A stretch of DNA of 28,186 nt from a virus, in the IMG/VR virus record IMGVR_UViG_3300044712_000105, positions 1 through 28,186 of that record; one strand, given 5' to 3'. Under the pieces are notes generated by a model, which worked only from the letters and a program-made list of their open reading frames with translations, was not told the origin of the DNA and did not search any database. The position numbers and the translations under genes are program-made. Shown one piece after another: positions 1 to 28,186 of the stretch (position 1 is the first letter of the stretch; each line of letters begins with the position of its first letter).

Positions 1-1105
1 TATAGCTATACTGATTCATCCCCCAATATTGGTTGTTTTGGGAAAGAAGCATATTACCGCTGGAATCTACAAGCACCCTTTCTGTGTTATTGGTGCTTAA
101 ATACAATGCCCCAGACTTGGTGTTGTTGATTGATAGATTTGTATTATCCCAATAAATTAAAGAAGCGGCTGCCCCAGCAATGTTTAATCCTAGTACTCCA
201 GTAGATGAACCGTTTATTTCTAAAACACCTCTATTTGCAACGTTATATAGAGACGCTCCTTGATTGACTAGTACTGCGCCAGAGCTATTAATTCGTAGTC
301 TTTCAACCGAGCTAGTATAAAAGTACCAGGACTGATTTGTCCTATCAAATGTGTAAAGCGGTGCAGGGGTTGTACCATCATATAATCCAACTGTATTTCC
401 AACGTAAGAATTGTAGAAATAAACATCTGATGTGGAATTTTTTATATGTAGTTGCGCCTCAGAAGCTCCTGCTTTAGCACCGATGGACGAAGCTACTTCT
501 AATGTTAACGAGGGGTTAGTAACCCCGATACCAACAGCTCCTGAGCTGGTAATACGCATCCGTTCTGTCATTGTGCCGGTTGCAGCGTTTGTTGAAAACT
601 GTAAATAGCCTTTAAGGTCGCCAGACGTAGAATTTTCTTTTCTACCCGCTATTTGCCCAAAAGCAGCAGAATTGGGTACTGTATCGTAATAGCCACCCAA
701 ACTAATTGCTCCACCAACATCGGCAGCTTGCGTAACATTTGTCCAAACTCTGAAAGCATTATTACCAGCACCATTATCTGTTAATGGGTTTGTTGTAAAA
801 CGAACATCTAATTTTGAACCAGGACTAGCAGTACCAATACCTACGTTACCACTTGAATCTTTATAAAACTGGCCTGAGCCTAGATTAACTACTCCTGTAC
901 CACCTGTAAGAGTTCCTGTGTAGGAAAGGTTTGTGAAGGCTGCGGCGGCGAAGTTGACTGTACCAGCAAAGGTTGCTGATTGGTCGGCATTTAGTGTTAA
1001 AGCTGTAGTTGGAGTAGCCCCTGTCTTGAAGACAAGCGTACCTGTAGTATCAGCCGTATATTGGAGGGCTGTACTTGTTAAGGTTGATGCGCTTATGATG
1101 CTCAT
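1..1105 (-). CDS. Tail fibre protein, C-terminal part missing at the window edge
   Basis: An open minus-strand frame of about 368 codons runs from an ATG at 1105 (GGAG five bases upstream) off the left end without a stop. The product is rich in Gly, Thr, Ser and Asn. It contains phage-fibre repeats: DSSGNVGIGTASPGSKLDV near residues 90-110, then TERMRITSSGAVGIG and VERLRINSSGAVLV. Such repeats are typical of trimeric beta-rich fibre shafts that often end in a receptor-binding or chaperone domain; that end is not visible. The same ERxRI-SSG motif occurs in the fibre at 1772-2974, so the two genes are probably paralogues. Role in host recognition is inferred from the family. Confidence 0.85.
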   Translation of the reverse strand, partial: MSIISASTLTSTALQYTADTTGTLVFKTGATPTTALTLNADQSATFAGTVNFAAAAFTNLSYTGTLTGGTGVVNLGSGQFYKDSSGNVGIGTASPGSKLDVRFTTNPLTDNGAGNNAFRVWTNVTQAADVGGAISLGGYYDTVPNSAAFGQIAGRKENSTSGDLKGYLQFSTNAATGTMTERMRITSSGAVGIGVTNPSLTLEVASSIGAKAGASEAQLHIKNSTSDVYFYNSYVGNTVGLYDGTTPAPLYTFDRTNQSWYFYTSSVERLRINSSGAVLVNQGASLYNVANRGVLEINGSSTGVLGLNIAGAAASLIYWDNTNLSINNTKSGALYLSTNNTERVLVDSSGNMLLSQNNQYWGMNQYSY

Positions 1106-1120
1106 GGCTACTCCGTCTTA

Positions 1121-1357
1121 TTACGAGTTAATTACTACTGGCTCTGTTACTTCTTCAACTTTAGTCAAAGCGTCTTTTAACAGTTTAATAAAAGCATCCT
1201 TGCCAACACGAAGCTGGTCTAAATTGAATTGTGCTGAGCTAATCTTGCGGTCTAAATCGGCTACGTGATTAGTAAGCATCTTCTGCTCATCAGTCATCTC
1301 TTCAAAAATATACTCTACATCATCAATGATTACGGGGGTCTTTTTGTCTTGTCCCAT
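1121..1357 (-). CDS. Small phage protein, DUF6447-like
   Basis: Encodes 78 aa with a GGAG ribosome site before the ATG at 1357. The N-terminus (MGQDKKTPVIIDDVEYIFEE) followed by a helix with MTDEQKMLTNHVADLDRKI and a coiled-coil-like stretch resembles the small DUF6447 family that sits beside tail fibre genes in many phages. That assignment is from memory of the pattern, not a search. It lies 15 bp upstream of the partial fibre gene in the same operon. Function unknown; a fibre-associated or assembly role is only a guess from position. Confidence 0.75.
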   Translation of the reverse strand: MGQDKKTPVIIDDVEYIFEEMTDEQKMLTNHVADLDRKISSAQFNLDQLRVGKDAFIKLLKDALTKVEEVTEPVVINS

Positions 1358-1393
1358 GTCATTTCTCCTATGGTTGTACTACGGTTAAAAAAC

Positions 1394-1750
1394 TTAAATT
1401 ACTGGTTCTGGCGGCGTTGGTGCAGGTGCCCAAGGTAACGGAGGGGTTACGATTGGTGGGTTAATCTGGTTAGCAATTTGTGCATCAAGCGCTTCTTGCA
1501 ACTGAGTAACTGCATCAATACCCATAGCTTCTTGAACCCAGCCAACTACTTGCTCTTGAGTCAAGGCATCATATGGTGTAAATCCTTTACCTCCATTATA
1601 AGTAAAGCCTTGTGTACCATAAGCATATCCGTTGTAAGTGCCATCAGTAGCAGAAACAGACCAGTGCGCTGTAACTACGAAGTCTGTATCACCTTGAATT
1701 TGTGGGATGCAATCAAGTTGCTGGATGTCCCATTGATATGTGATTGTCAT
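1394..1750 (-). CDS. Phage protein, DUF7936-like, between the fibre genes
   Basis: Encodes 118 aa. The first 80 residues look like a compact beta-rich fold (TYQWDIQQLDCIPQ, VVTAHWSVSATDGTYNGYAYG). They are followed by FTPYDALTQEQVVGWVQEA, a helical segment, and a proline-rich tail (PPIVTPPLPWAPAPTPPEP). This order (W...D..., VHW-type strand, FTPY-LT--QV-GWV) matches a small family widespread next to tail fibres, recalled as DUF7936. No catalytic motif is visible. Probably a virion or fibre accessory protein, inferred from context only. Confidence 0.75.
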   Translation of the reverse strand: MTITYQWDIQQLDCIPQIQGDTDFVVTAHWSVSATDGTYNGYAYGTQGFTYNGGKGFTPYDALTQEQVVGWVQEAMGIDAVTQLQEALDAQIANQINPPIVTPPLPWAPAPTPPEPVI

Positions 1751-1771
1751 TTATTTTCCTTTTAAAAATTT

Positions 1772-2974
1772 TTAAACAAACGGGAAGTATTCTATAGAAA
1801 AAGCCACAGAACCAACCGAAAAGCCGTTAGTAGATTTTATCTGTACATACCCCCCAGAAATTCTTACATCTGGAACAGCATAGTTATTACCAGCTAGAGC
1901 GGTATCAAACGGCCCACTTAATGTATACCCTGTGGATGATGCATACGCAAGGGTGTATTTAGCAAAATACACGTTAACAGTGCCGTTTTCTACACCTGTA
2001 AAGTACATATTTGCACCATAACGGCTTGCCGTGTTATCTAATTGGAAAAGATTTACCCAAGTTGCACCCTGCATAGCTGTAGTAGCAACGGGGTATCTTT
2101 GGATGGTTTTGCATACAAAAGTATTTGATGACCCCATTGGTTGGGCTGTAACTCCAACTAATAAATTACCAGAGGTATCAATACGCATACGTTCTGTGTT
2201 GCTTGAGCCAATACCAAACATCAACCCATTAGCATCGCTAGAAATTCTAGCTACGTTTGAGCTATTAACTGAGAAATCTAAGTACGCTAAATAGCCTGTA
2301 GAAGAATTAATTTTAGCTAAAGAATACCCAGTAGGAGAAGTAAGTGAAAATACAGTAGCAGTTCCCATTTCTAGGGAGGATTTTTGTGTACCAGCAAAGT
2401 CTCGATAGTACATATTAGCACCATCAAAATAACTGTTACCACTACCACCGTAATCCCACGTCAAACGACTCGCAACACCATTAAGGACTGCTGACGTAGC
2501 GCCTGCTGTAGCTTGAGTAACAGTAAATTTTCCACCAGCAGTGGCAGTTCCAACCATGGCATTACCTGACGTATCAATACGCATACGCTCGGAACCACCT
2601 ACAAGCATTGTTAATGGTAGGTAAGAGCCTGTACCACGGAGGCCAGAAACAATCCTTACCTCTGAACTAGTTAGAGCGAGCTGCCCAACACTTGCATTTG
2701 TACCACCTGAAGAGTCAGAATTTACTTCAAACTGTACGTTTGTACTTGTTCCATTAGGGGTTGCAATTATTCCAGTTTGACCATTAACTGTGCTACTTTG
2801 TATTTGTACACGGTTAGCTATAGTGCCAGTGCTAAAATCACCGGTAATTCTAGAGCCTGTGCTTGTAAAAGTCAGATTTCCGCCTGTGCTGATTCCGCCT
2901 GTATTAACAGTAGCGCCAGTAACTGTAAGGGCTGGGGTTGTTATCCCTAGTGTGCCGTCAAGAAGAATTGTCAT
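1772..2974 (-). CDS. Tail fibre protein
   Basis: Encodes 400 aa, strongly Gly/Ser/Thr/Asn-rich and lacking catalytic motifs. It starts with MTILLDGTLGITTPALTVTG, a common start of phage fibres. Two shaft-type repeats, SERMRIDTSGNAMVG (about residue 130) and NTERMRIDTSGNLLVG (about residue 260), are shared with the fibre at 1-1105. The last about 120 residues lack the repeat and probably form the tip or trimerisation domain. The ATG at 2974 directly follows the stop of the gene at 2976 (TAACATG), with no strong ribosome site, so translation may depend on coupling. Role in host adsorption is inferred from composition and repeats. Confidence 0.85.
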   Translation of the reverse strand: MTILLDGTLGITTPALTVTGATVNTGGISTGGNLTFTSTGSRITGDFSTGTIANRVQIQSSTVNGQTGIIATPNGTSTNVQFEVNSDSSGGTNASVGQLALTSSEVRIVSGLRGTGSYLPLTMLVGGSERMRIDTSGNAMVGTATAGGKFTVTQATAGATSAVLNGVASRLTWDYGGSGNSYFDGANMYYRDFAGTQKSSLEMGTATVFSLTSPTGYSLAKINSSTGYLAYLDFSVNSSNVARISSDANGLMFGIGSSNTERMRIDTSGNLLVGVTAQPMGSSNTFVCKTIQRYPVATTAMQGATWVNLFQLDNTASRYGANMYFTGVENGTVNVYFAKYTLAYASSTGYTLSGPFDTALAGNNYAVPDVRISGGYVQIKSTNGFSVGSVAFSIEYFPFV

Positions 2975-2975
2975 G

Positions 2976-3440
2976 TTAGATAATCACCAATCTTTGTCCA
3001 GAGGCAATAGTTACTGTTACGCCTGATGCAGTAGTAATAGGGCCAACAGCAAAGCCGTTAGTGCCAGTATCTAAAGTATAAGTCTGGCTCTCAGTTGTTT
3101 GGTTAACTTGAATTGACTGACCAGAACCACCAAGGCCGACCATTTCGGATGGCATATCAACGAATACGTTCTTAGCACCAGAACCAAATACAGTCTTAGC
3201 TCCAGCATTAGACGAAGAGATTACTGTAGTACGGGCAAGAGTAGGGCCAGTAGTTGAATATGTGCCAATTCCTACTTCCCAGTTGTTTGTGGCTTGCTCT
3301 ACGATGGTGTAGTAAGTTGTATTACCATTTCCAACGGCAGCAAAAGACTGGAAGCCGAGAACGGCTCCGTCTAAAACCATATCACTAGTACCAGTAGTAG
3401 TAGAGGTTTCCTGTACTCTATCCGCTAAAACGAGAGCCAT
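2976..3440 (-). CDS. Tail or fibre-associated structural protein
   Basis: Encodes 154 aa, starting MALVLADRVQETSTTTGTSD. It is a beta-rich, Gly/Thr-rich sequence with FQSFAAVGNGNTTYYTIV and VGIGTYSTTGPTLARTTV, a pattern common in small virion proteins encoded next to tail fibres in environmental phages. No enzyme motif is present. The ATG at 3440 has AAGGAGC upstream. It lies 10 bp after the gene at 3451 and is coupled to the fibre gene at 2974. A virion role is inferred from composition and position. Confidence 0.7.
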   Translation of the reverse strand: MALVLADRVQETSTTTGTSDMVLDGAVLGFQSFAAVGNGNTTYYTIVEQATNNWEVGIGTYSTTGPTLARTTVISSSNAGAKTVFGSGAKNVFVDMPSEMVGLGGSGQSIQVNQTTESQTYTLDTGTNGFAVGPITTASGVTVTIASGQRLVII

Positions 3441-3450
3441 TTAAAGCTCC

Positions 3451-4044
3451 TTAACCAGCTGCGCTTAGTTGGTATGTAACGTTAATTGTATCGCCAGAAG
3501 TTACAGTTTTAGAACCAGCAGTAAATGCGCCGATACTAAACAATGTACCAGTAGTGCTATCAATTGTTGAAGAACCACCAACGTTGATAAACGCACCGTA
3601 CACAGTACCTGAACCAGTCATAGAGAACACAACCGCTGCTGAAGTAGATTTAACCGCTGGGTTAGCTACAGTAGATGCAGAGAACGTAGGGGTCTTACGT
3701 GTTCCAGAATATGTAGGGGCATTAGCACCGCCTACTTCAAACCAACCAGCGTGAGACGCTTGAGTATCGCCATAAGCAGGTGTGAATGTAGAAGAACCGT
3801 TAGCACCACCTAGGCCCATAACAATCGCACCAGCTGCAGTGTTACCAAGGTAAGCATCGTTTAAAGATGCACGACCTACGTTAGTAGTCAAGTTCTCAAT
3901 GGTATCAGACCATTTTTCATTGCCATTTGCATCATAGCAAGTAGCTGTGTAATAGCCGTCTACTTCTACTTTTTCTACATGGCTACCACCGCAGCTCATA
4001 GTGGCGCTAATCTTATCGCCCATGCCTAAAATCTCGTCACTCAT
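3451..4044 (-). CDS. Tail structural protein, function unassigned
   Basis: Encodes 197 aa. The N-terminal third (MSDEILGMGDKISATMSCGG, then VEVDGYYTATCYDANGNEKWSDTIENL) looks like a strand-rich domain, followed by a long low-complexity Gly/Ser/Thr/Ala region ending TVTSGDTINVTYQLSAAG. Small phage structural proteins near adaptors often have this shape. Start ATG at 4044 with GGAG seven bases upstream. No specific function can be read; presence in the virion is inferred from neighbours. Confidence 0.7.
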   Translation of the reverse strand: MSDEILGMGDKISATMSCGGSHVEKVEVDGYYTATCYDANGNEKWSDTIENLTTNVGRASLNDAYLGNTAAGAIVMGLGGANGSSTFTPAYGDTQASHAGWFEVGGANAPTYSGTRKTPTFSASTVANPAVKSTSAAVVFSMTGSGTVYGAFINVGGSSTIDSTTGTLFSIGAFTAGSKTVTSGDTINVTYQLSAAG

Positions 4045-4052
4045 AAGTGCTC

Positions 4053-4487
4053 CTAGTTAAGTCTAATAATGGCGGTAGTCGCCGTTGGTGTTGGGAAAGT
4101 TACTGTAAATGTTCCTGCTCCGGTATTCGTTTTATCCGACCCAAAATCTAGTACAGCAACAGCAGCTCCAGTAGTGGAATTATATATCAATGCAGCTCTA
4201 GCAGTAAAGGAAGCGCCGGTCCAAGTTACATTAGCAAAGTTAATAAAAGCCGTATCTGAAGCTGCGTCAAAAGTAGGTACTTGGGAAACAGTTAAAATCT
4301 TACCACCTGCGGTATACCCGGTCCCTGTGATTTCCCCATCTGTTGAATATGCTAGGGTATCAGGGGTTAGGTTTGCCAAAGATGTATAAAGGGCTATCTT
4401 ATAGACATAAGTAGTCCCAACGGCAAAGTTCTCTAAACCGCTTAAACAGTTTTGTTTAAAGATGTTGCATTGGCCTTGAGAAATCAT
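4053..4487 (-). CDS. Tail structural protein, function unassigned
   Basis: Encodes 144 aa with KIALYTSLANLTPDTLAYSTDGEI followed by GYTAGGKILTV and a beta-rich remainder ending TTAIIRLN. The KIALYTSLA-L and GYTAGG signatures recur in small virion proteins of podovirus-like environmental phages. The ATG at 4487 overlaps the stop of the upstream adaptor gene (TAATG), so the two are translationally coupled. Function beyond a structural role is unknown. Confidence 0.7.
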   Translation of the reverse strand: MISQGQCNIFKQNCLSGLENFAVGTTYVYKIALYTSLANLTPDTLAYSTDGEITGTGYTAGGKILTVSQVPTFDAASDTAFINFANVTWTGASFTARAALIYNSTTGAAVAVLDFGSDKTNTGAGTFTVTFPTPTATTAIIRLN

Positions 4488-5455
4488 TATGAGCCTCTAC
4501 CGCTTACGTTGATTTTTAGCTGACCGTTTCTGTATGCATCGCCACGCTCTAAGCCATCGCCCAAACGTGTTAATTGCTGGATAGCCTCTTGGTACATCTT
4601 CTCGTAATAAGTAACCATATCCTGCTCACCTTTCATGAACAAGATTGCCTCACGCATAGCGCCATAGAACAGGACTGGGTCATAGTTATCGCCGAGCCAA
4701 CTTGTGCCAGCAGGGTTATCAATAGCGCCAACAGTATATACAAAACCTGAACCTGTACCGCCAATATAGATAGGGTTAATAGTTAGCTGGTTGCCAACAA
4801 TATAAAAATTACCGCCATTTTGGACAGTAACAGAAGTAACTTGACCACCAGTAACAACTACGTTCGCTGTTGCTCCAGCACCGTTACCAGTAATACCTGA
4901 TACATATTGGAATGGTACGTTAGCGTAAGAGCCATTTGTATATAAAGTACCGCCAGTAAATGTACCTGTACCAGAAATAGCACCCTGAACAATAGAAACT
5001 GGGTAGTAGAAATAGTGTAACTCTACGTTATAGCTTTGGTCAGGAGTAGGGGCCATCATAAAAGATAGCTCATTAGCGTTAGTATATTGTGAACCAAATA
5101 ACGCATAGTACTTAGGAACACCCTGTGGGGTGCCTTGATACGCTGGGCTTGTATAAACTACTGTAGGGTAGGCTTCACGTAAAAAGTTAACGTCTTTGTT
5201 TATCAAGAAGTTATAGTTATTAGTTGAGTCAATAACTGCTAAAGAGTAGGTAGACAAAAAGTCTTCTGGGGCTGATAAATACTGGTTCCCAGCCGTAAGT
5301 GTACCTGTCACGTTTTTACGTAACGAAGGAATCTGAACGCTGTTATAAATCCTATCTTCTGCTTCTCTAACAAAGCGTGGGATGTTATTTACAAACAGCG
5401 GTTCATTATTCTCGCTGTAGTCAATGATTGCTTGGTACAGCTCGGTATACTTCAT
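4487..5455 (-). CDS. Head-tail adaptor protein, SU10-type
   Basis: Encodes 322 aa. The N-terminal half (MKYTELYQAIIDYSENNEPL, then FVNNIPRFVREAEDRIYN and a beta region with YLSAPEDFLSTYSLAV) matches the phage adaptor pattern I associate with SU10-like podoviruses. Such proteins form the ring below the portal. A Gly-rich insertion at about residues 160-235 (GAGATANVVVTGGQVTSVTV, NGGNFYIVG) looks like a separate beta module. The C-terminus (NYDPVLFYGAMREAILFMKG...YYEKMYQEAIQQL) returns to adaptor-like helices. Family assignment is by pattern, without a search. Confidence 0.75.
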   Translation of the reverse strand: MKYTELYQAIIDYSENNEPLFVNNIPRFVREAEDRIYNSVQIPSLRKNVTGTLTAGNQYLSAPEDFLSTYSLAVIDSTNNYNFLINKDVNFLREAYPTVVYTSPAYQGTPQGVPKYYALFGSQYTNANELSFMMAPTPDQSYNVELHYFYYPVSIVQGAISGTGTFTGGTLYTNGSYANVPFQYVSGITGNGAGATANVVVTGGQVTSVTVQNGGNFYIVGNQLTINPIYIGGTGSGFVYTVGAIDNPAGTSWLGDNYDPVLFYGAMREAILFMKGEQDMVTYYEKMYQEAIQQLTRLGDGLERGDAYRNGQLKINVSGRGS

Positions 5456-5468
5456 CTAAGGTTGTTCC

Positions 5469-5711
5469 TTAAGCCATTGGGCCACGAGCCATCTTACCCT
5501 TAGTCTGTGCTTTACCGCCACGAACTTGGATACCAGAAGTCTTAGTTGGCTTGTAATTACCTTTGCTAACGCTACCTACAGAAATGTTCATTTCGTCCAT
5601 GTATTCTTTACCGGACTTTGTAGACATTGCTGGCAAGTCACCGCTAACGCTTTTACCACTCATTGTATGTGGCTTTGCATATTTTTCAGCAGGTTTATTA
5701 TTAATTGCCAT
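5469..5711 (-). CDS. Small basic virion-module protein
   Basis: Encodes 80 aa rich in Lys, Gly, Ser and Met. The C-terminus GIQVRGGKAQTKGKMARGPM resembles a short tail (RG--A-TKG---RGPMA) I recall from many small phage proteins encoded beside adaptors. No fold or enzyme motif is visible and much of it is probably disordered. It is one of six small Lys/Gly-rich proteins encoded between 5.4 and 8.5 kb. Function unknown; DNA contact or assembly help is possible from charge alone. Confidence 0.7.
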   Translation of the reverse strand: MAINNKPAEKYAKPHTMSGKSVSGDLPAMSTKSGKEYMDEMNISVGSVSKGNYKPTKTSGIQVRGGKAQTKGKMARGPMA

Positions 5712-5713
5712 GA

Positions 5714-5911
5714 TTAGAATCCTTTGCCTTTGAGGCCAATAGAACCAAACTGGTTGTGCAAACGAGCACGGCTGCTGCCGTCAGCTTTACGCATTTCGTT
5801 TGATACGCCAAGGCTCTTATTTGCCTTCATAGTTTTTGCTGTTGGGCCTGAATCACCTAAGTTTTTACCCTTAGTTGCACCCTTTTTAATAACGCCGTCG
5901 CTTTTTGCCAT
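5714..5911 (-). CDS. Small basic protein, unknown function
   Basis: Encodes 65 aa (MAKSDGVIKKGATKGKNLGD... RARLHNQFGSIGLKGKGF). It is Lys/Gly-rich without hydrophobic core segments, so probably disordered until bound. It sits 2 bp upstream of the 80-aa basic protein gene and 9 bp downstream of the zinc-ribbon gene, clearly within the same transcription unit. No known domain is recognised. Confidence 0.65.
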   Translation of the reverse strand: MAKSDGVIKKGATKGKNLGDSGPTAKTMKANKSLGVSNEMRKADGSSRARLHNQFGSIGLKGKGF

Positions 5912-5920
5912 GTCCTACTC

Positions 5921-6337
5921 CTAATTAATTGTTACCTGCCCTACCGCAGTTACTACTACTAAATTGTTTGGTGTCTCATTATAGTCGTACGTCTGTCCTA
6001 CAGGGTTCCATCCCCATTGAATCACCCTACTACCACCGCTAGGTGTACCGTAGCCTAAAACTGCAGTACCGCCATTAACATTCACATCTAGCCCAGTGTT
6101 GCCAGATTGATAATAACTATTATCTCGTCTTGGTTCCCGCACAGCTTGCGGGTCATTGACTGGGTACATCCCTAATTGTAACTGAGGTTGGTCTTCTTCC
6201 CAACACTCAGGACATACTTTAATGCTAACATTTTTTGTCTTAATTGTTAGCTTTTTTAATACTGTTAGCTTAAACCGAAATGCGCATCTATCGCACTCAG
6301 CAATTGCAAACCGACCAGAAGCAAATTGGGTAGTCAT
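5921..6337 (-). CDS. Zinc-ribbon protein of the head-tail module
   Basis: Encodes 138 aa. Cys15/Cys18 (CDRC) and Cys42/Cys45 (CPEC) flank about 23 residues, forming a clear four-cysteine zinc ribbon. The pattern CDRCxFRF...L...VCPECWEEDQPQLQLG is a recurrent phage family found beside adaptor genes. The C-terminal half is Gly/Asn-rich and ends in short beta stretches (NNLVVVTAVGQVTIN). The start ATG at 6337 overlaps the stop of the upstream gene (TAATG). Zinc binding is predicted from the cysteines; the role is unknown, possibly a connector component. Confidence 0.75.
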   Translation of the reverse strand: MTTQFASGRFAIAECDRCAFRFKLTVLKKLTIKTKNVSIKVCPECWEEDQPQLQLGMYPVNDPQAVREPRRDNSYYQSGNTGLDVNVNGGTAVLGYGTPSGGSRVIQWGWNPVGQTYDYNETPNNLVVVTAVGQVTIN

Positions 6338-7104
6338 TATCTGCTACTTATAAATGTTTGACGAGGAATAAACCTAATCGGAGCCTTTTCTCTATCTTCA
6401 TCTGCTGCTAACTGGAACTGCTGCTCATAATCTGCTTTGAGAGCTATAACTCGCTGAGCATCAATACCTTGAATCTTCATAGATAGGTAGTAAGCTAATC
6501 CAGCCACCATAGCGTTCACAAAACGGAAAGGAATGTCTTCGGTATTAACGCCGCCACCAGCGTCTTGGATGCGGCGTAAACGCCAATAAACGAAGGTATA
6601 GTAAGGGTTTCCTACAGTGCCCTGGTCTGGGGTAGGCCAAACAGTAATCTTAGGGGCATCAATACCTGTAATTGGGTCTGTACCAGCAGGCCCAGGAGGA
6701 GGGTACTTAGCACCACTCATACGCTGAATCCATACTTGGATAGGGCGGCTTTGGGCTAGTTTATTTGGGATTGTTGCGTATGTAGATACACTAATACGGC
6801 TAATTGTAATATCGGTTTGATTACTTTGTTGTCCAGCATTAGTTCTAATCTGATGCTCAAGTAAGTCAATTGTGTCAATAGGTAGGTCATAAGTATTTAC
6901 TCCTTGGACTAAAGGAATTTCACCCTGTTCAATAGTCCACATGTTAATACCACGGTTTGCCCACTCAATAGTAAGCAAGTTTAAAGAACGACGTGCAGTA
7001 CGTAAGTCATAGCCCGAGCGCAGCTCAGAGCCACAACGCTCAAATGCTTCTTCGACTAGCTCTGCTAGGTCTAGATTAAACGCTGATGAGCCTGATGTAG
7101 TCAT
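6337..7104 (-). CDS. Head-tail adaptor or stabilisation protein, P22 gp4-like
   Basis: Encodes 255 aa. The N-terminus LDLAELVEEAFERCGSELRS, then RSLNLLTIEWANRGINMWTI followed by a strand-rich middle (VNTYDLPIDTIDLLEHQIRT), is the hallmark of phage adaptors that dock under the portal and keep packaged DNA in place. The C-terminal half has an aromatic-rich strand region (YYTFVYWRLRRIQDAG) and helices (VAGLAYYLSMKIQG, ALKADYEQQFQLAADEDREK). Its start overlaps the stop of the gene at 7104-7283. The exact family is inferred from pattern. Confidence 0.75.
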   Translation of the reverse strand: MTTSGSSAFNLDLAELVEEAFERCGSELRSGYDLRTARRSLNLLTIEWANRGINMWTIEQGEIPLVQGVNTYDLPIDTIDLLEHQIRTNAGQQSNQTDITISRISVSTYATIPNKLAQSRPIQVWIQRMSGAKYPPPGPAGTDPITGIDAPKITVWPTPDQGTVGNPYYTFVYWRLRRIQDAGGGVNTEDIPFRFVNAMVAGLAYYLSMKIQGIDAQRVIALKADYEQQFQLAADEDREKAPIRFIPRQTFISSR

Positions 7105-7283
7105 TATTTCTTAAATCCCTTTAGGGTTTCCGCCAGCCTAGCCCGCTTACCCATCTTGCCGGGTTTCTTTGTAGCTGCAGCTAGTTTGCTGGACGGAATC
7201 TTTTTGTCAGCAGCAACGCCCAACGCCTTCTTCAAAGAGCCAGGTTTCTTAATAGCTTCCTTAATCCAATTTTTAGTAGCCAT
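7104..7283 (-). CDS. Small, strongly basic phage protein (59 aa)
   Basis: A 59-aa frame with ATG at 7283 and TAA at 7104-7106. It overlaps the previous gene's stop and the next gene's start, both as TAATG. The product starts MATKNWIKEAIKKPGSLKKA and ends KMGKRARLAETLKGFKK, with 16 Lys and 2 Arg against 3 acidic residues. The WI-EAIKKPGSL--ALG and GK-G-RARLA-TL pattern is familiar from small phage proteins of unknown role. Both overlaps and codon content support a real gene. Possible DNA or RNA contact is suggested by charge only. Confidence 0.75.
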   Translation of the reverse strand: MATKNWIKEAIKKPGSLKKALGVAADKKIPSSKLAAATKKPGKMGKRARLAETLKGFKK

Positions 7284-7507
7284 TATTTTTTCGCAGTCTT
7301 AGCAGATTTAATAAAGTCTGCCTTAGTAGGCGCTCCCTTAGTACCAGGCTTACGCATCTTTTCACCAGAGCCAGCTGCAATACGTGCTTGCTTCTTATGG
7401 ATGTTCTCGTATAACCCTACCTTGCCGCCTTTTGCAAGGACAGCAGACTTAGAAGTCTTTGGCATTTTGTTAGGGCTAATAGCGCCCATACCTCGGGAGG
7501 CTTTCAT
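7283..7507 (-). CDS. Small basic phage protein
   Basis: Encodes 74 aa (MKASRGMGAISPNKMPKTSK, then AVLAKGGKVGLYENIHKKQA, and GEKMRKPGTKGAPTKADFIK). The RGMGAI-P-KMP start and the I--KQ-RI--GSGEKMRKPG-KGAPT end are recurrent in phage late modules. Lys and Gly dominate and no structured domain is obvious. Its start overlaps the stop of the gene at 7507 and its stop overlaps the next start. Function unknown. Confidence 0.75.
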   Translation of the reverse strand: MKASRGMGAISPNKMPKTSKSAVLAKGGKVGLYENIHKKQARIAAGSGEKMRKPGTKGAPTKADFIKSAKTAKK

Positions 7508-8004
7508 TAAACCATTCGCCCTTTGGTTTTACCCTTAACTTCACAGCCACCACCTTTAGCCATGCATTTAACAGAGCCGCCTTTTTTCATTTTTACTTTA
7601 ACTTCTTTTTCCATTTTTTCACCACGAGCATATTCTTGTGGAGTAATTTTGCCAGACTTGATAGCCTTAGCTTCTTTTAACTCTTCTGAATAAGACTCTT
7701 TACCTTTGAATAATTTGCTTAGTGCCATACCACCCTCCTTAAGACCTGCGTATTTGTTAATATTAACATTCGGTACTTCTTTTTGATAGCCAAATGTGCT
7801 GCCGCCACGAGTGCGCTGCTTATTCACTTGGTTTTTACCACCAAAGGTGTACTTTACATCGCCACCAGTACCAAACTTCTTACCTTTGTCTGCTGCAATA
7901 AACTCTTTGCCTACATCCTGCGAGATGCCTAGGCGCTTGGCTGCCTTAGGGTCATGGGCAACCATAGCCATTAAATTATGTTGTTTTTTTGATTTGCTTG
8001 GCAT
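7507..8004 (-). CDS. Lys/Gly-rich phage protein with DUF3008-like start
   Basis: The best start is the ATG at 8004, which overlaps the stop of the upstream gene (TAATG) and gives 165 aa; a longer in-frame extension lies inside that gene and lacks support. MPSKSKKQHNLMAMVAHDPK resembles the MP-KSKAQ start of DUF3008-type proteins. GKEFIAADKGKKFGTGGD follows, then a basic body and a Lys/Gly/Cys tail (KMKKGGSVKCMAKGGGC). The repeated KGG blocks suggest disorder and nucleic-acid or protein contact. Function unknown. Confidence 0.72.
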   Translation of the reverse strand: MPSKSKKQHNLMAMVAHDPKAAKRLGISQDVGKEFIAADKGKKFGTGGDVKYTFGGKNQVNKQRTRGGSTFGYQKEVPNVNINKYAGLKEGGMALSKLFKGKESYSEELKEAKAIKSGKITPQEYARGEKMEKEVKVKMKKGGSVKCMAKGGGCEVKGKTKGRMV

Positions 8005-8252
8005 TATTTCCAGTGCCTTACAAAAAAGTCTACTAAGTATCCACCGCCTGATACGAGGGCTAACCAAACTAGACCGGCTAAAGACTTTTCAATAATTGCT
8101 TTACGTAGCGCTGCTCTATCTGCTTCAGCTTTAATCGCCATACGTACCCACTGTACTTCATCATTTGAAAGAGGGTGGGCTTCTACAGCTTCGTTTACAG
8201 CCGCTTTTAAAAGCTCTACTAGTTCTTTTTTAGTTTGGTCATCTAAATTCAT
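8004..8252 (-). CDS. Small single-span membrane protein, holin candidate
   Basis: The ATG at 8252 overlaps the upstream stop (ATGA), giving 82 aa. Residues 1-55 form charged amphipathic helices (LDDQTKKELVELLKAAVNEA). Residues 57-78 are a hydrophobic span (SLAGLVWLALVSGGGYLVDFFV) broken at GGG, followed by the basic end RHWK. A single C-terminal span with charged flanks is compatible with a holin-like or membrane-anchored accessory protein. No endolysin gene is nearby, so the holin idea is weak. Confidence 0.6.
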   Translation of the reverse strand: MNLDDQTKKELVELLKAAVNEAVEAHPLSNDEVQWVRMAIKAEADRAALRKAIIEKSLAGLVWLALVSGGGYLVDFFVRHWK

Positions 8253-8509
8253 GAGCCACACTTCCATCTTTTAAGGCTTGCTGCCTTGCGGGTTGGACGT
8301 CCCTTCTCATCTTTCATCGGACCAGGCATGCCTGACATACGAGCACAAAAAGACTTCTTACGTGGCCCACCTTCAGGCTGTGGAGCCTTTAGGTTAGAGC
8401 CTGTAGCTTTATTGTACTTAGCACGACCTTTAGCAGTAAGTCCAGCACCTTTCGACACTGGAAGCTTTTCGCCACGACCCACTGCAAGAGAAGGGGTTTT
8501 CTTAGCCAT
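8249..8509 (-). CDS. Small basic phage protein, DUF6321-like
   Basis: The ATG at 8509 gives 86 aa; a longer reading from 8530 lies inside the previous gene and is unlikely. MAKKTPSLAVGRGEKLPVSK, GAGLTAKGRAKYNKATGSNL, then PRKKSFCARMSGMPGPMKDE is a highly recognisable small phage protein, recalled as DUF6321, common in virion modules of environmental phages. It overlaps both neighbours by a few bases. The conserved K-A-G--LK-PQP-GG stretch suggests a fixed role, which is not known. Confidence 0.78.
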   Translation of the reverse strand: MAKKTPSLAVGRGEKLPVSKGAGLTAKGRAKYNKATGSNLKAPQPEGGPRKKSFCARMSGMPGPMKDEKGRPTRKAASLKRWKCGS

Positions 8510-8777
8510 AGAACACAGAACCAGCAACATTAGATACCGCTGCGTAAACGTCAGTATTGAAACGAACGCCTTCTGCTGGGATAACTACTGAAAATGGTGT
8601 CCCGCCAGCAATAGTAGCGATTGAAAAAATTACTGTTCCAGCGCTTCCACCGTCACGAATTACTAACAATCCAGCAGATGCTCCAGGAATAATTAACATT
8701 CCACGAACACGTGTAGGACCAGCATAAATCGTACCAGTAGCGCTTATGGCACCAGCTTTTACGTCAGTTTGCATCAT
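8502..8777 (-). CDS. Small virion protein, unassigned
   Basis: Encodes 91 aa, beta-rich and Gly/Ala/Val-rich (MMQTDVKAGAISATGTIYAG, RVRGMLIIPGASAGLLVIRD, then TPFSVVIPAEGVRFNTDVYA). Small proteins of this composition behind the capsid gene are often capsid decoration or fibre-base proteins. GGAGA precedes the start. A hairpin at 8803-8818 separates it from the upstream gene, so its expression may be lower or separately tuned. Function unproven. Confidence 0.65.
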   Translation of the reverse strand: MMQTDVKAGAISATGTIYAGPTRVRGMLIIPGASAGLLVIRDGGSAGTVIFSIATIAGGTPFSVVIPAEGVRFNTDVYAAVSNVAGSVFYG

Positions 8778-8802
8778 AATTAATCTCCTAAATTTTTAAA
8801 TA

Positions 8803-8818
8803 GGGGGCCTAAGCCCCC
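8803..8818 (-). terminator. Hairpin terminator or attenuator in the late operon
   Basis: GGGGGC (8803-8808), loop CTAA, GCCCCC (8813-8818) make a six-pair all-GC stem. Read on the minus strand it is followed by TATTTAAAAATTT, an A/T-rich but not pure T tract. It sits between the stop at 8828 and the start at 8777. It may partly reduce transcription into the downstream connector and tail genes. Confidence 0.6.
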
Positions 8819-8827
8819 CGGGATTAA

Positions 8828-9298
8828 TTACTGCTGAGTAGCTGTTGGGTTTGCATTACCGTTTGAGTCACGAACAACGTAAGTAACGATGAATGTACCA
8901 GCACCAGTAGTCAAGCCTGTACCTGCTAATGTGTAAGTTACGATAGCGTCAGTAGTACCTACGTTTAATGCCAAAGCAGTAGCGCCAGAAGTAGAAGCTA
9001 CAGGCAAAGCGTAAGGAGCTACAGAAGTAACAGTAGCTGCTGCAGTGATATCAGTTGCGCCGATTGTCAATTTAGCTGTAGTAGCAGCGCTAAACACAGT
9101 AGAAGTAACAAACTGCATAGAAATGATTTGTGCGCCGGCTGGCAATACAAATGCTGTACCAGTCAAAGTACCGTAAACAACAGGTGCAGACTGTGAAACT
9201 ACAGTTGCGCCCATATTACGAATAGTACCAGCTACGCTGCCAGTTGTGTTTTTAACAGTACCTAATAGCCAAGGGCCTAAATGAGTAGCGAATCCCAT
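8828..9298 (-). CDS. Putative virion protein, Ala/Thr/Val-rich
   Basis: Encodes 156 aa with a GGAG site before the ATG at 9298. MGFATHLGPWLLGTVKNTTG is followed by an almost entirely beta-type Ala/Thr/Val/Gly sequence (IISMQFVTSTVFSAATTAKL, FIVTYVVRDSNGNANPTATQ). The start with GPWLLGTVKNTTG is familiar from small proteins next to phage capsid genes. It is the first minus-strand gene after the plus-strand GNAT/HNH insert, so it probably has its own promoter. A capsid or tail decoration role is likely but unproven. Confidence 0.68.
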   Translation of the reverse strand: MGFATHLGPWLLGTVKNTTGSVAGTIRNMGATVVSQSAPVVYGTLTGTAFVLPAGAQIISMQFVTSTVFSAATTAKLTIGATDITAAATVTSVAPYALPVASTSGATALALNVGTTDAIVTYTLAGTGLTTGAGTFIVTYVVRDSNGNANPTATQQ

Positions 9299-9383
9299 GA
9301 TGAATCTCCATACGATAAGGCCTATTAGTTTGCATGGAAATCTGCCGGGGCAGTCTAATAAGCCGGTTTTCCCGGTTTCCCGT

Positions 9384-9410
9384 AGTATACCTCTTTTTTA
9401 ATTTTTACAA
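9384..9410 (-). promoter_or_regulatory. Possible late promoter after the GNAT/HNH insert
   Basis: On the minus strand, TATACT (9389-9384) is preceded by TTGTAA (9410-9405) with a 15-bp spacer, shorter than optimal. It points at the gene starting at 9298, whose transcription would otherwise be cut by the terminator at 10239-10263. A/T-rich sequence surrounds it. A possible divergent -10 (TAAAAT, 9424-9429) for the GNAT gene lies next to it. Confidence 0.35.
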
Positions 9411-9467
9411 CACTATTTTTGGGTAAAATGGGTATTCTTGGGCAAATATTTTGGGGGGCTATGAGTA

Positions 9468-9956
9468 ATGAAATTCACAGTAAAAAAAGTGGACATCAGA
9501 GTCCCATCAGTTCAAACCACACTTACTTTTCTGCAAAAGAAAATACTCCCCGAGGATGTGCCATACGAGACGACAAGGGGTCATTGGTGGATTGCATATG
9601 CGGAATGTGGAAAGCCTGTAGGTTTTGCGGGTATCGTGCGCTCGATGAGATGGACAGACACAGGTTACTTATGTAGAGCAGGTGTAATGGAAGGCTTTAC
9701 AGGTCATGGTATCCAAAAGCGTCTTATTAAAGCAAGGATTACTCAAGCACGTAAGCTTGGGTGGAATTGGTGTATTACGGATACAACAGATAATCCTGCA
9801 TCATCTAACTCTTTGATTGCTTGTGGATTTAAGTTATATACTCCAGCTAATCCGTGGTCTTTCAAAAATGCGTTGTACTGGAAATATAAGGTAAACCAAG
9901 ATGCCGTACAAAGACGAGAGCGTAAGAAAAAGCAAGCACAAGGAGTACAGCCGTAA
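9468..9956 (+). CDS. GNAT-family N-acetyltransferase
   Basis: Encodes 162 aa on the strand opposite to all nearby genes. The central core fits GNAT: WIAYAECGKPVGFAGIV (motif D region), RAGVMEGFTGHGIQKRLI at residues 70-87 (acetyl-CoA loop, here G-HGIQ), then NPASSNSLIACGFKLYTP at 109-126 (motif B). Start ATG at 9468 has GGGGGG a few bases upstream. GNAT enzymes move an acetyl group from acetyl-CoA to an amine; the substrate here is unknown. Phage GNATs are frequent near capsid genes. Together with the overlapping HNH gene it looks like an inserted unit. Confidence 0.8.
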   Translation: MKFTVKKVDIRVPSVQTTLTFLQKKILPEDVPYETTRGHWWIAYAECGKPVGFAGIVRSMRWTDTGYLCRAGVMEGFTGHGIQKRLIKARITQARKLGWNWCITDTTDNPASSNSLIACGFKLYTPANPWSFKNALYWKYKVNQDAVQRRERKKKQAQGVQP

Positions 9957-10254
9957 GCATTACGAAGGCAACTACGCTAAACGTCGGGAAGAAATAAACG
10001 CCAGAAGGCGACGGCTAAAACAGGAGTGGGATGACTTTAAGGCTACGCTGTCTTGCGCTAAATGCGGGTTTGCCCACCATGCTGCACTAGATTTTCATCA
10101 CGAAGACCCAAGCACAAAAGAAGGAAACGTAAACCGCTACGTATCTAATGCTCAATATAAAAGAGCTTATGAAGAAATAAAGAAGTGCATTGTTCTATGT
10201 GCTAATTGTCATCGCATCCACCACTACGAAGAAAAGAAAAACCCAGCCTTGTGA
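9901..10254 (+). CDS. HNH endonuclease
   Basis: Encodes 117 aa. A basic N-terminus (MPYKDESVRKSKHKEYSRKH) leads to the HNH core: Cys52/Cys55 (CAKC), LDFHHEDP with His66/His67, and Cys100/Cys103 in LCANCHRIHH. The paired Cys motifs form the structural zinc site and the His residues the metal-dependent catalytic site. It overlaps the acetyltransferase by 56 bp in another frame. Such enzymes act as homing nucleases or in DNA packaging; here the odd orientation inside the late operon favours a homing or moron-like origin. Its stop lies inside the terminator hairpin. Confidence 0.85.
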   Translation: MPYKDESVRKSKHKEYSRKHYEGNYAKRREEINARRRRLKQEWDDFKATLSCAKCGFAHHAALDFHHEDPSTKEGNVNRYVSNAQYKRAYEEIKKCIVLCANCHRIHHYEEKKNPAL

Positions 10255-10263
10255 GCTGGGTTT
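10239..10263. terminator. Bidirectional terminator between HNH and capsid genes
   Basis: AAACCCAGC (10239-10247) and GCTGGGTTT (10255-10263) form a nine-pair stem with a seven-base loop. On the minus strand it is followed by TTCTTTTC and ends the capsid transcript. On the plus strand it is followed by TCCTT and ends the GNAT/HNH transcript. The HNH stop codon lies in the loop/stem junction, so both converging transcripts share it. Confidence 0.85.
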
Positions 10264-10283
10264 CCTTAGGACTCAAGTTCTGA

Positions 10284-11198
10284 TTAAGAACCTGAAGAGC
10301 CCCACATACCGAGAGGGTCAGACCAGCCGAAGCTGTAACGCTCACGAGACTTGTAACGTACGTTACCTGTATCGAAGTCACCGTCCATAGAATTCTGGAG
10401 TGGTGTACGCTCGAAGTGCTTCAAACCGTTTGGAACGTCAGTGGTCAAGAACCATGCGTTTGTGTCGGTCAAGAAGTGGTTAACTGTGTAACCTTCAGGG
10501 ATTGTACCGTTGTTGTTGATTGCGCTGATATCGTTATCAGATGTACCAACACGCAATTTAGTTTCGAGCAAACGAGTTGCAACGAACATCAATGATGGTG
10601 GAACAACCAATTTACGTGGCTTAGCAGCGATGAGCAAACCACGCTCATCTGTCCAAGCAGCGATTTGAATAACAGCAGCTTCCAAAGAAGTTTCATTCAA
10701 GTCGACAGGAGTAGCAGCAGTGTTGCTGTTAGTACCGCCAGAAACCAATGGGTGAGCAGTGTTGAACAAAGATACGCCGTCGCCGCCGTTGTATGAACCA
10801 CCAGTGTTGAAACCGTTGTTCAATACAGATGCAGCTTTAACTTGCTTGGTGTAAGCCATTGCACGAGCCAATGCTTTAGTGTAACGAGCAGACAAGCTGT
10901 CGTACAAGTTATCTTCAATCGCTTCTTCAGTGATTGAGAAACCCAAAGCAATAGTTTCGTGTGAGTAGCGTGTGGACCATGCTTCTTGTGCATTACCGTA
11001 AGAGATAGCGCCGCCTTCGTTTTTAACTGGGGCTGCAGAGAAACCGGACAACTTGGTTTCTTCTTCGAATGAACGCTCAGAAGTCTCTGTTTCGTAGATT
11101 TCTTTGTGCTCTTCGCCGTAGCGTGCGTATTCTAATCCGAACAATGCATTCAGACCCGGGAGTAACTCTTTTAGGAGTTGTGAACGTGAAATAGCCAT
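10284..11198 (-). CDS. Major capsid protein
   Basis: Encodes 304 aa with a strong AGGAG site. The sequence has a capsid-type order: an N-terminal helix (SQLLKELLPGLNALFGLEYA), a polar arm, the YSHETIALGFSITEEAIEDN segment, SARYTKALARAMAYTKQVKA, an insertion-like Gly/Asn loop (VLNNGFNTGGSYNGGDGVSL, FNTAHPLVSGG), then PRKLVVPPSLMFVATRLLET and VNHFLTDTNAWFLTTDVPNG. This fits HK97-type capsid proteins. Position directly after scaffold-like and decoration-type genes, plus its own terminator, supports it. The exact subfamily is not determined. Confidence 0.85.
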   Translation of the reverse strand: MAISRSQLLKELLPGLNALFGLEYARYGEEHKEIYETETSERSFEEETKLSGFSAAPVKNEGGAISYGNAQEAWSTRYSHETIALGFSITEEAIEDNLYDSLSARYTKALARAMAYTKQVKAASVLNNGFNTGGSYNGGDGVSLFNTAHPLVSGGTNSNTAATPVDLNETSLEAAVIQIAAWTDERGLLIAAKPRKLVVPPSLMFVATRLLETKLRVGTSDNDISAINNNGTIPEGYTVNHFLTDTNAWFLTTDVPNGLKHFERTPLQNSMDGDFDTGNVRYKSRERYSFGWSDPLGMWGSSGS

Positions 11199-11213
11199 GT
11201 TATAGCTCCTTTA

Positions 11214-11870
11214 TTAGTTAGCTGTACCAGCAGACTGATAATACTGATGTACGCCAAAGTTTAATTTAACGATACAGTCGGTATATGCGTCACCGGGGTT
11301 AGATGGGAAATTGCCGCCGAATGTAGAGCTGGAGTTAACCAAGTCAACAATCTTAACAGCAAGTGCGTTTGTATTAGCAATAGTAGCTGACAATGCAACA
11401 ACAGAGTTACCTGTAGTTGTGTTACCAGTTGTAGAGCCTGTACCTGCAGTGAAGTTTGCCAAAGCAACAGTCTTGCCAATAGAGCCGTAGCCTACTGAAC
11501 CGAGAGACTGAACTTGGTATAACTGGTCTGGGTCTTCAACAACACGAATAAAGATGTTGGTGTAGCCAGCTGTTACTGCGTTAGCAGGCAAGTACTGTGC
11601 ATACAATGGATAGCCGAGTTGCTGGCCAGCCAATTGGTAACGAACGCCTACGCAAACACCAGCGATACCTGCCGTGCTAGTTGTTGGAGTTGCCGCTACT
11701 ACAGTTGGTTGTCCTGCTACTGCTGCGCCTAACTGCACTAAGTCACCATTAAAGATGGGTGCAGTGTTGTTTGTGGTCAATAAATACTCACGGATTGTTC
11801 CGCCAGTAAAGGATTGACCGCCAATCAAACTGATTGGTTTAAGCCCGTACGGGGCCGATACTGTGCTCAT
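11214..11870 (-). CDS. Capsid decoration-type protein
   Basis: Encodes 218 aa. The start MSTVSAPYGLKPISLIGGQS with REYLLTTNNTAPIFNGDLVQ and GIAGVCVGVRYQ is the usual pattern of small capsid-associated proteins (APYGLKP-----G-----Y-I-----I--GD-V). The C-terminal half is Thr/Gly/Asn-rich and ends with a polar aromatic tail (LNFGVHQYYQSAGTAN). It sits 15 bp upstream of the capsid gene in the same operon with a good AGGAG site. A head decoration role is inferred from pattern and position. Confidence 0.7.
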   Translation of the reverse strand: MSTVSAPYGLKPISLIGGQSFTGGTIREYLLTTNNTAPIFNGDLVQLGAAVAGQPTVVAATPTTSTAGIAGVCVGVRYQLAGQQLGYPLYAQYLPANAVTAGYTNIFIRVVEDPDQLYQVQSLGSVGYGSIGKTVALANFTAGTGSTTGNTTTGNSVVALSATIANTNALAVKIVDLVNSSSTFGGNFPSNPGDAYTDCIVKLNFGVHQYYQSAGTAN

Positions 11871-11896
11871 AAAAAGCTCCTTAAATTAAATTAAAA

Positions 11897-12346
11897 TTAA
11901 CTTCCCTTACCGAAGGTAACTTTAGTACTTCTGTCCTTAAACAGAGGCATACGTGGGTCATTCTGCGATAAGAAGTTGTTATCAACCGACTCCATCTGAC
12001 CTGCAGCTAGCTTCTCATAGTGAGCAGCACGTTGCTTCATGAATTCTTCAGGGGCACGGCATAAAACTAAACCACCAATTTCTATTGAACCTTTAAATTG
12101 TCCATCAATGGACGCATGGCTCATAAGCTCAGGATAATCCTCAGCCTTAACAGGCTCAAAACCTTCCCTACGCTTTGCGGAGACGTTCATTGGGTCAGAT
12201 GACCCCATAGTAGATGTACGAACCCAACGATGTGACCATCCTGGACGGGGGTCTGGTGTTGGCAGTAACTGAGGCGGTGCCCAGCTGTCTATTGGGCGTA
12301 CTTCAGTTTCACGTACTTCTGCTTCACGGGTTGTTTTCTTAACCAT
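11897..12346 (-). CDS. Head-module protein of unknown function
   Basis: Encodes 149 aa, hydrophilic and Pro/Arg-rich (SWAPPQLLPTPDPRPGWSHR) with a helical C-terminal half (EEFMKQRAAHYEKLAAGQME). It ends STKVTFGKGS; the neighbouring scaffold-like protein begins with the near-identical GTVTFGKGGK. Its ATG at 12346 overlaps the scaffold-like gene's stop. Proteins of this type lie between scaffold and capsid genes in many environmental phages. Role unknown, probably capsid assembly. Confidence 0.68.
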   Translation of the reverse strand: MVKKTTREAEVRETEVRPIDSWAPPQLLPTPDPRPGWSHRWVRTSTMGSSDPMNVSAKRREGFEPVKAEDYPELMSHASIDGQFKGSIEIGGLVLCRAPEEFMKQRAAHYEKLAAGQMESVDNNFLSQNDPRMPLFKDRSTKVTFGKGS

Positions 12347-13398
12347 TATCTATCTCCATTCATTTGTTCGGCAACCTTCTTTGCGTACAGTTCTAGAGGC
12401 ACACCTAAGCGCTTAGCAATCTGTACCTGAGTAGGCGTTAATTGGACTTTCTTTGGGGCAACTGAGCGAGTAGCAGGAGCTACAACGGCTGCAGCGGGTT
12501 TGGCTCGGGTTTTAACCGGGGTTTTTTCTACTTCTTTTACTTCTAAATCTTCTTCAGCACCGAAATAATCGGGGAATCTTTTTCGGATTGTATCACTGAT
12601 TTTTGCATAATACTCATCGGAACCGACATATTTTTCGCCAAATTCTCTTGCAAGACGGTTATGAACGGTAATTGCAAGACCAGTCATCTCATCTTCTTCA
12701 GGAGTATCACCACCATACCAATCATTAGCATCTAGCCATTGAGTTAGTTTGGGGTCCTGTGCAGGAGCTTCTTGTGTTGGTTGAGGGATATACACTTCCT
12801 GCTCTTTAGGCTGAATAGGCTGCATAGTTTTAACACGGTCTAATTTCACTGTTGCTTCTGAAATCGCTAACTGTGCTTCTACTAATGCATCGCTATCTCC
12901 AGCTTCATAGGCTTCTTTGTACATCTTTTTAGCCATGGCAAGTTCAGCTTCTGCGCCAGCTTTACCCTGCTCGATGTAGCTTTTGCTACCTTCATGGAGG
13001 GTCGCTTGAATCCGTTTGTTCTCTTCCGCAAGGAATTGAGCAGCACGAATAGCTTCTTCACGCATCTTAATAGCTTCTTCTTTTTCACGGCGGATGTCGT
13101 GATAGCCCTTAGTCAGCTTCTTGATGCGCTTCTGAACCTTCTTGTCATAAGACAAGAGTTCGTCATCTTCATCATCTGCTGCCAAGACTTTTTCTTCAGC
13201 CATCGGCTTTTTGTTACGGTCTTCTGGTGGAGTATCGTCAACAATCTCAATATCTACATCAGGTGCCGCTTTTGTTTCTTCTGCTACTGGTGTGGCTTCA
13301 ATCTCATCTGGGAATTGGAAAGTATCGCTATCCTGTCCTACTGGAATCACTTTACCGCCCTTACCAAATGTTACTGTGCCGAATTCTTCTGTCGCCAT
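12346..13398 (-). CDS. Scaffolding-like capsid assembly protein
   Basis: Encodes 350 aa, highly charged. An acidic N-terminal third (DIEIVDDTPPEDRNKK, AADDEDDELLSYDKKVQKRI) is followed by a long coiled-coil segment at about 85-200 (KGYHDIRREKEEAIKMREEA, IRAAQFLAEENKRIQ). A conserved-looking aromatic patch (LTQWLDANDWYGGD) and a basic C-terminal end (KRLGVPLELYAKKVAEQMNG) complete it. Acidic, helical and without enzyme motifs, between portal and capsid, it matches internal scaffolds that shape the procapsid and are then lost. Inferred from architecture. Confidence 0.75.
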   Translation of the reverse strand: MATEEFGTVTFGKGGKVIPVGQDSDTFQFPDEIEATPVAEETKAAPDVDIEIVDDTPPEDRNKKPMAEEKVLAADDEDDELLSYDKKVQKRIKKLTKGYHDIRREKEEAIKMREEAIRAAQFLAEENKRIQATLHEGSKSYIEQGKAGAEAELAMAKKMYKEAYEAGDSDALVEAQLAISEATVKLDRVKTMQPIQPKEQEVYIPQPTQEAPAQDPKLTQWLDANDWYGGDTPEEDEMTGLAITVHNRLAREFGEKYVGSDEYYAKISDTIRKRFPDYFGAEEDLEVKEVEKTPVKTRAKPAAAVVAPATRSVAPKKVQLTPTQVQIAKRLGVPLELYAKKVAEQMNGDR

Positions 13399-13408
13399 TT
13401 AGGTCTCC

Positions 13409-13810
13409 TTATGCACGTGAAATCCCACGGGGGTCTTCTACTACTGCTTCGACTGAGTCATCGTTAATGATGCGGAACTCACGGCCATGAATCTTAAGGC
13501 GTGAACCCGAACTTGGACGAATCAATACAAAGTCACCAACCTTACAGAGTGGTCCACTAGGGAAACGCTCTTTATCGGCGTAAGCGTCTGGACCAATAGC
13601 CATAACAAACAATACGGGGGTTAAAACTTCCTCGTACTTCATTACAGTATCGGCTTTTAACAAACCGCTTTCATACTCTTCTGCAACCTCAGGAACCATA
13701 CACAAGATATGATAGCCAGCTGGTTTTGGAAGTTGTGTTGCTTTTTGCTCTACCTTTTCTGGGAGTTTGGATATATTCCCCAAGGCATCACTAATCAAAA
13801 GTTCACTCAT
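13409..13810 (-). CDS. GroES-like co-chaperonin
   Basis: Encodes 133 aa, longer than the usual 95-100. After a short phage-specific N-terminus (MSELLISDALGNISKLPEKV) comes the Cpn10-like fold: PKPAGYHILCMVPEVAEEYE (first strand), SGLLKADTV at the mobile-loop position, VLFVMAIGPDAYADKERFPS, then CKVGDFVLIRPSSGSRLKIH and GREFRIINDDSVEAVVEDP. GroES caps GroEL and closes the folding chamber; a phage version could adapt host GroEL to a large capsid or tail protein, as T4 gp31 does for its capsid. It sits between portal and scaffold-like genes. The mobile loop is unusual, lacking a clear GGI/IVL triplet. Confidence 0.8.
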   Translation of the reverse strand: MSELLISDALGNISKLPEKVEQKATQLPKPAGYHILCMVPEVAEEYESGLLKADTVMKYEEVLTPVLFVMAIGPDAYADKERFPSGPLCKVGDFVLIRPSSGSRLKIHGREFRIINDDSVEAVVEDPRGISRA

Positions 13811-13991
13811 CTGAGTCCTTTAAAGTTTGCTCACGGTCTTTGATTAAATCTACAGCCAGGGCAAGACCACGGATAATCCCTGTTGTATTTCGATACTCTT
13901 CGAAAGTTTTGCAGCTGCCTTCGGCAACGGATTGTGCTCTAGTGTCGATGAGCTTTTGCAGCTCACCGGCTAGGTATTGATACTCGGTCAC
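13803..13991 (-). CDS. Small helical protein downstream of the portal gene
   Basis: Encodes 62 aa (MTEYQYLAGELQKLIDTRAQ, TFEEYRNTTGIIRGLALAVD, LIKDREQTLKD), almost wholly helical by composition. Its start overlaps the portal stop and its end overlaps the co-chaperonin start, which supports it as a true gene. The pattern L---L--L-------L--G---TFEEYR--TG-I-GL--A---I is common in short phage proteins at this position. Function unknown. Confidence 0.72.
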   Translation of the reverse strand: MTEYQYLAGELQKLIDTRAQSVAEGSCKTFEEYRNTTGIIRGLALAVDLIKDREQTLKDSDE

Positions 13992-16495
13992 TCTTTAGTT
14001 TCCTTTTTCTCTGGTTTTTGGGCGGCAGCCAGAGCAGCGTGAAACTGGTTGCTCGACTGGGTTTCTTTCTGGTGACGTAACTCACGCTCTTTTAATGTAG
14101 CCTTGTGTATGATGTCGCCAGCCTTGTTGATGCGTGCAACTTTAAGCTTGTCCACATTCATCTGAGCTTGCAGGGCTGCTTGTTGTGCAGCAATCTGTGC
14201 TTGTGATGCGATGCGTTCTTGCTCAATCTCGAGCTGCTTCATCTTCAGTTGTGCGTCAACCTGGTCTTTAGCGGCCTTGCGTTGTTGCTCTTGAGCCTTA
14301 ATCTGTAGCTCTTGCTGTTGCATTTGAATCAGTGGGTCTTGAGCTTTCTGCTGGGCAGCTTGTTGTTGAGCTTCTTGTTGGTTCTGTGCCAAGAGTTTTT
14401 GAGCAGCTTGGGCAATCATCGGAGCCAACTGAGCTTCAACACGTGGGTCGATGTCAATATCTTCTTCCTCACCCATCTCACCAACTTGTTGTGGAGGCAA
14501 CGCCATACCCATCTGCTGTTCAATCTGAACACGGTATTCAAAGCCAATATGCTCATTAATGTGTGCGTACATCGCTTGCTGCAATTGCTGAGCCATTGGA
14601 TTACCTTGCATAGCTTGAATAATCTTAGGGTCTTGCATTAAGGACATATGGACAGCGATATGGGCCTGATGGTCTTGGTAGCTGAACGCCTTAACTGGCT
14701 TCATCATCAAGATGTTCTGGTTTTCAGTTACAGGGTCTTGTGGCTTCTGGTCATCTGCCATTGGTACAAGCTTCTGAGCATTCTTGATACCAAGAACCTC
14801 AATCATCTGTCTATGGAGGACCGGGAGGTTGTAAAGCTGTGGAGCTTGTTGAGCAAGCTGGAGCACTGCCTGATACTGTACGATTTTCTGCGCCATCGTA
14901 GACGCATTAGGGTCGCTAACCGGTAGAACCTCAACATCATCGTAATCCGATTTCTTAGCTGCTGCAGTGCCTTCTTCAGGTTGATACTCATATTCATCCT
15001 CTGTGTAGTCGGCGATGATTACTTTTAAGAGATTGAATTCTTGCTTCATCGAGTAATGCAGACGAGCTTGAATTGCAGACATTACCTTAAGAGTGCGCTC
15101 GAGAATAGCCAAAGTAGTTCCAACAGGCGCATTGCCACCCATGTCGGACACTTGGAGGTCTCCAGCAGATACAAAAGAACGACCTTCTTGTACGATTTGG
15201 TTGAACAAAGCCATAAGAGTCTGACTAGGCTCTTTGTATGGCAACAACATAATGTTGTCTTTGATTGAACCAGATGGAACATCTACGTCTCTGAATTCTC
15301 CTGGGGAGATTGGTGTGTCATCTCCTTTAACCCGTAGGCCTCTTGACTTGAGACCGCCCGGTAAATTGCTGAGTGTCCCTGCGTCGACAAGTTGGCGAAT
15401 AATAGTAGTAGCGCTACGAGCGTAACCACCGATAAGATGTATGAGGCCATATCCATAAAAACCAAATCCCGGTACGTATTGATAGTGAACAAAGTGAGTT
15501 CTCTTAAGTTTTAGAGTATCACCCTCGTACCAGTTGCGGCGAACAGCAAGCACTCTTCCGGTGCTCTTCTCAATGGTAATGATGTAAGGTAGTGCAATCC
15601 CGTCCTCATCCTCGTGCCCAGGCAAGTCATAGTCGACGTGCATCTCTACGATACGGAACCGGTTATCAGTTGTTGCTGTGAACCCTTGCTCTTCAGCCTT
15701 GCGCTTCTCAATATCATCGAGGATATTAGTCGGCTCACCTAGGTCAATGTCACGCCAGAACCCAGCTGCTTGTAATTTCTTCACATCATTCTTCGTTTTG
15801 CGCATGATGTGGCTAATACGACCAGCGTTATCTAAGTTTGATGCGCCATAAGGGACAATCAAATCTTCTGCTGGAATAAACATTGCTACTTGACGACCTA
15901 AGCTTGGGTCGAAATAGACTTTCTTAAATGCTGAACCAGCCAACGGCAAGTTCCACAATAACTTCTCATGCTCAGGACGATACTCGGTCATCTGCTCAGT
16001 GAGTTTGTAATTCATGTCCTCTTGAACACGAACTGACGCTTCTTTTTTCTTCGGGGTTTCTTTACCGATAATCTTAGTCTTGACAGGTCCCATCGCTGGG
16101 AACGTTTCCATAATAGCTTCAGATTGGAACTTGACGACAGCTTCAGCAAGCATAGGATGGTAAACGCCACATGCGCCCGCCCAGGGTTCTGTTGTTTCTT
16201 CATACTTTAAGCCCAATAACTTTAGACCTTCAACATATGTGTCTGCCCAGTCTTTACGTGCAGAAATATCTGCGTCTAATAATCCGATTAACTCGCTGGC
16301 AATTGACTGTAACTCACGCTCGTCCATTGACTCTGCGAGGTTTTCATTAAACTTGTCTGAGCTGTCTTCTTCAGGTGCTAGTCCATCAGCTGTGTCGCCA
16401 ATCTCACCTGGTTCTAGAATTTCAATTTCTAGTAATGGCTCTTCTGTAGCCATAATCCCCACGGGGGCCTGATAAATGCCTTTTTCCATCGCCAT
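13988..16495 (-). CDS. Portal protein
   Basis: Encodes 835 aa. Residues about 75-500 carry a portal-type core: RKDWADTYVEGLKLLGLKYE, EPWAGACGVYHPMLAEAVVK, FQSEAIMETFPAMGPVKTKI, then WNLPLAGSAFKKVYFDPSLG and PAEDLIVPYGASNLDNAGRI. The C-terminal about 200 residues are Gln/Ala/Lys-rich long helices, like the barrel of long P22-type portals. Portals form the dodecameric ring through which DNA enters and leaves the head. The size is large but within range for podovirus portals. It lies directly after the large terminase in the operon. Confidence 0.88.
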   Translation of the reverse strand: MAMEKGIYQAPVGIMATEEPLLEIEILEPGEIGDTADGLAPEEDSSDKFNENLAESMDERELQSIASELIGLLDADISARKDWADTYVEGLKLLGLKYEETTEPWAGACGVYHPMLAEAVVKFQSEAIMETFPAMGPVKTKIIGKETPKKKEASVRVQEDMNYKLTEQMTEYRPEHEKLLWNLPLAGSAFKKVYFDPSLGRQVAMFIPAEDLIVPYGASNLDNAGRISHIMRKTKNDVKKLQAAGFWRDIDLGEPTNILDDIEKRKAEEQGFTATTDNRFRIVEMHVDYDLPGHEDEDGIALPYIITIEKSTGRVLAVRRNWYEGDTLKLKRTHFVHYQYVPGFGFYGYGLIHLIGGYARSATTIIRQLVDAGTLSNLPGGLKSRGLRVKGDDTPISPGEFRDVDVPSGSIKDNIMLLPYKEPSQTLMALFNQIVQEGRSFVSAGDLQVSDMGGNAPVGTTLAILERTLKVMSAIQARLHYSMKQEFNLLKVIIADYTEDEYEYQPEEGTAAAKKSDYDDVEVLPVSDPNASTMAQKIVQYQAVLQLAQQAPQLYNLPVLHRQMIEVLGIKNAQKLVPMADDQKPQDPVTENQNILMMKPVKAFSYQDHQAHIAVHMSLMQDPKIIQAMQGNPMAQQLQQAMYAHINEHIGFEYRVQIEQQMGMALPPQQVGEMGEEEDIDIDPRVEAQLAPMIAQAAQKLLAQNQQEAQQQAAQQKAQDPLIQMQQQELQIKAQEQQRKAAKDQVDAQLKMKQLEIEQERIASQAQIAAQQAALQAQMNVDKLKVARINKAGDIIHKATLKERELRHQKETQSSNQFHAALAAAQKPEKKETKE

Positions 16496-16506
16496 CTTAG
16501 TCGTCC

Positions 16507-18045
16507 TTAAACGTTATAATACCCAGCGTTTCTTTTTGATTTGAACCATTGAATCTCTTCTGGTTCATCGCTAGGTAGTCTTAAGAACCCACCTTGCCTA
16601 AATCTCATTAGCGCTAATGTCATTGAGTCCACCAAGTCGTCGTGTTCGCCCGAAGGGAATGCCGCAACCTCGTCTATCAACTCTTCTGCCCAGCGTGTAG
16701 CTGGAGCCCATACTTTACCAGATGCAAAGAAATCCGCAACTGAATTTAACCGTGAAATCTTATCCTGGCCTTTGCCCGGGCTAAACTCACCGACCGGTAT
16801 CCCCATACGCCTGAGTTCTTGGATAAGTGGAGCACCTGCCGCCTTTTTCTCCACAATAAGAGAGTCCGGCTCATATTCTTGATACTTCTCAAACGCCTTT
16901 TGCTTGAGTTCCGGGAACTCCAAGCGCTCTTTATAGGAGTCCAACAGGATAATATTTGGTAAGTCATGGTCTTCTTCATTGTAAAAGACTCCCCAAGTAG
17001 TGCATGTAGAGAAGTCATTGACTGTCTTTTTCTCATGCGCTGTATCCCATGACTGGATTATATACTCACAATGCGGTGGGTCCTCTTTCTCCCACTCCTT
17101 CCACCATTCTCTCTTCACAATCGCCGAGCTATCGCTCGTCGGCTGCTGCATATACTGTGCCATCCACTTAGAGTTTGGAAGTTCAGTATGTAGGGCTTCT
17201 AATTCTTTAATACTCCAAAACTCAGGCCAGAGGGGCTTGCCACTAGGCAAAATCGCTGGGAACTCAATCACCTTCCACTCGTCGCCACCACGCTGGGCTG
17301 CAGACTTCATCACCTGAGCCGTTAAATCTCTTAAGCTCCACCTAGTCATAACGATAACAATCGCACCGCCTGGCTGGAGACGCTGACGTGGTCCAGAGGT
17401 GAACCATTCATAGACCTTGTCATAGACTTCTGGGTTGAACGCCGCCAAGGCAGCCTCTTGTTCAGAATGCGGGTCATCAATAATTAAGAGGTCAGCACCT
17501 TTACCAGTAACGGCACCGCCCACACCAATAGCGAAATAGTCACCGCCAAAGTTAGTATTCCAACGTCCCGCTGCTTTACTATCTGACTGCAGCTCAATTG
17601 CTGGAAAAAGTCTTTTATATTTCGCATCATCTACTAAGTTACGAACTTTACGACCGAAGCCCACAGCAAGCTCAGCCGTATGTGAAGTCTGAATAACTTT
17701 CTTCCCAGGGAATCTTCCGAGGAACCAAGCAGGAAGCAGATAACTTGCAAATTCGGATTTCGTGTGGCGTGGCGGCATATTGATAATAAGTCTCTTACAG
17801 GTACCATTGGCCACCTCCTCAAATGCCTTAGCCATCTTCGCATGGTGCCTACCATGAATAAACTCAGGCCAGACGTTGTTAACGAACGCCATAAAGTCAG
17901 TCTTTACTAACTCTCTGTCGTCTCTAGTCTTTAATTCTTCTAGAATATCTAGAATCTCAGCTGCCTCATCTTTAGGTAGGCTATCTAGGAACTCATTTCT
18001 TTGTTCTATAGGCAGGTTTTTTAGAATCTCAATGGGGTCAGTCAT
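16507..18045 (-). CDS. terL: Terminase large subunit
   Basis: The ATG at 18045 gives 512 aa. The ATPase domain has MPPRHTKSE (residues 90-98, Walker A variant) and LLIIDDPHSE (186-195, Walker B with acidic pair), followed by VMTRWSLRDL (coupling motif). The RNase H-like nuclease has Asp334 in SWDTAHEKK, Glu399 in IVEKKAAG and Asp469/Asp470/Asp473 in HDDLVDSM. This protein powers DNA packaging and cuts the concatemer. Its start overlaps the upstream gene by 8 bp. All key residues are present. Confidence 0.92.
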   Translation of the reverse strand: MTDPIEILKNLPIEQRNEFLDSLPKDEAAEILDILEELKTRDDRELVKTDFMAFVNNVWPEFIHGRHHAKMAKAFEEVANGTCKRLIINMPPRHTKSEFASYLLPAWFLGRFPGKKVIQTSHTAELAVGFGRKVRNLVDDAKYKRLFPAIELQSDSKAAGRWNTNFGGDYFAIGVGGAVTGKGADLLIIDDPHSEQEAALAAFNPEVYDKVYEWFTSGPRQRLQPGGAIVIVMTRWSLRDLTAQVMKSAAQRGGDEWKVIEFPAILPSGKPLWPEFWSIKELEALHTELPNSKWMAQYMQQPTSDSSAIVKREWWKEWEKEDPPHCEYIIQSWDTAHEKKTVNDFSTCTTWGVFYNEEDHDLPNIILLDSYKERLEFPELKQKAFEKYQEYEPDSLIVEKKAAGAPLIQELRRMGIPVGEFSPGKGQDKISRLNSVADFFASGKVWAPATRWAEELIDEVAAFPSGEHDDLVDSMTLALMRFRQGGFLRLPSDEPEEIQWFKSKRNAGYYNV

Positions 18046-18655
18046 CAAGTTCTTCGCCTTCTAGAGGGTTTATGTTCTTTTTGCGGCCAAGTTCTGCATC
18101 CAAATCAATCACTTCTATTGTTTCTTTGATTTTTTCAGCCTGTACTTCCTCTGCCACACCCATATAGCGGGATAATTTCTTATTAAGCTCTTCTTTGAGC
18201 TCATCTGTGGACTTATTATTGACCGAAATCTCAACTTTATCGGCAAACATACCCAGTTGTGTCAACTTTCCTAGGGATTCAAGCGCTCTAAGCCTATCTG
18301 CAGCCTTTTCTCCGTCAGATTCTTCGACCAATCTAGTCGTTACGTACGTTTTTAGGCGGATTGTGTCCTCTACTATGGCATTGTTGTACTTAGCCAACAG
18401 GTCATCTAACCATATAGTTGTTTCCACATCAAATGGACGGCGCTGGGCCGCTGGACTACCTGTAAATTGTCTTGCTGATTCCCGCTGAGCCGCAGGCATT
18501 TTGGATTTATCTAGCTCGTGCCCCATAGCGATGAGGAACTCGGCAGTATTGAAAGCCGCTTTTGCTCGTTCATGCAAAGTTTTGGCTTCCTGTGGAGTTA
18601 AGTCCACTGGAATAGGTATGGTTACTTCTGGTACTACACGAATCTGTTTTGTCAT
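18038..18655 (-). CDS. Terminase small subunit candidate
   Basis: From ATG 18655 the product is 205 aa; a GTG at 18676 would add seven residues, and neither has a well-spaced ribosome site. The protein is helical and charged. It has VDLTPQEAKTLHERAKAAFN near the N-terminus, TTIWLDDLLAKYNNAIVEDT in the middle and a coiled-coil-like end (DELKEELNKKLSRYMGVAEE). Its place just before and overlapping terL, its size and its helical content fit a small terminase that recognises phage DNA. No clear HTH is readable, so this is inferred mainly from position. Confidence 0.65.
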   Translation of the reverse strand: MTKQIRVVPEVTIPIPVDLTPQEAKTLHERAKAAFNTAEFLIAMGHELDKSKMPAAQRESARQFTGSPAAQRRPFDVETTIWLDDLLAKYNNAIVEDTIRLKTYVTTRLVEESDGEKAADRLRALESLGKLTQLGMFADKVEISVNNKSTDELKEELNKKLSRYMGVAEEVQAEKIKETIEVIDLDAELGRKKNINPLEGEELDD

Positions 18656-18720
18656 AGGAGGAAAGGTTGGGGGCACTCCGATATGAAATGAATTGTAGCA
18701 CAGCTTTTGGTGTGGGGGTC

Positions 18721-18729
18721 ACTATAGCA
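18721..18729 (-). promoter_or_regulatory. Possible late promoter (extended -10) before the terminase genes
   Basis: On the minus strand the sequence reads TGCTATAGT, an extended -10 (TGnTATAGT) about 45 bp before the GTG at 18676. The matching -35 position holds only TGTCTA, a poor match, which fits an extended-10 or phage-activated promoter. It lies just downstream of the terminator of the 41-aa gene, where a new promoter for the late operon is needed. Confidence 0.45.
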
Positions 18730-18753
18730 TGTGAAGCCATAAATAGACAGGGT

Positions 18754-18777
18754 CTAAAAAAAGCGCCCCCACGGGGT
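18754..18777 (-). terminator. Terminator of the 41-aa gene
   Basis: Read on the minus strand, CCCC, a GTG loop and GGGG form a short all-GC stem, followed by GCGC and then seven T. The stem is short (four pairs plus a wobble), so efficiency is uncertain. It begins 8 bp after the stop of the 41-aa gene and would isolate it from the late operon. Confidence 0.5.
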
Positions 18778-18784
18778 AATAATA

Positions 18785-18910
18785 CTACTTCTGGAAATTC
18801 TTGAGTGAACTGATTACTGCGTTAATCCAGAACTCGTTTAGCTGTTGCATCTGCTTAGCTAAATCTTGGAACTTCTTTTCTGCTTCTTTGAAATCGAATA
18901 GATGATTCAT
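18785..18910 (-). CDS. 41-aa helical protein, phasin-like pattern
   Basis: A short frame with ATG at 18910, a strong AAGGAG site and TAG at 18785-18787. The product (MNHLFDFKEAEKKFQDLAKQ, then MQQLNEFWINAVISSLKNFQ) is one amphipathic helix with phenylalanines every three to four residues and a NEFW segment. The F-DFK--EK-F---AKQ--Q-NEFW----S--K pattern is reminiscent of the start of phasins, the helical proteins that coat polyhydroxyalkanoate granules, but this is a weak likeness. It stands alone between two operons with its own promoter, leader palindrome and terminator. Confidence 0.7.
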   Translation of the reverse strand: MNHLFDFKEAEKKFQDLAKQMQQLNEFWINAVISSLKNFQK

Positions 18911-18934
18911 ATAAAACTCCTTAAGTAGGTTACG

Positions 18935-18950
18935 GACTCATTTATGAGTC
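18935..18950. promoter_or_regulatory. 16-bp palindrome in the leader of the 41-aa gene
   Basis: GACTCATTTATGAGTC has two perfect seven-base arms around TT. It lies between the -10 at 18969-18974 and the ribosome site of the 41-aa gene, so it could be an operator just downstream of the start of transcription, or form a leader hairpin. It is unrelated in sequence to the TCGGGAC palindrome of the early module. Confidence 0.55.
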
Positions 18951-18968
18951 ATTTGTTGCAATGCAGCA

Positions 18969-18974
18969 ATTATA
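18969..18974 (-). promoter_or_regulatory. -10 box of the 41-aa gene
   Basis: On the minus strand the sequence is a perfect TATAAT 58 bp upstream of the ATG at 18910. No good -35 was found at 16-18 bp; the upstream DNA is very A/T-rich, which could supply an UP-like effect or indicate an activator. Confidence 0.5.
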
Positions 18975-19166
18975 CTAGAAATTTTGCAAAAATATTTTTT
19001 GAAAATGGATTTAAAAACATAAGGGGGCCTTCGGCTAAAAAAATCTATATCCAACGTGCAAATTCGAGTACATAGTAAGAGGTGTGGATGTTAGTTTAAA
19101 ATTTTGGGGGTGGGGGTCGCTTCGTGCGCTAAACAAAAAAGCAATTCAAGCGGGCAAAATGTCAAT

Positions 19167-19195
19167 TTGACAATCAAGTCATAACCTGTCATAAT
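19167..19195 (+). promoter_or_regulatory. sigma70 promoter of the 183-aa gene
   Basis: TTGACA (19167-19172), a 17-bp spacer and CATAAT (19190-19195) give a near-consensus sigma70 promoter. The sequence after the -10 (GTATT) resembles that after two other early promoters (GTAGT). The palindrome at 19234 begins 44 nt after the start of the -10, as it does in those promoters. Confidence 0.85.
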
Positions 19196-19233
19196 GTATT
19201 CATGGTTAGGAATAGTTCTTAGCCATAACTTAA

Positions 19234-19248
19234 TCGGGACTGTCCCGA
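19234..19248. promoter_or_regulatory. TCGGGACTGTCCCGA palindrome, copy 1
   Basis: Perfect 15-bp copy with T at the centre. It lies in the transcribed leader, 22 nt before the ATG of the 183-aa gene and just ahead of its AAAGG ribosome site. It could be a DNA operator downstream of the promoter or an RNA hairpin (UCGGGA-CUG-UCCCGA). Confidence 0.8.
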
Positions 19249-19270
19249 ATCACTTTGAAAGGTTTTAAAA

Positions 19271-19822
19271 ATGAATACATCTAAATCAGTTATTGCTAAT
19301 ATCGTTACAACATCACAAGGTGCAAAGGTTAAGGTTACATCTGATAAACCTAGCTTATCAGGTGCTGAGATTCTCGACCTGACTCAAGACTACGCTAAGG
19401 GTTTAATTGCATATAAAGAAGCAAGCGACAAACAGGTATCAGCCCTTGAGTTACTCAACGCTAAAGTATCAGCGTTACATAATGGCGGGGTTCGCTTGCA
19501 AGATGGTAGAAGCAAGGACAAACAGACCTTAGTTATCAAGACCGCATTTATTGATTCATTAGGCGCATTGTCAAAGTCTTATAAACAAGACCAATGGGAA
19601 TTGTTTTTTAAAGCCGTTAATTCAGGTAAGGCAATTAAGACTTTGAATAAGTCCCGCAACTCAGGCAAGGACAAAGTTAAAAAAGAAAAAGAAGCGCCAG
19701 CGTTTGCCGATGTTTTGGCAAAGGTTTATAACCATGCTGAATTCGATACGCTTAGCCTTGCAACTCAGGATGAGATTAAGGACTTGCTACTCGAAGCGGG
19801 TTACGAATTGCCCGAAGCATAA
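19271..19822 (+). CDS. Early protein of unknown function (183 aa)
   Basis: First gene of the plus-strand module. It has its own promoter, AAAGG ribosome site and terminator, so it is a single-gene unit. It is bracketed by palindromes at 19234 and 19823. The product has a beta-type start (VIANIVTTSQGAKVKVTSDK), a long helical middle (DLTQDYAKGLIAYKEASDKQ, VSALELLNAKVSAL), a Lys-rich linker (NKSRNSGKDKVKKEKEAPAF) and a helical end with DTLSLATQDEIKDLLLEAGY. No known domain is recognised. Isolated, strongly promoted early genes often encode host-takeover or regulatory proteins; that is inference only. Confidence 0.85.
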   Translation: MNTSKSVIANIVTTSQGAKVKVTSDKPSLSGAEILDLTQDYAKGLIAYKEASDKQVSALELLNAKVSALHNGGVRLQDGRSKDKQTLVIKTAFIDSLGALSKSYKQDQWELFFKAVNSGKAIKTLNKSRNSGKDKVKKEKEAPAFADVLAKVYNHAEFDTLSLATQDEIKDLLLEAGYELPEA

Positions 19823-19837
19823 TCGGGACAGTCCAGA
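19823..19837. promoter_or_regulatory. TCGGGACAGTCCAGA palindrome, copy 2 (14/15)
   Basis: One mismatch from the consensus, with A at the centre. It begins directly after the stop of the 183-aa gene and 6 bp before its terminator, so the gene is flanked on both sides by copies. Not upstream of any start codon here. Confidence 0.65.
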
Positions 19838-19843
19838 TTCACT

Positions 19844-19870
19844 AAGCCACCTTCGGGTGGCTTTTTTATT
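19844..19870 (+). terminator. Strong intrinsic terminator after the 183-aa gene
   Basis: AAGCCACC (19844-19851), loop TTCG, GGTGGCTT (19856-19863) form an eight-pair stem with a stable UUCG tetraloop, followed by TTTTATT. This is a textbook Rho-independent terminator. Confidence 0.92.
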
Positions 19871-19970
19871 GCCTAAATTTTCTGGGAACTATCAGGAACT
19901 GTCATTCTCTTTCCTGTTGCGTAGCTTCATGTGGCTATGTTTTGATGTGGCGTGGCTTCGTGTTGCTTAG

Positions 19971-20024
19971 TGTAACCTAGTGTAACTAGATATATTTAGC
20001 TGTATTTAACTGTATTTAGCTGTA
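19971..20024 (+). repeat. Tandem 10-bp repeats (iteron-like)
   Basis: TTTAGCTGTA (19995-20004), TTTAACTGTA (20005-20014) and TTTAGCTGTA (20015-20024) are exactly adjacent, one helical turn each. They are preceded by two TGTAAC repeats ten bases apart (TGTAACCTAG, TGTAACTAGA, 19971-19990). The ten-base phase would place bound proteins on one face of the DNA. Confidence 0.75.
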
Positions 20025-20261
20025 AATATCCAGTTTGGGCAGTTGCCCTGCAAGCCATATGTTTATTAGGTTTTTTGTGCAATTATCCGAATTATCCAAT
20101 AATAATAAAAAAATATGAATAGTATATTAAGTAAGTGTGTATTACATTGTATGCACACGCTTTTTCTCTTTTTTCCAGACATACTTTTTTCTCTCTGCGA
20201 ACTGGATAATTCCGCTAATTCCCGCCCCATAAGGCTTTGCGGGTTTTCCTCTCAAGCTAAT

Positions 20262-20290
20262 TACAGCTAAATTGATTACTTACAGCTAAA
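20262..20290 (-). repeat. Inverted copies of the 10-bp repeat
   Basis: TACAGCTAAA occurs at 20262-20271 and 20281-20290, starting 19 bp apart. It is the exact reverse complement of the TTTAGCTGTA repeat at 19995-20024, so the two arrays face each other across about 240 bp. Confidence 0.75.
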
Positions 20291-20374
20291 TATACCTCGC
20301 TACACCATACATAGCTATATTAACGCATTTCAGGCATATTTCACCTAGCTCACACTAGACCCAACGCAACCCAT

Positions 20375-20389
20375 TCGGGACAGTCCCGA
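20375..20389. promoter_or_regulatory. TCGGGACAGTCCCGA palindrome, copy 3
   Basis: Perfect copy with A at the centre; the symmetry extends to 19 bp (ATTCGGG to CCCGAAT, 20373-20391). Unlike copies 1, 4 and 6 it lies upstream of the nearest promoter, ending 19 bp before the -35 of the RHH gene. If it is an operator, this placement fits an activator or looping role. Confidence 0.75.
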
Positions 20390-20408
20390 ATACAACCACA
20401 AAAAACCC

Positions 20409-20437
20409 TCGAAATCTTGTATAACATCGTGTATACT
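20409..20437 (+). promoter_or_regulatory. Promoter of the RHH regulator gene
   Basis: TCGAAA (20409-20414, 4/6), a 17-bp spacer and TATACT (20432-20437, 5/6) form a moderate sigma70 promoter about 57 bp upstream of the ATG at 20494. TGTATA occurs twice, 12 bp apart (20418-20423 and 20430-20435), the second overlapping the -10. Such direct repeats could be an autoregulatory operator for the ribbon-helix-helix product. Confidence 0.6.
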
Positions 20438-20493
20438 TTATCTACACAGACCCCATAGGTTTGTTACCACACCTAACTAACAAAGGATAAACA

Positions 20494-20751
20494 ATGAGTA
20501 ACAAAAAAACCCCCCAAAACGACCATTTACTCGCAATACGGATGCCCAAAAAACTTCTCGACCAGCTAAATGCCCTCGCAGATGCCAAAGGTGTCGGCAC
20601 TTCAACAATGGCAAGAATGGCACTCTTAGACTTCTTAAGAGATGAAGCACCCAACGCTTTAATCGGTGCAACACCGCAACAAAACACCATGAACAGAAAC
20701 AGTATTGCTAAACCAAGCCAACGATATATTGACCCTGAGTGGGACTATTAA
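20494..20751 (+). CDS. Ribbon-helix-helix DNA-binding regulator
   Basis: Encodes 85 aa with an AAAGGA site. Residues about 11-50 match the RHH (Arc/CopG) fold: a strand (HLLAIRMP), helix A (KKLLDQLNALADAKG), the turn VGTS and helix B (TMARMALLDFLRDEAP). Dimers of this fold insert a two-stranded sheet into the major groove of short palindromic or repeated sites. The C-terminal 35 residues are polar (QQNTMNRNSIAKPSQRYIDP). It is the most likely phage-encoded regulator seen here and a candidate to bind the TCGGGAC palindrome or the TGTATA repeats in its own promoter. Confidence 0.8.
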   Translation: MSNKKTPQNDHLLAIRMPKKLLDQLNALADAKGVGTSTMARMALLDFLRDEAPNALIGATPQQNTMNRNSIAKPSQRYIDPEWDY

Positions 20752-20752
20752 G

Positions 20753-21034
20753 ATGAACATCATTAAAGATATAAAAGCAACTCTATACAAACTCAGACGA
20801 AAACCCAAGTCCATAGTGGAAGCACCAAAACCTATGCCTAAACCGAAAAAGGTTAAGCCTGTGAAGCAAAAGCGGGAACAGATAACGACAGTCGTGGAAG
20901 GCAGAACCCTGACACTTAGTCAGATAGCTTTGTTTTATAAACTTGAGCCACACACAGTCTATGCACGCTACCGAGTAGGCAACAGGGGAAAGCTATTGAT
21001 TCGACCCTCAAACCGCAAGCAGAAACCAACTTGA
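20753..21034 (+). CDS. Basic protein with C-terminal HTH-like motif
   Basis: The ATG at 20753, one base after the RHH stop, gives 93 aa; an upstream TTG inside the RHH gene is unlikely. A Lys/Pro-rich N-terminal half (KPMPKPKKVKPVKQKREQIT) leads to TTVVEGRTLTLSQIALFYKL and EPHTVYARYRVGN. This resembles the G-TLTLSQWA---GI---TI--R-- helix-turn-helix of phage DNA-binding and HNH-associated proteins. Probably DNA binding, co-transcribed with the RHH regulator. Its last codons contain the -35 of the next promoter. Confidence 0.7.
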   Translation: MNIIKDIKATLYKLRRKPKSIVEAPKPMPKPKKVKPVKQKREQITTVVEGRTLTLSQIALFYKLEPHTVYARYRVGNRGKLLIRPSNRKQKPT

Positions 21035-21059
21035 CAAAGCTAGTGTAAGAGAGTATAAT
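21031..21059 (+). promoter_or_regulatory. Consensus sigma70 promoter of the early operon
   Basis: TTGACA (21031-21036), a 17-bp spacer and TATAAT (21054-21059) match the sigma70 consensus perfectly. The -35 overlaps the stop codon of the HTH gene. Transcription should start near 21066 and produce a roughly 490-nt leader before the first gene at 21557. Confidence 0.92.
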
Positions 21060-21098
21060 GTAGTTATAGATGGAGAAGTGTGTAGTAAGCGGAGCAAT

Positions 21099-21113
21099 TC
21101 GGGACAGTCCCGA
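21099..21113. promoter_or_regulatory. TCGGGACAGTCCCGA palindrome, copy 4
   Basis: Perfect copy, A at the centre, 45 nt after the start of the -10 box and so about 33 nt into the transcript. It is not close to a start codon, which argues that the element acts at the DNA or transcript level rather than only on translation at this position. Confidence 0.8.
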
Positions 21114-21161
21114 GTGGTAGCCAAGACCAGTGGTCGTTACCCCGTTTACTGCAAGCCCATC

Positions 21162-21203
21162 AGCTCTTTAACAATATGGCAAATGCTCCCGAGACAGAGG
21201 GAG
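21162..21203 (+). promoter_or_regulatory. boxA-like element followed by hairpin (nut-like site)
   Basis: AGCTCTTTAACAAT (from 21162) matches the rRNA-operon boxA (TGCTCTTTAACAAT) at nearly every base. Twelve bases after AAT comes CTCCC (21186-21190), loop GAGACAGA, GGGAG (21199-21203), in the place of boxB of lambda-type nut sites, though the loop is longer than lambda's five bases. boxA recruits NusB-NusE (S10) and helps RNA polymerase read through terminators. Function here is inferred from the match and location. Confidence 0.65.
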
Positions 21204-21300
21204 TTTAGAGTAGGCGTAGGCTTGTGGAGTCCATTTAAGCGGACAGTTAGTTTCCAAGACCGAGCAGTATCTCTAAGGTTGTTTACATATGTAGGTCGTA

Positions 21301-21352
21301 TCAGGGTTATTACTTAGTATGCGTGTCGCATCGGGAAACCCCTGACTACTAA
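21301..21352 (+). ncRNA. Nested stem-loop with possible pseudoknot
   Basis: TCAGGGTT (21301-21308) can pair with AACCCCTGA (21337-21345) with one bulged C. Inside it ATGCG-TGT-CGCAT (21319-21331) is a perfect hairpin, and TTAGT (21314-21318) can pair with ACTAA (21348-21352) outside the stem. Paired arms are read directly from sequence; the fold is a prediction. Confidence 0.4.
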
Positions 21353-21509
21353 ACCTATTGCCACTTATGTAAACTTATCCCATGCCCTAACCCCTGACAA
21401 GGACTGCAAGAAACTAGCAGACGGCAAACAAAATGATTGCAGACTGGCGAAGCCAGTTAAGCAGAAACAAAATAGATAGTAGATTTACTGGGTGTTTGTG
21501 AAATCCTAT

Positions 21510-21524
21510 TCGGGACTGTAACGA
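21510..21524. promoter_or_regulatory. TCGGGACTGTAACGA, degenerate palindrome copy 5 (13/15)
   Basis: T at the centre; two of the three C of the right arm are A. The flanks (AT before, AAT after) match other copies. It lies 32 nt before the first ATG of the operon, a position like that of copies 1, 6 and 8. Confidence 0.55.
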
Positions 21525-21556
21525 ATACCCAACTAAATCAATTACAGGAGAACAAC

Positions 21557-21733
21557 ATGGCAACACACTACAAGGGTGAACGCATCACCGAACTGCTCAA
21601 CATCATTGGGCAGATGGAAAAGAAACTCAATGACTTGGGTATTACTACACCGAACAATGAGTATGTCCAAGCATATGCAACGCTAACCATAGCAAAAGCA
21701 AAACTAACATCATTACAAGGGGAGGATAAATGA
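21557..21733 (+). CDS. Small early protein (58 aa), helical
   Basis: ATG at 21557 with AGGAG nine bases upstream; stop overlaps the next start (AAATGA). The product MATHYKGERITELLNIIGQM continues as charged helix, then a short loop (LGITTPNNEYVQ) and a second helix (AYATLTIAKAKLTSLQGEDK), suggesting a helical hairpin. First gene behind the long leader. No family recognised. Confidence 0.7.
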   Translation: MATHYKGERITELLNIIGQMEKKLNDLGITTPNNEYVQAYATLTIAKAKLTSLQGEDK

Positions 21734-21810
21734 TACAGATTCTATTGTTGGGGGTGGCGGGCGTGATGCTCGCCGTATTTTTTGTAGCTACATGGGGAGT
21801 TTTATTATGA
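21730..21810 (+). CDS. 26-aa single-span membrane peptide
   Basis: ATG overlaps the previous stop, GGGGAGG lies upstream, and the stop overlaps the next start. Nearly all of MIQILLLGVAGVMLAVFFVA is hydrophobic and forms one membrane span. The tight double overlap and the ribosome site support a real gene despite its length. Phage membrane micropeptides can modify host membranes or block superinfection; nothing specific is known here. Confidence 0.55.
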   Translation: MIQILLLGVAGVMLAVFFVATWGVLL

Positions 21811-22004
21811 GATGCCACAGATGTGATGACAAGGTAGCAAAGGCTAGATGGGCATTAGGCTATCGCCTATGCCTAGATTGTGGAGATGAAGTAGCGAGCC
21901 GAGTAGTTCGTTGCGTAGTCCCGATGCACAAAAGCAATTATGTGGCGTGCTTTAACAGGGAGGATTTAGTAGGTATCAATAGCAAAGGAGGGTTAGTGAA
22001 GTGA
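21807..22004 (+). CDS. Small zinc-finger protein
   Basis: ATG at 21807 overlaps the upstream stop and has GGGGAG 7-8 bases before it, giving 65 aa; an upstream in-frame ATG at 21792 is less likely. Cys3/Cys6 (CHRC) and Cys22/Cys25 (CLDC) make a four-cysteine zinc site, followed by VVPMHKSNYVACFNREDLVG, which looks conserved. The spacing is near that of DksA/TraR fingers but the rest does not match. Probably nucleic-acid or polymerase binding; inferred. Confidence 0.7.
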   Translation: MRCHRCDDKVAKARWALGYRLCLDCGDEVASRVVRCVVPMHKSNYVACFNREDLVGINSKGGLVK

Positions 22005-22180
22005 AATGCACTTGTGGGTATATCATAGGACACCCGTTAGTTCCTAAATGCACTTGTAAACCCCTAGACCTAACAGATGAGGAAATAATGCAACTATGGA
22101 TGCAAAAAAATACATTAGGCGGAGCGCAAAACATTGTTGATTTTACTAGAGCAATACTAAGAAAGGCACAAGAGAAATGA
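22001..22180 (+). CDS. 59-aa protein with CxC...CxC site and cassette tail
   Basis: GTG at 22001 overlaps the previous stop (GTGA) and has AAAGGAGGG nine bases upstream; an ATG at 22006 is out of frame. The start KCTCGYIIGHPLVPKCTCKP holds Cys3, Cys5, Cys17 and Cys19, a likely metal site. LTDEEIMQLWMQKN follows and the end is FTRAILRKAQEK. The LTDEEI...RAILRKAQEK portion is shared with the next gene, suggesting duplication. Its last codons are the first copy of the junction repeat. Confidence 0.65.
   Translation: MKCTCGYIIGHPLVPKCTCKPLDLTDEEIMQLWMQKNTLGGAQNIVDFTRAILRKAQEK
22146..22180 (+). repeat. Junction repeat, copy 1
   Basis: A 35-bp sequence identical to 22409-22443, from CTAGAGCAATACTAAG through AAAGGCACAAGAGAAATG to A. 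It encodes RAILRKAQEK at the end of one gene and supplies the ribosome site and ATG of the next. Confidence 0.9.
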
Positions 22181-22443
22181 ACAATGAACCAGTAGCGTGG
22201 AGAATAAAAAACCCACAAATGTTTAATGAATGGATTGTTTTTTCAAACAAAGAACAGGCTTCTTTATATGCTTTTCACAATGGGAAAGGTAATTTAGCTG
22301 AACCACTCTACACCCATCCAGCAAAAACACTAACAGATGAGGAAATAGAAGGCATAGCAAGGGCTAATGTTGATGGTCATTCATCAATGGAGCAGTTGAA
22401 ATGGTTTGCTAGAGCAATACTAAGAAAGGCACAAGAGAAATGA
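22177..22443 (+). CDS. Small early protein with cassette tail (88 aa)
   Basis: Starts at the ATGA overlap with the previous gene. MNNEPVAWRIKNPQMFNEWI and LAEPLYTHPAKTLTDEEIEG are familiar from small phage proteins (EPVAWR..., EPLYTHP, LTDEEI). The C-terminal half LTDEEIEGIARANVDGHSSM through WFARAILRKAQEK parallels that of the upstream 59-aa protein. No enzymatic motif. Function unknown. Confidence 0.75.
   Translation: MNNEPVAWRIKNPQMFNEWIVFSNKEQASLYAFHNGKGNLAEPLYTHPAKTLTDEEIEGIARANVDGHSSMEQLKWFARAILRKAQEK
22409..22443 (+). repeat. Junction repeat, copy 2
   Basis: Identical over 35 bp to copy 1, including bases that code for ARAILRKAQEK and the ATGA stop/start overlap. Confidence 0.9.
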
Positions 22444-22664
22444 ACGTAAATGAACTAGCTGATGAATTAGATAAGTTTTCAGAATTAGGTGGAGATGTAT
22501 TTTTTGGATATTGTGCGGATATGCTACGCCAGCAACAAGCTGAAATAAATGTGTATAGAGAAGCATTAGAAAAATTAGCTAGGCTTGGCAATGGCGATAA
22601 CTATGGAAATAGCATAGGAAACGATATTGCTGTTGATGCACTAAGAAAGGCACAAGAGAAATGA
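22440..22664 (+). CDS. Small helical early protein with cassette tail (74 aa)
   Basis: Starts in the ATGA of the junction repeat. MNVNELADELDKFSELGGDV and YCADMLRQQQAEINVYREAL resemble short phage proteins with NELA-EL and ML-QQQAEI helices. It ends ALRKAQEK in the third copy of the repeat. The N-terminal 60 residues are unrelated to the neighbours, so only the tail is shared. Function unknown. Confidence 0.72.
   Translation: MNVNELADELDKFSELGGDVFFGYCADMLRQQQAEINVYREALEKLARLGNGDNYGNSIGNDIAVDALRKAQEK
22641..22664 (+). repeat. Junction repeat, copy 3
   Basis: 24 bp identical to the 3' part of copies 1 and 2 (CTAAG, AAAGGCACAAGAGAAATG, A). Codes for LRKAQEK and the next ATG. Confidence 0.88.
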
Positions 22665-22804
22665 AAGAAAATACAAAACATGAACTAATGAAGGCTTGTA
22701 TTGATTTTCGTTACGACATGAAAGACATGAATAAATCAGGATGGCTTTACAAGTTTTTTGATTGGTTTTTGAAAAAAGCTGAAAGAAAGGCACAAGAGAA
22801 ATGA
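22661..22804 (+). CDS. 47-aa basic helical protein with cassette tail
   Basis: Starts at the ATGA of the junction repeat and ends in the fourth copy. MKENTKHELMKACIDFRYDM is followed by an aromatic amphipathic stretch (GWLYKFFDWFLKKAERKA) that could lie on a membrane or form a binding helix. The gene is real by its overlaps on both sides. Function unknown. Confidence 0.62.
   Translation: MKENTKHELMKACIDFRYDMKDMNKSGWLYKFFDWFLKKAERKAQEK
22783..22804 (+). repeat. Junction repeat, copy 4
   Basis: 22 bp identical to the other copies (AAG, AAAGGCACAAGAGAAATG, A). Codes for RKAQEK; the bases before it differ (GCTGA instead of a CT junction). Confidence 0.85.
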
Positions 22805-22872
22805 ATTTAGAATATTTTTGTATTTGGGTAGCTATGGCTTTGTTTACTTGGTTGTTATTTACCATACGCTAA
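22801..22872 (+). CDS. 23-aa single-span membrane peptide
   Basis: Starts at the ATGA of junction repeat copy 4; stop TAA at 22870-22872 lies inside copy 5. MNLEYFCIWVAMALFTWLLF is one hydrophobic span. Here the repeat is not in this gene's frame, because the stop comes at its first bases. Support rests on the ribosome site in the repeat and the surrounding pattern; it may also be a spacer. Confidence 0.45.
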   Translation: MNLEYFCIWVAMALFTWLLFTIR

Positions 22873-22892
22873 GAAAGGCACAAGAGAAATGA
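22869..22892 (+). repeat. Junction repeat, copy 5 (non-coding for the upstream gene)
   Basis: 24 bp identical to copy 3. The upstream frame ends at TAA in its first four bases, so the remaining bases are untranslated, yet they are fully conserved and end with the ATG of the gene at 22889. This shows the DNA/RNA sequence, not the peptide, is what is shared. Confidence 0.88.
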
Positions 22893-23128
22893 CTATTAAA
22901 TTATTACGAGATGGGTGTAGTCGCATGACTGTGAAGGAGAACGCAGAGGTAAACAAGAACAGTATTACCCATCTAATCAAGACCTTAGCCACAAGACAGG
23001 AGAAGCGGGACTTGGTAGCTGAGCGCAATCCGTTGCACTATATGTTTGGAGAGTATCTACTGACCCGTAGATATGAGGAGAAGTATGAAGATTTTATCAG
23101 CCGTAACTACATAGGAAGAATCAAATGA
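22889..23128 (+). CDS. Small early protein, possible HTH (79 aa)
   Basis: Its ATG is supplied by junction repeat copy 5, but its own end has no repeat, so it closes the array. MTIKLLRDGCSRMTVKENAE, VNKNSITHLIKTLATRQE could form a helix-turn-helix (MTVKENAEVNKNSITHLI), followed by a basic and aromatic C-terminus (HYMFGEYLLTRRYEEKYEDF). DNA binding is a guess from this pattern. Confidence 0.65.
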   Translation: MTIKLLRDGCSRMTVKENAEVNKNSITHLIKTLATRQEKRDLVAERNPLHYMFGEYLLTRRYEEKYEDFISRNYIGRIK

Positions 23129-23277
23129 AGAAAGTCATTAAGCAAACAACTACCGCTATGCACACAACTAAACCTTATGTGCCAGCACCGCACCCACAGC
23201 AAGCTAGGATTGATGCAGTCCGTATCGTGCCAAGCCTAGTAACAACTAACCCCGAGAACGCACCGAAAGGCAAATGA
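23125..23277 (+). CDS. 50-aa early protein, unknown
   Basis: ATG at 23125 overlaps the previous stop, with AGGAAG upstream; its own stop overlaps the next ATG. MKKVIKQTTTAMHTTKPYVP, APHPQQARIDAVRIV, then SLVTTNPENAPKGK is polar and Pro/Thr-rich, likely unstructured. Overlaps on both sides are the main support. Confidence 0.6.
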   Translation: MKKVIKQTTTAMHTTKPYVPAPHPQQARIDAVRIVPSLVTTNPENAPKGK

Positions 23278-23480
23278 TGAGAACACCACTAGACAAATCA
23301 CTAAGACCAATTCCACGCACACTTAGCGAAGCGAATCGTGATGCAGAGTATTGCATGGCAATTCAAACATTTAAGAGTGATGCCAAGCTGACCTTAGACT
23401 TCATATGGAACGCATTGATTGGGTTTGCAACAGTAGGCATCATCGGATTGATTTGCTATTTAATCGTAACGATGGTATAA
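23274..23480 (+). CDS. Small membrane protein with C-terminal anchor (68 aa)
   Basis: Start ATGATG at 23274 overlaps the previous stop. A polar, basic N-terminal half (MMRTPLDKSLRPIPRTLSEA) precedes one C-terminal membrane span (about 44-67, IWNALIGFATVGIIGLICYL), so the bulk is likely cytoplasmic. The span's coding region also contains the -35 and start of the -10 of the next promoter. Function unknown. Confidence 0.65.
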   Translation: MMRTPLDKSLRPIPRTLSEANRDAEYCMAIQTFKSDAKLTLDFIWNALIGFATVGIIGLICYLIVTMV

Positions 23481-23481
23481 T
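23453..23481 (+). promoter_or_regulatory. sigma70 promoter before the DUF3150-like / MoxR / VWA genes
   Basis: TTGCTA (23453-23458, 4/6), a 17-bp spacer and a perfect TATAAT (23476-23481). The -10 and following bases (TATAATGTAGT) are identical to those of the promoter at 21054. A palindrome copy starts 42 nt downstream. Confidence 0.8.
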
Positions 23482-23517
23482 GTAGTATAAGTAGTTAATT
23501 TAAACCTATGTCCCAAT

Positions 23518-23532
23518 TCGGGACAGTCCCGA
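23518..23532. promoter_or_regulatory. TCGGGACAGTCCCGA palindrome, copy 6
   Basis: Perfect copy, A at the centre, symmetric over 17 bp (TTCGGG to CCCGAA). It lies in the leader 11 nt before the ATG at 23544 and runs directly into the AAAGG ribosome site, so an RNA hairpin or bound protein here could block ribosome loading. Confidence 0.82.
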
Positions 23533-23543
23533 AAGGAAACAAA

Positions 23544-24434
23544 ATGGAAACAACATTAGATGTATCAAGCGACTACGCTTATTCAAAAATTAGTAGTAGT
23601 GCGATGCTCGTTGATTTGAGCATTAGTGTTTGGACTGGTAGGAAACTGGATAAAAATGTATCTGCTGAAGTAGATGCAAGTAAAAACACAAAGGGTAAGG
23701 CGGGCAACTACCACAAGAATCTTTTGGCTGGGTCGGAGAAACTTGCGGAGATAGGGAAACTATCATCTTCTATCCGCAACTGGAGCTATTCCCAAACTTC
23801 GCCATGGTCAGACGCAGGCTCACGCCTACTACCCTCAACTCTTTTCTTTGATTACAAAGCGAAGCTCACAGAATACGAAAAGATGTTTACAGATAAGGTT
23901 ACAGAGTTTTTGGCTGAATACGATGTCCTTGTTTCTAAAGCAGCTTTTCAGTTAGGCGACCTATTTAACAGGGAGGATTACCCCGCCGTTGAGAAGGTTG
24001 CTCAGAAGTTTGGAATGTTTTACACCTTTAGTCCTGTCCCCGAAGCGGGCGATTTCAGGGTTGATATTGGCGAAGCGGGTATGAAGGAATTACAGGAACG
24101 CTACGCTGACGCATACAGTCGGCGGTTGAACGACTCTATGAAAGATGTATGGGAACGATTGCACGATGCCCTGTCTAAGATGTCGGAACGCTTTGACTAC
24201 GATGGCTCAGGCGCTAAGAAGATATTTAGGGATAGCCTTGTCGAGAACGCACAAGAGTTATGTGGCTTGCTCAAACACCTAAACATTACAGGAGATATGC
24301 AGATGGAGAATATCCGCAAGGATTTAGAAGCACGCTTAATTGGTTGTAGTGCTGAAGATTTTAGGGAAGACCATGCCTTGCGTATATCAACGAAGCAAGC
24401 AGTAGATGAGATGCTAAAGAAGTTCAGCATATGA
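23544..24434 (+). CDS. DUF3150-like protein of the MoxR/VWA set
   Basis: ATG 23544 follows AAAGG and gives 296 aa; an earlier in-frame start at 23508 would have to read through the palindrome and lacks a ribosome site. The pattern LVDLSISVWTGRKLDKNVSA, then KGKAGNYHKNLLAGSEKL and WSDAGSRLLPSTLFFDYKAK, followed by long helices, matches what I recall of DUF3150, a family found beside CobS/MoxR-type ATPases and VWA proteins in phages and plasmids. It is the first gene of that set here. Probably a partner or substrate adaptor; the biochemical role is unknown. Confidence 0.78.
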   Translation: METTLDVSSDYAYSKISSSAMLVDLSISVWTGRKLDKNVSAEVDASKNTKGKAGNYHKNLLAGSEKLAEIGKLSSSIRNWSYSQTSPWSDAGSRLLPSTLFFDYKAKLTEYEKMFTDKVTEFLAEYDVLVSKAAFQLGDLFNREDYPAVEKVAQKFGMFYTFSPVPEAGDFRVDIGEAGMKELQERYADAYSRRLNDSMKDVWERLHDALSKMSERFDYDGSGAKKIFRDSLVENAQELCGLLKHLNITGDMQMENIRKDLEARLIGCSAEDFREDHALRISTKQAVDEMLKKFSI

Positions 24435-24652
24435 AAGTAGGTGATTGGGTATTAACGGATGGGGAGATTGGTCAAATAACTTTGCTTGACTACTTTAAAA
24501 CTAGAACAAGTCGCTGGCATTTGGTTGATGTCCCCAGTTTAGGCTTTGCATCATTAAGAAGTGAATCGGGAATGTCCCGAATAGAACCAGCAGTATCAGA
24601 TATTTTAAACGCAGTAAAAACAAACGAGGAAAATCAAAATGGAATTATATAA
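24431..24652 (+). CDS. Small protein within the ATPase operon (73 aa)
   Basis: Start overlaps the upstream stop (ATGA) and its end overlaps the ATPase start by 14 bp, so it is part of the operon. MKVGDWVLTDGEIGQITLLD looks like a small SH3-like beta barrel start (KVGDWV...GEIGQI). The central ESGMSRIEP is encoded by palindrome copy 7. Function unknown. Confidence 0.7.
   Translation: MKVGDWVLTDGEIGQITLLDYFKTRTSRWHLVDVPSLGFASLRSESGMSRIEPAVSDILNAVKTNEENQNGII
24566..24580. promoter_or_regulatory. TCGGGAATGTCCCGA palindrome, copy 7 (14/15), inside a gene
   Basis: One mismatch (A for C at position 7), T at the centre. It lies within the 73-aa gene, 58 nt before the ATPase ATG. Its presence inside coding sequence suggests selection for the site or a recent insertion. 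Confidence 0.6.
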
Positions 24653-25706
24653 ATCAGTATCACTACAAGAGTGCGCTAACTTAATCGGTGCAGTCGGCTC
24701 AGAAGTAACAGTCCTAGCACAAGGCGAGATGGGTATTGGCAAGTCATCAATGCTCAAGATGTTACAGGGTAAATTCCCTGACCACTTTGTATGTTATGGC
24801 GACATGACTACTAAGGATGTAGGCGACTTTCTTGTGCCGAAAATTAAAGACATCAATGGTGTCGAGGTAACTAGCTTTATTCCCAATGAGGAGTTCGGCT
24901 TTCATCATGGCAAACCGATTGTCTTAATGCTTGACGAGATTGGTAAGGCAAGTAAGGGTGTTATGAACGCTTGTTTACGCTTGATGCTTGAACGCAAGCT
25001 AGGCACTTATGCTTTGCCCGAAGGTTCGATTGTGTTTGCGACTACTAACTTAGCCAGCGAGGGTATCGGTGATATGTTGCCCCCTCATGCACGCAATCGT
25101 ATGTCGGTAGTAAAAGTTCGCAAGCCAACAGCAGACGAGTGGATTGACTGGGCTTTGGACAATGACATCGCACCCGAAGTAATTATGACTGTCAAAGAAT
25201 TCCCTATGATGCTTGCATCATTCGAGGAGTATGTAGATAGCAAGGACAATGAGTATATCTATGACCCACGCACGCCACGCCCTAGCTTTGTAACACCACG
25301 CAGTTTAGATAAGGCTAGTGCGATTCTCAAGGCTACCCGAGGTTTGTCCGAAGATGTTATTGGTTGTGCAATCAAAGGCACAATCGGCGCACGGGCTTGC
25401 TACGATATGCTCAACATCGTGAAGTTATCTAGCGACTTGCCATCATGGGAATCTATTATGGACAGTCCCGAAAAGGCTCAGCTACCTGAATCACCTGCGG
25501 CTGTATGTATGCTTGTGTATTCAGCAGTTCAGCGTGTCGAGAAGGACACCATCAACAAGTGGATTAAGTATATGTCCCGTATCAGTAAGGAAGCACAGGG
25601 TCTATTCGCCACTAGCGTGATGCGAACCAGTAAGAAGTCAGTAGTTGGCACAAGCACAGAGTTCGTGAAGTGGGCTACTGCTAATAACTATTTGTTTGCA
25701 CAATAA
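24639..25706 (+). CDS. MoxR/CobS-type AAA+ ATPase
   Basis: Encodes 355 aa with GAGGA before the ATG. Walker A is GEMGIGKS (residues 29-36), Walker B LMLDE (96-100), sensor 1 ATTN (134-137) and a likely arginine finger in PPHARNRM (148-155). The order and the FATTN/HARNRM motifs fit the MoxR/CobS branch. These ATPases form hexamers that remodel or load partners together with VWA proteins, as CobS-CobT and MoxR-VWA do. The VWA gene follows 10 bp later, supporting a joint machine. The target in this phage is unknown; a metal chelatase role is unlikely without a CobN-like subunit. Confidence 0.88.
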   Translation: MELYKSVSLQECANLIGAVGSEVTVLAQGEMGIGKSSMLKMLQGKFPDHFVCYGDMTTKDVGDFLVPKIKDINGVEVTSFIPNEEFGFHHGKPIVLMLDEIGKASKGVMNACLRLMLERKLGTYALPEGSIVFATTNLASEGIGDMLPPHARNRMSVVKVRKPTADEWIDWALDNDIAPEVIMTVKEFPMMLASFEEYVDSKDNEYIYDPRTPRPSFVTPRSLDKASAILKATRGLSEDVIGCAIKGTIGARACYDMLNIVKLSSDLPSWESIMDSPEKAQLPESPAAVCMLVYSAVQRVEKDTINKWIKYMSRISKEAQGLFATSVMRTSKKSVVGTSTEFVKWATANNYLFAQ

Positions 25707-25716
25707 GGAGTAAGTC

Positions 25717-26895
25717 ATGCTTACAACAGCAAAGAATCTTACACAAGAACAACGGATTGAACGCTGTCATATTGACCTGATGAAGTCCCCGCAATTCGTT
25801 GCATATAGTGGTGTGTTGATGGTCGGTAGCGTGAAGGTCGAGTCAGACCCTAGCAAATGCCCGACTGCATACACTAATGGTCGTGATGTAGTGTATGGGC
25901 GTGACTTTATTGCTACGCTTAGCGATGCCCAGTTGCGTGCAGTTATCTTGCACGAGAACAAGCACAAGATGTATCGCCATATATCTACATGGAAACATCT
26001 ATGGAAACAAAACCCTAGCAAAGCCAATCGTGCTTGCGACTATGTGATTAACTTGGAGATTGTCGATGAAGGCAAAAAGACAAATGGATTTATACAATTA
26101 CCTAGCAACGGGTTGTATGACGAGAAGTATCGTGGGCTTAACTCAGCAGAAGTATTTGCGTTACTCGATGATGACGATGCGGGGGGAGAGGGCGGTGGTC
26201 TTGACGAGCATGGTTGGGAAGATGCCGAGTCTATGTCCGAGGAAGAAAAGCAAGAGCTGGGTAAGCAGATAGACCAAGCCATCAGGCAAGGTGCAATCCT
26301 AGCGGGTAAGGTAGGCGGTGATATAGATAGATGCTTTACCGACTTGATGTCAGCTAAGGTGAATTGGAAAGATGCCTTGCGTGAGTTCGTATCATCAGTA
26401 TGTAAAGGTAAAGATGATTCTACATGGGCTAAACCTAATCGCCGTTGGCTACAACATGATGTGTATATGCCTAGCACCATCAGCGAAACAATGGGTCGTA
26501 TTGTTGTAGCAGTAGATACATCAGGTTCTATTGATGGTCGTGCAGTTAATCGTTTTCTGTCCGAGGTAGTAGCAATCATGAACAATGTGAATCCCGAGTT
26601 AGTGGACTTGCTCTACTGGGATAGCGCAGTAGCAGGGCATGAGGTGTATGGTCAGGGTGATGGCGACAAGCTAATGACTTCTACTAAACCTAAGGGTGGC
26701 GGTGGCACAAGCCCATCATGTATTACTACATACCTTAAAGATAAGAACATTGTCCCTGAGTGTGTAGTTGTGCTTACCGATGGTTATGTAGGTGATGACT
26801 GGGGTGGCACATGGACTAGCCCTGTGTTGTGGTGCATTGTCGGTGGTTGCAAGGCAGTCCCAACAGTAGGTCAATCAATTCATATGGAGGACTAA
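25717..26895 (+). CDS. VWA protein with metallopeptidase-like domain (DUF2201-like)
   Basis: Encodes 392 aa with AGGAG before the ATG. The N-terminal domain has HENKH (residues 79-83), a perfect HExxH zinc-protease motif in AVILHENKHKMYRH, followed by ACDYVINLEIVDEG. An acidic, Gly-rich linker (150-170) and a helical part (175-230) lead to a VWA domain with MIDAS motifs DTSGS (267-271), GGTS (329-332) and TDG (355-357). This combination matches the predicted metallopeptidase plus VWA family often paired with MoxR ATPases. It probably binds metal and protein partners and acts with the ATPase; protease activity is only predicted. Confidence 0.88.
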   Translation: MLTTAKNLTQEQRIERCHIDLMKSPQFVAYSGVLMVGSVKVESDPSKCPTAYTNGRDVVYGRDFIATLSDAQLRAVILHENKHKMYRHISTWKHLWKQNPSKANRACDYVINLEIVDEGKKTNGFIQLPSNGLYDEKYRGLNSAEVFALLDDDDAGGEGGGLDEHGWEDAESMSEEEKQELGKQIDQAIRQGAILAGKVGGDIDRCFTDLMSAKVNWKDALREFVSSVCKGKDDSTWAKPNRRWLQHDVYMPSTISETMGRIVVAVDTSGSIDGRAVNRFLSEVVAIMNNVNPELVDLLYWDSAVAGHEVYGQGDGDKLMTSTKPKGGGGTSPSCITTYLKDKNIVPECVVVLTDGYVGDDWGGTWTSPVLWCIVGGCKAVPTVGQSIHMED

Positions 26896-27111
26896 ATGAG
26901 TATAGCAGACCAAGTAGCTCAGCTAGAGGAAGACTTATCAGACACGGAAGCGGAACTTAATAAGGTTAAAGATGAACGAGATGAACTAGATGAGAAGCTA
27001 TACCAGTCAGAGGAGGAAGTAAAAGAGTTAGCTAAGTTTAAGGATTGGGTTGATAACACTTATCCCGATATAGCTTGTCAGTATGGTTGTGTTGTTGATG
27101 CAGGTTACTAG
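26896..27111 (+). CDS. Acidic coiled-coil protein (71 aa)
   Basis: ATG directly follows the VWA stop, with GGAGG upstream. Residues 1-48 form a clear coiled coil (MSIADQVAQLEEDLSDTEAE, LNKVKDERDELDEKLYQSEE), then FKDWVDNTYPDIACQYGCVV with two cysteines. Strongly acidic. Translational coupling suggests function with the VWA protein, perhaps as an oligomerising partner; inferred. Confidence 0.75.
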   Translation: MSIADQVAQLEEDLSDTEAELNKVKDERDELDEKLYQSEEEVKELAKFKDWVDNTYPDIACQYGCVVDAGY

Positions 27112-27122
27112 AGGAGAATTAA

Positions 27123-27281
27123 ATGAAAGAAAGAAACTTTAAGATGACTGATGCCTTTGAGTTGATGCACTGGCTTAGCGTTATGCACCCTGAGATATTC
27201 AAACAATGGGTTGCAGTTAAAGATGTTGAGCGTAGCGTTGAAGATGACTATGAGCTAGAGGAGGAAGATGATGGGGTATAG
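27123..27281 (+). CDS. Small acidic protein (52 aa)
   Basis: ATG 27123 with GAGGAG upstream; stop TAG 27279-27281 overlaps the next gene by 14 bp. MKERNFKMTDAFELMHWLSV, MHPEIFKQWVAVKDVERSVE then an acidic end (DDYELEEEDDGV). Helical, no family recognised. The ribosome site of the next gene lies in its acidic codons (GAGGAGGAAGATGATG). Confidence 0.65.
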   Translation: MKERNFKMTDAFELMHWLSVMHPEIFKQWVAVKDVERSVEDDYELEEEDDGV

Positions 27282-27663
27282 GTCAGAGGTTGCATACAAG
27301 ATAGAGTTTGCTAAGAAGGAGGACTTTTGGGGGTTTATCGCCGAGTCTAAGCTAGACCCCGAAACAGCTCTATGTTTTGACGAGGAGTCATGGGGTAAGG
27401 AATACTTCGAGGTTGATGAGGAGAAGTATGAGATTCGCTTCTTAGTAGATAGCGTTAAGTGGTATGAATCTTATGAGGATGTCCAATGCCATGAGAACTT
27501 ATGGGCTAAGGCAGAAGCTAGGTATGACGAGGAGCAAGTAGATGTGCAAGGTGCGTATGCTCGTATAGGTGAGGAGTCAGATGATGTGGATGAGAAGTTC
27601 TTCGGTGATGACCCGTATGAGATGGTGCGTGTTAGTAGGCAGATAGTGGTTGATTGGATGTAA
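27268..27663 (+). CDS. Acidic phage protein (131 aa)
   Basis: Start ATGATG at 27268 or 27271 after GAGGAGG. MMGYRSEVAYKIEFAKKEDF resembles the MGYRSEV---I start of a common phage protein of unknown role. It is rich in Asp, Glu and aromatic residues (WGKEYFEVDEEKYEIRFLVD, SVKWYESYEDVQ). The acidity could indicate DNA mimicry, but that is speculation from composition. The stop is followed at once by palindrome copy 8. Confidence 0.78.
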   Translation: MMGYRSEVAYKIEFAKKEDFWGFIAESKLDPETALCFDEESWGKEYFEVDEEKYEIRFLVDSVKWYESYEDVQCHENLWAKAEARYDEEQVDVQGAYARIGEESDDVDEKFFGDDPYEMVRVSRQIVVDWM

Positions 27664-27678
27664 TCGGGACTGTCCCGA
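27664..27678. promoter_or_regulatory. TCGGGACTGTCCCGA palindrome, copy 8
   Basis: Perfect copy, T at the centre, beginning right after the stop of the 131-aa gene and ending 23 nt before the ATG at 27702, just upstream of its AAAGG site. No clear promoter is seen 42-45 nt upstream, unlike copies 1, 4 and 6. Confidence 0.8.
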
Positions 27679-27701
27679 ATATAAACGGAAAGGAAATTAA
27701 A

Positions 27702-28186
27702 ATGAGTTATGGAAATTGGAACGCAAGAAGTCCTGAAGATGTTCAGCGTAGGAATGGTGTTAGAACAGATTTTGATATGGCAGTTAAACGCTATGAGTCT
27801 ATCAAGCCGTTGATTGGTAAGCGCAAGTCGTTAGATGTTAGACCTACTGGTGAGCGTGACCGAGCACACGAACGCATCGTTAAGGTTAGTGATACAGAGT
27901 ATTACCTGACTTGCTCCGAGTGGGGTTGGAGAGATAGACAAAGACTAGAGGGCAACAAAGTAGACCCTGAGCGTAGAAGTTTTACGCTTAAACAAGAAGG
28001 GGAGGTGGAAACTATCATTCTTCACCCCGCACAATACGGCTTCACAAGCCCATCAATTTTTTATTTTTATGACTACAATTTGCCACAAGGCATGGATATG
28101 CAAAAGTATAGAGGTTCTAACTATGTGCGTGTGCTTAAAGAAGATGGTGGGTATAACTTCTACCGAGCAGACAAGACAGACATTAC
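27702..28186 (+). CDS. Early protein, cut by the right end of the window
   Basis: Open frame of at least 161 codons from ATG 27702 (AAAGG site nine bases upstream) to the end of the window. MSYGNWNARSPEDVQRRNGV, then a charged region with YYLTCSEWGWRDRQRLEGNK and a beta-type part (ETIILHPAQYGFTSPSIFYF). No motif recognised. It starts a new unit behind palindrome copy 8. Confidence 0.8.
   Translation, partial: MSYGNWNARSPEDVQRRNGVRTDFDMAVKRYESIKPLIGKRKSLDVRPTGERDRAHERIVKVSDTEYYLTCSEWGWRDRQRLEGNKVDPERRSFTLKQEGEVETIILHPAQYGFTSPSIFYFYDYNLPQGMDMQKYRGSNYVRVLKEDGGYNFYRADKTDI

Follow-up and report, generated by a model that had tools for sequence, protein, structure and literature searches.

The mosaicism of phage genomes is usually put down to illegitimate recombination, and shared boundary sequences have rarely been found (PMC3029335). 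Lambdoid phages feature such boundaries, i.e., short homology that coincides exactly with the borders of the modules exchanged (PMC3029335). Cluster K mycobacteriophages carry 11-19 copies of start-associated sequences per genome, which represent GGGATAGGAGCCC with a strong Shine-Dalgarno AGGAG core, belong to non-structural genes and feature inverted repeats in about half of the cases (PMC3203893). For T4-type phages, mobile regulatory cassettes have been described (Arbiol et al., 2010, cited in PMC4177764), which are reported to combine an early promoter with a stem-loop and whose repeated intergenic sequence reportedly mediates the shuffling of small genes. Integron arrays are made up of small genes that lack promoters, are separated by a common site and are gained or lost singly.

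The array of tiny phage genes described here, joined by one conserved sequence termed the seam, can be compared with each of these systems. As in the lambdoid phages, short homology is found exactly at the module edges; in contrast to them, a single sequence recurs at the junctions of many tiny genes in a row, includes stop/start signals and occurs across unrelated lineages. Like the start-associated sequences, the seam is a short asymmetric repeat situated few bases from the ATG of unrelated genes in one orientation. However, the seam AAAGGCACAAGAGAAATGA does not match their consensus with its AGGAG core and pairs only weakly with the 16S rRNA, and it additionally encodes the end of the previous gene and is a place where cassette exchange is seen. 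Unlike the T4-type cassettes, it features neither promoter nor stem-loop, with only sigma-70-type promoters having been searched for. The array resembles an integron in all the features named above, yet no integrase was found (0/43 seam-bearing records, which may be fragments) and no folded attC-like site was found in the seam. The nearest relatives in kind are the start-associated sequences and the T4-type mobile regulatory cassettes. Recombination at boundary sequences is an already known idea; this seam is apparently undescribed, as no description was found in the open-access literature searched.

Layout of the array and anatomy of the seam

The window, i.e., the whole stretch of DNA analysed (28,186 nt, virus record G000), contains terminase, portal and head genes that point leftward (~10-19 kb), and the array is situated among rightward non-structural genes. 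Its features are as follows:

21792..22004, + strand: left backbone gene, 70 aa, ending in ...GGLVK; orthologues (78-79%) in L126-L128
22001..22180, + strand: cassette gene 1, 59 aa, GTG start, ending in LTDEEI-v2-FTRAILRKAQEK; taken from the ORF list
22070-22087, + strand: LTDEEI block of cassette gene 1
22162..22180, + strand: seam copy 1 (AAAGGCACAAGAGAAATGA), the longer identical form beginning at 22146
22177..22443, + strand: cassette gene 2, 88 aa, MNNEPVAW-v1-PLYTHPAKTLTDEEI-v2-FARAILRKAQEK
22303..22347, + strand: in-gene seam block CCACTCTACACCCATCCAGCAAAAACACTAACAGATGAGGAAATA of gene 2, coding for PLYTHPAKTLTDEEI
22425..22443, + strand: seam copy 2
22440..22664, + strand: cassette gene 3, 74 aa, MNxNELADEL...MLRQQQAEI type
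~22521-22548, + strand: QQQAEI block of cassette gene 3
22646..22664, + strand: seam copy 3
22661..22804, + strand: cassette gene 4, 47 aa, one weak relative among the fetched loci
22786..22804, + strand: seam copy 4
22801..22872, + strand: cassette ORF 5, 23 aa, hydrophobic (MNLEYFCIWVAMALFTWLLFTIR), TAA stop within the extended seam
22874..22892, + strand: seam copy 5, its ATG being the start of the 79-aa backbone gene
22889..23128, + strand: right backbone gene, 79 aa, MTIKLLRDG...; orthologues (80-89%) in L126-L128

Five exact copies of AAAGGCACAAGAGAAATG are present on the + strand (22162, 22425, 22646, 22786, and 22874). No further copy was detected in the window at ≤3 mismatches, a threshold at which 0.06 copies are expected, and none of 100 shuffles reached five. 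The initial annotation, made from sequence alone, had claimed five junction copies, which held; the starts it gave (22146, 22409, 22641, 22783, and 22869) are those of longer shared runs. The claimed identity of 22-35 bp was partly confirmed, the exact runs shared between copy pairs being 22-37 bp. In all five cases, the following ORF takes its ATG from the seam. It also held that copies 1-4 code for the RKAQEK end of the upstream gene, whose TGA shares bases with the ATG that follows (ATGA), and that the frame upstream of the fifth copy, the 23-aa ORF, stops first at a TAA. The intervening genes are mostly unrelated as claimed, except that cassette genes 1 and 2 have a carboxy-terminal module in common (LTDEEI...FARAILRKAQEK); for gene 1, relatives were found for this carboxy-terminal part only.

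In 316 distinct sites, the conserved core spans positions -15 to +3 relative to the ATG, and conservation ends sharply after ATGA. Where the upstream gene lacks a RAIL tail, TAAG at -19 to -16 is ~70-75% conserved; where this tail is present, conservation reaches ~-35. In one frame, the seam encodes (L)RKAQEK-TGA (275 sites); another offers a TAA stop (19 sites if upstream ORFs of ≥20 codons are considered), and the remaining frame runs on into the following gene as KKGTREM (5 sites). The seam is a DNA adaptor of 19-23 nt, with a longer form of ~39 nt, which combines stop and start and is common to the tandem small-gene cassettes of numerous tailed phages. The ribosome site attributed to it was only partly confirmed. 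The seam pairs only weakly with the 16S tail (-3.3 vs. about -7 to -9 kcal/mol at other starts), and therefore translation likely starts by reinitiation or translational coupling at the ATGA overlap, which is an inference. Neither an inverted repeat nor a fold was found in the 24-nt seam, nor any promoter-like site within the array (sigma-70 type only searched). A promoter or hairpin function of the seam was rejected, neither being seen.

Conservation and spread of the seam

The nucleotides of the seam are conserved beyond the encoded peptide, as the initial annotation had stated. In a set of proteins fetched by protein similarity and not by the motif, the codons of FARAILRKAQEK, the commonest tail, are near-fixed (GCA 54/54, AGA 50/50, AAG 53/55, AAA 51/51), compared to a genomic usage of 0.32 for GCA, 0.24 for AGA and 0.46 for AAG. 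The codons of the LTDEEI block are near-fixed likewise in the same set. This sample is not independent by descent, and the parts between the conserved tracts are unalignable. Furthermore, 40 distinct sites are non-coding in the RKAQEK frame, 28 of them being exact, and CACAAGAGAA, which is unpaired with the 16S end, is equally conserved. Selection on the peptide alone was rejected on account of the frozen codons and the 28 exact non-coding copies.

The exact 19-mer occurs in at least 120 IMG/VR viral stretches. At ≤3 mismatches, 420 copies (311 exact) were found in 208 loci, compared to 0-10 for shuffled motifs. These loci were sampled through the seam itself or its main protein family and are all assembled contigs. 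The seam starts 406 ORFs, representing 325 distinct proteins and 189 families, and is restricted to one strand in each of 43 whole records (reversed control 0). In a start-adjacent k-mer scan of all loci, it preceded 155 distinct amino termini; the runner-up among comparable seams, the sister form AAAGCGAGTGAGAAATG (KASEK), preceded 12. The 20 terminases from seam-bearing records fall into seven groups at 50% identity and five at 30%; at least seven terminase groups carry the seam, which is therefore not the trait of a single lineage. Among named or isolate phage records, only the circular MW202753.1 from Manatee Spring features the seam (two copies), and searching phage proteins with gene 2 returned no match. 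In GTDB genomes, the exact motif was restricted to seven short MAG contigs, which are likely binned viral contigs; they belong to incompatible phyla, so that a host cannot be assigned.

Further observations concern individual loci. The sister seam AAAGCGAGTGAGAAATGA (KASEK tail) was recorded at L040:9772-10228, L203:244-1023 and nine other loci, with 12 distinct amino termini. Two separate seam sites lie in one record in G042 (the record of L100/L239; 31074 and 41147) and in G024 (the record of L096; 15436 and 79294), which could possibly permit exchange within a genome. Seams are also located before larger genes at array ends (L053:5381-7363, L119:2452-3099, L217:5216-6082), and the larger seam-preceded proteins scanned include a DNA polymerase A (L053), a YqaJ exonuclease, and a radical SAM protein. 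Regarding the cassette proteins, only few are named by Pfam and PHROGs, and PADLOC matches were incidental. A fold search with gene 2 gave weak matches, chiefly to uncharacterised proteins of uncultured phages.

These data bear on the explanation that one ancestral gene was duplicated in tandem and diverged, the tail being kept for a peptide function. It is in line with the module common to genes 1 and 2, with FARAILRKAQEK being the commonest tail and with inner blocks that frame strands and helices in a structural model. Nevertheless, this explanation is all but excluded: 189 families follow the seam, including DNA polymerase A, YqaJ exonuclease, and the radical SAM protein, codons are frozen next to unalignable intervening parts, and exact copies lie outside the coding frame. 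A fixed gene order with diverging junctions, which would have argued for duplication, was looked for and the opposite was found, i.e., a constant junction with differing genes.

Exchange at seams and within genes

Cassette exchange at seams is shown by the comparison of relatives; recombination itself was not directly observed, no read data being at hand. In L126-L128, close relatives of the window with ~78-89% amino acid identity in the two flanking genes, a gene ending in GG(L/I)VK abuts a 79-aa gene starting with (M/V)TIK, and the window holds its 0.9-kb array exactly at this empty site. The empty site of L126 and the seam end have GAAATGA in common, and in L128 a seam array is located ~10 kb further on. 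Compared to L195/L199, L203 contains one extra seam-bounded cassette, next to which the sequence is 98% identical on the upstream side and, for L195, 100% identical on the downstream side. Six seams are present in L111 where L100 has one, a difference of five cassettes between flanks of 92% and 95% identity. Gain and loss cannot be distinguished for any of these differences. The loci compared include relatives that lack the array, near-identical contigs differing by whole cassettes, and genes that recur beside changing neighbours and whose identity stops at the seam. As a separate observation, the array's genome site in L129 (8893-9320) is occupied by three tiny genes, each of which ends in KESK, and the short seam found there, AAGGAATCAAATGA, is another one.

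For the 206 pairs that share a cassette and have comparable sequence upstream, upstream identity ended at the seam, 10-23 nt from the ATG, in 43 and at the longer RAIL form (28-50 nt) in 50 pairs, continued past 120 nt in 109 and ended in between in four. Downstream identity stopped right at the TGA of the seam in 48/97 pairs. These pairs are partly non-independent, some contigs being close relatives. Relative to random positions, edges of between-contig similarity are enriched 6.8-fold at seams and 2.4-fold at other gene starts scored against the same background, a ratio of 3.0 (bootstrap 95% 2.1-4.5). A crude comparison of breakpoints with random gene starts gave a weak result (57 vs. 44 expected). 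More than one left side was found for 34 of the 72 right-hand sequences seen more than once, and more than one right side for 38/64 left-hand sequences.

Mixed neighbourhoods could also represent chimeras of metagenome assembly joined at short repeats, as the breaks coincide with repeats and many adjacencies were seen only once. However, 36 adjacencies recur in different metagenomes, some of them as whole arrays of three to five seams in the same order, which argues against chimeras. The repeats are short, and the insertion in L203 is flanked on both sides by L195-like sequence. Chimeras are thereby all but excluded as a general explanation; a chimeric origin remains possible for single adjacencies, e.g., the L229/L234 switch and the right seam of L203.

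Exchange is not restricted to the gene ends. When 18-mers were screened for varied sequence to their left and right, the top ranks held only members of this system, i.e., the gene-end seam, MNNEPVAW, LYTHP, AKTLTDEEI, FARAIL, MNANEL, and RQQQAEI. The in-gene block CCACTCTACACCCATCCAGCAAAAACACTAACAGATGAGGAAATA is near-identical at the DNA level in 72 complete EPVAW-v1-PLYTHPAKTLTDEEI-v2-FARAIL genes, whose v1 and v2 parts differ. Within this set, three unrelated v1 halves precede one and the same v2 half (98-100% nucleotide identity), and several v2 halves are found with each of six v1 halves. The v2 half of window gene 2 is common to L165-L167, where it follows other v1 halves; its identity to that of L165/L166 is 91%. 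The comparison supports the view that conserved in-gene blocks are further swap points at which half-genes join different partners. In the predicted model of gene 2 (pLDDT 83), the constant blocks lie in strands and helices framing the variable parts, so that a structural role of these blocks is conceivable.

On the basis of these edges, a role of the seam as a mere translation-control site can be evaluated, with cassettes moving by ordinary illegitimate recombination and breaks being seen at gene edges merely as a result of the survival of intact genes. This is suggested by the location exactly at start codons with AAAGG at a plausible Shine-Dalgarno distance, by the precedent of the start-associated sequences and by edges being enriched, less strongly, at ordinary gene starts too. 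Still, it is considered unlikely: 16S pairing is weak, CACAAGAGAA does not pair and is conserved to the same degree, the enrichment of edges at seams is threefold that at other gene starts, and inner blocks far from starts behave alike. Selection for translation may possibly add to the conservation of the seam, as proposed for start-associated sequences (PMC3203893).

Proposed mechanism and implications

The preferred reading, held to be likely (probability roughly 0.72), is that shared seams let annealing or homologous recombination add, remove and replace cassettes. The seam would close the upstream frame (RKAQEK-TGA or TAA) and open the next gene via a weak Shine-Dalgarno sequence and ATGA. 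With the same seam at both cassette ends, general or phage annealing recombination might occur between any two seams, by which whole cassettes would be added, lost or replaced and reading frames would stay translatable. The blocks MNNEPVAW, PLYTHPAKTLTDEEI, QQQAEI, and FARAIL would serve as extra crossover points for the recombination of gene halves. The benefit may be a rapid sampling of small genes, probably for host takeover or anti-defence. Both the recombination enzyme and this benefit are inferred, and exchange by homologous recombination, as at lambdoid boundaries, rests on comparative evidence only. Accordingly, the cassette reading of the initial annotation is largely supported, with homologous recombination as its cause remaining an inference; stops in two frames, swap blocks within genes and the weakness of the start signal had been missed.

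No tyrosine or serine recombinase was detected in 43 seam-bearing records, the controls of the search being positive, though records may be fragments. Because no site-specific recombinase was found, homologous or annealing recombination at seams is regarded as the best mechanism, which is inferred and not shown. Twenty-odd nucleotides are short for RecA-type exchange and usable by phage annealing proteins. ERF occurs in 11/43 records, RecT in one and a YqaJ exonuclease in five; with ERF or RecT being detected in only 12/43 records, the enzyme is unidentified in most. Alternatively, an unrecognised dedicated enzyme could act on the seam in an integron-like phage system, for which strict conservation, one orientation, tandem arrays and the gain or loss of single cassettes might be put forward. 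This is very unlikely, given that no tyrosine or serine recombinase was detected in the 43 records, a seam without inverted repeat or fold, and inner blocks of quite different sequence which are also crossover points.

Recombination at shared seams can be extended to a bolder reading, which we would neither favor nor dismiss. Here, a nested alphabet of constant DNA blocks, the gene-end seam and the in-gene blocks, would act as an exchange standard across unrelated lineages of uncultured phages and open a pool of small genes and half-genes to every phage with a single seam. If true, combinatorial protein diversity would arise without a dedicated recombinase. Phages seem to hold a simple plug-in system for trying small genes, with a natural adaptor design for joining genes without breaking translation. 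As a large natural set with one known boundary of ~20 nt, the seams make homology-directed shuffling measurable from genomes and testable in the laboratory. Moreover, the seam offers a search key for the many tiny phage genes without a known function, among which host-takeover proteins are thought to be plentiful.

Two minor observations refer to the rightward region of the window. Around the rightward genes, nine copies of the palindrome TCGGGACWGTCCCGA are found at ≤2 mismatches, compared to 0.19 expected (+ strand; 19234, 19823, 20375, 21099, 21510, 23518, 24566, 25457, and 27664), and exact copies elsewhere are restricted to the relatives L126, L127, and L128. Judged from its appearance, the palindrome may serve this phage group as an operator or as another type of regulatory repeat. 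In addition, positions 23508-26895 contain a DUF3150-like gene (weak match), an AAA ATPase and a DUF2201 metallopeptidase/VWA gene in a row, which represent a MoxR/VWA-type trio.
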